Of a DNA stretch of 64,000 nucleotides, positions 1-64,000 are shown one piece after another. The stretch covers positions 248,001-312,000 of the forward strand of contig BGKB01000023.1 in NCBI GenBank assembly GCA_003116975.1, written 5' to 3'. Position 1 is the stretch's first letter. Each line of letters starts with the position of its first letter. The translations under genes were made by a program, and so were the position numbers. The notes beneath the pieces were generated by a model. The model was not told where the DNA came from. It searched no databases and saw only the letters and a program-made list of their open reading frames with translations. The stretch comes from Aurantiochytrium sp. KH105. Its lineage: Eukaryota; Sar; Bigyra; Thraustochytrida; Thraustochytriidae.

Positions 1-3000
1 TTGATCGTCACTGGCTGCAAACAACCCTGGTTTAGCGGAATAGTTTGGCCAACAAGACAGCGCAGCGTGAAGATGATGGCCGAGTACGTCACTGCTGGTG
101 GAGCATTGCAGTTGCCGAGGACTTGGGGTCCCGTTCCCGCAAAGTCAAAGGTAGCGCTACCTGTAGCTGGATCAATCTCGATTGCAACCTGAATTGGTGT
201 TCCGTCGTCCATGTAGTCCACCGTTTGCACCCGGGCAGTGCCTTTGCGCTTGACAAAGTCCTTGAGCATGTCCCGAACGGCCCGCTCTGCGTTCTTTTGA
301 ATGTGCGTCATGTAGGCGATAACCTTTGTGTGGCCACACTCCTTGATGAGGTCCCGTACGAGACGTACGCCATGATTATTGGCAGCGACCTGGGCACGCA
401 AATCAGAGAGATTGTCCGCGAGGGCTCGTGTTCCCGAGCAGTCCGGATCACTCGGGTTCGATGGCGTGCTAAGGATTTTGGCAATGCCTTCCTCTTGGAA
501 GGCGCCACCACGCACGAGCTTAAAAGTAACAATGGCCGCGCCCTCATCGGCGAGCTGCTTCGAGTGCGGCGGCATCGATCCCGGCGTGATGCCTCCAACG
601 TCCGCGTGATGGCCACGACTGGCGACCCAAAACACCAATTCTCCCTCGTCCGAAAAGCACGGTGTAATTACCGTAATGTCTGGCAAGTGCGAGCCGCCTG
701 CAAGCTGTGGGTGGTTGGAGACGAGGACATCGCCCTTTTCGATGCCCCCATGGGCACCGTTTGCGTAATATGACTGTTGAAAGCGGATTGCCGCAGACAT
801 GGCGCCAAGGTGCACGGGAATATGGGGCGCGTTGGCTACCAATCCGCCATCAGGGCCGAAGAGCGCACAGCTAAAGTCGAGACGCTCCTTGACATTTACT
901 GACACGGAGGTGCGCTGCAGCGTGCGACCCATTTGCTCCGCAATGCCCATGAAGCGGTGCGAAAACAATGCCAGTTGGATCGGGTCCGCTCGTTCTACTT
1001 CGGACGCGTCAACATCAGCAGCTTCTTCCGGTTGCAAAAGGTCCACGGTCACGTCACCAAAAACGCTCACCGAAACGAGGCAGTGGGGCTCGACGACAAT
1101 GGTGGAATTTGGATCGATAATAATGGCCGGCCCCTTGAGCGTCCGCTCAAGAATAGCGTCTAGTTTATAGACTGGTGTGTCGCACCATCCGTCGGCAAAG
1201 TATACTTGGCGCCTCTCCAGCGGTGCGCCAGCCTGCTGCATGGCAGATGCGCTTGCCTTGGAGCGTTCGAATTCGTCGTCCTGATCAGCACGTGCTCCGC
1301 TGCGTCCGCTCGCGCGCACACGCGCGTCATCAATCGAAATGGCGCGATTTTGAAGGACAAAGCCAAATTCTCGACTGTACATGTCCAGAAAAGAGTCAAT
1401 GTACGAGTGCAGCGCGGCCGAAGATCCCCGCACCATCAGCGCCGTGTCCGTGCCAACGAAGCGCATATTGAGGAAACGCTCGCACAATATATCTTGCGTG
1501 GGGAATCCCTGCTTTACGAGCGTTTCACTGGCTGCCGCCTGCACGCGGTCCAAGACTGCGTCCACTTGTTGTTGCGCTGCAGACAAGTCAGAATCGGGAT
1601 CTGTTTTCTTTTCTCCGCCGTCAGCATCGCCGCCAGGGGCCGCCGCAGCAGCACCGACGAGGCTTGCAGGAACTTCAAGTGCACAGGGCTCCTGTACGTC
1701 TTGAACGACGTCCGCGAGCCCAATGCCGTACGCGGAAAGAATTCCAGAGTAGCGGTGAATGAAGACTTTGCGCATGCCGAGCGCACGCGCAATCGCACAC
1801 GCGTGCTGACCACCGGCGCCTCCAAAGCAGGCGAGAACGTGCTTAGTAATGTCGTAGCCGCGCATCTGCGTCAGGTTGCGAATGGGTCTGCACATGGCCT
1901 CATTGGCCACCTGGATGAACCCGAAAGCAACCTCTGCAGCGGATTTTTCCGGCATCTCCGGAGGAGTATCTTTGGCAACCTCCTTGGCAAGAACTTCGAA
2001 CATGTTCTTGCTTGCCTGGGCGTCGAGGGACTCGTCTTCCTTGGGACCGAAAATTTTGGGAAAGTGGTCCGGGATGAGACGACCGAGTGCCACATTCGCA
2101 TCCGTGACGGCAAGGCGGCCGCCCTTGCGGTAACAGACTGGACCTGGGTGAGCTCCGACAGATTCAGGGCCGACAGAAAAGATACCTGACTTGTAGCGCA
2201 GCTCACTACCACCGCCGGCAGCCACGGTGCTAATGTCAAGCTGAGGGGCCTGAATGGTCACGCCGGCGGTCGTCGTCTCAAAGACGTGTTCGTAGGCACC
2301 AGCATAGCGGGAGACGTCCGTCGATGTGCCGCCCATATCAAATCCCACGACCTGATCACCGCGAAGTGGATCGTCAGGCCCCAAGCGCGTTGCAAGTCGC
2401 GTTGTTAGCGCGTACCCAACGACGCCACCCGCGGGACCTGACAAGATAGCCTTGTGACCAGAGAAGCGGTCGACGGGCGTGAGACCGCCGTCGGATTGCA
2501 TGAAGGATACGTTCACGCCTTCGAGGAGGCCAGGAGCAAAACCGCTCACAAAGGTCTCGATGTAACGCGCAATGTGCGGTGTTAGGTAGGCGTCTGCAAA
2601 GGTCGTGTATCCGCGGGGCACAATTTTGACCATTTGCATTACCTCATGCGAAAGAGAGACTTGGCGAAAGCAGCCCATTTCGGCGGCAATGCGGCCGACG
2701 AGCTGTTCGTGGGCGGGGTAAAGAGCAGCATGCATGAAGACCACAGCGACGCTCTTGATTCCCTTGCGCTTGATATCCTCGAGAGCAGCGCGGACGACAG
2801 CTTCTTGCAGCTCCTGCTCAACGTAGACTTTTTCGCCGGTGACGGCCTCTTGGATGCGACCAGAGTCGACCTTTGGTAGCTTCAAGAGGTCTTCGTTGCC
2901 AAGCAGCACGCGCTCCTCGATCTCGATGACCTCGTCATAGAGGTTTTCAGGGCACTTGATCTCGAGGTCAAAAAGCTGCGGTCGCGCCTGTGAGCCAATG

Positions 3001-3543
3001 TGCCAGATGTCGCGAAAGCCTTGGGTTGTGAGCAAGGCAAAGCGTTCACCCTTGCGCTCCAAAAGGGCGTTGGTTGCAACTGTCGTGCCCATGCGGATAA
3101 AGTCAATGTGCTCCCAGGGCAGGGGTTCGCTTCGCGGATACTTCTGCACGTGGTCGAAATTTATTTCATCCCCGCCAAGAAATAAAATTGGAATGGAAAA
3201 AAGGCCAACCAAACAAGCGAACGAGGGCGAAGGTTAGTTTTCTACTACGCTCGTGTGTTTGTTATTATTTTCTTTCTGCCGTCTTTTTTTTTTGGCGACT
3301 TACCGTGTCAAAAAATTCTTCGAGGACGCGCCGAATGCCTTCGCGAGGAGCATCATCATAGTTGCTGGGGTCTTCGCTCAGCAACTTGAGAACACGGCGC
3401 TGCAGAACCTTGACTCCGTCAGCGCTTTGTGACGCTGCGTCGCCGTTCTTTTGCGCATCGTCTTGAAGCTCAAACTTTTCTGCGTACACGTCCGTAAAGG
3501 TGCCGCCACGATCGATGCTGAAGCGCGCTTTGAGCTTCCCCAT
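1..3543 (-). CDS. OPLAH: 5-oxoprolinase (ATP-hydrolysing), C-terminus off the left edge
   Basis: Family role: cytosolic ATP-dependent opening of 5-oxo-L-proline to L-glutamate in the gamma-glutamyl (glutathione) cycle. Exon 1 (3543-3304, 80 codons) begins [20 protein letters not shown], the hydantoinase-A N-terminal signature. A phase-0 intron (donor GTAAGT at 3303, acceptor CAG ending at 3144) leads into exon 2. Exon 2 reads [19 protein letters not shown], then [11 protein letters not shown], then the nucleotide-binding [11 protein letters not shown] near residue 350, and continues into the HyuB half. The frame is open to base 1, where it reads [20 protein letters not shown] and PLNQGCL, typical of the late HyuB domain. 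About 1127 residues are present. The family is about 1290 long, so roughly 160-230 residues lie outside. An upstream in-frame ATG at 3579 would add 12 residues; I prefer 3543 because families start close to the [10 protein letters not shown] motif. No internal stop was seen in the stretches I translated. Confidence 0.95.
3144..3303 (-). other. Intron 1 of the 5-oxoprolinase gene
   Basis: GT-AG intron of 160 nt, phase 0. The donor reads ACG|GTAAGT and the acceptor GTGCAG|AAG. Removing it joins VLEEFFDT to [10 protein letters not shown], which matches the length and register of the family in this stretch. An alternative acceptor three bases downstream would drop one Lys. Confidence 0.85.
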
Positions 3544-4081
3544 GGCGGGCAACTGCGATGGCCTACTGCTTTTCGACAAAGGGCACCCTCTCGCTCAGCG
3601 AGAGGTTGGATGAGGGTGCTGCAGCGAGCTCGCACCCGGGGCGCCTCGGCTGTCGCACGCTTCTGTGAGCTTCTCGCAGGTGTTCTGCCACCAGCGGCTG
3701 AGCTTTCGGCTTTTGCAAAAAGATTTTTTTTTGTGTGATTGTGACGGCCGCGGCGCTTGCCCTCGGATTTGCCGTGATCGTGGCCAGGGGAGAGAAAGAA
3801 AGACCGGCCAGCAGCAGACTGCAGTGCGTACGAACGAAGTATTGAACGGCCCGTTCCAGCCGTCGATCGGCCACAACATGACCACTTTCATTCGATTGTA
3901 CTACATGCGATGGACTGTCTGTATGGAGGGATGAGTGGGTGGGTGCAACGTGAAGAAGGGAAGGTTTGACCAAAAGAAAGTAAAGAAAAATAACATCAAT
4001 GAGGCGAGCAAATGGCTCAGCCGCTTCGCAAAAGAAACATGTGTGGTGTGGTTTGGTGTGGAAGAGGCCTTTTACCTTGCA
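3544..4081. other. Gap between ankyrin gene 3' end and oxoprolinase 5' end
   Basis: Short random ORFs only. It should hold the 3'UTR of the ankyrin gene and the promoter and leader of the oxoprolinase gene, since both are transcribed leftward. I see no RNA gene or recognisable protein fragment. Confidence 0.5.
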
Positions 4082-4912
4082 TCACTGCTCGGCGCCGGCT
4101 TCGACGAGAAGATCAATGCAGCGCTCTCGACGCTCCAAGGTAGCAGCTTCCGACTCGTCGCAGTAAGATTCATGAAAATGCTCTGTTCCCAGAGCTGTAG
4201 CGTCCGGAGCAGGGCTGGAAAGACTCTGTCGTTTGCTGGATGCAAATGAGAAGAAGCCAAAGCAGCCAGGTGGTGGAGATTTCTGAGCATAACGGGCTGC
4301 ATCGCCGAGCGCAGCAAAGGCCACGGCCGAGGTTCCGGTGAGCGTTTGCACGCTGGCGTCAGCGCCAGCCCGAACAAGCGTCTCCACAAGAGTTGGGTTC
4401 ATCCCTTGCGCCGCTTCCATAAGAGGCGTCACTCCATCTTCGTCCTGAGCGTCGATCGAGACGCTGGCGTCCAAGAGACGCAGGACTGAAGCCTCATCTC
4501 CAGCTCGTACAGCGAGAGCCAAGGCCCCGCGGCCGTGACTATCCGTGGCGAGCGTGTTCGCGCCATTCGAGATCAGGGCGTCGACGAGGTCCGCATTGCC
4601 TACCGCGCAGGCGGCGAGCAGTGCGGTGTATCCCGTCGTTGCCTCCGTGTCTTCAAGAAAGTCCACGCCGGCCTCGATCATCATGCTGGCTGCGAGCGGG
4701 TCCACGTACACGGCGTGGACAAGCCGCGGTGTGCTCGCCGGCATGCTCTGCTCAAAGCTGAACGCTGCGCCATGCTTGACGAGCTGCGCGCCGCCCAGCA
4801 CGTCCTTGGCCGCGCGGGCGAGGTGCAGGGCTACCTTTTTCTCCTGCTCGGTCAGGGTCGACGGGTCCCTCGCGAGCGCGCCGCCGATCGACTTGGGCCG
4901 CGCGCTCTGCAT
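4082..4912 (-). CDS. Ankyrin-repeat protein, 276 aa
   Basis: Single-exon gene starting at an ATG. Residues about 50-200 hold ankyrin repeats, seen as TGYTALLAACAVGNADLVDA, GRGALALAVRAGDEASVLRL and DGVTPLMEAAQGMNPTLVET, each with the helix-turn-helix pattern and a following GA(N/D) turn. The C-terminal part has a Pro/Ser linker (KSPPPGCFGFFSF) and ends in a helix, CIDLLVEAGAEQ, that looks like half a repeat. No catalytic domain, signal peptide or membrane segment is visible. Ankyrin repeats bind proteins; the partner cannot be read from sequence. The 5' flank is an extremely GC-rich 1 kb stretch shared head to head with the ARF-like gene. Confidence 0.8.
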   Translation of the reverse strand: MQSARPKSIGGALARDPSTLTEQEKKVALHLARAAKDVLGGAQLVKHGAAFSFEQSMPASTPRLVHAVYVDPLAASMMIEAGVDFLEDTEATTGYTALLAACAVGNADLVDALISNGANTLATDSHGRGALALAVRAGDEASVLRLLDASVSIDAQDEDGVTPLMEAAQGMNPTLVETLVRAGADASVQTLTGTSAVAFAALGDAARYAQKSPPPGCFGFFSFASSKRQSLSSPAPDATALGTEHFHESYCDESEAATLERRERCIDLLVEAGAEQ

Positions 4913-5741
4913 CCTCCCGCCGCCGGCGCCCGGCCGGCTGGCCTAGCTGGCCCAGCTGGCTGGCTGCCCGTCCGCGCCTCGCAGCCCCGGGCGCTCGCCT
5001 CCCCCGCTCGCGCGCGCAGTTCTGGCTCTGCGCACGGCCAGCGCTGCTGCAGCTTTGCTCGGGCTCCTGCACGTGCCGCGCGCCGGCCAGGTCGCCCTCG
5101 CCGTCGTCGCGCCGCCTCCTGATCGCTCGTTGCAGCTGGCGGCGGCCCGCGCGGCTCGCGCGGCTCGCGCGGGCTCCTCGGGGCGTCTTCTCTCTCCGCG
5201 CCTCCCGCGCCCGCCCGCGGCCGCGAGCTCGACGCCTGGTGGCTGCCGCGGCGCGGGCTCGGGCGCCGGGCGCGGGTCCTCGCCCGCCCGCGCTGGAAAC
5301 AGCAGCACAGCAGCAGCAAGGCTTGCGCGACTCGGGGAAGAGGAATTGTTGACTGGCAGGGCCCGATTGTCGACTGGGAGCCGGCGATTGCTCGACTTGT
5401 CGCCTCGTCGATGCTGCCCTTACGCGCGCACTCACCACACTCACTCCGTCGGTCGCCGCGCGGAACGGGCGGAGAGAACGTTCCGCCTGCGGAACCCGAA
5501 CGAGGGTCGCCGTCGATAGCTTGCGGGTTCGCCGTCGACGGGCCCCTGCGGGGGCGGGGAAACGGCAGCGCAGAGCAGAGCAGAGCGGAGTACGCAGAGC
5601 GGAGTACGCAGGGCGGAGCGGAGCAGAGCAGGAGCGAGCCTCGGGGAGAGGCGGCGACGGCGGCGGCTCGCGCTGCAAAGAAAGTTCTTTTTCGGTTGAG
5701 AGGAACGTAGGTTGACTTGGAAGCGGCTCGACCTCGGGTCG

Positions 5742-5743
5742 GC

Positions 5744-5774
<31 letters not shown>
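5742..5774. repeat. (TTGC)n microsatellite
   Basis: About eight tandem TTGC units, roughly 160 bp upstream of the ARF-like start codon. Similar tetranucleotide runs lie near several other gene starts in the window. Confidence 0.9.
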
Positions 5775-5876
5775 TTTATTACGCTTTAGCCGACGGGGTT
5801 AAGCACAATCGAATTCAATACCTGCTCCGCGCAAAGACCGCGAAGGTCAGGACCGGGCCCGCGCAGCAAAAGAGAA

Positions 5877-5895
5877 CCCCCCCCCCCCCCCCCCC
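5877..5895. repeat. C19 homopolymer tract
   Basis: Nineteen consecutive C, ending 36 bp before the ARF-like ATG, so probably within its 5'UTR or proximal promoter. Homopolymer length is prone to sequencing error. Confidence 0.85.
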
Positions 5896-5931
5896 TTACG
5901 ACTCTATCGTCCTGCCCCGGCTCACCAAAGC

Positions 5932-6480
5932 ATGGGGTCCGAGCTCTCAAGACACCTGCAAGCGTGGAAATCGTGGCGGGTGCGGAGAATTCTGCTCGTA
6001 GGTCTCGATAGCGCAGGGAAAACGACCTGCGTGCGCCTCCTCAAGGGCGAGAACCCGCACGGCACACTCCCTACCACCGAATCTGAATTTGTCGAGGTCA
6101 AGTACAAACATCACAAACTCGTCATTACAGATGTCGGGGGTCAGGCATTTCTGCGCCCATACTGGCGTCACCACTACACAGGGACACAGGGGATCATTTT
6201 CGTGGTAGACAGCATGGATACGGGACGATTTGACGATGCACTCGAAGAACTTCGTGTTCTTCTCGTGGATGCTCAGCTTGACAACGTACCTCTTGTCGTC
6301 TTCGCCAACAAGCAAGACCAACCAGGCGCAGCGACGATCGACCAAGTCCGAGCTGCTTTCGTCACCAACAACGATAAGCTCGGCGCGCGACCGGTATCGA
6401 CTGTGGCGGGCAGTGCTCTTTCGGGCGACGGCTTTTATGAAGGCCTGGACTGGCTTCTCACCAAAATGCATCGACTATGA
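5932..6480 (+). CDS. ARF-like small GTPase (ARL), 182 aa
   Basis: Ras-superfamily GTPase of the ARF/ARL branch, acting in vesicle traffic or cilia. G1 is GLDSAGKTT (residues about 24-32), where ARFs usually have GLDNAGKT. G3 is DVGGQ with the catalytic Gln. G4 is NKQD. G5 is the SALSGDG segment. The start MGSELS has Gly2 and Ser6, which fits the N-myristoylation consensus of ARFs, so membrane attachment is likely. The switch I region reads PTTESEFVEV instead of PT(I/V)GFNVE, so it is a divergent ARL and I cannot assign a number. Full length for the family, with no intron. The 3' flank holds nothing obvious for 600 bp. Confidence 0.9.
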   Translation: MGSELSRHLQAWKSWRVRRILLVGLDSAGKTTCVRLLKGENPHGTLPTTESEFVEVKYKHHKLVITDVGGQAFLRPYWRHHYTGTQGIIFVVDSMDTGRFDDALEELRVLLVDAQLDNVPLVVFANKQDQPGAATIDQVRAAFVTNNDKLGARPVSTVAGSALSGDGFYEGLDWLLTKMHRL

Positions 6481-7089
6481 AGGCCAGAATCGGTTCCAAT
6501 TTCGTCGCGTCTGGCTTGCTGCCTCCTTGCCTTGCTGCCTGCCTTTCTGCCTGCCTCTCTGGCAGCTTGGCACCGTGTACCGCTGTGACAAATACAAGGG
6601 CCTGATCGTCGTAATCGAAAATCGGCGACCAACAACGCTTGACCCTTCGCGCGTTCGACACGAGCAAGGGCCTGACTACATTGGGATTTCTCTCAAATGG
6701 AATGGGATCTCAATGTGCGCTATTCAAAATTTCATTATTCTCGCACTGCTGGTTTTACATGTGTGTAGCTCTGTGATGCTGCGTTCTGTTGCGAAATTAG
6801 CGTTTCAAGCTTTCTATTCAGGGCCGATGAGAAAGTACATATGTATCTTGCCCTTTCCCTTCACATCAATATTCTCATGAGGCTCAAATATATATATAGG
6901 GCCTATTGGCGCCGCACCTGTTGATTCTAAGAGCGCCCCTCTATATGCATCGATCTCATGAATACGCCCCCGCTGTAACTCATGTACATGTACATTTACG
7001 TACGTCAGGAAATCTTTCTTTTCGCTCTATTCGCTCTTACTGCTCTACCTTCCTTCCTTTCTTTGTTTTTCGGGGACAACTGCCCAACG
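6481..7089. other. Noncoding stretch 3' of the ARF-like gene
   Basis: Presumed 3'UTR, then AT-richer DNA with a short TATATATA run near 6890. Small ORFs here show no recognisable motif. The decayed cyclase copy begins beyond it on the other strand. Confidence 0.5.
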
Positions 7090-7855
7090 AAAAAGCTCAC
7101 CTTCGCTCGTGCTCTCCATGCGCGAGGCAGTGTTGATTGCATCACGAATGATCGCGAAGCGTGGCATGCAATGACCAATGGCGGCACCAAAGCACGGTCC
7201 ACAGATAATGCCGACACGTCTTTTTATGCACCGTCCATTTGCAGTGATAAGAATGACTCACCACCTCTTTTGCTTCAAGCGCAAAGCGTGACGTTCCAGT
7301 TGCTGATCGATAAAGGGCAAACTTGTAACAGCTACTTCAATCATTTCAAGTTTGTACAAACGTGTGCTTGACCGTGAGTACGTGGAACCGAGTGAACAAG
7401 TCGTTAAGCATGCCCAACTCTTCGCGCAGCAATAGAGTTGTACCACACGAGACAATGACTGAGATAAAAAATAAAAACGCGGCCTCTCACGGCCTTAAGC
7501 TTTCAAGCGCGCCTGATGACTGCTCTGGGACAAAGCTAATCGAGCCGCTCGCAGCGTGGGCAAAAAGAGCTTTCTTTCCTCGCGTTGTCACCGGTATCTC
7601 ATTCCGCCTTGAGCCCGGGTTTCCTGGCAATGTGCTTGGGGAGCAACATATCCAAAAGCTCGTTGGTTCTGTTCTCGCTACACTTGTTTTGAGCAGCCAC
7701 GAGCTCATTCTTTTGGAGCGCTACCTCGATATGGTAGGCAAACTCATTTAGCCATGCGATGTCGTCGCTGTCGAAGGGAGCCGACTTGGCTCCGACAATG
7801 TCTCTCTTGATGATCATTGGAATGACATCTACCAGCTCGACCTTACTGAGAGGCC
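7090..7855 (-). pseudogene. Decayed GAF plus class III nucleotide cyclase pseudogene
   Basis: Fragments in order on the minus strand: (1) about 7855-7600, the end of a GAF-like domain, FDSDDIAWLNEFAYHIEVAL, then a helical linker and LLDMLLPKHIARK, the usual entry to an adenylyl/guanylyl cyclase domain; the frame then hits a stop. (2) about 7475-7365 in another frame, EELGMLNDLFTRF, preceded by FFISVIVSCGT where live cyclases have FFSDIVGFT, so the first metal-binding Asp is lost; this frame also ends in a stop. (3) about 7353 onward, shifted again, YKLEMIE for YKVETIGDAY. (4) about 7200-7105, CMPRFAIIRDAINTASRMES for the MPRYCLFGDTVNTASRMES element. Frameshifts, stops and lost catalytic residues show it is dead. 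The 5' part is absent; upstream sequence becomes GC-rich and unrelated. Confidence 0.8.
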
Positions 7856-9259
7856 TATTGCGTTTTGATTATCTGTCAACCGCGGGTTGAACCGCGAGTC
7901 TTCGCAAGGCATTCTGTTGCCCGATGAGCAAGACGCAGGACAGGCCGGCCCACGAGGGCCACATGCGCAGGACGCGCGAGCGAGCGAAGAAGAAGCACCC
8001 GACTGCGAGTCGGCCAAAGTGCCCGCGTCGGATTGACCTGACTCGCAAAAAGGTGTCCGCACGCGAGTTGGGAGCACAAAGGTTACCGCTAAACCCGACC
8101 TAGCAGGTCCTAGAGCTGACGCCACCTGTGAGTGGCAGTGGTGGCTGCAAAGCCGTGAACGCGAGAAGATGGCAAGCGAGAACACCGACCGTGCATCCCG
8201 CCGCGTCCCTGCTCCGCATCATGCCAGCGACCGCGCGGGCGACCCGCGCTTCCTGCCCTTGGGGCTGCGCACCCGACTGCGACTAGCACCGCACCGCCCG
8301 AGAAAGCAGTCGGGTGAGTAGGTATGGGTGGGTGACGGCGTGCATCCATGATGAGCTAGGCCTATAGTAGTTCATTCACTGACTCCATAAAAGACCCCGC
8401 GGGCCAGGCAGTGCACGCGCACACACGCTCGCATCAACTCCGCCACGCGACGAGCTCATGCAACCAACCAGCTAGAGCTAGCTAGCTGGCTAGCTAGCTC
8501 CCTCTCCTGCGCAGCAGCAGCTGCAGCTGCAGCTGCAGAGCGTTGCGAGCGCTGCATCTCACGCGCCTCGCCATTGGGACTCCGCGCGCGCAATCGTCGA
8601 TTGCGCGCTCGGTCCCAAAGTGACCAAACTCGTGACAGGCAGGCAGGCAGGCAGGCAGGCATCAAGATCTTTTGCGAGTCCCTGAACCCGTCGCCGACGC
8701 CGTCGCAGGTCGCTCCGTGATACCATTACCGCGCTTGCGTCTTCAGCCCGAGCCTGGCTTGCCCTCGAGGTCTCGGTCTTCCCGGGCCGGCAGGCCTTCC
8801 TTCCCTCCTCCCTCGCTCGCGCTGGCCAGGTAGGAGTGCCCGACGTTCCCGAAGAGCGCGGGCGGGCTTTCACAGTGTAAAGGCCAGGATAATGAGCCTG
8901 TCGCCGTCGCCGTCGCTCAGGCTGTCGCCGTCGCCGTCGCCGTCGTCGTCGCCGTCGCTGCTCTTGTCTGGACGGGCGCGCGTACAACGAGCTAACAGCC
9001 CGCGGCAGAACGTTGACCGCGCAGCGCAGTCGGCGCGCTGCAGAAGAGGTCGCGGCGGCGGCGGGGCGGCGGCGGCGGCGGCGGCGGCAGCGGCGCGCGA
9101 GGCGCTCGTCGCCGGCGGAGGCGCGGCGCATGGAGGCGCGGCTGCGGTCGCGGTCGATCTGGTCTCCTTGGAGCTAGCTGACTGATTGAGGGATCTGATC
9201 TTGATCGTGGACGAGGCGGCCGCGGCGCGGGACGAGCGAACGGCGAGCGAGCAGAGCCG
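7856..9259. other. Intergenic region upstream of the DUF707 gene
   Basis: GC-rich with simple repeats: GCAGCT runs near 8515, (GGCA)n at about 8636-8660, GTCGCC repeats at about 8900-8955 and GGC repeats at about 9050-9090. The long ORFs on both strands are repeat-driven. It likely carries the promoter and 5'UTR of the gene at 9260. No RNA gene seen. Confidence 0.5.
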
Positions 9260-12200
9260 ATGCGACGCGTCCAAGCGCGAGCCTCGAGGGCCGTGGGGGA
9301 TGAGGACCCTCAGTCGCCAGAAGAGCCCACCGTCAACGTGTCTCGATCGCTCCGTCGCAGGGAGCGCATGAGGCAAATGTCAAGACGTTGGATTTCCAAG
9401 CGGACCTTGGCCTTCATGATGCTGTTCGCCATTCCCTGCGCCTTGTGGCTCTTCATGGTAAAGAAGGCCTTCTCCTGGGGCCACGAGGTCTCGAAGGTTG
9501 ATGAAAAAGAAAATCGTCTCGTGGAGGGCGTCGGCACCACTTTGCCTTCCCCATCATCCTTTGCAGACCCTTGTTCGGACCAACTTGTCAGAGTCATTCA
9601 CGACAAGCAAGCTCTTCTTCAAACCGCCAACTCAAACCTTTGCCCGACTGTGCGACCTTGGGACGAAACTGCTCTCAAGAAACGCAAGAGCCGATTTCTT
9701 GCCGTCATCGTTGCTTCGCCGCAATCCCTCTGGCAGCTTGACCACTGGTCTGCATACTCCTGGCTTGATGTCGGCATTGTCGTGGACCCGCAGCGCTACC
9801 CCTCCGTCCACATTTCCCGACGCGCCCTCGGCCTGGCCAGATGGGTCTTCACCGACTCGCTTGCAAGTCGCACCGGAAAGGTTGGCGACTCGAACGAAAA
9901 ATGGACATCAATCGCGCGCGCCTTGCAAATGCGTGTGTGGCGGAGCTACGAATTTGTGTGGTTCCCCGACGCCCAGGTTCGCATGCACCCAAATCAAGTG
10001 CGACGCATGTTTGAGATATCCTCGGCGCTCGGGGTCGCCATTGGCCACCCAATGCGCGATGACGCGCGACAAAGTGATCAGAACTGGGACCTTCTCGACG
10101 ACGGCAGTGGTGGCGTTGTCTTTGACGCGAACGAACCCGTCCTCCACTACGAAGAGCGCCTCAACCTGGAGGCCCCCTTCTTCCGTGGCGATGTCTTGAA
10201 TGTGGCACGGCAATTTTTCGCGCGCTCCAAGATCATCGAAACGCACTGCGCCATGGAAATTATCTTTCCTGTTGTGGCCGGAGTCTCCAAAGTCGGGGTT
10301 GTGGACTCTACAAAGTATACCTCGCTGCAAGTCGAGGAGGCGCGCTCTGGTTACCATCCCAAATGCCTTGCAAGTCCCGAGAGTGCGCTCGAGACAGTCT
10401 CACTTGGAGCGTATTTGGCCATGCAGGAAGAAGATTCGGGAAAGCTGCGTTGGTGTCACCGCGATGCCTCGGGAGATGCACAGCCAAGCAATGCGTTGCT
10501 TGCAGCAAACCAGCGCGGCCTTTCCCAAAGCGCCATGGCCAGCACCTTCATCCTGGACCCGACCATTGAGCCTTCGTGGCTGTCTAAAACCGCCCTTCAC
10601 AAGGTTCGTTGGAAAACACTGATTCTGCTCGTCGCCAGCGCCAACTCTATGCAACACCGTCTTATCGCTAATGTCGAGGCTTGGTCTGGTTATGAGACCT
10701 TTGACCTTGCCATAGTTTGCGACGAGCAGGCCGTCGACTGTGCCGTGCCACGGAACCTGGCAGATGTGTACATTTCTGGGGAAACCAGGCATCTCGCTGA
10801 ATCCTCAAAACTTGAGCTGGCGCGCTGGATCCTAACCCGCGTGCCGAATTGGAAAAATGAGTACGAATACATCTGGCTCCCCGACCCGGACATTGAAATG
10901 TCCGCGGTCAAGGTCCAGAGCCTTGTCAATGTAGCGTCGCGCTTTGAGCTTCGCATCGCTCACCCGGCCTGGGCTGGACCTGTGTCTGCCGAGAGCTCTG
11001 CGCAGCATGTCTCTGCGGTTGCAACGAAGAAGTCGCGCAAAGCCCAAAGGGAAAACGAGTTTGGACGATCCTCGATCGAGGAGCTGCACGCGGACTATGC
11101 GCTGCGCATGGTATCGAGGGTGTCGATGAATGCCCCACTACTTCGCGTCGACGCTGCCACTTATCTGTTGCCATCCTTTCGTGGCAAGGGTGGCTTCCAG
11201 AGCTCTCTTTGGCCTCAGCTTCTGCGCGATGCTCCCATCGGCATTGTCGACATGGCCTCATACTACCAGAATGGCCCCGGGCTCTCTGATGAGGGTGCGC
11301 GCATCGAGAGAACTGCCAAGGCAGCTCCTGACTGGGTTGTCGGATTCGGCTGTCCGCTCACGATTCCGCTCGTCGAAAAGGACGCATGGACCGTCTTTAA
11401 ATACCACATGGAGGTCCGCGACCGTGGCGACGTTGACTGGTGCATTGGTCTCGGTCATCATCGCTGGGAGTACTCCTTGCTGCATCCCGGCGAGAACGAG
11501 ACCCGTACGAGCCATCCTGTTGGCTCCATCGGATGGGAAAAGGAAGCCCTGCAAAAGCTTCTTATTGACCCAACTCTCACGCCGCTATGGTATGGATCCA
11601 AGCGCCTCGCTCCTATCGCCGGCAAAGGGCTTGTCATTGTTGTGGCGGGTGACAAGAGTTTGCATCGTCCCTGGGAAAACAATCCACATTTTGACCTCTG
11701 CGTGGTCTACTTTGGGAACGACTACGACATCTTTCGAAAGTACAAGGCTGGGGCCAAGTACGCTTTTCAGAAAAAGGACATGAAGTGGCAGCTCATTCGC
11801 CATGCCTTGCTGAATGTGCCTTGGCGGGAGTATGAATACGTATGGTTTCCTGATGATGACATTACCATGGACCCCGGAAACGTGGCGAAGATGTTTCGGC
11901 TTGCGCACGCTTATGCGCTCACGCTCGGGCAGCCGGCCATTTACGATTATGGCGTGCACTATATGGACCATGTTGTGCGGGGCTCCTGGGCCATGCACTA
12001 CATCAACTTTATCGAGATCATGGCACCATTCTTGCGCGTCGATGCGCTCGAATATCTCTTTCCTCTGTGGAATGTGGATCACGTCTATTCAGGCTATGGC
12101 CTCGACACCATTTGGCCTCAGCTTTTGCGCATGGCCAATATTGGTGTCATCGACGCTACTCCCTTCAATCATACGGGTGGTCGTACGGTCGGCGGTAGGA

Positions 12201-12514
12201 ACGATACATTCTATAGTCGTCTCAAGATCGATGCTGGTGTCGAGGAGCAGACCACAGTGCGGCCATTCGACTGCAAGATGCTCTGGAATGTGACTAAAAT
12301 TTCCAATTTTGTGACAGTGTCTGCGCACAACCGCAATTTCCCAGACATGAAGCTTGCCAAGCAGATTATTATTCCATCTCGTGTTAACAAACGCATCAAG
12401 GCTCTGGCAAACTACAAAATGAGTCCGCAGCAAAAGCTTGCAATGGCGCACGCCTCTGCAGATCCAGACAAGCCACGAAAGTTCACAATACTTCGGCCAT
12501 TCGTGAAAAGCTAG
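9260..12514 (+). CDS. Type II membrane protein with three DUF707-like (glycosyltransferase-like) domains
   Basis: A protein of 1084 residues. A basic N-terminus is followed by one membrane helix (LAFMMLFAIPCALWLFMV, residues about 50-67), so a lumenal Golgi/ER protein is expected. Three repeats of about 300 residues follow. Each has a 'YEYVW(F/L)PD' element then an acidic motif: FPDAQVRM near residue 235, LPDPDIEM near 540, FPDDDITM near 863. Downstream come (A/I)PFFR or APFLRVDA and a (L/I)WPQLL helix. The third repeat matches DUF707 best (WFPDDDITMDP, INFIEIMAPFLRVDALEYLF, GLDTIWPQLL, GVIDATPFNHTGG). DUF707 is a fold-level relative of GT-A glycosyltransferases, with the DDD acting like a DxD metal site (inference). 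Only repeat 3 keeps all three Asp. Alternative starts at 9368 and 9377 keep the membrane helix. No intron. Confidence 0.8.
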   Translation: MRRVQARASRAVGDEDPQSPEEPTVNVSRSLRRRERMRQMSRRWISKRTLAFMMLFAIPCALWLFMVKKAFSWGHEVSKVDEKENRLVEGVGTTLPSPSSFADPCSDQLVRVIHDKQALLQTANSNLCPTVRPWDETALKKRKSRFLAVIVASPQSLWQLDHWSAYSWLDVGIVVDPQRYPSVHISRRALGLARWVFTDSLASRTGKVGDSNEKWTSIARALQMRVWRSYEFVWFPDAQVRMHPNQVRRMFEISSALGVAIGHPMRDDARQSDQNWDLLDDGSGGVVFDANEPVLHYEERLNLEAPFFRGDVLNVARQFFARSKIIETHCAMEIIFPVVAGVSKVGVVDSTKYTSLQVEEARSGYHPKCLASPESALETVSLGAYLAMQEEDSGKLRWCHRDASGDAQPSNALLAANQRGLSQSAMASTFILDPTIEPSWLSKTALHKVRWKTLILLVASANSMQHRLIANVEAWSGYETFDLAIVCDEQAVDCAVPRNLADVYISGETRHLAESSKLELARWILTRVPNWKNEYEYIWLPDPDIEMSAVKVQSLVNVASRFELRIAHPAWAGPVSAESSAQHVSAVATKKSRKAQRENEFGRSSIEELHADYALRMVSRVSMNAPLLRVDAATYLLPSFRGKGGFQSSLWPQLLRDAPIGIVDMASYYQNGPGLSDEGARIERTAKAAPDWVVGFGCPLTIPLVEKDAWTVFKYHMEVRDRGDVDWCIGLGHHRWEYSLLHPGENETRTSHPVGSIGWEKEALQKLLIDPTLTPLWYGSKRLAPIAGKGLVIVVAGDKSLHRPWENNPHFDLCVVYFGNDYDIFRKYKAGAKYAFQKKDMKWQLIRHALLNVPWREYEYVWFPDDDITMDPGNVAKMFRLAHAYALTLGQPAIYDYGVHYMDHVVRGSWAMHYINFIEIMAPFLRVDALEYLFPLWNVDHVYSGYGLDTIWPQLLRMANIGVIDATPFNHTGGRTVGGRNDTFYSRLKIDAGVEEQTTVRPFDCKMLWNVTKISNFVTVSAHNRNFPDMKLAKQIIIPSRVNKRIKALANYKMSPQQKLAMAHASADPDKPRKFTILRPFVKS

Positions 12515-12702
12515 ACCTAGCACAACTCCTGACAGCTGTATTCGTAGAAATCATTCGAAAAATCTGAAATACATTGATTGTCCCCATTACAAGTTTTCTG
12601 CTGACGCCAATGGTCAGTCCGGGGGGAAGCCCACTATCTTCCTTTGCGGTCCGAGGCCAAGGCGGTAACCCTCGTCTGCGCAGCGGACATTTACTTTTCT
12701 CC

Positions 12703-15700
12703 TCAAGCCGTACCTGCAAGATACGATTTGATGGATTCCTGTAACGCTGCCGAGGCTTTCGGCGTCGACGTCTGCACAAAGGCGCGCACCTCGGCTGCGC
12801 ACGTTGAGACGAGATGCACGAGAGCTGCCCGACCCGCATTGCGCGTCGACTCTGAGCGCTGCATCGCACCCGACCCTTCTGCCAGTGAAAGGGACGAAAG
12901 TACTGCAAACTGGGCGAGCTCAGGGACTTGACCAGAGATTTTGGCCAGAGTCAAGACGGCTGCCGCGGCTACGGTTTGCGAGGCAAGTCTTTCGTCTTCG
13001 CTTTCCTCCCCCACTGCTACACTCGTGTCGTCAGCGGACCGCACCAACATGGCAATTTTCGATCCGACGACACCAGCGAGCATCCGAACAGCATTCGTGT
13101 CAGTGGTCTCCGCGGCGCAAACACCCCGCACGGCAGCGAGAGTCCAGACAATGATGCTCGAGCTTGAAGTATCCGGGGTCAAAAGACAAGCCATGCTCTC
13201 TGCGACGTCATTAAATTGAGGTTTGTCGAGCACGGGAAATACCTCGCGGTGGCATAAGGTTTCACCAGCAATGCGAAGCTCTCTCGTTGCCTCGAGAACC
13301 TTGTTATCAGTCGCATCATCTGCAGAATATGGAGAAGCATTGATGGTCTTGATTGCATCGTGCGCCCATTGCAAGAGAGATGCTTGCAGAGGTTGTACGT
13401 GCTTTGTCATCTGAGCGCACGCATCAAGTGCGGCTTTTCTTAACTCTGACCGGGGCTTTGCCTTGACGCAAGCAAACGCATTCCAAGCAAGCAACTGCGA
13501 GTACATCTCTGCGCACTCCGAGGGCAGGCACTGCGCTAGTGTTGGTATACTTGCAATGGCGCGATCTGCAACGCTGGCAAGAATCGCATTTCGCGATCCC
13601 ACCATGCTCCCGCCTGTCGTGTATGTGTGCCTGGCCTTTGGGGCGAGGCCCGTTTCTTGGGCATGGCTTTGCGCATATTGTGAAACCAAGCTCGATAGCT
13701 CGGGACCGAGCACTGTCTGCACAGGCATGAGAACGGCCTCAATGAGTCGGTGCAAATTGTCGAGGTCATTTTCGCGAATTGCCTTGGAGTGGCCATCCCC
13801 ATCAAGTGTATCGTCATCCGTGTTGCCGCGGCGAGCGCGGGCCGCGACTACCTCTGCAATCACGTGGAAAGCCTGACGAATGAGAAAGTCTCCATGTACA
13901 ATCTTGAAACTCGCCTCGTCACGCAACACCTTGACACTCACCATGATGGCCAAAGTGTCACAGCTTTTACCAGCGTTAGCAACGGGGAGCGCCAAGGCCA
14001 CGGTCTGAAAAATCGTGCCAAGCGCTAGAGGCGGCCAGTCCATGGGCCGAGCTCGCGCGGCCAAGATCAGAGATGTTCGCAAGACGAGACCTTGATCTAC
14101 CTCACGGGTGGGCAACGCCTCGGCCAAAGTGCCGAGGGCCCGACCAACGACCCAGGCAGCATTGAGGTACGCGGGAAAGACAGCGATGGCATCGCTTGCG
14201 TCGACGAGATCAAAAGCGTCTGCCTCGTGCTCTTTGTCTGCATCAATGGGCACCGCAAGCTTGGCAACGTCCCGCAGTACCCCCATCCAGGCGTCCACCA
14301 GGTCTTTGCGCTTTTCAGGTTCTCGCGCAGGACGCATAAACTCCAAAAGCGCCTTTTCGATTGAGGCCTTGATACCCTTCTTTCGCGAGGGTTTTGAGCG
14401 CAGCATCCTCGGGGTTTGCGTGGAACGAACAGCTCGTTCAGAGATTGTATCGCAACCTTGCGCAAAGAGCCACAGTCGTGCAAGGGGCACAAGGCGAAGA
14501 ATGAGAAGTTCTGCTTGGACAAAAGACGGTGTTTGCTCAAGATCAGTCTTGTCCTCAAGCAGGGTTCCGTCGACGCCCGTTATAGCATCCATGCCGCCAT
14601 CGTCATCATCATCATCGTTGTCGTCATCGTCTTCTTCGTCCTTGCTAGAAGCGAGTTGAGCAGGAAGAAGCAAGCCAACGATCCGCCGCGCGCTTGTCGA
14701 TACCCCAGATACGAGCAGCTGCACGGCAAGGACGCCCACGAAGGGAAGTACCAGCGGCGAAGCGCTGCGACCGAGGCCGGGCCCCAGTGTTGCAGTGAGC
14801 TGCATTTCAAACTGCTTCAAGACAGACTCTTCTGGGTTGTGGCGATCGCGCCCACTTGCAAAAATGCGCACAATCTCGACGAGAGCGCAATACCCCTGGA
14901 TCGAGAGCTGCGGCACTTCGGCGCTTTGCACCGTGCCGTTGGCCGCCTGCGAGGCGCCAGTGAGCAATTCGCGAATATGCATGCACAGAAATTGTCCACG
15001 TGCAGGAAGTTGCGCTTTTTTCAGGACACGGGAGGCTTGATCGAGGTCGCAGTGAAAAGAGTACGTTCTGGCGATTACAAGCACCTCGAGCAGGCCCTCA
15101 ACCGCGAGTGCTTTGGTCTCCCATGAGCATTTGCTGAGCACCCGATCACAGAATTCGAGAACAGGACCGAGCCGAGCATTATTTGCAAGAGCGTCCTGGC
15201 TGGACGATCCGGTAGCAGTTCCATTGCCGGAGCTATCGCTGATTTGCGCTGCAGGTCCTCCATCGTTCGCATCATCGTTGTCGCTATCGCCTTCGCCCTC
15301 TCCATCTTCGTCGCCAAAGTCGGCGCCGTGGTCGTTTGCGAGGCCCTGGCCCATACCGGAGGCTCCGTGGCTGTTGCTCAGAGCACCCGTTGTCCCTGTC
15401 ATGACAGCACGAAAGAACCGCATCCAGTCTGTTAGGGCAGCAGCGTCGTGCAGTTCTTCCGCGGTCCACGTTGAGAGCTTTTTCTCGGCGGGCCGCATCT
15501 TCATGTGACTGAGACCGATAAATTTGAGGAGATTTCGTAGCGCGAGCCTTCGCGCAGCTGAAACATTGCACAAGGAGCTCACATCTGCAAGCCCCGCGAC
15601 AGCGCTTCCCTGCTGCAAGCCCATCCTCTCGTACCCGTTCATCTCGACAAAGTCACGTGACGTGGCGATACCGTAGTTGTCGGATGACAACGGTTCCCCC

Positions 15701-18700
15701 GAAGCCGCCGATGCTGCCGCGCCCGAGGTGTCTCGAAAAGCAGCATTTGTAGCCTGAATAAAGAGCGGCTCAGCGGCCTGGTTTGGTCGGGTTGAACGTG
15801 CAAGGAGCATGGCACCGTAGCCAAGAGAAGAGACGGGAGGGACGATCCAATCTTGACAGATTGAAGCCTGAACGACGAGCTCAAAAGCCAGGAGACTGAG
15901 CGCGCCGCGCGCAACGTCAGCGCGAGGATCATTGTCCTCGGCCATGCGCTCTGTGAGCAGAGAGAGCGCTTGCAAGGCCAACATGCGCACGGCAGGAGCA
16001 ACCTCGCCTTGCGCATCGGTGATCAACTCCCACAGGTAAGATTCCACGCGCTCTCGGTCGCAAGTATGCTCCATCACAAGAGCGGGGTGAAAGAGCAGGA
16101 TTTGCTGAACCATGCGCACCAGCTCGAGTTGAAGACCTGAATCAGCTCCGCACACGCGTAACGCTTCCCAAACATTGAGAAAGCGGACTGCGTCAACGTC
16201 TGGACGCACGAGCTCGGGACCGAGACCCTCGATCAGCGAATTTGCAAGCCTTGCGAGACACGTCATCGTCCCTGTCACGACGCGAAAGGCACCGTAGCCA
16301 CCGCGCTCAAAGTGACCGTCGACGGCGAGCAAATGAGCGTTGATGAGCGCCAAGCTTGGCGCTACGAATCTTCCAACATCAATTCCGGCGCTCTCGACGA
16401 TGGCTTGCCACGCGTGGAGAGCAGATGTACGCACAGGCTGGGCGGTGATTTTGCACATATCGTACACGAGATTGTTCTTGACATAACGCGTGTCGTGCAT
16501 GCGCGCTTCTCGACGAATAAGGGCGAGAGCAAGCGCAACGCCCGCGCGCGAGTGCGCAGAAGGCGGGCCGCTGGTGCCAGGCCGCGCCTGCGAGCCGCCA
16601 TTTGCCGCTCCCTGTCCCGTTTTGGATCGAGCTGCAGACGACGCGCCCGTGGCGCTAGGCACTGCAGGAGGGCTCTGGCCGTTTTCGAGCTTGCGGACCA
16701 GCGTTTGCACGGCTGCTTGGCCGACTTCGGCACCAGCGAGACGAGTGAGCGTGGCAAGTCCCGTTGCGCATGCGCAGCGCACGATGCTACGCGGACTTGC
16801 AATGGCCACGCAAAAGATGCTGCGAATGCGTGCTACCCAGGGAGCCTTCCTGGGGTCGATCTCTGCTTGCAAGACAGCCAGGGTCTGCAAAAAGGCGAGG
16901 AGGACTGCCACGCCGTTGTGTAGAACGACGCTCTGCGCTTCTCCCGTGCGACGTTTGAGCATCCCAAAAAGATACTGTACAACATTGGACCGATCCGTGT
17001 CGTCAAATAAGTTCGTGAGCACCACTGCCGAGAAAGAAACGGCAGCATCAATGCAATTTTGCGCGAACTTGACGGCTGGAATACGAACCATTCCACACAC
17101 GGGGACGCCGTCTACGAGGTCAAGAGAATCTGCCGAAAAGACCACTGCGCCGGTCCTCAGCGCCTCGAGGTCTTCGCCGCGGCGTGGCGTAGCAGCCACA
17201 GCGGCATGGGAAGCATTGCAAGAGAGACTAGTCATGAGAGCCGCAGCAGACGCAAAGGCTTCGGCGGAAGTGAGAACGCGCGCTTCCATGAAAAGCTCGC
17301 GGGATGGGGAGGTCGGGCTCGCTTCCTCGAAGCGCCACTGTTTCCTTCCGAGAGGCTCGTCGGCGTCGCCATCATCGTGCGCTTGAGAACTCGTTGAAAG
17401 ACTTGCAGTTTCGAGCACGTCATCATTGGCTTTGAGGAGCCCGCTACGGGATGAAAGCAACGAAGAAAGCGCCGTCGAGGTCGCCGCCCCCTCTGGTCTA
17501 CCCGCGGGACCGAGGAAATACGCCATCGAAAGGCTCTGCAGAGGGATGACCAGGGATTCCTTGAAGCACCGCAATTCTGCACGAGGCAGCCACGCGCAGA
17601 TATCAAAAAGTGCTGCATGTATTCCCATAAATGTATCGGGGAAGGGCAGGTCGCGCACGCTGCGGCGACTCGCCTGCACAACTTGCTCCGTCAAGACAGT
17701 CACGGCGCGAGCGACGGCCGGCATGTCGCGCAGAAGCGGCTGGTTGCAGCGTACAAAGCCAACCATGGCTTGAAGCGCGGCCCGCAAGCAGGTCAGCGAA
17801 GCCTCTGTTACGGAGTCAGAAGCAAGATACCTAGGCGTCTTGGCTTGCGCCACTTTTTGCAAAGCTGGGATGCTGGCTTCCACGGACGACTGCCATGCCT
17901 GAAAAAGCTGACTGAGATTGTCATCGCACCACGCAGACCCCAGCGTGACAAGCGAAGCAACGAGGTCCCAGCCGCACGATGCGATGCGCGCCGTGGCCGT
18001 GGGTCGCGTCGACCCATCATGCTGACGTGCAATCATCGATTTGGCGTGTCCAAGCAGAGCCATGGAGGTATTTTCCGGAATGCCCTTGAGGTCACCCGAG
18101 AGCAGAGCCGTACTGCTATTGGGGACCTCGTGCCGCACAAAGTGCGCCGAGGCGGGAAGCAGCATGTTTTCGCGCTGCAAAAAAGACTCGGCGGACGTGC
18201 TTCGAGGCCGCCCGTTAGCGCTAGAGGAATAAACGAAGGCACAAAGCGCGTGTACGAGCCCCTCAATTGCATCGAGTGTACGATCAGCCTCTGTATCAAA
18301 GGTTTCGAGCTCGGTAGGAGACGCATTGTGAGGCGGGCCTGAGGCCAGAGTCATCGCGAGCTCGGGCTGATACAATCCGACGAGCTGAAGGAGAGGAAGA
18401 ATACCTCGCGAAGCATACCCTGGCTGCGTAATCGCGCAAACATAGAGGAGATTGCAGCACTCAAGACGAACGGCAGCATCGCGGTGCTCCAGCAGTGGCA
18501 AAAGCGTTTGGAAGTCGAGCTCTTGATGAAGGGCGCGCGAGGCATCACCAAGAGATGAAAGCAGACACGCAGCCTCCGAAAGGCAGGCGGAAATCAAAAG
18601 AGGGCCGTGCTTGAAGTCATCCGTCTGCGCGGCGAGCGACATGGATGCCATAGTGCGACTGTTGCGCCTCTTGAGATCTCCAGAGCCCTGGCGGCTTGCC

Positions 18701-20472
18701 GAGGCGTGCTGCTTGGTGCTCGTGATAAGGAGCTGACGGGCAAGCTCGATCTTGCCACTTTCGGAGAGCTTGGCGGAGAGCGCGCGTTCAATGACAAAGA
18801 CGCCCACTGCGCGGCGCAGCGCGTCGTCTCGCGCGCGGTCTCGCATCGTGCTCAGGGATATTTTGCGCTTGTCGTCGCAGATACCGCGAACAAAGCTTAT
18901 AGCGGCAGAGATCACAAGATGTTGCTGTTCCGCGTCTCCCGCGCGCTGCAAGTATCGGAAAAACTCCACGGCAGCCTCAGCGGTGGCCATCCGGACTTCG
19001 GTCGAGCGTTGCGTGATTTCGTTGGCGGACTGCGCGTTCGCCATGTCGGATCGTCGCTCGAGCTGATCAGGAGCCCACGCATCAAAGATGGTCATGAGCG
19101 CCCCGAGTGCGGTGTCCAGAGAGTACGAGACGGGGGGCTCGGGTTTGCTGCGCCCCCCGAGACCGCCAAAGTTGGCGGCAAAGCCGAATCCACGGAGCTT
19201 TGAACCCCGGGGCGACGGCGTCGAAGCGCCCGATGCTGACCCAGAGACTGATCCATCGGCGCTACCGGTTCCGGCGGCTCCTGCGCTGCTGGATCCTACG
19301 CCAACGACACCCATCTTGAGTCCCGCGAGACGAGCGGCGGCCGCGACGCCTTTGGGCGCAGCGGTGCTGGTGGCATCGAAAGAGCTCCCTCCAGCAGAGC
19401 TTGAAGATGTTGCTTCCGAGGCTGTGCCGGACGGGCCGCCAAGAATTGTATCATGATCGAGGGCTCGCAGCGGGCCTGCCATTTCGACGGCGAGACAAAG
19501 AATTGCGCCAAGACTGCGCGCAAATGCAGATCTTACGTGAGCAACGCGGTCTTCAAGGCCTCTTTTCGTGAGCGTGACGAGCTGATCGAGCGCGACGGAA
19601 GTAAAGCCGTCGCTTACGAGAGCAAGCGACAGAGCAGCGTCAGCAACGGCAGAGCGCACAGGGGGTGATTTATCGGCGGCCGCGCGAACAAGGACTTTCA
19701 ATGCCTCTGCGTGGTTGGAGCGTCCGGCCACTTCGGAACCCTGCAAAGCGCTGCCAAGGGCGCGAACGGCAGCGAAGCGGTATTCATTGTCGGCAGGTCT
19801 GGTGCTGGAGTGCGCGTTGGAGCGAAAGACACGAGCGACGAGCTGCGTTGTCTCACGCAAATGGCCGGCCAAGACCCTGCCTTGCTTGCAGCTGCTAATC
19901 TCGCCAAGGCAATAAAAGACGGCAGTCTTGCTTTGCGCCGAAAGCGTTGACTTGAGGCCCAATTGGTCGTGCAAATCGTTTGTGATGGCCATGATATTGC
20001 GGCTGTCCCCTCGCTCCATGAGCATGCGAAAGAGTCGGCCGAGAAGCTTGTAAAACGATGGCGAGAGGCAGAGGCCTGCGAGCTGACCCACAAGAATCTC
20101 CTTGAGCCCTTTCTCAACAGTTGGCTGTACGAGACGTATTCTTTCACGGTAGCGTTGCTGCACTTCGCGCGGAGCGTTTTCTGCAATGGGCTCGGTGAGG
20201 TCCTCCATGAGCCTGCCAAGCTTGTGCAGTGCGTGAAAGGTCTTGACTTCTGCGGAGTGCGCGCTGGGTCTTGCCGTAGAGCTGCCGCTGCCGCTGCCGC
20301 TGCTGCTGCTTGATGCAGCGGCGGCGGCGGCGGCGGCCACAAGAGCGTTCTCTGCGAGCATCTCCGCTACAAGAAGCTGTACTTGTTCGACCACGGCGGT
20401 CTGCCGCTCTTCGCGAGCATCTTCCTGCTCTCGCGCCTGCTGCGCGCGCGCCGCCGCGCCAGCCGCCTCCAT
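12703..20472 (-). CDS. HEATR5/Laa1-like giant HEAT-repeat protein, 2589 aa
   Basis: A single uninterrupted 7.8 kb frame from an ATG. The N-terminal 350 residues resemble HEATR5: a helix pair, then KTAVFYCLGEISSCKQGRVL, then FAAVRALGSALQGSEVAGRS, then DKSPPVRSAVADAALSLALV, matching the order of HEAT units in animal HEATR5B. The rest is all-helical with HEAT-like units. Inserts are low-complexity Ala/Ser near residue 50, a Gly/Ser linker near 380, acidic runs near 1725 (DEDGEGEGDSDND) and near 1945 (EEDDDDNDDDDDD). HEATR5 proteins (yeast Laa1) help recruit AP-1 and related coat factors at the trans-Golgi network. This one is about 500 residues longer than animal HEATR5B. It converges with the DUF707 gene, with 188 bp between stop codons. 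Confidence 0.72.
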   Translation of the reverse strand: MEAAGAAARAQQAREQEDAREERQTAVVEQVQLLVAEMLAENALVAAAAAAAASSSSSGSGSGSSTARPSAHSAEVKTFHALHKLGRLMEDLTEPIAENAPREVQQRYRERIRLVQPTVEKGLKEILVGQLAGLCLSPSFYKLLGRLFRMLMERGDSRNIMAITNDLHDQLGLKSTLSAQSKTAVFYCLGEISSCKQGRVLAGHLRETTQLVARVFRSNAHSSTRPADNEYRFAAVRALGSALQGSEVAGRSNHAEALKVLVRAAADKSPPVRSAVADAALSLALVSDGFTSVALDQLVTLTKRGLEDRVAHVRSAFARSLGAILCLAVEMAGPLRALDHDTILGGPSGTASEATSSSSAGGSSFDATSTAAPKGVAAAARLAGLKMGVVGVGSSSAGAAGTGSADGSVSGSASGASTPSPRGSKLRGFGFAANFGGLGGRSKPEPPVSYSLDTALGALMTIFDAWAPDQLERRSDMANAQSANEITQRSTEVRMATAEAAVEFFRYLQRAGDAEQQHLVISAAISFVRGICDDKRKISLSTMRDRARDDALRRAVGVFVIERALSAKLSESGKIELARQLLITSTKQHASASRQGSGDLKRRNSRTMASMSLAAQTDDFKHGPLLISACLSEAACLLSSLGDASRALHQELDFQTLLPLLEHRDAAVRLECCNLLYVCAITQPGYASRGILPLLQLVGLYQPELAMTLASGPPHNASPTELETFDTEADRTLDAIEGLVHALCAFVYSSSANGRPRSTSAESFLQRENMLLPASAHFVRHEVPNSSTALLSGDLKGIPENTSMALLGHAKSMIARQHDGSTRPTATARIASCGWDLVASLVTLGSAWCDDNLSQLFQAWQSSVEASIPALQKVAQAKTPRYLASDSVTEASLTCLRAALQAMVGFVRCNQPLLRDMPAVARAVTVLTEQVVQASRRSVRDLPFPDTFMGIHAALFDICAWLPRAELRCFKESLVIPLQSLSMAYFLGPAGRPEGAATSTALSSLLSSRSGLLKANDDVLETASLSTSSQAHDDGDADEPLGRKQWRFEEASPTSPSRELFMEARVLTSAEAFASAAALMTSLSCNASHAAVAATPRRGEDLEALRTGAVVFSADSLDLVDGVPVCGMVRIPAVKFAQNCIDAAVSFSAVVLTNLFDDTDRSNVVQYLFGMLKRRTGEAQSVVLHNGVAVLLAFLQTLAVLQAEIDPRKAPWVARIRSIFCVAIASPRSIVRCACATGLATLTRLAGAEVGQAAVQTLVRKLENGQSPPAVPSATGASSAARSKTGQGAANGGSQARPGTSGPPSAHSRAGVALALALIRREARMHDTRYVKNNLVYDMCKITAQPVRTSALHAWQAIVESAGIDVGRFVAPSLALINAHLLAVDGHFERGGYGAFRVVTGTMTCLARLANSLIEGLGPELVRPDVDAVRFLNVWEALRVCGADSGLQLELVRMVQQILLFHPALVMEHTCDRERVESYLWELITDAQGEVAPAVRMLALQALSLLTERMAEDNDPRADVARGALSLLAFELVVQASICQDWIVPPVSSLGYGAMLLARSTRPNQAAEPLFIQATNAAFRDTSGAAASAASGEPLSSDNYGIATSRDFVEMNGYERMGLQQGSAVAGLADVSSLCNVSAARRLALRNLLKFIGLSHMKMRPAEKKLSTWTAEELHDAAALTDWMRFFRAVMTGTTGALSNSHGASGMGQGLANDHGADFGDEDGEGEGDSDNDDANDGGPAAQISDSSGNGTATGSSSQDALANNARLGPVLEFCDRVLSKCSWETKALAVEGLLEVLVIARTYSFHCDLDQASRVLKKAQLPARGQFLCMHIRELLTGASQAANGTVQSAEVPQLSIQGYCALVEIVRIFASGRDRHNPEESVLKQFEMQLTATLGPGLGRSASPLVLPFVGVLAVQLLVSGVSTSARRIVGLLLPAQLASSKDEEDDDDNDDDDDDGGMDAITGVDGTLLEDKTDLEQTPSFVQAELLILRLVPLARLWLFAQGCDTISERAVRSTQTPRMLRSKPSRKKGIKASIEKALLEFMRPAREPEKRKDLVDAWMGVLRDVAKLAVPIDADKEHEADAFDLVDASDAIAVFPAYLNAAWVVGRALGTLAEALPTREVDQGLVLRTSLILAARARPMDWPPLALGTIFQTVALALPVANAGKSCDTLAIMVSVKVLRDEASFKIVHGDFLIRQAFHVIAEVVAARARRGNTDDDTLDGDGHSKAIRENDLDNLHRLIEAVLMPVQTVLGPELSSLVSQYAQSHAQETGLAPKARHTYTTGGSMVGSRNAILASVADRAIASIPTLAQCLPSECAEMYSQLLAWNAFACVKAKPRSELRKAALDACAQMTKHVQPLQASLLQWAHDAIKTINASPYSADDATDNKVLEATRELRIAGETLCHREVFPVLDKPQFNDVAESMACLLTPDTSSSSIIVWTLAAVRGVCAAETTDTNAVRMLAGVVGSKIAMLVRSADDTSVAVGEESEDERLASQTVAAAAVLTLAKISGQVPELAQFAVLSSLSLAEGSGAMQRSESTRNAGRAALVHLVSTCAAEVRAFVQTSTPKASAALQESIKSYLAGTA

Positions 20473-20881
20473 CTCCTCGACGTTGTTTCAAGGATTTTGG
20501 CCTTTGCCTTTGTCTTGCCTTCTTTCCTCGCTTTCGTGCAAGAGGATGGCTTTGTCAAGCCTGACGGGAACCGATGAGAACATCACCGACGCCGAGACCG
20601 CGAAATTGGGGCGCAAAAAACAACCGCCGAGCGGAATATCATCATCAGAGGAGGATCTTTTGGGGTGCAAAGTTTGAGTCTGGACCCAGGTCTTCTCTTC
20701 AATGCGAGCCACGAAGATAATGGTCAATTTTTTTTCTTGCGCCTTCTTTCGTGCATCCATTCGCCCGTTCATTTATGAGAGGCAAATAAAAAAGCACGGT
20801 TGTGGATTGTCGTAGCTTCATTTTTATGGATTCCATTACTTTTTACTTTTTACTTTCAGAGACTCTGCTGACGCCGGTCGA
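20473..20881. other. Gap between scramblase 3' end and HEATR5-like 5' end
   Basis: 409 bp between two leftward genes. It should hold the HEATR5-like promoter and leader plus the scramblase 3'UTR. Some Ala/Gly and T-rich low complexity; no gene or RNA recognised. Confidence 0.45.
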
Positions 20882-21988
20882 CTAGTCATCGCCATAGGTG
20901 CAGGAGCAGGGGCATGTGCAGCCGAGACAGTAGCAGTTGCAAAAGTTGACCGTGCAGCTTTGGTTGAGCAAGTTGAATGTGATAGGTGCGCCATCTTCGA
21001 AATAGAGGTAGTCCAACAAGACCGTCGTGGCAATGATGGAGGCGGCCTGATCTGCAGTGATACCCTTGGGCATTTCGAGCATGTAGGTGTCCGCATCACT
21101 TGCTGCCTCGCGAAGAGCGCCCTGAAAGTCGGAAGGCTTCTTCTTGACGATCTTTCCAACGACATTATTTTGCTCAGCATCCATGAAAAGATTAAACTCG
21201 ATGTTGGTGCAGAGCTCAATGAGGCCACCCAAGCAGCAAGTAGGTCCTCTGGTTGTTGTGTGCACTTCTCCCTCGCGTGTCATGATCTCCATTTGTGGGC
21301 TAAGGCCGCCTCCAAATAGGGGCACTTTCGCGTGCGAGAAGAAGGTCCCGTTGCTGTCCTGAACCTTGACTTCGTGCCGACAAATGTCGAAGCAGGCGCA
21401 GCAGTTCAGCTTGAAGGGCTTGTCGGCGTGCATGATGAAGCTATCTGCCGGCACGCCGTATCGCACGTCCTTGAAGTGAAGCTTGGCTTCGTGGTTCGGC
21501 GAGCAGCAAAGTCTGCAGCAGAGCCCACTTTCCTCCTCGACAAAAATGATCATCTCACCGGTATCCGCATCGAAGACGTCGAACTTGTTTGCCTGCTCGA
21601 AGCAACCGCATCCGAGCTGCTGCGCGGCGGCCTCGGCGGCCTGGAAATGCTGTTTTACCACGAAGCGCTCGCGGCCCTCGAGGGCGGCAAAGCCACCTAC
21701 CATGACTTCAGCTGTCCCACCAACGGGGACGACGACATTTCCTGAACCATTATTGCCAGCGTGTCCTCCTGCAACACCCACGACCTGCGCTTCGGGAATG
21801 TTGGCATCAATCTCCTCGGTGGAGGTACCCTCGCCCTTGATCATCTTGGTCTGCGTCCCAAGCGCTTTTCCTTCTGTTTCTGCTGCTGCTCCTGTTGCTG
21901 TAAGGGCAACTGATGGAAGGAATTCCTCGTGACGCCGCTTTTCGGTTTTGCTCGTTTGGAAGGCAGTTGTTTCGTCCCACGACATCAT
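20882..21988 (-). CDS. Phospholipid scramblase family protein
   Basis: Scramblase fold (PLSCR/LURP-like beta barrel) from about residue 115. Visible elements are FDVFDADTGEMIIFVEEESG with CCRLCC, then FKLNCCACFDICRHEVKVQD (CCxxCCLQE-like region of PLSCR), then VGKIVKKKPSDFQGALREAA with DADTYMLEMP (PLSCR has VGKISKHW...REAFTDADNFGI), and a C-terminal hydrophobic helix IIATTVLLDYLYFED that matches the PLSCR membrane insert. The tail is unusual: eight Cys in about 16 residues (NFCNCYCLGCTCPCSC), a likely palmitoylation or metal site. PLSCR proteins move phospholipids between leaflets or bind membranes through acylation. About 368 residues from the double ATG at 21988/21985; an in-frame ATG at 22051 would add 21 residues. 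The N-terminal 110 residues are low complexity. Confidence 0.88.
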   Translation of the reverse strand: MMSWDETTAFQTSKTEKRRHEEFLPSVALTATGAAAETEGKALGTQTKMIKGEGTSTEEIDANIPEAQVVGVAGGHAGNNGSGNVVVPVGGTAEVMVGGFAALEGRERFVVKQHFQAAEAAAQQLGCGCFEQANKFDVFDADTGEMIIFVEEESGLCCRLCCSPNHEAKLHFKDVRYGVPADSFIMHADKPFKLNCCACFDICRHEVKVQDSNGTFFSHAKVPLFGGGLSPQMEIMTREGEVHTTTRGPTCCLGGLIELCTNIEFNLFMDAEQNNVVGKIVKKKPSDFQGALREAASDADTYMLEMPKGITADQAASIIATTVLLDYLYFEDGAPITFNLLNQSCTVNFCNCYCLGCTCPCSCTYGDD

Positions 21989-22692
21989 GATAGGCCTAGG
22001 CCTACTTCTATCCTGCCAGAGGATCACCCGGAAAATTGCGCCCCCTTGCATGCATGCGCAGCCGACCCGCAGCCAGAGCTAGACAGTGAGCAAGCTGAAG
22101 CAGCCCTCACGAAATGAACGGCCATCTTTTTACGGTCATCTTCTTCTTCTGTCTAGCCACCTCCAGTCACCCTGGTAATTGGCCCAATTGCACGCGCGCG
22201 ACTCGGACTCTGTCGGTGTTCGACGCGGCGCGGCTCGGGAGGCGGACATTTCGCCCCCCCCCCCCCTTCCCCCTCCAAGTTCTACTAGAGCTAGTACTAC
22301 AACTCCTTTCATCACTTGGTCACATGCAGTCCTGCCATAACCCAGCACACTACCTAGCATCCATGCCAGTGATGGTTACAGTCAGGCGCACATAATCTGG
22401 CTATACTTTGGTTCCTCAAAATGCGTGGCGGATGACACGCAAGTCGTCCCCGCGAACTTCATGGTGCCAGAAGAGAATGCACTTGTCCCGGAATTCGACC
22501 CAGCTCGGTACCGTTGGGCACCATGGGAAATAGGACCGGGCTTTTTTGCGTGCGAAAACTCTTGATACTTTGAGCAAGTTGGGCGCGATACGCCGGCAGA
22601 GGCCGAACGGGCGCAGGCAGGGACCGCGGGACGCTGACGCAGGGCTTGGCGCGAGGGAGCGGAGAAGGGCTTGCTTTACGTTTTCAGCCACA
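21989..22692. other. Divergent region between scramblase and the first selenoprotein-like gene
   Basis: About 700 bp between head-to-head genes. It contains a palindromic AGGCCTAGGCCT immediately upstream of the scramblase ATG and a C13 tract at 22254-22266. Frames here show no recognisable protein. Likely promoters for both genes. Confidence 0.45.
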
Positions 22693-22977
22693 ATGGCGGG
22701 AGGGCCCAAGATCAAGGTGGCTTGGTCCCTGAACTGAGACGGTGGTCGCCAGGAGCTCAACACGGCGAAGCAGAGCGTCCTGGCTGTGCTGCCCGATGCC
22801 GAGATAACTGAGGAAGGGGCCGACACGTATCCGATTCGCGTCTCCGTGGAGGATGCTGAAGGTAATGTTATCTGGTCCGGCGACCAGAGACGTCTGTTCC
22901 GCAAATATGCTAGCAAGCGCGCAGCTGCGATCGAGGAGATCAAGGCCGCGGTTCAGGCCCACTTTCAGGATACCTAG
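22693..22977 (+). CDS. Putative Rdx/SelW-like selenoprotein, copy 1 (in-frame TGA = Sec15)
   Basis: A 94-residue frame is restored if TGA at 22735-22737 is read as selenocysteine (U). It begins MAGGPKIKVAWSLN, then U, then DGGRQELNTAKQSVLAVLPD, and ends EIKAAVQAHFQDT. The layout (short beta strand, redox site at the strand end, helix, 'FPDAEI'-like strand, beta hairpin with GNVIWSGD, final helix) and the size fit the Rdx family (SelW, about 87 aa), thioredoxin-like redox proteins. The usual CxxU is SxxU here. The ATG at 22693 has a good context (CCACAATGG). Evidence for recoding is the second copy at 23558 with TGA in the same column, plus a SECIS-like hairpin 65 nt after the TAG. Without recoding, only fragments of about 14 and 64 residues would be made. 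Confidence 0.72.
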
Positions 22978-23035
22978 GATCGGTTTCCAATGACGAGTCC
23001 AAACCACCTTTGTTAAAAGGGCTTGGGCGCAAGAG

Positions 23036-23099
23036 GGCACGATGACTGCGCATCCTTGAAACCCCTCCATTTCCTTGGGGAGGGATCCGCTCGAAGCCT
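23036..23099 (+). promoter_or_regulatory. SECIS-like element in the 3'UTR of copy 1
   Basis: Hand fold: quartet 23043-23046 (UGAC of AUGAC) against 23092-23095 (CGAA), giving tandem A.G/G.A. Then U47.U91 and helix II G48-C90, C49-G89, G50-C88, (C51.C87 mismatch), A52-U86, U53-A85, C54-G84, C55-G83, U56.G82, U57-A81. Next is a 5' bulge GAAA (23058-23061) supplying the unpaired AA. Helix III is CCCC 23062-23065 with GGGG 23077-23080, closing an 11-nt loop. A short helix I may form from GGGC 23035-23038 with GCCU 23096-23099. This is the form-2 eukaryotic SECIS layout. It was not scored by software. Confidence 0.62.
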
Positions 23100-23557
23100 A
23101 TTGTGTCTGAAAGAATACACGACCACGCTTTTCTTGCGCGCAAAACCTTGCACAGAGTGGTTATTTGACAGCCGAGGCCATCGTAGAGGCCTGGATTGAC
23201 CTGGCCTAGCCTAGCTCATGGGCACTAGCAGGCCAACATCAACCGAAAAAGACCAACAACCTCAAATCATCAAATCAAACGATATCATTTCTTTCTCTTG
23301 TTTCTCCTCATGAAAAAAGTAATCGTCGAGCCTTTATTCACACTCCATTCGATCCCTCGCAGAATGACATCTTGAACGTCCTATCGATCAGAAGGTAGGC
23401 TGTCTCTATGGCGAAAGGCTTTCGTGTGACAAGATAAGCAGTCGCCATTGGCATGGCGACGAGAATACCAGTAGTAAACACCCCCACGTCTTGACAAAAC
23501 TCAATCGACCGGTGCGCGTGATCGCTGCTCTCGCGACGAGACCGGCGCTGGCGAGCA

Positions 23558-23854
23558 ATGTCGCGACGCGAGGTTGTGATACGCTGGTCTGCGTGGAACT
23601 TCTCTTGAGACGGGGGCCGCAGCGAGCTCGAGGCCGCGCGGCAAAGCGTCCTGGCCGCGGTGCCAGGTGCACTTGTGCGAGATGTCGAAGGCCAGAGCGG
23701 CAGAGCGGCGCAGATCGAGCTGGTCGTGGAGGACGGCCTCGGCGAGGTAATCTGGGCAGGGGATCAGCTGAGGCTCGCCCGTAAAAACCTGCCGCGGCGC
23801 TCACGAGCCATGACAGAAATCGAAGAAGCCGTACGCCGATTTTATGCTCAGTAG
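23558..23854 (+). CDS. Putative Rdx/SelW-like selenoprotein, copy 2 (in-frame TGA = Sec17)
   Basis: A 98-residue frame if TGA at 23606-23608 is Sec. It begins MSRREVVIRWSAWNFS, then U, then DGGRSELEAARQSVLAAVPG, and ends EIEEAVRRFYAQ. It is a tandem paralogue of the gene 580 bp upstream. Shared columns are W at U-4, UDGGR-EL, A-QSVLA--P, (V/I)-VED--G-VIW-GDQ-RL-RK, and EI--AV near the end. The Cys normally at U-3 is Asn. Copy 2 has a longer turn (EGQSGRAAQIEL) than copy 1. Conservation of sequence on both sides of TGA between two diverged copies argues against a pseudogene or a sequencing error. A SECIS-like hairpin follows 46 nt after the TAG. Confidence 0.7.
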
Positions 23855-23895
23855 TATAACACACTCCATGGAGATTCGTCGAACGAGCAAACCAA

Positions 23896-23960
23896 GGAAA
23901 TGACAGCGCTCCTCAGCAAAGCCCACGCACGGGACAGGGGATCATTGTGCGCTCGATAAT
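23896..23960 (+). promoter_or_regulatory. SECIS-like element in the 3'UTR of copy 2
   Basis: AUGAC at 23900-23904 faces CGAU at 23954-23957. Helix AGCGC 23905-23909 pairs perfectly with GCGCU 23949-23953. A second helix, CCUC 23911-23914 with GGGG 23937-23940, needs an eight-base 3' bulge. AAA at 23918-23920 is unpaired, and CCC 23922-23924 pairs with GGG 23931-23933 around a six-base loop. AUGA-to-AAA spacing is 14 nt here and 13 nt in copy 1, and the order ATGACnGCGC, AAA, CCC, GGG, GCtCGA is shared. Helix II is less regular than in copy 1, so confidence is lower. Confidence 0.5.
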
Positions 23961-24143
23961 GCTCTCGACGATTTTGTGAGACTGCAAGAGGTCTTGCGAA
24001 GAAGATGATGAAGAAGAAGAAGAATACCAAAGGAAAAAAACAAGGTTCAGACGCGGATGCCTTTACCACGCCGGACTTGGCCTTTCATGAAATTCTTCCA
24101 GCTCGAGATTTCTCTTTTATAACCTTTACAAATCAAAGACAAG

Positions 24144-26423
24144 TCATGATGAGCGCTTTTGCTTTTTGCGAGGAGCTTGCACGGGCGCCTTGGGAATAGG
24201 CGGATTGAAGCGAAAGCCGTTCCGATACGGATTGTAGGCCTCAAAATGTACCATCGCGCGCTCGTTAGGGAGTACGGGCTGGCGTTGAAGCGCCTTGTGC
24301 GCCATGGCGCGAACCTGGGGGTGAAAGTGAAAGCGAAGCTGTGCGAGCGGCCAAAGCGCAGGGGTATCGAGACGTGTCAGACCAGGATCCACATTCGAAG
24401 TCGCGTCAAGCGGCGAGGGAATCACGCCAAGCGCTAATGCGTTGGCGCCCTCTACCTGTTCAGCATCCCTGTCAAATAACGTCCGACACGCCGAGGCATA
24501 GCGCATGGTAAGCATGCGCACTGTCGCAATGAGCGCCAGACAGGCGTGAGGGGGCATCACCGAGGCCACGATGCTAAGCCGAGTAGCCACGGCCGCCGCT
24601 CGTGACTGCTGGTACAGCTTGCGTCCCAGAAAGAGCACATCAACGCACTTGATGATGATCTGAACATGGCGAGCACGATCCGACTCAGCCGTAGCCAGCT
24701 TGAGCAGCTGGCGATAAAAGTATGCGACAACCTCCGATTCGTCGACTTGAATGGCTGCTCCAGGACCTCGCAGCGTCAGCGCAATGGTGTGCACAGCCTG
24801 CAAGCCGGTCCCCAGTTCCACGGCGTCGACTTTGATCATGTTGATGAGAACCGCCACGAGCGATTGCGCAATATCAAGATTGATCAAGTGGACATAAGAG
24901 GAAACACCGCGCAGAACGCTCGTGAGAAGCGAAGTTGTGGGCGCGTACTTGAGGCATCGAAGATACATGGTGAAGAGCTCGCGCAGGGCCTCAACGTTCT
25001 TAGCAAATCGATGTGAGACGTCCGATTCGGCTTCGGCCTGAGCAAGGCTGAGTGCAACCTCGTCGCCCTGACGACGGGTCAACTTGCGCTTCTTCTTCTT
25101 TTTCTTGGCCTTTTCGATCCGCACGTCGTCCTTCATGTCTCCTGTAAGAACGCAGTGCTGGAGAACGTCAATGACATCCGGGTGCACGCCGTCGCGCTCG
25201 CCGTTGTTGCGAAGACGCACAAATTTGCTGATAAAGGTGACAATCTCAAGTGTGGCATCGCCGCTAGGATCGTCGCCAAGTAAGGTCGCGACACACGCCG
25301 TGGCTTGCGCACGCACGTCAGAGTATCGGCTGTTTAGCTGAGGAATGATGTTGGCCAAAAGATTCTCGCGAAAGTTGAAATGCGGCTTGCTCACCAGCAT
25401 GGTGCACTGCGCCCGAACGGCCGCGAGAGCCATGGACTTTGACTTGGGCAGCTTGCGCGCGCCGCGTTTCTCGACGCCGTCCAGAGCGCCTTTGCCTTTC
25501 GCTGAGCGCACGTCCGCAAAGAGCTCGCCAGAGGGCCCAATTCCCGCCGTAATCTCTGAGTGGATGATTTTCAAAAAACCCTGGTAGCTCTGCAGCAGGT
25601 CCCGTTCGTATTCGCGCAATTTGCGCACCTCCTTCTTTTGTTTGACATTCGTTTCCGCTGCGCTCGCCTCGCGAATTCGGTAGCCGGGAAGAATGTCCCG
25701 AAACACTGCCATTAAGGAGAGCAGACTCAGCTTGCGGACGTGTTTGTCGGGATCCTCGCCAGCGAGCCGCAAAAGGGCCTTCATCGGAGATCCGCCCGCC
25801 GTCTTGGAGCTTACCCCTGCTTCGGGCGTTGACAGCAAATTTTGTGCGGCCTCAGCAATCTCTAGTTTCTTCTCCTCGCGGCGCACAAGCACGCCCGCGG
25901 CATTGAGTGCCTCGAACTCGGCAAGGGCCTTGGCGCGCTCCGATTGCTTTTCGCGGAGCCGCTCCTCGCGGTTCGGCTTTTTCTTCTTGTCCTTGGCGCC
26001 CTCATCCGTCTCTTCCTTGCCAGCACGATCGCTCTTTTTTTCGGCTTTGCCAGCCTCTGCGCGCTCGCCGGGCTGCCACACGAGCGAGAGCGACGAAGCC
26101 GCTGGGGCCTCGAGCCAGGCCTGCTCTTCCTTGTCGTCGGGCGCCTTGGCCACGGCGCCGTCGGGCATCTTCACGGGCAGTTTGGCCTCTTCGCTCTGCG
26201 CTTGCCTCTCGGCCTCGCGCTGTTCCCTGTCCGCCTCCTTCGCCCTGCGCAGGCGCATTTCCGCGAGCTCATTCTCCTTGGCCTCCTCCTCGCTGTCGCC
26301 GTCCAAGTCGCTCTCGTTCAGGTCGTCGAGCACCTCGAAGGCGGTCTCGGCCAGTTGTTCATCATCATGCCGCGCCTCCTGCCGCTTCTTGCCCTTCTCG
26401 CCCTTGCGCGCGCCGCGCCCCAT
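24144..26423 (-). CDS. NOC3: Nucleolar complex protein 3 (NOC3)
   Basis: Nucleolar factor for 60S pre-ribosome export (Noc2-Noc3) that also has a DNA-replication role in yeast. The N-terminal 200 residues are charged and partly coiled, with a nuclear signal-like MGRGARKGEKGKKRQE. The NOC3 domain follows: DKHVRKLSLLSLMAVFRDIL plus PGYRIRE, then LREYERDLLQSYQGFLKII. Next is HFNFRENLLANIIPQLNSRY, and a CBF/Mak21-type C-terminal domain ending in LRFHFHPQVRAMAHKALQRQ and FEAYNPYRNGF. About 759 residues, normal for the family. The frame is open 34 codons further up to a GTG at 26525, but the first ATG is 26423. The C-terminus is basic (APRKKQKRSS). Single exon. Confidence 0.93.
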   Translation of the reverse strand: MGRGARKGEKGKKRQEARHDDEQLAETAFEVLDDLNESDLDGDSEEEAKENELAEMRLRRAKEADREQREAERQAQSEEAKLPVKMPDGAVAKAPDDKEEQAWLEAPAASSLSLVWQPGERAEAGKAEKKSDRAGKEETDEGAKDKKKKPNREERLREKQSERAKALAEFEALNAAGVLVRREEKKLEIAEAAQNLLSTPEAGVSSKTAGGSPMKALLRLAGEDPDKHVRKLSLLSLMAVFRDILPGYRIREASAAETNVKQKKEVRKLREYERDLLQSYQGFLKIIHSEITAGIGPSGELFADVRSAKGKGALDGVEKRGARKLPKSKSMALAAVRAQCTMLVSKPHFNFRENLLANIIPQLNSRYSDVRAQATACVATLLGDDPSGDATLEIVTFISKFVRLRNNGERDGVHPDVIDVLQHCVLTGDMKDDVRIEKAKKKKKKRKLTRRQGDEVALSLAQAEAESDVSHRFAKNVEALRELFTMYLRCLKYAPTTSLLTSVLRGVSSYVHLINLDIAQSLVAVLINMIKVDAVELGTGLQAVHTIALTLRGPGAAIQVDESEVVAYFYRQLLKLATAESDRARHVQIIIKCVDVLFLGRKLYQQSRAAAVATRLSIVASVMPPHACLALIATVRMLTMRYASACRTLFDRDAEQVEGANALALGVIPSPLDATSNVDPGLTRLDTPALWPLAQLRFHFHPQVRAMAHKALQRQPVLPNERAMVHFEAYNPYRNGFRFNPPIPKAPVQAPRKKQKRSS

Positions 26424-26978
26424 CTTCCCCGCGCCGCTCCCGCTGCGCCCCGCGCCGCGCGTCGCGAAGAGCTCTGCTGCGCCGCGCCGCGCCGACGGGA
26501 CTGCGCTTCTGCCGCCTCCACCCACCCACCACCACTCAAGTCATGGCACGCGGGTCCTCCGCTGGCCACCGGTCGCGGCGCGGTCACTTCGGACCCCCGG
26601 TCAGCGGTGGCGGCATGGTCCCGCGCACTTCACCAGTGGCAGCTGCAGCTGAGCCAGCCAGCCAGCCAGCCAGCCCAGCCCCGCGTCTCCGGTACGCTGC
26701 GTTGCGTCGTGCGCGCCACGAGAAGCAGAAACGTGGAGCTCTGCTGCTGCAGCGGGCTGCGGACGGAGAGGGCTGGGGAGGAAGTCGAAGTCGTCGGAAG
26801 GCGCGAGAGAAAAGACCCCGGCGCGGCGTACGAGCGAGCGAGCAGAACCTCTGGCCAAGCGCAGCGCAGCCCTCCCCAGCTGGGAGAAAAAGGCGGGGGT
26901 GCGAAGTCGTCGTGCGCGAAGCAAGTGAAAGAAACAAGGAAAGAAGAATTTGTCGCGCTCAGCCTTGCTATACTTTGG
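26424..26978. other. NOC3 promoter side and kinesin 3' flank
   Basis: About 550 bp between two leftward genes. Contains (AGCC)n at about 26653-26683. The open frames on both strands are GC-driven and carry no motif I recognise. Confidence 0.45.
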
Positions 26979-29900
26979 CTACCAAACACCATTTTGCGCG
27001 CGTAGGAACTCAAGGAGCTCGAGATGCGCGCGCGAGGCGTCGCGCCCTGCCTCGCGCAGAATGGCCTCCAAAAGCACCGCGGGCGCCGGCACCTTAATAG
27101 GAGACCGCGCGCCTTGCGAGGGACCACTACGAGCGCCTGCAGCGACGAGCTCGCGCACGACAGCTGGCGTTGCGTTGCGCAGACGGCGGAGTTCTGTGTG
27201 CACAGGCGTGTCACCTAACTTGTTAACAGCCTTGACATCGGCGCCAAGTCGAAGCAGTGCACGAAGGACAGCCAAAATTGAATCCCCGGGAACTACCTGA
27301 AGCGCCTTGTGCAGAACCGTGTTGCCAGCGACATCCCGCGCATTCACAGGAGCGCCCTTGCGTACCAAGAGGTCCAGTGCTCGAATTGCGCGCTCGCTGC
27401 TTCCATGGAAGTGGAACCCTGAAATAGTGCGATGCAAAGGCAGAAAGTTGTCGTCAAAGTCGCTTCGGATAAAGCTAACGGACAAGGCCTGCGCCAAACC
27501 TTCGATGTCACCACGAAGGCAAGCTTGCAGTACACCGAGTTTGTACTCGCCAAGTCCCGCGCCCTCGTCAGCATGTTCCTGCGTGGCTTTCTCGTCGCGT
27601 GTGGGTCCAATTGACGAGGACAAGGATGCGCCCCTGGATCCAAGCCCCAGGCGATTGCGCGACCGCCTTTGCAGAGCCAAGTCGACTAGACCTGCGCCCG
27701 TATTTTCTTGCTCCTTTACTTCTTGCAAAAGTTGCTCTTGCGTGCGACGTACGGACTTGAGCTCGGACTTTATTTCCTTTCCGTGCTGAGCCAAACGAGC
27801 CCTGCCTGCACGGTGCCTTGGCATATTTCTTGTCTCGGCAATCGGCACTTGTTTTCTCTGCCGCTGTCCTCGCTGCTTTGCGTATTCCTGTCGTCGCTCG
27901 TCAAGCTCTTCCCCATCAGCCTGGGGCTGCTCTTCTTCGCCTTTGCTTAAACGGGATGGTGGCGCAAGAGGTGGCGCCGTGGTGCGACGTCCTCGTCTCT
28001 GCTGCTGCTGCTGCTGCTGCTGACGATGATGACGATGGTCTTGCAGCTGGGGCATAGTTGTATCACCGATCTTTGAAATACTTCCCCGACGACGGTTTGC
28101 CAAAATATTTACATGACCGCTCAAACGGGCCAAGCGCGTTCCCAACTTCTTCTGGCTCAGCCGATCAAAAACACCTTCCAGAGATCCATACATGCCCGCC
28201 ATGGCCTCGGCCATGACACGCTTGACGCGCTGACGATCCTGGGTCCAAGTTTGCTGCACTTTTCGAACGTGTTCGAGCTTTTTCGCGTACTGTGCAAGAC
28301 GAGCTTGGTCCGCACGTCGTTCCGCTTCGAGACGACTGCTCGTTGCCTCAGCACGAGCCAGGCGATCAGTGTGCGCTGCCTTCAGCCCTGCATTCTCTGC
28401 GCGCAGACATCCGAGTTCCTGCTGAATGTGGCTGACGTCCTCGAGTGCCGCCCGCAGACGCTCCACTTCACGAGAGCTCGTCGAAAGAGACTCGTCGAGG
28501 CTCGCGCGCTGCTTTTTGAGGTCTTCTACCCACTCATTTTGCACCTTGAGCCGACCTCGAAGACTATCTACCTCGCGCTTGGCACTCTCGCGCTCCGCAG
28601 AGGCAGCGTGGGATTGATCCGAAAGCTCCTGAACCCGTTCAGACTCCCGATCTTTCGCAGCTGCCCTCAGCTCCTCGCACGTTGCAGAAAGCTCGTCCAG
28701 ACGCCGGTGAACCTCAGATCGGCCCTCGAGCAGCTGATTCACCAATGCCGCGGCTTCCATCAAACTTGTTGGAGGCCCGTTAAGCGCGTTGGCCCCGGTT
28801 GCATCGATTGCCTGCTTCCAGATAGTCTCGTCACCAGGGCTCGTGAGCAAAGCACGCTCGAGACGGACCTGCAAATCCCGCACTTGCTCATTTTTCGACT
28901 CGAGCTTTGATTGAGCTTGCGTGAGTCTGGCGCTAGTCTCTTGCAGCCGAACGGCCTCCTTGGCAAGGTTGCTGGCTGATTCTCGACCAAGCCGCTCCTT
29001 TTGCTTTTCCAGCTCCGCGACCCTATTGCGCTGACTCGACAGCTCTGCTTCTGCGGCATACTGAGCTTCTCGATGGTCTTGTTGTGACTTGGATGTTGCC
29101 AGGTCGTGCGCAAGAAGAATTTTGCGTAGCTCTTCCTGCGATTTGGCCAGGTCTTCATCTCGATGTCGTGTTGTTTCTGAAAACTCGATCTCCAAGGCCG
29201 CCACAGCCTGTTCGTGGGCTCGTTTCGCCTCTTTGAGCTCAAATCGAAGTCCTTTGATCAGATGATCGCGCTGCGCTAGCTCGTCTTGCGTCATCTGCAC
29301 AGAGCGCTTCAGACCGGCGATTTCCTCGTTTGCCTTGACCCAGGCGTCCTTTTGCGATTCGAGCTCTTTGCTTGCTCGCGTCGCAGCGTCTCTATGACGA
29401 TCGAGTTCTTGATTCGCTTGACGCAAACTCGTGGCATACGATTCAGCTTCGGCCTTTGCCCTGGTCAACTCTCTGTTATACGCACGTGTTTCTTCCTTGG
29501 ATTCTTCCAATGAACGTTTTGAAGCGGTCACAGTCTCCTCAAGAAAGCTGGTCTTGGAAGTCGATTCAGCAAGCTTGCCTTCGAGCCTGCTGATATCGTC
29601 TTTGGATCTTGTCAGTTCGCCTCGTAGCGTTCGTGCTTCATCGCTTGCCTCTGCCAGTTGTTCTTCGAGCACGCGAAGACCATCGTTGGCCCTTCCCAAG
29701 GTTTCTTCGTGTGAGCGCTTTGCCTCCTTGGCTCTTTCTGCTGCCTCGCTTTGCCGACGTTTCTCTTTCTCTGCAAGTTCCTCCCGTGCATGGATTGTCG
29801 CCTGCAGTTCTGCTCGAAGTCCCGCGAGTTTGTCGTTCGCTTGAGCTAGAGCCTCGGCTTGTGTTTTCACTTCTTGAGACAATGTCGCCACGCGTTCGTC

Positions 29901-32900
29901 CTGAGATTTCGCCACCTCCTGCGCTTGTGCAAGTTCCTGGCGCAGATGATTGAGCTTTGCCCGTTCCGATTCGACTTGTAACCGTGAAGCATCTCGCTCA
30001 TGAATGAGACTCTCATGAACGCGTTTTGCCTCAGCGAGTTCGTTGCGAAGCTTCTCAGCCCTCGTCTCGGAAACTTGCGACTGTTCCTGCAAAAGCGCAA
30101 GCTCTCGTTGTGTCTCACTTAGGGACGCAGAGAGCGCCTCGCGAGTCTTCGACGCCTCTTTTTCTGCGGCGCTGGTGCGCTCAGCAAGCGATGTGGAAGA
30201 CTTGCGCAAGGATGCAAGCATTTCACTCTGCTCAGCGTGATGCTTTTCGAGTGAAGCTGAAGACTTGCGAAGAACCTCGAGCGCCTCGCTTTGCTCAGCA
30301 TTGCGTCGTGCAGCTTTTGCAAGTTCCTCCTCAAGAGTGGCGATAACGCCCTCGCGGTCGGCATTATCTCGCGCAAATGACGTTTGCGCTTTCTTCGAGG
30401 CTTCTTTGAGGCCAGCAAGCTGCGCTTGAAGTTGTGCAAGTTCTTCTTTGCCTTGATCAAGACGTCGTAGCGCTTCATCTCGCTCCGTAGCTGCTGATGC
30501 GTGTTGTGCAGCAAGATCTTTAAGCGCTTTCGCGTGATCTTGCAGTTGCGCGTCAAGTCTCTGTGTTCGCTCCTGCGCTGAGCACAGCTCGTCAGCACTT
30601 ATCTTTCGCGCCTGTGCCTCCTCCTCGACGGATCTTTCAAGTGCTTGCTCGCGGTCACGAGCATGAGCTGCTTGCGTTTCGAAATGTTGCAGCTTGTTTT
30701 GCAGTTCGGCTTGCGTGCGAGTTTGTTGCTCTGAAGCGATTTGCAGCTGGGCAACTTGCGCAAGCGCGTCGTCCTTTTCCTTTGCCAGAATTCGCAAGCG
30801 CTCTTGCAATTTACTTGCGCGCTCCTCGGCCGCGCGATTGATCTCCTGCCGATCAGTTTCTGCTTTGCGAAGGGCGAGCTCGACCTGATCAATGCGTGCT
30901 CCGGCTTGCTGGAGCTTGGAATTGGCATCGTCGCGTTCTGCCTGCAAAGCCTCGAGGGCCTTTGCAGTTCGGGTTTGCGAACCTTGTTTGGCTTGTTGAA
31001 TGAGCGTCTCGGCACGGTCGAGCGCCGTGTCTCGCTCGTGTCTAGCTTTTGCGGCTTCGTCGAACGCGGTGAGAAGCTGGTCGCGAAGTTCTTTTTGCGC
31101 GGCGTCTGCATCTTTCAGCTGCTGAGCAAGACTAGCGGAACGACCTTGGGCTTCAGCCTGCAAGGAATTACGTTCCCTTTCTAGTGTTTCGGCATGGTGA
31201 ACGGCCTCGGTGTGTTTTTGGCGAAGTGCTTCGAGTGCATCCGCCAAAGTCTTTTCGTTCTGCATTGTCTGGGTATGATCTTTGTGGAGAGCGTCGAGGC
31301 GCTCATGCAAGACCCTTTCGCGTTTGGATGCAACATCGCGTTCGTTTTCTAGCTGTGCGTCGAGTTCGGCCAGACGCGAGACCTTCTGCTCGACAGTACG
31401 CTTGGTGTCTGTAAGCTGTGCGCGAACCTGGGCCAGCGCAGACTTGAGCTCTTCAAAGGACGATGTTCGCGCGTCTGCCTCGGCGAGCTGCGACTTGAGC
31501 GCTTTTGCGGTGTGCTGAAGCGCATTGAACTCACGTTCGCGGCGCTCGCGCTCCGCTGCTGCATTCTGCTTGAATCGAGCGCCTTCCTTCTCGGCATTGG
31601 TGAGACGTATCTCAAGGGCATCTGCCTTCTGGGCTCGCTCTTGCGCGGTTTGCAGTTGCGAGCGCAGCGCATCTCGCTGCGATTGCATTTCCGCCGCAAG
31701 CGCTTGAGCCTCTGAGGCGGCTGTGAGAACGGAGGATTTTTGAGCCTCGAGTTCTTGTTTTTGAGCGCGAAGTTGTTCGCGCTCCTGTGTGAGCTCGTGA
31801 AGTTGTGTGTCTTTGTCCAGGAGTGTCTCCCGGATTTGTTCGTGGAGGGAGGCAATGGCAGCGTCATACTTTGACCGCGTGGTGACGCAGGTTTCGCAAG
31901 GTTCCGAAGCACTCGAAGCCGCCATTTGTTCAGCCTTCTGCAGCTGGATTTGCGTTTGCTCTTGTTCCTGTTCAAGCGCGGTGATGCGCAATTTCTGCGC
32001 GGTCTCGGCGCGACGCACGCGCTCCAGTTCACGCAACGTATCGACGCTGGCAGACTTGAGCGCCTCGTATTGGTGGCGCGATGTTTTCAGCTGATCTCGC
32101 AGCTCGTCGACTTGGAGCTGCGCAGCACCGTGCTGCGAGGAATGGCCTCGAACGCGTTCACGAGCGGCACGGAGTTGATGCTCGAGTTGCTTGACGTGGT
32201 TGGCCTGCACGAGGGTTTCTTGGCGTGCAGCGCCAAGAGCGCGTGCAAGTTTCTCCACCATGGCCTTCATTTCCTCGACCTCGTCCTCGGTGGCCCCGTT
32301 GGCGAGCTCGCGAATCGACTCGCGCAACGTCTCAATTTCCACACGCTGTTTGTCAAACACGTCCTTGTACTCGGCAAGCTTGAATTGAAGAGAGCTGTAT
32401 TTTTCCTGTTGCACGGTTAGCGTGGAGGCGTGATTGTGCACGACCTGTCGAAGACACGCCTCGAGGCGATCCTTTTCGAGCTCATTTTCTTGCGCCAGCT
32501 TGGCGAGCTGCTCCATGCGATGGCGTTCGCTGGCAGCATCAAGCGGTCCGCCATTGCCTGCGGTTGTTTGTCGACTGAGACGTTCAAAGTCAGCTTCCCG
32601 TTTTCGCAGTTGCATCTTGAGGCGCTCGACCTCTGCAACGAGAGCTGCGGCCTTGGAGTCGCCTTCGGTGTCGGTGTTAAGTTGAATGCGGTTCTCAATT
32701 TTCTTGGCGCGCTCGGCGTACATGAGAGTCATGAGCGTCTGCTGCTGATACAGGTCTGGGGTCCGGATGGTCGCGATCATGAGGGTTTTCGAATTGCCAC
32801 CCAGCGAATCCTTGAGCAAAAAGGTCAGCTTGCTGTTTCTGTAAGGGACACAGGCACGATCTGCAGCGGTGGCGGCGCGACGGCTGCCAGCCTTGCTCCC

Positions 32901-33923
32901 CGAAGAGTGGAGACGTGAGAGCGCCGAGAGAACATCACCAAGGGTAGACAATGACAGGTTGATGTTTTGCGTCTCTGTCAGCGTCTGGCCCTCGGCCTTG
33001 GACAGCGTGAGACGCTCGCTTCCAGCAAGATCGACGAGATGTAGTTTGCCGAGTTTGGCCACCGAGGTTGCCCCATTGGCGCTGGGGATGCGGCTCTCAA
33101 CGTAAAAGGTGAGAATCGCGTGACTTCGCGAGCTATGCTCGTTACAGTCCGTGGCACCAACGGCGCGGTTGCGCGAGCCAAGTTGGATGAGGCGAAGTGC
33201 TTCTTGTGCGCTGGTTACAGGCGTGTGCAGAGAAGGCGTTCCGCTCAAAAACACGGATCCCGACTTTGTCGTGTGTAGTTCAATTCGATGCGAAGTTGAT
33301 CTCGCCGACGAGGTAGCAGCGGCAGACGTAGCGGTGGAGGCGGAGGAAGAGGCGTCACCGTGCTGAGCATGAGAATACAGGAGATCCTTGAACTGGTTGT
33401 TGTAGAGTTCCACGTAGCCCATTTGCACCAAAACGATGCCATCGGCTTCGCGGTCTGCAAGCTCGCCTGCGAGCGCAAAGATGCGGTGCACCGCTCGGGG
33501 AATGATGCCTTCGCAACCCGGTGCACCGCTGATCGTGTGCGTCTTGCCGGATCCAGTCGATCCGTACGCAAAAATGGTGGCATTGTAACCTTGAATGGTC
33601 GATGCCACGAGCGGGTCGACGGCGGCATAGACGTCCTCTTGCGCTGTTTCGGGGCCGAAAATGCGGTCAAAGTGAAAGGTTCGAAGTTTGTCTCCGCGCA
33701 AGACCTCGAGCGCTGCTTGCGAGACCTGCCGGACACACGAGGCGCCGGTCTTCTCCGTTCTCGCCTGCGACGAAGACGCCAATGACAACGTCAGGGACGA
33801 CGAGGTGGCGGCCCCCTTGACGGCGCGCGCTTTCTTCACATCCTTGGAGCCAGGTCTGACCTCGTCGGGACGAATACGCACGACCACGCGGATGTTCTCG
33901 CGCCCTCCGCCACCGCCCGCCAT
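26979..33923 (-). CDS. Kinesin with long coiled coil, polyQ tract and C-terminal ankyrin repeats, 2314 aa
   Basis: The N-terminal motor (residues about 5-380) begins ENIRVVVRIRPDE. P-loop AYGSTGSGKTHT is near residue 117. Switch I is NEHSSRSHAIL. Switch II is DLAGSERL near 297, and VPYRNSKLTFLLKDSLGGNS follows. A very long Gln/Glu/Ala/Lys coiled coil fills about 400-1900. Then comes a basic stretch with eight Gln near residue 1967, and a C-terminal ankyrin block (VNARDVAGNTVLHKALQV, LGADVKAVNKLGDTPVHTEL). The N-terminal motor predicts plus-end movement; the coiled coil predicts a dimer; the ankyrin end probably binds cargo. The subfamily is unclear (CENP-E-like motor by eye). The frame continues upstream to a GTG at 34202 but without an ATG, so 33923 is the start. 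No intron across nearly 7 kb. Confidence 0.92.
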   Translation of the reverse strand: MAGGGGGRENIRVVVRIRPDEVRPGSKDVKKARAVKGAATSSSLTLSLASSSQARTEKTGASCVRQVSQAALEVLRGDKLRTFHFDRIFGPETAQEDVYAAVDPLVASTIQGYNATIFAYGSTGSGKTHTISGAPGCEGIIPRAVHRIFALAGELADREADGIVLVQMGYVELYNNQFKDLLYSHAQHGDASSSASTATSAAATSSARSTSHRIELHTTKSGSVFLSGTPSLHTPVTSAQEALRLIQLGSRNRAVGATDCNEHSSRSHAILTFYVESRIPSANGATSVAKLGKLHLVDLAGSERLTLSKAEGQTLTETQNINLSLSTLGDVLSALSRLHSSGSKAGSRRAATAADRACVPYRNSKLTFLLKDSLGGNSKTLMIATIRTPDLYQQQTLMTLMYAERAKKIENRIQLNTDTEGDSKAAALVAEVERLKMQLRKREADFERLSRQTTAGNGGPLDAASERHRMEQLAKLAQENELEKDRLEACLRQVVHNHASTLTVQQEKYSSLQFKLAEYKDVFDKQRVEIETLRESIRELANGATEDEVEEMKAMVEKLARALGAARQETLVQANHVKQLEHQLRAARERVRGHSSQHGAAQLQVDELRDQLKTSRHQYEALKSASVDTLRELERVRRAETAQKLRITALEQEQEQTQIQLQKAEQMAASSASEPCETCVTTRSKYDAAIASLHEQIRETLLDKDTQLHELTQEREQLRAQKQELEAQKSSVLTAASEAQALAAEMQSQRDALRSQLQTAQERAQKADALEIRLTNAEKEGARFKQNAAAERERREREFNALQHTAKALKSQLAEADARTSSFEELKSALAQVRAQLTDTKRTVEQKVSRLAELDAQLENERDVASKRERVLHERLDALHKDHTQTMQNEKTLADALEALRQKHTEAVHHAETLERERNSLQAEAQGRSASLAQQLKDADAAQKELRDQLLTAFDEAAKARHERDTALDRAETLIQQAKQGSQTRTAKALEALQAERDDANSKLQQAGARIDQVELALRKAETDRQEINRAAEERASKLQERLRILAKEKDDALAQVAQLQIASEQQTRTQAELQNKLQHFETQAAHARDREQALERSVEEEAQARKISADELCSAQERTQRLDAQLQDHAKALKDLAAQHASAATERDEALRRLDQGKEELAQLQAQLAGLKEASKKAQTSFARDNADREGVIATLEEELAKAARRNAEQSEALEVLRKSSASLEKHHAEQSEMLASLRKSSTSLAERTSAAEKEASKTREALSASLSETQRELALLQEQSQVSETRAEKLRNELAEAKRVHESLIHERDASRLQVESERAKLNHLRQELAQAQEVAKSQDERVATLSQEVKTQAEALAQANDKLAGLRAELQATIHAREELAEKEKRRQSEAAERAKEAKRSHEETLGRANDGLRVLEEQLAEASDEARTLRGELTRSKDDISRLEGKLAESTSKTSFLEETVTASKRSLEESKEETRAYNRELTRAKAEAESYATSLRQANQELDRHRDAATRASKELESQKDAWVKANEEIAGLKRSVQMTQDELAQRDHLIKGLRFELKEAKRAHEQAVAALEIEFSETTRHRDEDLAKSQEELRKILLAHDLATSKSQQDHREAQYAAEAELSSQRNRVAELEKQKERLGRESASNLAKEAVRLQETSARLTQAQSKLESKNEQVRDLQVRLERALLTSPGDETIWKQAIDATGANALNGPPTSLMEAAALVNQLLEGRSEVHRRLDELSATCEELRAAAKDRESERVQELSDQSHAASAERESAKREVDSLRGRLKVQNEWVEDLKKQRASLDESLSTSSREVERLRAALEDVSHIQQELGCLRAENAGLKAAHTDRLARAEATSSRLEAERRADQARLAQYAKKLEHVRKVQQTWTQDRQRVKRVMAEAMAGMYGSLEGVFDRLSQKKLGTRLARLSGHVNILANRRRGSISKIGDTTMPQLQDHRHHRQQQQQQQQRRGRRTTAPPLAPPSRLSKGEEEQPQADGEELDERRQEYAKQRGQRQRKQVPIAETRNMPRHRAGRARLAQHGKEIKSELKSVRRTQEQLLQEVKEQENTGAGLVDLALQRRSRNRLGLGSRGASLSSSIGPTRDEKATQEHADEGAGLGEYKLGVLQACLRGDIEGLAQALSVSFIRSDFDDNFLPLHRTISGFHFHGSSERAIRALDLLVRKGAPVNARDVAGNTVLHKALQVVPGDSILAVLRALLRLGADVKAVNKLGDTPVHTELRRLRNATPAVVRELVAAGARSGPSQGARSPIKVPAPAVLLEAILREAGRDASRAHLELLEFLRAQNGVW

Positions 33924-34124
33924 CGCGCCGCTCGCCGTGCGCTTGCCGGCGGGCGAGACCCTGCGTTGCAGGCGGTTATGCCCCTCGAGACCCACAAAGG
34001 ACCACGCCTTGCACCCTGCTTGGCGAGAGCAACCGGGAGCAAAAACAATACCAGTAAGACCTGCTGGCTGAGCAAGACCAACTTGGAGTTGGTTGCCAGC
34101 GAAACGCGAGCGGCTCTCGGCGCC
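33924..34124. promoter_or_regulatory. Compact bidirectional promoter interval
   Basis: Only 201 bp separate the kinesin ATG (leftward) from the chosen fucosyltransferase-like ATG (rightward), so both core promoters and leaders must fit or overlap here. An earlier in-frame ATG at 33978 would shrink the gap to 54 bp. No TATA-like motif is evident. Confidence 0.5.
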
Positions 34125-35609
34125 ATGTCCTCGCGGGCGTCGCGTCTGCGCGAGGGCGGCAGCCGTCGCTTCGCAGCCCACTTCCGCGCGCACGGGGGCC
34201 ACACGCGACGACAGCCCGCACCCTGGCCCCTGAAAATACTCTTCGCGGCGCTGGCGCTCGCCTTTGTGCTGGTGTTCACGGCGGCGGCAAAGGCGTACTA
34301 CACCGAAAGTGCCAGCGTGAGTTTATTGGGCTCGGGGCAGATCACGGCTTTCGGATACACGGCGGGCCTCCGCTACTGGGAACGAGCGCCAAGTGCTGGC
34401 ACAGAATTCCCGCTTCGTCCGAAAGCGCCAGTGGACCACGAGCGCTACGTCACCTTTGAGGACGACACGGGGGGATGGAACAACATCCGGCTCGCTTTTG
34501 AGGTCTTTGTGGTGGCGGCCAAGGTGACCGGGCGCATCCTGGTGCTTCCTCCACGATGTCGATGGTATTTGCTCGATCGGGGCCCAATTACGACGTTCGC
34601 CAAGCGACGAGAGGGGCAAACTTCAGGTTACGAAGACTACTATGACTTTTCGGTCCTTTCGAAGCAGGTCCAAGTAATCTCCACAGAGGAGTTTCTCCGG
34701 AGAGAAGCGGCCCGTATGGGCATCCCTGAGCACCTCGTTCGAGAAGCGAGCCATCCGCAGGCTGTGAGCAATGGTCACCACACGGAGTATTTTTTGTGGC
34801 TGCGAGAATCGCCAGACGCCCTGATTTGGCCCTCGGGCCCTTCCTACAAGCGAGACTTTGACATTTTCAACCCGGACATTGAGATCCATTCTGAAACAAA
34901 AGTCTTGCACTTTCCGATGCACGTGAGCAGAAATCTACGATACTTGTCGGGGGTTCCGGCATTTTTTTATCACAAGCCGCGCGCAATCGCTGCGCATCAG
35001 GCGGTTCGCAAATTCTGTCGCGAGACCTTTGTTTATGCCCCGCACATTGTGCGCGCTGCTGAAGCCTATATCATGGAGATGGGTGGATTTGGGACGTTTT
35101 CCGCCCTGCATGTTCGACGTAATGAACTGCAGTACAAGAATGCTTTTGCAGATGGTTCCGTAACGGCGGACAATGTGCGTGCACTGTTAAAGTCAGGGGA
35201 GCGCGTGTACATTGCGACCGATGAGACCGAGGAAGGGTTTTTTGATCGTTTCCGCGAGCTTGGCATCGAGGCGATCCGTATGCCAGACCTGCGCGAAAGA
35301 GTGTACGCGAGAATGGGTCGTCTTGATCCAAAGTATGAGGGAATGGTGGAGCAGCTGGTGTGCGCCGCGGGACGAATTTTTGTGGGGACAATGTATTCTT
35401 CTTTCACGGCGCACATTCATCGTTTGCGTGGGTACATGCATTCGGAGTCTCAAACAAACCTTCGAGCCTCTGAAGATTTGCCATCGTCACGAGGATTCTA
35501 CTTTCACACGACTGATTACAATCAGCCTGGCGCGATTGCAAAGTCAAATCGCGCCTATGCTGGGAACTTTGACGGCGAAGTCAAGATGAGCTATATGCTG
35601 GAGAATTAG
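34125..35609 (+). CDS. O-fucosyltransferase-like (GDP-fucose protein O-fucosyltransferase family) type II membrane protein
   Basis: A 494-residue protein. A basic N-terminus precedes one membrane helix (LKILFAALALAFVLVF, residues 36-51), giving a Golgi/ER lumenal orientation. The catalytic part shows GGWNNIRLAFEVFVVAAKVT (the GxNNxR substrate loop of the family), ILVLPPRCRWYL, then FSALHVRRNELQYKNAF (the conserved HxRR/N element that contacts GDP-fucose), VYIATDE, and VEQLVCAAGRIFVGTMYSSF with TAHIHRLRGY, the late family motif. Acceptor specificity cannot be read. ATG 34125 is preferred because the longer form from 33978 adds a non-conserved leader and crowds the kinesin start. Single exon. 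Confidence 0.85.
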   Translation: MSSRASRLREGGSRRFAAHFRAHGGHTRRQPAPWPLKILFAALALAFVLVFTAAAKAYYTESASVSLLGSGQITAFGYTAGLRYWERAPSAGTEFPLRPKAPVDHERYVTFEDDTGGWNNIRLAFEVFVVAAKVTGRILVLPPRCRWYLLDRGPITTFAKRREGQTSGYEDYYDFSVLSKQVQVISTEEFLRREAARMGIPEHLVREASHPQAVSNGHHTEYFLWLRESPDALIWPSGPSYKRDFDIFNPDIEIHSETKVLHFPMHVSRNLRYLSGVPAFFYHKPRAIAAHQAVRKFCRETFVYAPHIVRAAEAYIMEMGGFGTFSALHVRRNELQYKNAFADGSVTADNVRALLKSGERVYIATDETEEGFFDRFRELGIEAIRMPDLRERVYARMGRLDPKYEGMVEQLVCAAGRIFVGTMYSSFTAHIHRLRGYMHSESQTNLRASEDLPSSRGFYFHTTDYNQPGAIAKSNRAYAGNFDGEVKMSYMLEN

Positions 35610-35899
35610 GAATTCTCGGCCTTGTGCGCACATGATGTTTGTACAAAATTATCACCAAAGAAAGCCCAGTGAAGCAAAGCAAAGCAAAGCAAAGCAGGAA
35701 AGCAAAGTAGACAAAGCATTGTAGATGCCAGCAAGTTTCCAACAAAATCAGTCGCAGAATCATCTCGGGGAGTCTCTGAATTGCTTTGAACAAATTAAAC
35801 ATAACTTGACTGCTGCCAAGTGTGTTCAAACCGATACCCCTTTGTTTCCATTTGGGGAAGAGAAGATAAAAATGCGAAAAAGAAGATGCGGTGTAGAAA
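35610..35899. repeat. Convergent 3' interval with an (AAAGC)n run
   Basis: 290 bp between the fucosyltransferase-like stop and the UBL5 stop. Holds about five AAAGC units at 35672-35695 and AT-rich sequence suitable for 3' ends. No gene seen. Confidence 0.7.
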
Positions 35900-36198
35900 T
35901 CAGTTATAGTAAAGTTCAATGGAGGATCCATCTGAAAGTTCGTACAGATCGAGAGTAATGTGGTCTTTAAAGACGGTGTTCCATTTTTGCAAACGCAGCT
36001 TTTCCGGCCGTGTTCCGAGCTGTGCAGCTGCCATCTTTTTCAGGTCACCGATGGTATCGTCCTCGTTACATTTCTGTGAAAGCAAGATACGAATTCGTCA
36101 GCTTCCGATCTCTTCCTTGGACTCCCCCTCGAAACATATGTTCAACTTACCACGCGCACCTTTTTCCCCAGGCGGTCGTCCAGAACAATTTCAATCAT
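35900..36198 (-). CDS. UBL5: Ubiquitin-like protein UBL5/Hub1, two exons
   Basis: Non-canonical ubiquitin-like modifier that binds spliceosomal proteins (Snu66 in yeast) without conjugation. Exon 1 is 36198-36151 and encodes [16 protein letters not shown]. Exon 2 is 36073-35900 and begins [20 protein letters not shown], continuing to the end [10 protein letters not shown]. The double-Tyr C-terminus is the Hub1 signature, in place of the ubiquitin Gly-Gly. Joined length is 73 residues, the same as human UBL5. The 77-nt intron (GTAAGT to CACAG, phase 0) falls between RV and KC. An ATG-started reading of exon 2 alone gives 61 residues and would miss the first strand. Head to head with AP-3 mu. 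Confidence 0.96.
36074..36150 (-). other. UBL5 intron
   Basis: 77 nt, phase 0, donor GTG|GTAAGT, acceptor TTCACAG|AAA. Its removal restores the exact family length. Confidence 0.92.
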
Positions 36199-36588
36199 CT
36201 TCTTTTCCCTTGAGCTCACGAGCCGATCCCGTCTGTCGCACGCAAAGACGCGAACTGAAACGAGGGGAGACGCGGCAGCGACCACGTCCCCGCGCCTTCT
36301 TGCCGCCCTGCCCTGGAGGATCGCCTTGCCGCCCGGACCCGCTCGCTCGTCCTCCGCCGTCCGTTCGCGACCTGGTCTTCGTCAAAAGAAGTTCTCGACG
36401 AAGCGCTTTCGGGTCCAAGTTACAGAGCTTCTAGAGCTCCCAAAGCGTCCAGCGAATGGCAGAGCGACGGCGGCGAGGGCTAAAACCAAAAAGAGACAAG
36501 GGAGGTTGAGCGCGCGTGCCCCTGCCTCTTTGCGTGCCTCTCCGCGTGCCTGTGAGAGGGAAGAAGACAGTGTTGGCAGGTGCCTACG
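36199..36588. promoter_or_regulatory. Divergent promoter between UBL5 and AP-3 mu
   Basis: 390 bp between the two ATGs. GC-rich on the UBL5 side. No TATA box or named motif visible. Confidence 0.45.
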
Positions 36589-38196
36589 ATGCAAAGCCTT
36601 TTCATTCTCAGCGACTCAGGGTACGTTTAGCTTGGCAGCTGCGAGGACGTGGACCAGCGAACGAAGATAGCGCTTACCGTTCGTTCGTTGCTTTGTTCGA
36701 TGCTTGTTTGCTTGCCTGGTCGATCCACTGGGCGTTATTGCCGTGAGGACAGAACAGACGGCGACCGAGAGCTGGAGAGACGGCGCGAAGGAAGGTGACG
36801 ATATTCATTCATCCCTGTGTTCGTTCATTTTATTTATTTCGTCGTTCAGGGGGGCTAACTCAACTCACTCATCTGACCGTGTCAACTTATTCGTAACTTC
36901 TTTTGTTTACGCAGCGAAGTGCTCATCGAGAAGCACTGGCGCAAGGTCACGAGCCGAAACCTCGTGGACCTCTTTTTGCATGAAGTGGCGCGATGCGGCG
37001 ATCCGGCCGACGTCGTGCCTGTTATTTCCACGGCAAATCTGTACTTGGTCAACGTGTACCGATCGAAGCTCTTCCTCCTCTGTGTGTTGGGGGGTGAGCA
37101 ACCGCCATTGCTAGTGATGGAATTCATGCACAGAGTAATGGACGTTTTCGAGGAATACATTGGCCAGGTGGATGACGTGAGCATCAAGGAGAACTTTTCA
37201 ACGTTTTATCAGCTGCTCGAGGAAATGTGCGACAATGGCTTTCCCATGACGACCGAGAGTAATGCGCTGAAAGAGCGCATTACCCCTCCCTCGATCTCGG
37301 GGCGCATTGCTGCAGCAGTGTCTGGCAAAAGTGCCGTTGCGGACGAGCTTCCTGTCGGGCAGCCGTCTCCCGTGCCGTGGCGCCGTCAGGCCGTGCGCTA
37401 CAACGTCAACTCAATTTACCTTGATATCGTCGAGAGTATTGACTGCATCATTGGGCGGAACGGGGCGATTGTCTCCTGCGAGGTGAACGGAGAGCTTCTT
37501 TGCACAAGCAAGCTTTCCGGCGTCCCGGACCTTTCCCTAAGCTTTAATGACCCGTGGATCTTGCGGGACTTTTCATTACATCCATGCGTGCGTACGACGC
37601 GATTTGAGCAAGATCGCACGCTTTCCTTCATCCCTCCAGATGGCGCGTTTACGCTCATGAAGTACAGCGTGGACCCTCGTCAGTTTTCGAGTGAGGATCC
37701 CTCGTCGGGACGGCGAACCTTTGGAAACGTGCCTCTTCCCATTTACTGCAAGCCACAAATTACGTCAAGCTCGCGTGAGGAAGGACGAATTGAGGTGATG
37801 GTTGGAAGCAAGCCTCTGGCACATTTGCTCCCGCCCAAAAAATCAAATGAGGTGGAGAAGATTACAATCATTATTCCATTTCCTAAGACTGTGCGGTCCA
37901 CAGATCTCAAGAGCTCGCACGGCGTGGTCATGTGCGACGAAACCACCAAAGAGTGCAGATGGGAGATTGGCAAGATGCCACGCGATGGGAGTTGCAAGCT
38001 CACGGGAGCTTTCACGTTTCTGCCCGGATCGCCGGCGTTCGACGAAACGCTCACGGTTCTCTTACAGTTCAAGCTTGCAGACTGCTCGGTCTCCAAAATC
38101 TCCGTCTCTGACTTGCAGGTGAATCGCGAGTCGTACGTGCCGTACAAGTACGTTCGCAGCATCCTCAAAGCGGAGCGCGTCGAGGTGCGAGCTTGA
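36589..38196 (+). CDS. AP3M: AP-3 adaptor complex mu subunit, two exons
   Basis: Medium subunit of the AP-3 coat, which sorts cargo from endosome/trans-Golgi to lysosome-related organelles and recognises tyrosine signals. Exon 1 is 36589-36620 (MQSLFILSDSG, ending in two bases of a Gly codon). Intron 36621-36914 runs GTACGT to CGCAG. Exon 2 starts at 36915 and reads EVLIEKHWRKVTSRN, giving the longin-like N-terminus, then FMHRVMDVFEEYIGQVDD, LLEEMCDNGFPMTTESNALK, and VPWRRQAVRYNVNSIYLDIV, which opens the mu homology domain. KLSGVPDLSLSFNDPWILRD and RTLSFIPPDGAFTLMKYSV follow, matching AP3M over AP-1/2/4 mu. About 437 residues, normal for the family. Without exon 1 an internal ATG at 36919 would lose the first strand. 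Confidence 0.95.
36621..36914 (+). other. AP3M intron 1
   Basis: 294 nt, phase 2, donor CAGG|GTACGT, acceptor TTTACGCAG|C. The split Gly codon is restored as GG+C. Confidence 0.9.
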
Positions 38197-38227
38197 AGCG
38201 CCAGTGCCCGCGAAAAAAAAATGTTGT

Positions 38228-38248
38228 TGATGATGATGATGATGATGA
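38228..38248. repeat. (TGA)n microsatellite
   Basis: Seven tandem TGA units in the 3'UTR of AP3M, continuing into GAGGA-rich sequence. Confidence 0.9.
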
Positions 38249-38392
38249 GGAGGAGGATGACAATGAAGGAGGAAAGGATACTCGAGCGCATGCAAGCAAT
38301 TACGGATCTGTCGAGCGAAAGAAAAACTGGGGCCGACACGTGCACACGAGAACCCTTTGGTTTTATTCTCGCTAGAGGGGCTCTGGCGTCAG

Positions 38393-39574
38393 TCAAAACG
38401 ACACATAGTCGCTCATCCCATCCTTGGCGTCGCGTTTTACATGCTCGTGGGGGAATCGTCTGCCGCACCCGGGTCGATCGCAGAATGCCTCATCTTCGTC
38501 GTCATCGTTCGTGCCCGCACCGTGGTGTCGGGCACGCTCGTTCTCTGCCGTAAGAGTATGCAGAAGCCACTGCGCCAAGGACTCGATCGCACCAGGGTCC
38601 TGCGCGATCTTCTTGCGCGGGAGAAGCGCCATGGGACGGTGGTTTGCGCTGGAAATGGCCAGGACACAAGGTAGGTCCTCGTCGTCGCGGAGACGGCCGC
38701 CATTCAAGGATGCTGCAGCTGCGCGAAGCGGGTGGTCCTGGGAGAGCAGCGCCCCGGGCGTGCGTGCTGCTGCAAATGCGTTCTGCGTCTGTACAATCCG
38801 CAGCAGCGCGTCGTGCGCGCTCTGCGCAAGCATGTCGCTTGTATAGCGGTTGTCACCCTCGGCACTCTCGTAATCCGTAATGAGGAGGAGTCGCGCCTGG
38901 AGAAGGTTCGACGCAGGGCGATCACTGTTTTGCTGATCCGAAGACGCAGACGCAGCGGTTTGAAACCAGGCTTGTAGAGAGGCAGGCGAGGATAATATAG
39001 AAACAGATTTTGCGCGTTCATTGCTGTGTTCTGCAAGGCGGACTTGGGCGAGTTGCTGCAGCACGTCGTCGTCGCCCTCCCATTCCGCGAGGAGGGCGTC
39101 GATCTCGGCATCCGAGTCGTCATCTTCTTCGGCATCTTGCGCTGTTGGAGTACTTTGCGATCCAGCGTCATGGTCATGTGTGCAGGGGGCAGATGCTACC
39201 CAATCGTGCACTGATTGTGTTTTTGCGGGGGGCGCGGCAAGAACGACGACCTCGCGAGCTTCGCGCTCCGCTTTTGCCACGGGGTCGACACGACGCAGAC
39301 TCTCGTTGAGCTCGTTCCATTTGCGGTTATCCTCGAGCTCTTTGATGCAGCATTGCGCAAGACCCGGGTCCACAAAGCCGTCGGCCTCGTCAATGTAAGG
39401 GTTCCCAGTACCACCGTGGCCGCAGCAACCGTCGTGAGCGTGGTCGTTGTCGCCGCAGCTGTCGCTGCCGCACGTCGGGCCACCTTTGCTGAGCCCTCCG
39501 TACAGGCGCGTATTGAGGTCCTGCTGCTCGCGCTGCAGGCCTGCGAGGGCCATCTCTGGCCGTGGCGTCGTCAT
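38393..39574 (-). CDS. Unknown Cys/His-rich protein, about 393 aa
   Basis: Family not recognised. From ATG 39574 the protein has a Cys/His cluster CGSDSCGDNDHAHDGCCGHG near residues 33-52, then CCIKELEDNRKWNELNESL, a central CTHDHD, and an acidic segment AEEDDDSDAEIDALLAEWEG. A mixed alpha/beta region follows with LPCVLAISSANHRPMALLPR, which faintly recalls a thioredoxin-like strand pair. The C-terminal CDRPGCGRRFPHEHV has four potential metal ligands (C-x4-C-x4-H-x-H). Metal binding is an inference from ligand spacing. No signal peptide or membrane segment. The frame extends upstream to a GTG at 39670 without an ATG. Single exon, converging with AP3M. Confidence 0.7.
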   Translation of the reverse strand: MTTPRPEMALAGLQREQQDLNTRLYGGLSKGGPTCGSDSCGDNDHAHDGCCGHGGTGNPYIDEADGFVDPGLAQCCIKELEDNRKWNELNESLRRVDPVAKAEREAREVVVLAAPPAKTQSVHDWVASAPCTHDHDAGSQSTPTAQDAEEDDDSDAEIDALLAEWEGDDDVLQQLAQVRLAEHSNERAKSVSILSSPASLQAWFQTAASASSDQQNSDRPASNLLQARLLLITDYESAEGDNRYTSDMLAQSAHDALLRIVQTQNAFAAARTPGALLSQDHPLRAAAASLNGGRLRDDEDLPCVLAISSANHRPMALLPRKKIAQDPGAIESLAQWLLHTLTAENERARHHGAGTNDDDEDEAFCDRPGCGRRFPHEHVKRDAKDGMSDYVSF

Positions 39575-41256
39575 GGTGCGCTCGACTCGCCACGCCGTGT
39601 CTTCGGACGGTCCGCGCGTGCTCGTGCGCTCTTGCGTCTTTGGGCCGGCCGGTCCATCGTAGCAACTCACTCATTCATCCTCCCTTCTCGATCGATCGCC
39701 AAAACGCGTTGCGGACGTTTCAGTTTCGTTAATTCAACCCCCATTTATGCGCCGTTTCATCTCTTCCGCGTTCCCCCCGCCCCCTCGGGAAAACTCCAGC
39801 TCCCGCGTTTTCCCTGCTGTGGTCTCTCGCTACCCGCACGATCGCGCGTGACGGTACTGCGTTAAGCTGGGTCGCCAGGGGGTACTTTGCGTGTCCTAGC
39901 GATCCAGCGCGGGCCGCCGGTACTTCCGATTATACCCCGGCAGGTGCGCCTAGTAGGCTAGTGTCTGTCGCAGCTGCAGGCGATGAACGCGGCACGCGCT
40001 CGCTCCGCGGCCGTAGGTACCTGCAGCTGCGAAGCCGCAGCCGGGCGAGGCCAGCGGCAGCCGATGGGCTCGCGGGCCGTCGCTGAAGCGGGCCGAGGGC
40101 GCGCGCCTGCAGCAGCACCAGCAGCTCCAGCTCCAGCTCCAGCACCAGCACCAGCGGAGCGGGAGGAGCCGGGAGGAGCCTGAGGGCGGGGCCTGGCATT
40201 TTTTAGGTGCACACCCCCCGCGTTGAGATGGCCGCAGGTAGAAGTACCCTAAACGCCGGCTACCGCCTCTCTCCGCGCTGGTCGGTCCTCTTTTTTCTCT
40301 CCTTTTCTTCTTTCTCCACCGTGCGCGCGCTGCTTATCTTGCGTGCAGAGCTTGCTTGACGAGGGAGGAGGCGCCGCGACCATAACTCGAACGCCCGCTC
40401 CCTCGAGACCAGCAGGAGACGGAGACGCTCCTCGATCCAAGGTACGTGCATCCCGGCCGTCGCGCGGGCGGCAGGCGGGCGGGCGGGCGCGCAAGGCGTG
40501 CGTCCGTCTAGGTCTGTCTGCCCCGTCGGCACGAAACTCGCGAGAGATAGTTGGTCAGGCATCCTGGTTACCCCGCTCCCTCCCTCCCTCCCTCCCTCCT
40601 TCCCTCGCTCGCTCGCCTCGCGCTCCTCGAGCCTTGAAACCCGCGTTCGTGCCTCGCTCGCTCGCCCGCTCGCCCGCGGGCTCGTGGCCGCCGAGGACGA
40701 CGCCCACGAGGACGACGAGAACGCCGACAAGGACGACGACGATATGGCCGGCCTGCGGCACGTGCTGCACCGTGCGCCGCGAGGGGGAAAGGGAATCTCG
40801 CTCGACGCCGCCGCGGTCGAGGGACTTGCGTGCTGGACACAGATGACCGACCTTCTCCTTCTCCTTCTCCGACGATGGGCGAGCACGAGCACGCGGACGG
40901 GGCTGGAGGAGGAGGCGGATTGGCTTTGTGCGGTGTGCGATGCGCACTCGCGCGTCCAGCGCCACTCCAACCGGATGCCTCAAGAGGGATGGAGGCTGGG
41001 AGAGCGGCGGGAAGAGGAAGGGCCGCGGCGGAGAGAACGGGGGAGGAGGAGGGCTGAAAGACGGAGAGAGAGACAGACAGGCCGGCTGCCGGCCTGGCTG
41101 GCTGGCTGGCTGGCTGGCTCGGCGTAGGAGTAAGATCACGGATGACTGACGTTACATTACATCCCGGTGCACCTACCTGGTATACAGTACCGGAAAAGAA
41201 AAGAACTCGGAGGTGGACGTTTCCTTCGACCAAGCTCAACACAACTAGCTAGCAAG
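39575..41256. other. Long GC-rich divergent interval upstream of tetraspanin
   Basis: 1.7 kb between head-to-head genes. It contains GCACCAGCAGCTCC-type repeats near 40108-40160, (CTCC)n at about 40571-40600 and (CTGG)n at about 41090-41118. Many overlapping ORFs exist on both strands but are rich in Ala/Arg/Pro/Ser and carry no motif. I see no gene. Confidence 0.5.
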
Positions 41257-42063
41257 ATGGGTTGCTGCTCCGAGGCCTCCCGAAAGTACCTCTTGGCCAT
41301 CAACACGTTCTTGTGCGTCCTCGGCCTGGCGATCCTCGGCCTCGGCGTCTACGCCGTTGTAGAGTACAAGGATGTCCTCGACAACATCAACTCGGTCGCC
41401 CCGTATGGCGGTGTCATCGTGGGCGCTCTCATCTTCATTGTGGGTATCCTCGGCTGCTTCGGCGTGCGCAACCAGAACAAGCCGGCCCTCGTCGTGTTCT
41501 GGGTCGTTATGACCTTTGCCACCATTGTCGTGCTCGCGCTCGGCTCTGCTCTCATCCTCTACCTCGGCCTTCTCGATGACATCGACAACAACAACGCTAC
41601 CATTGACGAGGCTGCTCAAAAGGTGAACGACTTCGAGATGGCCGTCTACGACCAGTGCTGCGTTCCGGACTACACCACCGATGAGGCCCCTCTCTGCGCT
41701 GACGTGAACAGGACCTATGCCTGCGTCTACGACGAGACCTCCTTTGAGGACATCCATGTTGGCGACAGCTTTTGCAACGCCCTCGAGCAGACTACGATCG
41801 ATGATGTCACGGTGGTGAGCTCGGCCGGCGGCTGCTCGAGCCCTGTGGTCTTTCACGAGTTGTTCTCGACCTTCCTCAACGACAACCTTCTCCCCGTTGG
41901 CATCACTCTTATCGTGCTTGCCGTCATTCTCCTCATCGCGCTCATTGCCACCTGCGTCATCATCTGCACGAACCGCTACGACTACGACAAGGAGTACCGC
42001 GCCCGCGTGCAGCAGCAGGAGGCCGGCGTTGTCACTGGCACCCAGCCCACCACGTACAACTAA
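41257..42063 (+). CDS. Tetraspanin-like four-helix membrane protein, 268 aa
   Basis: Four hydrophobic helices at about 12-34, 50-69, 78-104 and 222-248. A short first loop and a large second loop of about 115 residues carry Cys pairs (DQCCVPDY, then single Cys at PLCADV, YACVYD, SFCNAL and GGCSS). This is the tetraspanin plan. The diagnostic CCG is CCV here, so assignment rests on topology and Cys pattern. Two N-glycosylation sequons (NNAT, NRT) lie in the large loop, which is therefore external. The N-terminal MGCC offers acylation sites. Tetraspanins organise membrane microdomains. The C-terminus is cytosolic and ends PTTYN. ATG 41257 is chosen because the 30 codons before it are in the leader. 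Confidence 0.85.
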   Translation: MGCCSEASRKYLLAINTFLCVLGLAILGLGVYAVVEYKDVLDNINSVAPYGGVIVGALIFIVGILGCFGVRNQNKPALVVFWVVMTFATIVVLALGSALILYLGLLDDIDNNNATIDEAAQKVNDFEMAVYDQCCVPDYTTDEAPLCADVNRTYACVYDETSFEDIHVGDSFCNALEQTTIDDVTVVSSAGGCSSPVVFHELFSTFLNDNLLPVGITLIVLAVILLIALIATCVIICTNRYDYDKEYRARVQQQEAGVVTGTQPTTYN

Positions 42064-42487
42064 ATTTAATCCACGAAGGTGTAGGGCCACAACATCACGG
42101 GGTCGTGAATGGACCTTTTCTCTTTCTACTGCCCGTCTACTGTCTCAAAAGAGAGCAGTGCTTCTACCGTGGGTGGCCTCCATCCCTAGCCCTTTTGATC
42201 ACTGTTCGCGTCACCCATTTCTTTTGGCGTTTTGTTTCACCTTTGCTTTTCCAATTTTTTCTTCTTGCTCTACTCGTAGGCGCAGAGGGCCTAAGCTTAC
42301 TCTACTCGCTCCTAAATCTTGTTGGACTTTCACAAAGCAAGCTTGCTTGCTCTCTTGCTTGCTTGCTAGGTTCTGCCTCTGTCGAAGCTCTCCTAAAGTT
42401 GTCTCCACAATCTCATCTGGCAGCCCCTACAGGAGATGCACCAATCAGGAATCACAGAAACCTGTTAATGGTTTGCTGCAGCTGCTC
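42064..42487. other. Tetraspanin 3'UTR and pseudouridine synthase promoter
   Basis: 424 bp between two rightward genes. The frame of the downstream gene is open through it without a suitable ATG context. Contains CTTGCTTGC repeats at about 42340-42370. No gene. Confidence 0.45.
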
Positions 42488-43816
42488 ATGGCGAAGAAAC
42501 GCAAAATTTGCATTGTCTGCTCGCACGTGCATCCGAGCACCGCGGACGTACAGGACCTCGTTGCTGCCGCCGCCGCCAAAGCCGCTCAGGCCGCCCAGGT
42601 CGCTCACGCCGATCGAAGTGAAGATGCTGCTTTGGAGAAGAGGCAGGAGCAAGTGGCCCTGGGCCACCAAGCGGTGAACGAGGTTGCCCAGACCAGCGGC
42701 GCCCACACGCGGCATCAAGACCGTGTGCAGGTGCGCGCACTCGTTGCGTACGACGGGAGACACTTTCATGGCTTTCAACGAACGTTGTTCTCGGGCGTCT
42801 GGGAGCTGCGTACAGTGCAAGGTGCCATCGAGGAGGCCTTTGCTCAAACGCTGGGCCTTTTGGACGACAACTCTACAATCGTTGGCAGCATCTTTACACA
42901 TGATCGCGTTGCTGATGATAGCGAACTACTAGCTCTTGGACCCCGATTCGGGCACGCCTTGCCTCAATTTTCATTAAGTGCCACGAGTCGAACAGATGCT
43001 GGCGTTAGCGCCGCGCAGCAGATTATTTCGCTCTGGCTACCTCGCTCCGAGGCGCAAGATCTCCACGGCCTTCGCGCTGCCGTGCAGACTCGCCTGGGGC
43101 CTCAGAGGATTCATCTCCAGAGTATTGAGCAAATTCAATACCACGACCAATGGACTGTCCAAGGATCTGTGCGCGGCAAGCGCTATAAGTACACGATATA
43201 CGATGGTCTCGCAGCCCCACCAGGAACTGAGTGCGCCTACTTTGACATGTACAACGCCGGTTTACGCGCAACGCGCAAGGACATGATTCGATCGCTCGAT
43301 AGTTGTGCCATGCACACCGCCGCCCAATGCCTCGCGGGCGGCGTGTACCGAAATTTTCGTCTCTTCACACGAAGCGCAAACAGGACTGGCCGTCTCACCT
43401 CACATCGCGTTTTGCATCGTATTCGCGTGCTACGCACAGCACGTGCAGATTCTGATGTCGATTTTTCGACGCAAAATGAACCCCAAGGCCATTTTGTGCA
43501 TATTGTAGTCGAAGGCGAGAAATTCCTCTATCTCATGGTTCGGTGCATTGCACAAGCGCTCATCGACATTGGACGCGACCGTCTTACGCCTTTGTCACTC
43601 GAAAAAGAAGGTCTTCATCCCCCAGAAGACGAGGACCGCATTCAGCGCGAACAGCTTGTCTTCAATGCAGCGCCTGCAAATGGTCTTACGTTAGTGCGTG
43701 TGTTCTATAGCAGCCCGCTTTTTGATGGTGCCGTCGCACAGTGGCCTCATGCGCGCGTGTTTCGTCCCGCTGAAGCCTACGTCGATGGCGTTATTCCTGC
43801 ACCGAAGTCGGGCTAG
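42488..43816 (+). CDS. tRNA pseudouridine synthase, TruA/PUS1-like, 442 aa
   Basis: Converts uridine to pseudouridine in tRNA. The N-terminal 80 residues are a low-complexity Ala/Gln leader (MAKKRKICIVCSHVHPSTAD). The catalytic domain starts VRALVAYDGRHFHGFQRTLF, the TruA N-terminal motif. The catalytic Asp lies in SATSRTDAGVSAAQQ. KRYKYTIYDG carries the conserved Tyr. GVYRNFRLF and EKFLYLMVRCIAQALIDIGR follow, and PANGLTLVRVFY is the C-terminal signature. All expected active-site elements are present. The target position (38-40 family, or PUS1/PUS3) cannot be assigned by eye. A mitochondrial or plastid signal is not obvious. Single exon. Confidence 0.92.
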   Translation: MAKKRKICIVCSHVHPSTADVQDLVAAAAAKAAQAAQVAHADRSEDAALEKRQEQVALGHQAVNEVAQTSGAHTRHQDRVQVRALVAYDGRHFHGFQRTLFSGVWELRTVQGAIEEAFAQTLGLLDDNSTIVGSIFTHDRVADDSELLALGPRFGHALPQFSLSATSRTDAGVSAAQQIISLWLPRSEAQDLHGLRAAVQTRLGPQRIHLQSIEQIQYHDQWTVQGSVRGKRYKYTIYDGLAAPPGTECAYFDMYNAGLRATRKDMIRSLDSCAMHTAAQCLAGGVYRNFRLFTRSANRTGRLTSHRVLHRIRVLRTARADSDVDFSTQNEPQGHFVHIVVEGEKFLYLMVRCIAQALIDIGRDRLTPLSLEKEGLHPPEDEDRIQREQLVFNAAPANGLTLVRVFYSSPLFDGAVAQWPHARVFRPAEAYVDGVIPAPKSG

Positions 43817-43848
43817 CATGGCTATGGTGCTATAATTATCTATTCATT

Positions 43849-43890
43849 GATCTCTCTCTCTCTGTATCTATCTCTCTCTCTCGCGCGCGC
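43849..43890. repeat. (TC)n / TCTA microsatellite
   Basis: Pyrimidine-rich CTCTCTCT runs, then a CGCGCGCG run, 35-75 bp after the pseudouridine synthase stop. Confidence 0.85.
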
Positions 43891-44047
43891 ATAAGGACAC
43901 CGCGTTGTGAAGCGTCTACTGCAACGCTTGCAGTTCCCACACGATTTTGCTTGCGCAGGATAATGACATTAAGCCATCAACACTCTACATGTTGACGGCA
44001 CTGCGCTAAGAGGTCTAGGAGTTGCAAGCTTGCATAAAACCTGCAAA

Positions 44048-44322
44048 ATGCTTGCATAAAGCTTGCATAAAGCTTGCATAAAGCTTGCATAAAGCTTGCA
44101 TAAAGCTTGCATAAAGCTTGCATAAAGCTTGCATAAAGCTTGCATAAAGCTTGCATAAAGCTTGCATAAAGCTTGCATAAAGCTTGCACAAAGCTTGCAT
44201 AAAGCTTGCATAAAGCTTGCACAAAGCTTGCATAAAGCTTGCATAAAGCTTGCATAAAGCTTGCATAAAGCTTGCATAAAGCTTGCATAAAGCTTGCATA
44301 AAGCTTGCATAAAGCTTGCATA
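44048..44322. repeat. 11-bp minisatellite, 25 copies
   Basis: Unit AAGCTTGCATA. From 44059 to 44322 are 24 head-to-tail copies, with one degenerate copy in front (ATGCTTGCATA). Only two copies differ (CACA for CATA, near 44190 and 44220). Looser copies start near 44027. Each unit contains a HindIII site. It lies in the interval where the pseudouridine synthase and TIR/TPR genes converge, 117 bp beyond the latter's stop, so it may be transcribed in the 3'UTR. Confidence 0.97.
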
Positions 44323-44438
44323 GACATGGAGTCCCCCTTACGAGTGCGCTTGTCTCTCGTATTCATCGAATTAGCGCAGCTGCTGCTACGAAAACTACGT
44401 TACTAAACAAAGACTTATACAACAATAACTTCTACATA

Positions 44439-46553
44439 TCAAATGTTTTGGCGCATGTAAGAACGCATGTTCGCCTTAGTCGCGGCCTTGGATGCTCTCG
44501 AGGAAAGCTCCTTCATGTAGCGTCGTGCCTTTTGCGAGGCAGCGTCGTGAGCACCAAGAGCCTCTTCATAAACCTCTACGGCTTGCTGCGCGAGCTCGAC
44601 AGCGCTCACGATTTCCCGGCGCTCTTCGTAGACCTTTGCAATAAGAATCAACGTCTTGGCAACGTCATGATGCCGCTTGCCGAGCACTTTACGACGCATG
44701 GACAGAACTTTTGCAAGGGTGTCAAGCGCCTTGTCTGAATCGCCCGCCTTGAGATGCACCCCGGCCACTTTCACAAGAACGTCTGCAACTTGCGTCGAGT
44801 TCTTCCCGTGCACCTCGCGCAAAATGTCGAGGACCTTTTCGTAATATTCAAGAGCGAGCACGTGCTCGTCCTGGCGCATGTACATGATGGCCATGTTCTG
44901 CAGGGTTTCGGCAGTCTCCAAGCTGCTCTCGCCCTCGGTTTCTTGCAAAATGTCGAGCGCCTCCCCAGAGAGCCTGAGCGCCTCAACGAAGTCGCCCTGC
45001 TCTGCATAGCAATTTGCAATATTGTTCAAAACTCGCGCCACCTCGTGATGACGCGGTCCGTTGTTCGCTTCGACCACGGCTAAGTCTTCCCGGAAAAGCT
45101 CCAGGGCCTCATCGTACTTTCCAAGGTGTCGAAGTACCGACGCCATTGAGTTGCAGGCAGCGCCATAATTGACGTCCTCCGTGCCGCGCGTTCGCTTGTA
45201 AACTTGACGACAGATGCGAAAGTAGTTGAGCGCATTGTGGTACTCGCCAATCTGGCGAAGGAAGCGTCCCGCATTTGCAAGCATGTACGCAAAAGATTCG
45301 TCCTCCTTGGTATCAATGCATGCTTCGCGCGTTCTGCGCACGGTTGCTTCAATATCGCGCATGAGCCAGCGCTTGAATCGGGACTGAATTGCCCGTTTGA
45401 TGGTGGAGAATCCGCCGCGTACTTGGTTCATTGTCTCCAACAGGTCTGCGAGATCTGCCCCGCTGGCACAATCGAGCGAGGGAATGCCCATTGACTCTAC
45501 GGCCCTGAGAAGTGAGATTCCGCTGTCGGTCTCCAGCCACTTGGCCGTGGACATTCTGCTTTCGGGCGCAAAGAGAACATGAAGCTCGCGGCCCCCAAGT
45601 GCGCCGACGTAAAGTTCCCAGACGCACCATGCTCGCGTGAGCGCCTGTGGAGCATCCCACGAGTCGACCACAAGTGCAGTGTTGTCGAATTTTTTCATTG
45701 CCGGAGCGAGGTTCGAAAGAAAAGCATTGTTGCGGCTCGCAACGAGCGTGCCGCCACTCTTGCGACCAAGCAGTTGCGATTGGTTGATGCAAAAGACATC
45801 GATCCATACGTACGCGCGCGACGAGGGGATGCCTTGGTCGGCAAAATGGTGCAAGAGGGCGTCGACGACTCCGTCCATTGTAGTGTCGTGCGCTGCGCTC
45901 ACATAGGTCCCGGTCGAGGCAGCCCCAACGGCCTCGGGAAGAAGCCAATCAGAAAAAAAGGATTGATCGTCTTGTGTGAGGGGAAGCACAATAAAGTTGC
46001 AAACGTCCTGTAAAGTCCACTCGCTGTGTGGTTTGGGTTCAAGCTGCGATTCGTCGGCCTCAATGGAACTGTTGCTCGTGCACCAAGGAGCGGAGACCAT
46101 ATACTTTTTTCCAATGACCTCGACGAGACCCACCGTGGTACCTGCGGGGATAGTGCTTTTGCCGATCGGCGTGCGCGTGACAAAGAGCTCGACTTGAGCT
46201 GCACGCAAGCCTTGAGTGACTTCTTGCCAGAGGCCAGCCAAAGTTCCCAGCTGAATGCTCGAGTATTTGACCAGATTGTTGCTGTGATCATCCTTGCTTT
46301 TGAGACTGAGACGTTTGCCGAGGCTCTTTCTTGATTGCGAAAAGCTCGATCGCCAAGACCCTCTACTTTTGCTCGAGAACGATGACCCGGAGCCCGTAGT
46401 GCTCAGCTCATGCTCGGTACCTGCCGTGTAGCTCGAAAGTTTTCTCACATCATGCTCGTCGAGGTCAACGAGCTCGATCTCGGGTGTACAGCTCGCCACG
46501 GTGCGCTGCACCGTGGGTACAAGAGGGGCCTCGACAGCAATGTTATTTCCCAT
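44439..46553 (-). CDS. TIR/HET-like domain fused to kinesin-light-chain-type TPRs, 704 aa
   Basis: The N-terminus MGNNIAVE offers Gly2 for possible myristoylation. A Ser-rich region follows (residues 45-90). Residues about 180-360 hold a domain with YVWIDVFCINQSQ near 245, FDNTALVVDSWDAPQAL, and TRAWCVWELYVGALGG near 304. That W-D-x-F-C-x-N-Q ... RAWCxWE pattern resembles TIR-like/HET-like domains seen in large protist and algal families. From about 400 to 680 are six or more TPR units of the kinesin-light-chain kind (EVARVLNNIANCYAEQGDFV, ETAETLQNMAIMYMRQDEHV, QVADVLVKVAGVHLKAGDSD). There is no NTPase between them, so it is not a full NLR. Role unknown; signalling or immune scaffold is a guess. 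Single exon. Confidence 0.8.
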   Translation of the reverse strand: MGNNIAVEAPLVPTVQRTVASCTPEIELVDLDEHDVRKLSSYTAGTEHELSTTGSGSSFSSKSRGSWRSSFSQSRKSLGKRLSLKSKDDHSNNLVKYSSIQLGTLAGLWQEVTQGLRAAQVELFVTRTPIGKSTIPAGTTVGLVEVIGKKYMVSAPWCTSNSSIEADESQLEPKPHSEWTLQDVCNFIVLPLTQDDQSFFSDWLLPEAVGAASTGTYVSAAHDTTMDGVVDALLHHFADQGIPSSRAYVWIDVFCINQSQLLGRKSGGTLVASRNNAFLSNLAPAMKKFDNTALVVDSWDAPQALTRAWCVWELYVGALGGRELHVLFAPESRMSTAKWLETDSGISLLRAVESMGIPSLDCASGADLADLLETMNQVRGGFSTIKRAIQSRFKRWLMRDIEATVRRTREACIDTKEDESFAYMLANAGRFLRQIGEYHNALNYFRICRQVYKRTRGTEDVNYGAACNSMASVLRHLGKYDEALELFREDLAVVEANNGPRHHEVARVLNNIANCYAEQGDFVEALRLSGEALDILQETEGESSLETAETLQNMAIMYMRQDEHVLALEYYEKVLDILREVHGKNSTQVADVLVKVAGVHLKAGDSDKALDTLAKVLSMRRKVLGKRHHDVAKTLILIAKVYEERREIVSAVELAQQAVEVYEEALGAHDAASQKARRYMKELSSRASKAATKANMRSYMRQNI

Positions 46554-48454
46554 GACGCCAGAGTTGCTCGCTTGCTTGCTCGCTTGCTTGCGACCTTTGC
46601 CTTTAGAGAGACGTGTGTCCCTTGGCGTGCGAGTGCGCCAGCCGTGCCCGCTTCACGTTATGCTTGTTGCTCGCGAACGAACGGGCGGCCGCGAGGCCGA
46701 GAGGCCGACTTGTCTACTTTGGGCTTACTTTAGTTTGGCTTCACGCTCGCCGTCGCCGTTCCTGTTGGAGTCGTGGCAATGATGATGGTGGTGGAGGTGG
46801 TGGTGGTGGCGCTTGCCGAGCAGCTTTGTGCAGCGTCGAGGAGCGGCGAGCAAGCAACCTGCCAGGACGTGCGTCTCGAGTTTGAGTTCTCGTCCTCGAC
46901 GCGACCCGCTGTCGGCCGCGCCGGGCTGCTCGGGCCGGGCCAGTCCGTGCGGATCGACTGCTCACCAGGCCCTCATGTCGCGCATCGTTTTCGCTGCTTC
47001 CTGCGCCTTCCCGTCGCAGCAGCCTGCTTACTCCGCCTGACTTCACAGTGTTAGAAGCTCATCCACTAAGACGCTCTCGTTCTGTCTGAGTGTGCAGCGC
47101 GTGCAGAGCGCGAGCCACACAAAGTGCGCGGCGCCTCGACACAGTCGTATTCCCTACCCCACAGAAGATGCGGTCGAGCGCCTTCTACGACAGGTCATAT
47201 TGCTGATATTGGAAGTTTTTGGGGGGTACGAAACGTCTTTTGACGCGTCGCGGCCGGCCTGGGATATTTCTGACGTGTCAGTCATCTCATGGCATGACCA
47301 CTGCCAGCTGCAGCTGCAACTGACAGAACAAACCAACGGTCAGTGGTTTGATAGCTTGGGCTTAGTCTTCACAGCTCGTTCGATGGGCCAAACACACAGC
47401 ACTCTTTTGCGTGTAAAGATCCCTTGTTTTGCTGGGTGCCTCGGCTGCGGCTTGCGTGAGCGAGCGAGGCCTGGCGCACGTTTTGGGCAAGAGGAACCAA
47501 ATCGAAACGAAAACACTCCCTGGCTGGCAGCACAAATCGGAGTTAGGGCAGAAGAAATATACTATCTTGAAAACCCTTGGTTGGCGCTCGCCTCCTGCAT
47601 CTTGAGCAGGACGCCACATCGAAGACCGGAGATGCGGAGCCGCGCCACGTGACACACGCCGACCCGCGGCGGCCGTGGCCAGTGCTGGGCGTCGGCGCTA
47701 TTCTCTTTCCCGATCACTCGTGCTTCTTTAGAAAAGCGAAGCCGCGTTTTCGCGAGGCACGGCAAGTTGGAACCCCGGACGCGGGGTTGACGCGACGATT
47801 GGCTGGCGAGCAGGCGCGCGGGCGGGCTGCTTGACTAACATAACAGTAAGCCTGAGCTACGTGCGCTCTCTCGGCCGAGCCCGAAGTTACGACAAGCGCA
47901 GCAAGCAGGCCACCCTGGACGCCGTCTTTGCAATGAGTGGACACCAGCGTTTGCAAGCCCACAGGGAGATTCCAAAAGTGCAGCCAAACATGCAGAAAAA
48001 AGGCCTTCCTCCGACCGGGTGGTCCTTGGGATGGGACCTGAGAACGTGGCCGCATGCGTCCTTGACTTTTTTCCGCGTTCCCCTGAAATCAATTCATGCC
48101 ATCAGCGACTCGCATACAGACCCGGGAGATTCTGAAAGGCCAGGTCTCGTCCAAGATTCACCTTTTCTTTCTCCTTTTAGACGACAAAGGGCCAAGCGCT
48201 TGAGAGCACGGCGGGAAGTCAAGCGTTATTCTTTCGATTAGTACGTCGAAGAGCTCGCGACCCGCATAGCAACGGCCGGCCTCCTTGCGATGGGTTATCG
48301 ATCGAAGTTTGCATTCGTTTTTCTTTCATAGAAGTCAACAAGTCAAATTGGGGGCCACGAGAGGGGCGAGAGCACAAGTGTGCGTGATCGATCAAGCCAT
48401 GAACAAACATGAATACTGAAATGTCAGAAAAGAAGAACCCCGTTTCCAACAAAC
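46554..48454. other. 1.9 kb gap between TIR/TPR gene and the next leftward gene
   Basis: Begins with (TTGC)n-type repeats at 46565-46592, then a GGTGGTGG run at 46790-46810, then mixed sequence. Frames of 100-186 codons exist on both strands (for example 47092-47652), but their composition is not protein-like and no motif is seen. I record no gene. Confidence 0.5.
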
Positions 48455-49927
48455 TTAGCGGCGACGCTTGGCGCTGCGATGCTTGGCGCTTAGCACAGGT
48501 GCAATAGGATGGAGTGAGTTGTTGGTGCTTAGACCGGCAGAATCATCGACGCCGCCGGAAAGCCCGGAGGTATGGACCTCAAGATGCTCGCCCTCAGCGT
48601 TGCCTTCAACATCGCCGCCCTCGGCAGACGTCGCACCGTTTCTTCCGCGGCTCAAAGCGTGTGAAAGCCTCTCCGCCGCACCACCGGTATGGTGGCTACC
48701 GGCAGAAAAGCTCTTTATGAGACTGGCAAAATGTTCGCGAAGGGGATACGACGGCGCACCGCCGGTGCGCAGCGAGGGCATACTCGAAATGCGCAATGAA
48801 TGGTTCACCTTGCGGAGTGAATCATCATTGTCATTCCGCGCCTCGTTTACTGCGGGCACGTTTCTCAAAGCTGATTCCCCCGCTACGATCGGTAGGCCAA
48901 CCTGGCCCTCCCCGTCTGTATCTTCGTGTTCGCCCTCAGGCGTGTATGCGGGAATCGTGAATTGCAGCATTACCAAGAGTTCCCCAAACTTTTCATCTAT
49001 ATGCATCATGCGGGATTCAAGGTTTGCAACGCGTTTGCGGAGACTGGCATTCTCTGCTGCAAGATCCGAAGCAGAGCCCTGCTTATGACTGCCTAGTAAT
49101 GGATCCTCGTCATGATGCTGAGGCGGTATCAAATGACCAATGTCGTCAGCGACGACCTCGGTAGCGCCCTCGCTCATGCGCCCACGCTTGGCATGTCGAA
49201 AGCCCACCTCGTCGAATATATCCCCGTCCTCGGCGTGCTGACGCATCTCTGGGTACTCGGGGACCTTGGTGAGCGCGGGGTCACTGAGCACGCGGTGAAT
49301 CAGCGGCGTGGACTGCATCGACTGCCGCGCAAGTTTTCTCTCGACCTCTTCATTTCGGCGTCGAGCGAGTACCTCGACCTTGGTGCGCTTGTGCTGCTCG
49401 GGCTCGCGATGTTCTTTGCGAAGCCGCTTGCGCTTGGAGAAGACTTGCGTTGCTTCCGTCACCACGGGTTTGATCAGGTTCTCGAGGCCTCGCAATTGAA
49501 GTTTGAGCCGGAACCCTTGGTTGTCCTTGCGCAGACTGACCTTGTTGATTCTGTACCTCACACTGCCTGTGCCTTTGCTCACATCGAACTCGGGCGTCCC
49601 GTCCGAGACCTCACCGTCGTCGCGAGAGCTTCCAAGAAGATTGAGAATGCTCTGATCTGCGACAGGCTCCATGTTGCTATCGTACAACAGCGTGCAATCA
49701 ATTGGGATACGTCTGCGCCCGTCCGCTACCCTGTCGTACGCGCGTTTCAGCTCCGGCGTTTGCTCGCCACGGACCACAAAGAAGACAAAGAGATAGTACC
49801 ATTTCTGCCCGCCTTCGTCCTTGTAAAAGACGGCCTCGGGCTGCTGCGTGAGCTCGAGTTGGCCCAGCAGCGGTGTTGACGCCGGCGCTACCGCAGCGCC
49901 GCCTCGCTTGTTGGCCTGCTTCGACAT
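48455..49927 (-). CDS. Unknown protein with basic and coiled-coil segments, 490 aa
   Basis: Not recognised. The N-terminal 150 residues look like a beta-rich domain: KWYYLFVFFVVRGEQTPELK, RIPIDCTLLYDSNMEPV, then SVRYRINKVSLRKDNQGFRL with KLQLRGL. The pattern of a strand, RIxxVS and FRLKL recalls ligand-binding beta-sandwiches such as Rel or velvet domains, but this is only a visual likeness. Then comes a basic region with a nuclear-signal-like RKRLRKEHREPEQHKRTK. A short leucine-type coiled coil (LAAENASLRKRVANLESRMM, residues about 293-312) follows, and the C-terminus is Ser/Gly-rich and ends KHRSAKRRR. A nuclear regulatory protein is my inference. ATG 49927, single exon. Confidence 0.7.
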   Translation of the reverse strand: MSKQANKRGGAAVAPASTPLLGQLELTQQPEAVFYKDEGGQKWYYLFVFFVVRGEQTPELKRAYDRVADGRRRIPIDCTLLYDSNMEPVADQSILNLLGSSRDDGEVSDGTPEFDVSKGTGSVRYRINKVSLRKDNQGFRLKLQLRGLENLIKPVVTEATQVFSKRKRLRKEHREPEQHKRTKVEVLARRRNEEVERKLARQSMQSTPLIHRVLSDPALTKVPEYPEMRQHAEDGDIFDEVGFRHAKRGRMSEGATEVVADDIGHLIPPQHHDEDPLLGSHKQGSASDLAAENASLRKRVANLESRMMHIDEKFGELLVMLQFTIPAYTPEGEHEDTDGEGQVGLPIVAGESALRNVPAVNEARNDNDDSLRKVNHSLRISSMPSLRTGGAPSYPLREHFASLIKSFSAGSHHTGGAAERLSHALSRGRNGATSAEGGDVEGNAEGEHLEVHTSGLSGGVDDSAGLSTNNSLHPIAPVLSAKHRSAKRRR

Positions 49928-51681
49928 GATGCGCCACGTCCAGGCCGAGGCTGATGCGCCGCGCAGAGACTGCCGGCAGAGAGCTCGCTAGCTCGCTAGC
50001 TCGCTAGCTAGCTCGCTCGCTTGCTTGCTTGCTTGCTAGCCACCTTTGCTTCGTCCTCGTCGCGTCTCGTCTTCTGTGTCGCGTCGTCTCTTTCGTCTCG
50101 CGCAGCGCGAGGTCTGGAATCCAGGAGCGCGCGCGAAGTCGCAAGGGTTTCGTCTCGCGTCGTCTCGTCTCGCGTCGCGCGTCCAACTCAGCACGCTCCC
50201 GCGCGTTCGTTGCCTTGCGTCGCGACGCGGCTGTCGCGGTAGATGCCATTCTGCCGCCAGGCCGCCGCGGCTGCGCTGCTCGCGCCGCCTCCGCCCCCGC
50301 CGCGCAGGATCCGCATAGCCGCGGCCTAGGGACCCTTACGCCCCGGCCGATCGCCGCCCGAACTTTCTCGGAACGGGCCGTGAGGGTTCTCCCATGGTGC
50401 CGGATGCGTTCTCCCGTTGGCAAATCGCAAATGTGCGTCTTGGGAAAAAAAAACCAGCTCGAGATGAAAAGAACAGAACAGAACGCATCCTGCGTAGACG
50501 GACAGTTCCTGGAACGTGCCTGAGACGGTCCTCATATTAGACCGGTCGGCGCATGGCATTTGCTGTATGTTGGTTGGCCTTTGCTGTCGTCGTTCTCTGC
50601 GTCATCGTTGTCGCCGTTGCCGTCGCCGCCGTCATTATCGTCGACGGATGCACCATCGACCTCTGTAGCGGGCCAGCTGGAAGCCGTCCAGCCTGCCCGC
50701 CATCCCGCTTCCCTGGCCTGCACTGCTGCCTCAAGTTTGGTCCTTGGTCTCAACAACGGCGCGCGCCACGACTCGCTTGCACGGGTACACATAGCCTACA
50801 TTCCCCAGAGACACAGTCGCACGCGCGGCCGCCGCTTGCCCTCCTTCTTCGCTTGCCTGGCAATCTTTCCTGCTTGCTCGCTTGCTCGCTTGCTCTCCCG
50901 CTCGCTCGCTCGCGCGGCACCCGGCCGGTCGTCCGTCTCGGGGCGGTCGTGGCCGCGGCTGCGGCATCCAAGCAGACGGACCCCGTCAATCGGTCCACCC
51001 AATAACCAACCAACCCTCTGGCAGCCGCCGCGCGCGAGCGACCCGGCGAGAGGAGCGCAGCCCGGCGGCGAGGCCGGGCCCAGGCCGGCCGCGAGAGGTC
51101 TCGCAAGCGCCTGCAGCTCGAGCGAGACGCGCACGACAGTCTCGACGCGGAGGACCGACTCTCCAAGCCGCGGTACTTTTCTAGTAGAGAAAGAATACAG
51201 CGGCGTCAAGGCGCGGCTGGGATCTGACGGGCAGTTGACGCGTCGGCCAGTCGCAGCTAGTTGAGAGCACCTGCGGCCTGCGCTGCTCTTCTTCGCTCAC
51301 GTGTGAGTTGGCTGCCATCCCGGGCCAAGCCAACTCGACTCGAAGTCGCCCCACGTGCTGGGGATACGTGAACATAGAGTGGAGACGCGAACTCTTGTCG
51401 AGCGCCACCGGGGCACAGAAGGCGGCGAGAACTATAAAGCCCGGGAAGTGGCCGTTCATTCTTTCCCCCCCGCGTTGCATGCGAGTGGCGAGCGGGCTCT
51501 GTCGTGCAAATCCCGAAAAGGCGACAACCTGAGCCTTGTCTGGCGAGGTGCAAAGCGCACGCCAAAACCCTTGAAGCTCGCGGCACGGGGTCGCGGAAGG
51601 GCCCCTTTTTCACCCGACGTGTCACACAAAGTCGTCTCGGTGTCGTCGATCTGGTAAAGCAGTGCGGAGACTGTGTTAACG
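49928..51681. other. 1.75 kb divergent interval upstream of the PLC-like gene
   Basis: Starts with GCTAGCTCGCTAGCTCGCTTGC repeats (49986-50037), continues GC-rich with GTCGTC and CTCGCTTGCTCG runs (50590-50640, 50872-50915). A TATAAAG lies at about 51435. Open frames are repeat-driven. Probably two promoters. Confidence 0.5.
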
Positions 51682-52785
51682 ATGAGAAGCGCAACTATCT
51701 CGATGCTGCACGTGGCGGCCGTAGCACTTGGAGCATGCACTGTCATCGCCCAGGGACTCGAGGCTGGCATTGAGCTGGAAGGCACCATGCTCGTAGACTG
51801 GCCCATGGTCGCTACGCACAACGCGGGCACGGGGTACCTGACAGAGGAAAATGCCTTTGTGCTGCCCGGGAATGACGTCATTGAAACAGGTCTCAATTTG
51901 TTATCCAATGCCGAACAAATCCTTGTTGACGTTGCAAAGAATCAACGAGGGAATTTTGGCGAGCAGCTCGACTGCGGCGCACGCGCTCTCGTGATCAGAC
52001 CACGCTCTCTCGATGGTCGTCTCATTATGCATCATAATGCCGTCGGCGTTAACGTGACCTTGGACTTGGCCTTGAAAGACGTGCTGGCCTGGTGCTCTCG
52101 TAACCCGGGAGAGCTCGTTCTTCTTGGCATGTTCTACTGCTTCGGCCCGGACTGTGAATCTATGATGGAGTCCTCGCTTGCTGATGCGGGTATCACTTAC
52201 ATGAACAACTGTTCTCAGCTCGTAAATATGACCGTCACAGAGGCTCGAGCACTTTCCGAGCTCACGGGTGGCGGGTCGGCCCTTGCCGTGGCACAGGAAT
52301 GCATCGATGAGAACTATGATCCAGAAATCTCGTGCAGACTTTCCGATGGATCGAATTGCAATGATAGTGGCGACTTTGAGCCCTTTAAAGCCATCCAAGA
52401 GTACCTCATCGGTCTCACCTCTGCAAACGCCACGAGCGATGACCCCAATCAGCTCCAGTTTCAGAACGCGCACTGGCAGTATGATGCCGAAGATCTTGTG
52501 ACGATGGCATTAAACTCCATCAGTATCCTTGAAGACTCTGACGAGTCTGGCATCAATAGCTATGTTGCTGAACTCATCGATGCGGGCTTGCTCCCAAACA
52601 TCAAACTTTTGCAAGTGGACAATATCTGCAGTAGCGACGGCGAACAGCTGGTATACTCCATGCAGTCCCAATCTGCGTCGCAAGGCATGCGATCTCCCGT
52701 GCCCAACCCGCCATCGCCGGCGTCAACATCGAGCAAGCTTTCCATCTTGACCATACTCGCGCTGCTTCTTGCCTCCGGACTCTGA
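51682..52785 (+). CDS. Secreted, probably GPI-anchored PI-PLC-like protein, 367 aa
   Basis: Signal peptide at residues 1-24 (MRSATISMLHVAAVALGACT, cleavage near VIAQG). The PLC-like phosphodiesterase domain shows MVATHNAGTG (catalytic-type His46), QLDCGARALVIRPRSLDG and LIMHHNAVGVNVTLDLAL (second His at 117/118), then DVLAWCSRNPGELVLLGMFY. These match the X-domain fold of bacterial-type PI-PLC and related eukaryotic secreted proteins. The C-terminus has a Pro/Ser spacer and a final hydrophobic stretch LSILTILALLLASGL, a GPI-attachment signal. Several Cys (CFGPDC, NNCSQL, ISCRLSDGSNC) fit disulfides. Whether it is catalytically active is uncertain. The frame opens at a GTG at 51673; the first ATG is 51682. 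Confidence 0.82.
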   Translation: MRSATISMLHVAAVALGACTVIAQGLEAGIELEGTMLVDWPMVATHNAGTGYLTEENAFVLPGNDVIETGLNLLSNAEQILVDVAKNQRGNFGEQLDCGARALVIRPRSLDGRLIMHHNAVGVNVTLDLALKDVLAWCSRNPGELVLLGMFYCFGPDCESMMESSLADAGITYMNNCSQLVNMTVTEARALSELTGGGSALAVAQECIDENYDPEISCRLSDGSNCNDSGDFEPFKAIQEYLIGLTSANATSDDPNQLQFQNAHWQYDAEDLVTMALNSISILEDSDESGINSYVAELIDAGLLPNIKLLQVDNICSSDGEQLVYSMQSQSASQGMRSPVPNPPSPASTSSKLSILTILALLLASGL

Positions 52786-53170
52786 CTTTCCCTGTAAGCT
52801 ATCATAATTCTTCAAATTTATTTCTAACTTCAGCATGTCGGCCATTCAGATACTCTAACTGACACATCAGAGCGATATGTTCTGGACGTTGCGTCTTTCG
52901 GACTGGCTATCAGCTTCCGCATGGAGGCATGCATTGTTCGTCATGTACGTCGCGAATTCTTTGGCAACCTGATTTTCGAATACTTTTTTTTTTTTTAACT
53001 CGAGGAACAAGATTGTGCCTGTGGCATTGTGATTATTTTCAGACTGTCAACACGAACGCTGTGCCGGAGTTTAGCGGGCCGAAATGCTGAAATTTAGCTA
53101 TGTAAAACAGATAATGTAAAGAACGAATGTTGTTAAATTTTTGTGTGTGTATAAAATTCGAGTGCAAATC
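52786..53170. other. Convergent 3' interval of PLC-like and dynein genes
   Basis: AT-richer than the rest of the window, with a T14 run at 52984-52997 and several AATAAA-like stretches. Presumed 3'UTRs. No gene. Confidence 0.5.
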
Positions 53171-56100
53171 TTAGAACTTGAGCGAGCAAAAGCACGCAAC
53201 ACCAGCTCGAATGAGATCAGCACGGTCAGAGTCACCGCGCACGTTGATCATCTCAAAATCTGGGTTCTCATTGGTAGGAACTGCAATCCACATGACGAAA
53301 TTCGTCGAATGGCCAGTCGTTGAGAGGGTACCACGTCGCGATAGCACCTTGTATACGGGAGCGCGATACACATTCTTGGTCACGGGTTTGGCATCCTGCT
53401 CGGGCACAAAATGAATCACTGGCATCTTTGTATAAAGAACCTTTGGCTCTGAGGCAGCGAGCTGCTGATTCTCATGATCCCAGCGAGCACCCTCGAGGAA
53501 GAGACCATAAATGTAAGCTCCATCCTCGGGACCCTTTTCGATTTGTGTCTCGTCCTCTCGCAAGTACGCTTGCTTGAAAGACGTTGTGTCGATCGAGATT
53601 TGCAGTTTACGAGCAAAGTTCTGAAGCTGACCCGTGAAGAAGGCCTGGGGGAAGAAGAACCCTGACACCCAGTACACAGGAGGAATACCGTTGTCGACCC
53701 AATTGCGCAAAAACGCGATGCGCTCGCAAAGATCTTTTACCCAGGGCATGAGCGGCTTCAAACTTGGATATGCCACGCTTTCCCATGGCGTGGGCACCTT
53801 TTGGGCAAACATTGCATTCGCCATCTGATCAAGCTCCGTGGACAAAACCACGAGACCTGCGAGAGCCCGAATGAGGGCCGGCAGTGACTCGCGCACCACC
53901 GTGAGAAGCCGCTGATAACGGCTCACCTCCTGCACAAGAACAGTGTTCATCGACTCATCATAGCGCGTTGGGTACGCCATCTGGATCGACTCGAGATCAA
54001 AATCGAGTGGGGGAAGCATGGCTAGAATTTCCTTGGCAATGTTGGTGACGATCTCTTCGCGCGATGCGGAACCGCTCGATCCTCCCGATCGCGGCTGAAG
54101 CAACATGAGCGTGTCAAAGAGATCAATCGTCTCCTGCATTGCATACGAAATGTTGGCATTGTCGTGAAGACCAAACACTTCGGGCTCCGAATTCACGGGA
54201 AGACCGTCAATGTACGACAGGTACCCGTTCTGGAAGTCCTCGGGGATCTCAATTGTCGAGTACACGCCGCTTGCAGAGAACTTGTACCCTTCCTTGAGCA
54301 CCTCTGGATTGTAGAACTGCTTGAGAATGACGTCGATCGTCCGAATGTCAATTGCGTCTGTCACACGTCCACCGTAGTTGATGATAGCAGTAAGTGTGCG
54401 CAACACGGTATACGGCGGCTCCTCGTACTTGTCCAGATACAGCTCCAGCTGCGCGCGACTAATGTCCAGATCGGTGTCATTGAACTCGTACGGCACGTTC
54501 CAGCCCAAAGGACCAAACTTGCGTCGCTCCTGAATGAGAGCATGGAAGAAGCACAGACCAAAGAGAAGCTTGCGGAAGATCGCTGGCTTGTTCGTCACCG
54601 AAAGCTCGTCGTCGTCAAGATTAAAGTACGCCTGCTTCAAATTGGCACGCAAGCCACTCGGAGGTTCCTTCGTAAGCTTGATTCCGTTCTGCAGCACCGA
54701 AACCGGGAAAATCTTCGAGGGCATCGACGTGAGCCATAGTCGAAAGTCTTTGTGAAGCTCATCAGGATCCAAATTCTCACAAATCTGCTCAAGCTTGGGC
54801 ATCCAGCTGCTTGCCAAGTGACAGTTCTGCAAGAGAACCCAGTTGCCTCGAGCAGCACCCTGCTCGATAATGGCCTCTGCCAAGGGTCCCTGTCCCTGAC
54901 CTAAGGAAATGGCGCTCACCTTGCGACCTTGCCCTTCTGCAAAAAGCAAAAAGTCCTTTGTAGGATCACTGCCCGAGGTCAGCACGAAAATGAGGGGTGT
55001 AACCACCGTTGAGTCCTTGTAGCATGCCTCGATCTCAAAAGGAGGAGGTTCAATGAAGCGTTGGCCAAAGTGCGCGCTTACGAAGAGCTGCACCGCTTCC
55101 ACGATCTTATCGGGCCGGATGCACCGCACAGCGCACAATTTCTCAAGCATGGTAAGCTTTTCGCTGTAGCCATCGGGAAGAGTGTCCGTGTGCGCGGTTT
55201 CCGAGTCAAAGATGCGCTTCCATGCATCAATGTGCTCCATGAAACGCTCCGCGAAACCGGCAAACGCCTCGAGACCTTCCGACAGCGCAACGACCTCGCT
55301 CCAGACACTGTCTGTGACCCAGCCTCCAGGAGGCGACTCGCGAAGCACACAATCGCGCAATTTTGTTGGCGCCTGGCCGCTCAGCAGGTACCGCCAAGCC
55401 ACGGGATCGACCTTGTTATCACCCTGCAGAACCTTGATGACGAGCGAGAACGAAAAGAGCAGCTTGTGCTTTTCGAAAAGGCTTCTGCAAATGTTCTGGT
55501 ACAATGAGTACGTAAAGTAATCGTTGAGAAGCCGAATTCGCTCTGGGATGTCTGCCGGGTTCTCCGGGTGTTCAGAATTCAAAATGCCCTGCGAGAAGAG
55601 CTGCACAAAAAATTGCAGCGAGTACTCGTACATGGGATCAATATTGCGCAGCTCCGATATCGTAAAGAACAACAATGAGCCGCGGAACGCCACGGGACGA
55701 TAGCTCTCACGCTCTGCATCAAGCTCTTTCTCCGTCTCTTTAGCTTCTTCGACCTGCTTGTTGATCTCATTCGAGGTCACCTTTGAAGTCGCTAGCGTCT
55801 CGATTAGCTCCTGGTCATCGAGAATGTTGCCCTGTGAATTGCTGAGCATATACAAAATTGTGTCCTCAATGTCCTTGAGCTCCTTCGCCATACGCGCGTT
55901 GTTGACGACGAGAGCATTCTTCTTCTCTTCCTTCTCTGGCAACTCGTTGACCATGACAACGCCCAGAAGCTGGTCCTCGAGACCTTGCGGGGTGATGCTA
56001 AAGTTGAGCAGACTGACTTTCACCGAGACCTCGGGCGGGTAATGAGGGTTCGGCAGCTTGGTTGTCATGAAGAAGCGAAAGTTGTCATTGTACGGAATGG

Positions 56101-59100
56101 TCGAGTCACCGAGTCGCATCATGACCTGGGAGCCTTGCTTGAAGGTGAGTTGCTGAAGCACAGGTTCCAAGGCAGCATCTAGCTTCTCACCTACATTCTC
56201 CATAAGCACCCACTTGCCGAAGCGCACGCCATTTTCCAGCACGCGAAGGAGGTTCTTGTCGCTTTGCTTGACGACCTCGATACCGTTTGGCGCATTTCCA
56301 CGGTCGCGACCCATGTTCTTGATGTATCGATTCGCCTGCGTCTGCGGATCAATGAGAAGAGGCCAACGCCGCGCCTCGGATATGACGATACCATTCTGCA
56401 CAGAGTGCGCATCGGACGGCAAGCCGGCCACATTCCAGCTGCGAATCGTCACGGGATCACCCAAAGTCTGTACGATATCCACGCCCGGCGTGTGCGGTAG
56501 CTCGAGACGCTGCAGATCCGTGAGCCATCGCTGCGTAAGGTCCTCGCGGTAGTTTGAAGTGAACGGACCCAAGTACGCAATGCAGCCACTCGAAATGAGC
56601 ACATCGCCAATCAGGTTCACATAGTCGATGTTGAGCTGCTCAATACTTGACGTCCAACGATCGCGTTCACCACCGAGACCACCAATGAGCTTTTGAGCGC
56701 GTTCCAGGCGCGCAGCACATTGCTCGACGTCATTTTCAAGCTGCTGCTTCTTTGCATTCGACTTTTCAAAGTCAGCCTCGAGCGCTGCAATTTGGTCCTG
56801 GACCCCCTTGAGACGCGCACGCGCATCGTTCAGCGAGCTCATCGTCTCGTCTAGCTCAGCCTGGGCCTCTGCCAAGAGTGCTTTTTTCGGCTCGACAGCC
56901 TTGGCCACGTTGTGGTACTTGTACATCGCTCGTACCCACATGCAAATCGCCGTACAGGCTTTACTGGCCTTTTCGATTTCAGCCGGGGTAAATTCTGGCA
57001 TGTCAATGTACGCGGTGATCTGCTCAATCGTTTTCTCGGCAATATTGTCCTTGTCAAAGGTCATAAGATCCTGCAAAAGCTGGTTCGCGTTGACGAGGAT
57101 CGAACCCTTGGCCGCCACCCAGTAATCCTTGATCTTGGCACCCATATTGTCAGGATCCTTGACCATGACGGGCTTGACACCAAACATGATACACGCGGCC
57201 TCCATGGTAAGCTTGACACCCTTGGGCGGGGTCTTGAGCGACTTGACCTCATCGAGATCGGCCTTTTTCAGCTTGTTCAGACACGCAACGGCTTGGTCGA
57301 GCGCGGGAAGAGCCTCGTCGAGATCACGCTGCGCATCATCGGCAATCTCCTTGGTCTTGGCTGCCTTGGTTTCAGCCTCTGCCTCTTCACGCGCGACGAT
57401 TTCCATCGTCTCTTTGGCGCCCTCCTTGTCCACGGCGATCTTTTTGATCATTTCCTCCACCTCGGCCTGCGTCTTGACCAGGTTTGGCTGCATCGCCGTC
57501 AGCTCCTTTTGGAGCTCAGCAACCATCTCAGAGGTCGTCAACAGTTTGTCCAGACCCGTTTGCAGGCGCTGCACAAGACCACCGACTTCGAGACGCTTCT
57601 TTTGCAAGACGACCTTGAAGGTGTTGAGTAGCTCCAAATACGATGTCGGTGTCACGTAATTGTAGCGCCTGAGCGAGCTAAAGTAGTCAACGCTTGCCTC
57701 GGCTACGCTCTGATGAAAGACCTTGAAGAGCTCGACAATATTGTGCAGGTGGTCACCAAGCTTGAGGTCGACCTCCTGCATGATGCCCATGCCTACGCTG
57801 CGCAAAGCCTCTTCAGGCCACTCTGAAAACCAGTCAATCGCACAGCAGTTGACCAGCGAGGGAAACATGCGCAGGCGCTCGCGGAAAATGGGCGCCGGAC
57901 TCATGCACAGACACATGTGGATATTCCGCTTGACGCGCAGCAAATACTGCGAGTATATATTGATCTTAGTCGGTGGCAAACGCTTCTTCGTGCAGTCAAT
58001 CTTACACGCCGTCATGATGGACTCCATATCCTCTGGGGCATAAAGGTTCGGGACATCGCCACTGTTGAGGATTCCATTGATATCTTCGAGCATTTGCTCG
58101 TCAATGATCTGCGTATCAACAAAGAGAAATGACACCTGCTTGTCCTCAATGCCTGCCTTGAGAAGCGCAGTCTTGACATCATCCCGCCACTCGTTCATTC
58201 CGTAGCCCTTGGAGATTTCAACCTGGTACAAGAAAAAGTCGCAAATGAAGGACGAGAGCTTCGTCAAACTTTGGCGGCCCGAACCACCGACGCCGAGCAA
58301 AAGAACATTGCCGAGCGGCTGTCGCAGCACCCGCGTAATGCGGCAAATATGTGTGATAGCGTCCATGAACATGACCAGGTTCATGGGCTGCTTCGACTCG
58401 GCATTGTAGTCCACCAAGTACTCTTCCACAAGAGGAAGGAGTCCTGGCAAATCCGTGACATGCTCGTAGGAGGACTCGCCAGGCACAAGAAAGTCGCAAA
58501 AGAGAAGGTGCTCGGCCTCGCCAAAGACCACATCAGGAGACGCGTGCATTCGCTCACTAATGTGCAGCTTCAGCTGGCCATCAAACCAGCTTCGGTCCTC
58601 GTTGTTGATGAGACGATCCGCAAACACGCGGCGCGACTCATGCACCCAGAGGCGAATCATATCCTCTCGGGCCTGAATCACCCTAGGATTCACCATCAAG
58701 AGACCCTGGAACACCTTGCCCACATCGCGCAAGTTGTACGTGTAATGAGACTTGGCAGGCGTGGGCAGCAGCTCCTTGCAGATCGTCTGGAAAATGTCAA
58801 TCGTCGAGGTGACCAGCTGAGCCCCAAGGCTCTGGAAGTCACTGTCGAGCTGATTGCTCTTGACGAATGCGCTCACAATGGTCTCGTAAATAGTTTGCAT
58901 TGCCGCATTGTCCATCTCCGTATAATTGATGACCGTGTAGTGGCGAATGAGTCGGGCCGTGACGGGGTTTCGGCCGCCACCGGGAGGACCCATGGCACCA
59001 CACATGGTAATATCAATAAGCTTGCGAAAGGAAAGAGCTTTACGATCGTACCAGCCGCCGTAGGTGAACCACTGGCGCACAATCTCGATGGGGGGCTGGG

Positions 59101-62100
59101 CAAAGTACTCCTCGCGCTTGGGCATGTTCAAGTCATCAATAAAGATGATGTACTGTTTGCCGGCAGGAGGGCCAAAGACGCCCTTGCGGCGCTTCTCGCA
59201 CTTGCCATCAATAAGGTCCTGAGTCTGGTTGGCGCTCGTTTGTGCGGAGAACGTGAGCATGAGAGGAATAAAGTTCGCAGGCATGCCCGTGCTGATGTGT
59301 TTGTTGATATTCACGGTCTTTCCTGTTCCCGTAGGACCGGTCATGAGTAAATGCTTGCCATTGCGCAGCAAAATGTCAATCAAGTATGTGTAGCAGATCG
59401 AGTCGCGTGTGGGAACGATAGTCTCGTGGAAGCTGAGTTCCGGATCACAAACAAAGGGCTTGATCGTCTCCATCCACCGCGTCCAGCGCTTTTCGGGAGG
59501 CGGCTTGCCTCCGTCATCGGCCGCGTAGGCATCCTGCACCGCAACGGGGACGCTCCAGACAAAGTCGTAAATCGTGAGCGGCGTGCCGTCGGCAGCAGCC
59601 TCTGGGAAGCAGAACTCGCAGTCGTGCGAGGTCATAAGATTACGCATGTACTGATCAAATCGCTCGCGGCCCTCGCGGTCGACAGTGCAGCAGAGAGACC
59701 ACACGGCACAAAAGAGGAAGGTGGGCTCCAGGTCCCGGAAGAACTCCTTCACCTTAGCTTTGGAGACTGGCTCTGCGCCCTCGCGCTGCTTAAATGGAGC
59801 AAAGTAGCAGTCGAGGCACTTGAGCAGACTTGCGTTCAGAGCGTTGTCGCACGTCGGCACAGGCTCCTTGAAGTTGCGTCGCAAGAACCAAATGAGGCTC
59901 TTGACGTACTTGTCAAAGAGCGTCTGCAGCTTGGTCACAAACTCGGGCGTGCGCGTGAGCTCGGGAAGCGTCTCGAGCCAGCTGCGCTGGACGGGATCCA
60001 GACCGAGCGAGTGCGGCTCCATGTAGACGATACCGACACGGCTCACCGTGGCGGGCGAGGCGACTTCGAGATCCTCGACCTCAAACATCATGGTCATTTC
60101 TGGACTGAGCGCGACAATCTCTCCCGAATTCAAACAGAGCTTCTTGTTGTCGTCCAGCACAGTGTTCATGTTCTCGATCCAAATGGCATCGACGGGGCCG
60201 TCAAACATGATCCACTTGCGATCCGGGGTCGTGCTCTTGGCGCACTCGCGCACGAGAAAGGCCAGGATCCCGTCCTGCCATTCGTGAGTGTTGGGGTCAA
60301 ACTCGCCGTAGAGCTGACCCATGGTGATGGATTTCGGGTTGACCGTGTGCCGGGCCACATTTTCAAAAGCAAAGCCCTCCACGCCGCGCTTCTTGAGCAA
60401 GCAGAGCGTTTCGTCGAGACACTCGACGTTGCGCGACTTGCCACCGCCCGTTGGACCGACAAGCATCAGACCGTGCCGCACAACAATTGTCTCGTACAGC
60501 TGAATGCACTTTTGCATGAAAAACGGAACCGGCTGGAGAGACATTTTCTCGGAGGTAATCTTGAGGCACTTGAGAAGTTCACCATAGTCGATATCAGGTC
60601 GTTTGCGTCCCGGAAAGAGATCCGAAATAATACCTTTGAAGAGCGGAAGATCATGGCTCAGAAACTTGGGAAGGTTGACATCCTGCAGCGCGCGAAGCAA
60701 AAGAACTTCCTCCTCGGTGTCCGGTTCTGCCGCCTTAAGATTACCAGCGGCCACAATCACAGTCTTGACAGCACGCATACCGTAATCGTAGTGATCCTGA
60801 CTGGAGAGCTGCTCTGAACAGAGCTGAAAAGTCGCCACCATCTTTTTGGCGCAAATTCGCGCCTTGGCGTACCCAAAGGAATAAAGCATGATTTCTCCAA
60901 TGAGCGCGTAATCTGGCACCATCATGGCCACAGGACGAAAGAGGGCTTTCAAGTTGTCGGGCAGCTCTGTGCGTCCGGCATAACCCGGGTTCATCGTAAT
61001 GTACACGGCGAACTGGTCGTTCATGTTGATCATGGTGCCTTCGAACTCGATGCGATCGAGGCCCGCTTTAGCGGCGTGCTGAAGCGTCATGATCTGCTGG
61101 GCCACCACAGAAAGCACCTCGACATCGATCCGGTTGAACTCATCGAAGCAGGCCCACGCGCCACAGCTGCCCAAACCCTTGAAGAATTTGCCCATGGCGA
61201 GATAGTCAAGACCATCGGAGCAGTTAAACACAACGCACTGCTTGGCGAGCGCCTTGGCAAGATCCTTGGTGGTTTCAGTCTTTCCTGTTCCGGCTGGTCC
61301 TGCGGGGGCGCCGCCCAATGTCATTTGCAGGGCACCCATGAGTGTAAGGTAGCACTTGTCCGTCAGCGGCGTAATCACGAGACGGAACGAGTTACCCAGG
61401 TATTCGTAACCGTACGGGCGACGCGAAGATACCATCATAACCCGCATATCGCCGTCGAGACCCTCTCCGTCTTCCCAGTAGAATCGCATTTGGGAGATCC
61501 AGAGAAACTCTTCCTTGTTACTGACGCGCTCCGCTGCCAGCTTTTCAGTGACATCACGCGCGTGGACATCAATGACAGTGAGCGCAGAAAGGGTGATACG
61601 AGCCATGCGCTTGAGATTCGGGTCGCGGACGAGCTCAACCATGTCAGAAATCTGCCGAACCTGTTGCTCAAAGCACTCCTGAACTCCATCTGCTCCTTTG
61701 AGCTCCATTCCCTCCTCAATTTCGCGAGTCCAGTGAAACTGAGATCCATTGATGGCACACTGGCCTGCCACCTTTTGGATCCAGTCCGTACGTGGGATTT
61801 CCACGTACTCGAGCATTGAGGCGTACAAGACTTCCTTGACAGACTGTTTCATGGTGTCGTCAAGCATGGTCATCCAGTCCTCGACATTGCGACCGTCAGG
61901 ATCAATGTCGACCGCGAGCTTGACCTGCTCGCCCTCGCTGGAAAACATATCCGTGATGACCTGGTTCTCGTCAAAGTGCACGCGCTTGATACCCTCGAAA
62001 CACTTTTTCAAGTGAGGCTGCACCATGGTTGGGTCCTTGGTCTGCGAAAGAATTTCAAGAAGTTCTTCGTTGGAGAGAAAGTAGAATCGCGCAAAACCAG

Positions 62101-64000
62101 ACCGTTTCGTCTCGAGGTAATCGCTGAGGCCCTTGCTGACCATATCAAGGAATTTGTTCGACTCGATCCAGCGATCGAGAAGTGCCTCATTGGAGCAGAA
62201 CTTGATGGCGCAAGGCTTCTCAAAGGCAGACCCGAGAGTCTGGCGCCAGTTCTTGTCGACTGTGGCAAAGCGCTTACCCTCTGTGGGCAGCTGCTTGTTG
62301 ATATCAGGCGAGTCAAAAATAGGCTGCAGGTAGAGCCAGTTTCGCTGGACACCAACCCACTCGTCGAGAACATCGCTCACAACACTAAGTGTATGGTTCC
62401 ATTTTTCAATGCGCTCCTCGAATGGTCCCTTAAAGGCGCTGAACATCATTGCTTGCGTCATGGTCACATGCTCATCGAGCAACGCCTGGAGCTCGTCAAA
62501 GCCACGCAGGACGTAGGTCCCCGTCTCTTTGTACGGGACGATATCGAGGTCGACGCCATTCCATTCATTCTCCATCTTGTCGAGGGCAACTTCGATCTGG
62601 AACTCTTTGCCAGCAACTTCTCCGGCCTTGGTAATCATGTCGGCCTTGCTAGCATCGGTCAAGAGACCAAGATCGTCTGACATGAGCTTTTGAAGAGTGA
62701 ACTCTGGATCGTCCGGGTCGAGGACCATAGTCGTCGTGTACCCCAGTTTGGCGTTGACCGCCTTCCAATGGCGCTCGCGCATTCCAGGGTTACGCAGCGA
62801 AAGAACCAGGGGAACCACAGGCTTGAAGTGCTCGACTTGACTTTTGATCTCTTCTGCCACTGCGACAACGTCGGCAAGCTCCTTCTTTTCGAAGAACTTG
62901 ACCGAACGGATGAGGTTGCGGTGGTAGTCGTACACCTCTCCCTCGATCTCCTCGGCGTGCAACTCGGTGAAACGCTTTTCCGTCCAGAGCTTGCTGTTCT
63001 TGAGCCAGGCGTCGGCCGAGTTCCAAAGCGTTTCGTAAGGCTCGAATTCCTTGCCCATGTCGGCGACGGCGTCGTAATTGGTCAGCTCCTGCTCAAAGAG
63101 AATCTCGCGCGAGTTGAATCGCCGAGCGTCTTCTTCGGCCTGATTGAGGCGGCCTCTCAGATCGCGAACGCGTTTGGCAATCATGTTCACGCGACCAAGA
63201 TCCGCATATTGGGAGAGGCCCTCGATGTCTTGGGCGAGCTGCGTCATCGTATACGTAAAGGCCTCCTGCTCCTCTTGTTGCTGTTCCTGGTACGAGACCT
63301 TTGTCATTTCATTGCGAGCCTCGGCCTTTTCGAGCGTCTCTGCAATTGTCTTGGGTCCACCGAAGATTACCCAAGGCAAATCGATGTCATCTTGCTTTTT
63401 GAACTGGTACCAGTACGTGTCAAGAATGGCAATTTTGGCAAAGACCTTGCGCGCATCGGCCTCGAGGGCCCGCACCTTGGTGGGAACCTGCTCCATGTAC
63501 TGCTCAACGGCGGTGAGCTCTTCGATGTTCTCCACAGGTTTTTCGATCTCACGGCGCATGTCTCCGTATTGCTCCGTGATAAAGTTGCCTACTTCGACTG
63601 TGCGCGTTGCGAGCAGGTTCTTCAATCTGTCGATAAGCTCTTGATGCTTTTCTTGCAAGAGCCTGCGCAGGTTGCTGCAAGAAACGGAAAAGACACCGAC
63701 CGTGATGAGGCTTGGGATGACCTCGCCAACCTGCTCCTTGGCCGCCGTGTGCTCGTCGATGAGAGCCTTGATCTTCTTGGGGTCGAGCATTGTGGGGCGC
63801 TTCTTGCTTCCCCCATCGCCCTCACCACCGTTGTCATCGTCCTCCTCCTCCTCCTCTTCGCTAGCGTCGCGACAGCTCTTTGCAACTTCCTTCATAAAGT
63901 CCTCGATCTCAAAGTTCAGAAATTCGAGGTGCTGGTCATACTGCTTGAGGTAGTCTTGCAGAGGCTCCACGGCACTGGTCATGGAGCTATCGATTTGAAC
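53171..64000 (-). CDS. Axonemal inner-arm dynein heavy chain, N-terminus off the right edge
   Basis: The frame is open from 64000 to the stop at 53171-53173, over 3600 residues. Numbering below is from the first ATG at 63982. Four AAA P-loops are visible: AAA1 GPAGTGKTETTKDLAKALAK near 891, AAA2 GPTGGGKSRNVE near 1173, AAA3 GPTGTGKTVN near 1547, AAA4 GVGGSGRQSL (Arg for Lys) near 1894. The linker and N-terminal tail occupy 1-850. The stalk coiled coil and microtubule-binding tip lie about 2130-2480. The C-terminal domain is at 3300-3603, with STTGHSTNFVMWIAVPTNE. FNCSDGLDYLAMGKFFKGLG and SCGAWACFDEFNRIDVEVLS put it in the single-headed inner-arm group (DNAH1/3/7/12-like; the exact member is not decided). 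Ciliary beating role. An acidic insert EEEEEEDDDNGGEGDGG lies near residue 45. Roughly 400-600 N-terminal residues are missing. Confidence 0.97.
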   Translation of the reverse strand, partial: VQIDSSMTSAVEPLQDYLKQYDQHLEFLNFEIEDFMKEVAKSCRDASEEEEEEDDDNGGEGDGGSKKRPTMLDPKKIKALIDEHTAAKEQVGEVIPSLITVGVFSVSCSNLRRLLQEKHQELIDRLKNLLATRTVEVGNFITEQYGDMRREIEKPVENIEELTAVEQYMEQVPTKVRALEADARKVFAKIAILDTYWYQFKKQDDIDLPWVIFGGPKTIAETLEKAEARNEMTKVSYQEQQQEEQEAFTYTMTQLAQDIEGLSQYADLGRVNMIAKRVRDLRGRLNQAEEDARRFNSREILFEQELTNYDAVADMGKEFEPYETLWNSADAWLKNSKLWTEKRFTELHAEEIEGEVYDYHRNLIRSVKFFEKKELADVVAVAEEIKSQVEHFKPVVPLVLSLRNPGMRERHWKAVNAKLGYTTTMVLDPDDPEFTLQKLMSDDLGLLTDASKADMITKAGEVAGKEFQIEVALDKMENEWNGVDLDIVPYKETGTYVLRGFDELQALLDEHVTMTQAMMFSAFKGPFEERIEKWNHTLSVVSDVLDEWVGVQRNWLYLQPIFDSPDINKQLPTEGKRFATVDKNWRQTLGSAFEKPCAIKFCSNEALLDRWIESNKFLDMVSKGLSDYLETKRSGFARFYFLSNEELLEILSQTKDPTMVQPHLKKCFEGIKRVHFDENQVITDMFSSEGEQVKLAVDIDPDGRNVEDWMTMLDDTMKQSVKEVLYASMLEYVEIPRTDWIQKVAGQCAINGSQFHWTREIEEGMELKGADGVQECFEQQVRQISDMVELVRDPNLKRMARITLSALTVIDVHARDVTEKLAAERVSNKEEFLWISQMRFYWEDGEGLDGDMRVMMVSSRRPYGYEYLGNSFRLVITPLTDKCYLTLMGALQMTLGGAPAGPAGTGKTETTKDLAKALAKQCVVFNCSDGLDYLAMGKFFKGLGSCGAWACFDEFNRIDVEVLSVVAQQIMTLQHAAKAGLDRIEFEGTMINMNDQFAVYITMNPGYAGRTELPDNLKALFRPVAMMVPDYALIGEIMLYSFGYAKARICAKKMVATFQLCSEQLSSQDHYDYGMRAVKTVIVAAGNLKAAEPDTEEEVLLLRALQDVNLPKFLSHDLPLFKGIISDLFPGRKRPDIDYGELLKCLKITSEKMSLQPVPFFMQKCIQLYETIVVRHGLMLVGPTGGGKSRNVECLDETLCLLKKRGVEGFAFENVARHTVNPKSITMGQLYGEFDPNTHEWQDGILAFLVRECAKSTTPDRKWIMFDGPVDAIWIENMNTVLDDNKKLCLNSGEIVALSPEMTMMFEVEDLEVASPATVSRVGIVYMEPHSLGLDPVQRSWLETLPELTRTPEFVTKLQTLFDKYVKSLIWFLRRNFKEPVPTCDNALNASLLKCLDCYFAPFKQREGAEPVSKAKVKEFFRDLEPTFLFCAVWSLCCTVDREGRERFDQYMRNLMTSHDCEFCFPEAAADGTPLTIYDFVWSVPVAVQDAYAADDGGKPPPEKRWTRWMETIKPFVCDPELSFHETIVPTRDSICYTYLIDILLRNGKHLLMTGPTGTGKTVNINKHISTGMPANFIPLMLTFSAQTSANQTQDLIDGKCEKRRKGVFGPPAGKQYIIFIDDLNMPKREEYFAQPPIEIVRQWFTYGGWYDRKALSFRKLIDITMCGAMGPPGGGRNPVTARLIRHYTVINYTEMDNAAMQTIYETIVSAFVKSNQLDSDFQSLGAQLVTSTIDIFQTICKELLPTPAKSHYTYNLRDVGKVFQGLLMVNPRVIQAREDMIRLWVHESRRVFADRLINNEDRSWFDGQLKLHISERMHASPDVVFGEAEHLLFCDFLVPGESSYEHVTDLPGLLPLVEEYLVDYNAESKQPMNLVMFMDAITHICRITRVLRQPLGNVLLLGVGGSGRQSLTKLSSFICDFFLYQVEISKGYGMNEWRDDVKTALLKAGIEDKQVSFLFVDTQIIDEQMLEDINGILNSGDVPNLYAPEDMESIMTACKIDCTKKRLPPTKINIYSQYLLRVKRNIHMCLCMSPAPIFRERLRMFPSLVNCCAIDWFSEWPEEALRSVGMGIMQEVDLKLGDHLHNIVELFKVFHQSVAEASVDYFSSLRRYNYVTPTSYLELLNTFKVVLQKKRLEVGGLVQRLQTGLDKLLTTSEMVAELQKELTAMQPNLVKTQAEVEEMIKKIAVDKEGAKETMEIVAREEAEAETKAAKTKEIADDAQRDLDEALPALDQAVACLNKLKKADLDEVKSLKTPPKGVKLTMEAACIMFGVKPVMVKDPDNMGAKIKDYWVAAKGSILVNANQLLQDLMTFDKDNIAEKTIEQITAYIDMPEFTPAEIEKASKACTAICMWVRAMYKYHNVAKAVEPKKALLAEAQAELDETMSSLNDARARLKGVQDQIAALEADFEKSNAKKQQLENDVEQCAARLERAQKLIGGLGGERDRWTSSIEQLNIDYVNLIGDVLISSGCIAYLGPFTSNYREDLTQRWLTDLQRLELPHTPGVDIVQTLGDPVTIRSWNVAGLPSDAHSVQNGIVISEARRWPLLIDPQTQANRYIKNMGRDRGNAPNGIEVVKQSDKNLLRVLENGVRFGKWVLMENVGEKLDAALEPVLQQLTFKQGSQVMMRLGDSTIPYNDNFRFFMTTKLPNPHYPPEVSVKVSLLNFSITPQGLEDQLLGVVMVNELPEKEEKKNALVVNNARMAKELKDIEDTILYMLSNSQGNILDDQELIETLATSKVTSNEINKQVEEAKETEKELDAERESYRPVAFRGSLLFFTISELRNIDPMYEYSLQFFVQLFSQGILNSEHPENPADIPERIRLLNDYFTYSLYQNICRSLFEKHKLLFSFSLVIKVLQGDNKVDPVAWRYLLSGQAPTKLRDCVLRESPPGGWVTDSVWSEVVALSEGLEAFAGFAERFMEHIDAWKRIFDSETAHTDTLPDGYSEKLTMLEKLCAVRCIRPDKIVEAVQLFVSAHFGQRFIEPPPFEIEACYKDSTVVTPLIFVLTSGSDPTKDFLLFAEGQGRKVSAISLGQGQGPLAEAIIEQGAARGNWVLLQNCHLASSWMPKLEQICENLDPDELHKDFRLWLTSMPSKIFPVSVLQNGIKLTKEPPSGLRANLKQAYFNLDDDELSVTNKPAIFRKLLFGLCFFHALIQERRKFGPLGWNVPYEFNDTDLDISRAQLELYLDKYEEPPYTVLRTLTAIINYGGRVTDAIDIRTIDVILKQFYNPEVLKEGYKFSASGVYSTIEIPEDFQNGYLSYIDGLPVNSEPEVFGLHDNANISYAMQETIDLFDTLMLLQPRSGGSSGSASREEIVTNIAKEILAMLPPLDFDLESIQMAYPTRYDESMNTVLVQEVSRYQRLLTVVRESLPALIRALAGLVVLSTELDQMANAMFAQKVPTPWESVAYPSLKPLMPWVKDLCERIAFLRNWVDNGIPPVYWVSGFFFPQAFFTGQLQNFARKLQISIDTTSFKQAYLREDETQIEKGPEDGAYIYGLFLEGARWDHENQQLAASEPKVLYTKMPVIHFVPEQDAKPVTKNVYRAPVYKVLSRRGTLSTTGHSTNFVMWIAVPTNENPDFEMINVRGDSDRADLIRAGVACFCSLKF

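Follow-up and report, generated by a model that had tools for sequence, protein, structure and literature searches.

Two tandem genes with a common in-frame TGA in a thraustochytrid: probable selenoproteins, possibly of an undescribed family

New families of eukaryotic selenoproteins are uncommon. For instance, a survey of algae, in the excerpt available (PMC7539508), reports more than 1000 selenoprotein genes in 42 families, three of which are claimed to be new. The same excerpt describes two of the systems that come closest to the one considered here, namely two clustered SELENOW genes in Chlamydomonas reinhardtii and a UxxU-type SELENOW in Ostreococcus lucimarinus and amphioxus. Additionally, earlier selenoprotein sets include three hypothetical selenoproteins of Ostreococcus (PMC2375036, likewise in excerpt). 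Studies of thraustochytrid or oomycete selenoproteins were not among the matches listed in our literature search, and PMC11227280 makes no mention of SelW/Rdx.

The locus that we describe lies in a window of 64,000 nucleotides of Aurantiochytrium sp. KH105 (contig BGKB01000023.1, positions 248,001 to 312,000), this window being the whole stretch of DNA that was analysed. As in C. reinhardtii, there are two clustered small genes of one family, probably coding for selenoproteins; by contrast, the algal genes are recognised SELENOW genes, whereas ours are not recognisably SelW, a distinction that is drawn from the description of the algal pair in the excerpted text (PMC7539508). A previous sequence-only reading of the window was not aware of a description of such a tandem pair. 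The clustering of small selenoprotein genes, at least, is already known from the Chlamydomonas pair (PMC7539508, in excerpt). The resemblance to the UxxU-type SELENOW, as this excerpt presents it (PMC7539508), is that the first Cys of the CxxU motif is changed; in the UxxU type it is changed to Sec, whereas our genes have Ser or Asn at this place, which leaves each product with one selenol and no thiol. The features of the pair are as follows.

22693..22977, plus strand: gene 1, a probable selenoprotein gene; 94 aa with the TGA read as Sec (U15), frame open except for this TGA, stop codon TAG
22735..22737, plus strand: proposed Sec codon TGA of gene 1 (U15), kept in the other haplotype (contig C45)
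23558..23854, plus strand: gene 2, a probable selenoprotein gene; 98 aa with the TGA read as Sec (U17), frame open except for this TGA, stop codon TAG
23606..23608, plus strand: proposed Sec codon TGA of gene 2 (U17), kept in the other haplotype (contig C45)

The alignment of both products (45% identity over 85 columns, E 2e-23 for this one comparison) places the two TGAs in a single column, with Trp four positions earlier and DGGR directly afterwards in both proteins, and 580 nt separate the stop codon of gene 1 from the ATG of gene 2; all of this agrees with the sequence-only reading, which had described two small tandem genes with a TGA in common. The same residue is found in 40 of 90 aligned codons (Sec column included) and, at 21 of these 40 positions, the codon is different, the differences being distributed 1/0/21 over the first, second and third codon positions. 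This excess of third-position differences makes the plus-strand frame look coding before as well as after the TGA, and it is at the protein level that, as read from the aligned codons, the pair is conserved on both sides. Both genes contain an in-frame TGA within conserved coding sequence, one of the features by which eukaryotic selenoprotein genes are recognised. An antisense reading of the locus was also considered and rejected, as the two antisense ORFs have no mutual similarity (E up to 10) and the changes at the third position favour the plus-strand frame.

The presence of a selenocysteine machinery was examined in the whole assembly (76 Mb, 367 contigs), the search covering tRNA-Sec, SepSecS, SelD and eEFSec. 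Two matches to tRNA-Sec were obtained (73.5 and 70.2 bits) above the curated cut-off, in a search that also gives matches in 14 of 14 control genomes and exceeds the cut-off in five of them; ARAGORN classifies both as tRNA-Sec with the anticodon tca. A third, weaker match proved to be a tRNA-Ser. SepSecS is represented by two matches (408 and 407 bits), which also match solved SepSecS chains, and selenophosphate synthetase (SelD) by two others above the cut-off (276 and 274 bits). The bacterial SelB profile gave no match at its cut-off in the genome; eEFSec was recognised in an ORF of contig C184 that matches solved eEFSec with 448 bits and contains a eukaryotic SelB domain. Additionally, the expected TGA was found in SelT (CTSU; L013/L014), in GPx (NVATTU; L026/L027) and in SelW (CGGU; L015/L016), the last of these having been recognised by visual inspection of a first exon, with an inferred intron after the TGA. 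From these genes, the organism is judged to use selenocysteine, and, of the machinery that the sequence-only reading had proposed to look for, tRNA-Sec, eEFSec and selenophosphate synthetase are present. As a side observation, one of the selenophosphate synthetases (L033, C170:105340-106290) is part of an ORF of 1070 aa with a VLVGGG motif upstream; this upstream part resembles, we presume, a nucleotide-binding oxidoreductase, and the ORF is perhaps a fusion. The synthetase starts with GCGAKVG, so that Cys or Ala, rather than Sec, would be its residue.

Candidate SECIS elements were sought with a home-made scanner (RTGA quartet, followed at 9-15 nt by AA, a stem and NGAN), which gave single matches in the stretches of SelT and SelW and in those of both GPx haplotypes. 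Between 22681 and 24300 of the window it gave two matches, one behind each gene of the pair.

23042..23095, plus strand: SECIS-like core of gene 1, 65 nt past its stop codon; ATGA quartet, apical-loop AAA, 3' CGAA
23900..23957, plus strand: SECIS-like core of gene 2, 46 nt past its stop codon; ATGA quartet, apical-loop AAA, 3' CGAT

It was also observed that all six of these elements (2176 in L014; 1854 in L016; 3780 in L040 and 3586 in L041 (reverse strand); 23042 and 23900 in the window) start with RTGAC and carry AAA 13-15 nt after the quartet; the C that follows the quartet may be a signature of the lineage. A strict pattern, shared by the elements of SelT, SelW and GPx, was defined as RTGAC with AAA at a distance of 12-15, E of -12 or lower and 8 or more arm pairs, the range of the AAA distance having been set by us to take in gene 1 (13; in SelT, SelW and GPx it is 14-15). 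On both strands of the window, this pattern is found only at the two places behind the pair; it is absent from 22 other loci of the genome (165,846 strand-bases), some of them overlapping or allelic, and occurs six times when the single bases of the window are shuffled 20 times (1.28 Mb). With looser settings (E of -13.5 or lower, 9 or more arm pairs), 10 places are found on the 128 kb of strand, among them the two of the pair. When the matches of the loose scanner in the window are ranked only by energy, 11 are better than that of gene 1, the elements of genes 1 and 2 being the 12th and approximately the 15th of 33. The hairpins of genes 1 and 2 have energies of -16.6 and -13.9 kcal/mol, respectively, and those of the known families are stronger than both (-32.1 for SelT, -26.7 for SelW, -25.1 and -29.0 for GPx), while the folding z-scores are -1.38 (gene 1) and +1.03 (gene 2). 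The SECIS-like fold of gene 2, which includes a 7-nt bulge, is the best fold in a stretch of 71 nt and is not so in one of 91 nt. An Rfam search for SECIS between positions 21500 and 25000 gave no match, and equally none at the SelT, SelW and GPx loci. In short, the hairpins behind both genes are SECIS-like according to our own scanner and their conservation between haplotypes (see below), but their predicted folds are weak.

The pair is present again on contig C45, with 94-97% identity over the compared pieces. Because the genes for SepSecS, SelD, Rdx and GPx also come in pairs in this genome, the copy on C45 is most simply explained as the other haplotype, and both TGAs are kept in it. With stretch borders chosen by us, differences between haplotypes are seen at 126 of 1,174 positions (11%) in the non-coding stretches from 22200 to 24120, compared with 3 of 165 in the two SECIS stretches (p 2.7e-5), 4 of 285 in the coding sequence of gene 1 (p 8e-9) and 1 of 90 in the codons before both TGAs (p 6e-4). 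The SECIS stretch of gene 1 (23030-23106) accounts for one difference in 77 positions, a change that, by the scanner, adds a pair to the stem; that of gene 2 (23888-23975) has two in 88 and an identical core. The changes in gene 1 are three synonymous ones and the replacement of its final Thr by Ala. In gene 2, 16 of 297 positions differ, and a second haplotype alignment gives 14 substitutions, distributed 3/2/9 over the codon positions. The C45 copy of this gene (C45:294204-294505, L008, minus strand) has lost one base after the TGA and carries a net insertion of 9 bases, its TGA and SECIS core being kept; judging from these gaps, the allele is either broken (a null allele) or misassembled. 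Gap lengths not divisible by three were also found when the haplotypes of the NOC3, scramblase and kinesin genes were compared, and none in the Laa1 gene.

On these grounds, the recoding of both TGAs as selenocysteine is very likely: the machinery, the SECIS-like elements and the conservation between haplotypes support what the sequence-only reading had claimed. We hold with high confidence a model in which a tandem duplication would have produced two selenoprotein genes, whose in-frame UGA would be read as Sec by tRNA-Sec(UCA) and eEFSec, each under the direction of a SECIS hairpin in its own 3' UTR. As neither protein contains any Cys, the Sec selenol would be the only redox chalcogen of each product. 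Both products would be small one-selenol redox proteins and, again because Cys is absent, would depend on an external thiol, for example glutathione, to be reset. The actual insertion of Sec, the redox role and an Rdx-like fold are what we infer for the pair; both proteins are presumably cytosolic, as no signal-like N-terminus was recognised by eye.

The reading that survives best beside the recoding model, though we regard it as improbable, is that the TGA is a true stop, with the conserved protein starting downstream or the genes being in decay. The one-base deletion in the C45 allele of gene 2 and the weakness of the SECIS-like folds would be in accordance with it. A downstream start, however, finds no in-frame ATG after the TGA within the conserved part: gene 1 has no in-frame ATG other than its first and gene 2 only one more, near its end (23810), so that a start at a downstream ATG cannot explain the conserved region, and the alternative starts previously read as ATG at 22786 and 23660 are both GTG. 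Against this reading also stand the codons before the TGA, almost unchanged between haplotypes, the haplotype changes in gene 1 (synonymous or at the last residue) and the residues adjoining the TGA, which are kept between the paralogues.

Still less probable is the removal of the TGA by splicing. Gene 1 does have 15 GT-AG spans that keep the frame and include the TGA, and gene 2 has 31, the smallest having 36 and 30 nt, respectively (range searched, 60 nt before to 200 nt after the TGA). However, an intron of this kind would remove the AW...UDGGR.EL residues around the TGA, which are kept between the paralogues with synonymous differences, and it would leave the SECIS-like elements unexplained. 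Finally, the assignment of a standard amino acid to UGA, through a variant code or general readthrough, has in its favour only that the frame runs on past the TGA, and we give it hardly any credence, since three long frames of the window (2589, 2407 and 3603 aa) are free of TGA, which speaks against a general reassignment, and tRNA-Sec and SECIS-like elements are present.

Where the sequence-only reading fares worse is in the assignment of the pair to the Rdx (SelW) family. Neither protein matches Pfam Rdx (PF10262) with E up to 10, and the seven places that the Rdx profile finds in the whole genome, also with E up to 10, do not include the pair, while SelT of the same genome does match PF10262. 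Searches of Pfam and NCBIfam returned chance-level names or nothing for both proteins, and those of the PDB, by sequence or profile, chance-level matches only. In place of the CxxC or CxxU that characterises Rdx proteins, the motif at the Sec is SLNU in gene 1 and NFSU in gene 2, with Ser and Asn, respectively, at position -3, where Rdx proteins have Cys. When the pair was aligned by hhalign with nine Rdx sequences, a probability of 22% was obtained over 57 columns, with the Sec on the column of the second Cys, a match that was in register in only one of eight settings. Its score was reached by none of 500 column shuffles and, in another setting, by 7 of 300; control scores were 10.3 for a single thioredoxin and 10.6 for the reversed Rdx profile, against 24.0 for the Rdx profile. 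Taken singly, the nine members gave 0.1-3.0%, mostly out of register, several of them matching the Sec region by their far end, and the 2ljk row gave 1.1% over 32 columns roughly in register. SelT of this genome reaches 92.7% with the same nine-member profile. An Rdx-like relationship of the pair is, from these alignments, a lead, not a result.

Some likenesses were noted by eye. As in the SELENOW/Rdx family (SelW, SelT, SelH, Rdx12), the proteins are close to 90-100 aa, the selenol follows a short hydrophobic stretch close to the N-terminus, and there is an aromatic residue four positions before the Sec (Tyr in SelW of this genome, Trp in the pair). A later GxVIW stretch of the pair is also seen, again by eye, in an Rdx-like protein of the genome (L011). 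By contrast, the pair differs from SELENOW/Rdx in lacking CxxU, any Cys and a Pfam Rdx match, and the genome possesses an ordinary SelW (CGGU) and an ordinary SelT (CTSU) besides it. The L011 protein deserves a separate mention: it belongs to the Cys-type Rdx proteins (CCKC), has a long N-terminal part and is found at two places (L011, C25:68739-68966; L012, C71:57838-58065) beside the SelW and SelT of the genome. It closely resembles solved Rdx proteins of the bacterial type, with 101 bits to 2obk. A bacterial origin is possible for it.

In its own genome, no relatives of the pair were found other than its alleles. Searches with a peptide pattern gave 221 stretches in prokaryote genomes and 21 in viral contigs, none of which was confirmed as a relative, and no homologue with Cys in the Sec column was found in these prokaryote genomes or viral contigs. 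The pair is a probable new selenoprotein family, the hypothetical selenoproteins of Ostreococcus being known to us by description only (PMC2375036, in excerpt). In its fuller form, the proposal of an undescribed eukaryotic family, probably labyrinthulomycete, with one Sec and no Cys and represented by diverged tandem paralogues that each have their own SECIS, is one towards which we lean with some reserve. If true, a Cys-free protein with one selenol would offer a clean system to learn what a lone selenol does without a resolving Cys. Additionally, the pair would add the thraustochytrids, which according to the literature listing are used for DHA production, to the groups with described selenoproteins.

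With respect to the surroundings, the long open frames around the pair code for a Laa1/HEATR5-like protein, a scramblase, NOC3, a kinesin and a dynein heavy chain, the last of which may reflect a flagellate stage. Elsewhere in the assembly, matches to the PfaA profile were observed on two divergently placed ORFs (C72:305786-314912 and C155:166452-175544). The match reaches 930 bits, below the cut-off of 1010, and an ORF of 2081 aa located approximately 5 kb away on the opposite strand matches the same profile. By this profile, the ORFs suggest a PUFA synthase of the thraustochytrid type, and thus probably a labyrinthulomycete, the genes of such a synthase being, as we take it, arranged divergently in this way.
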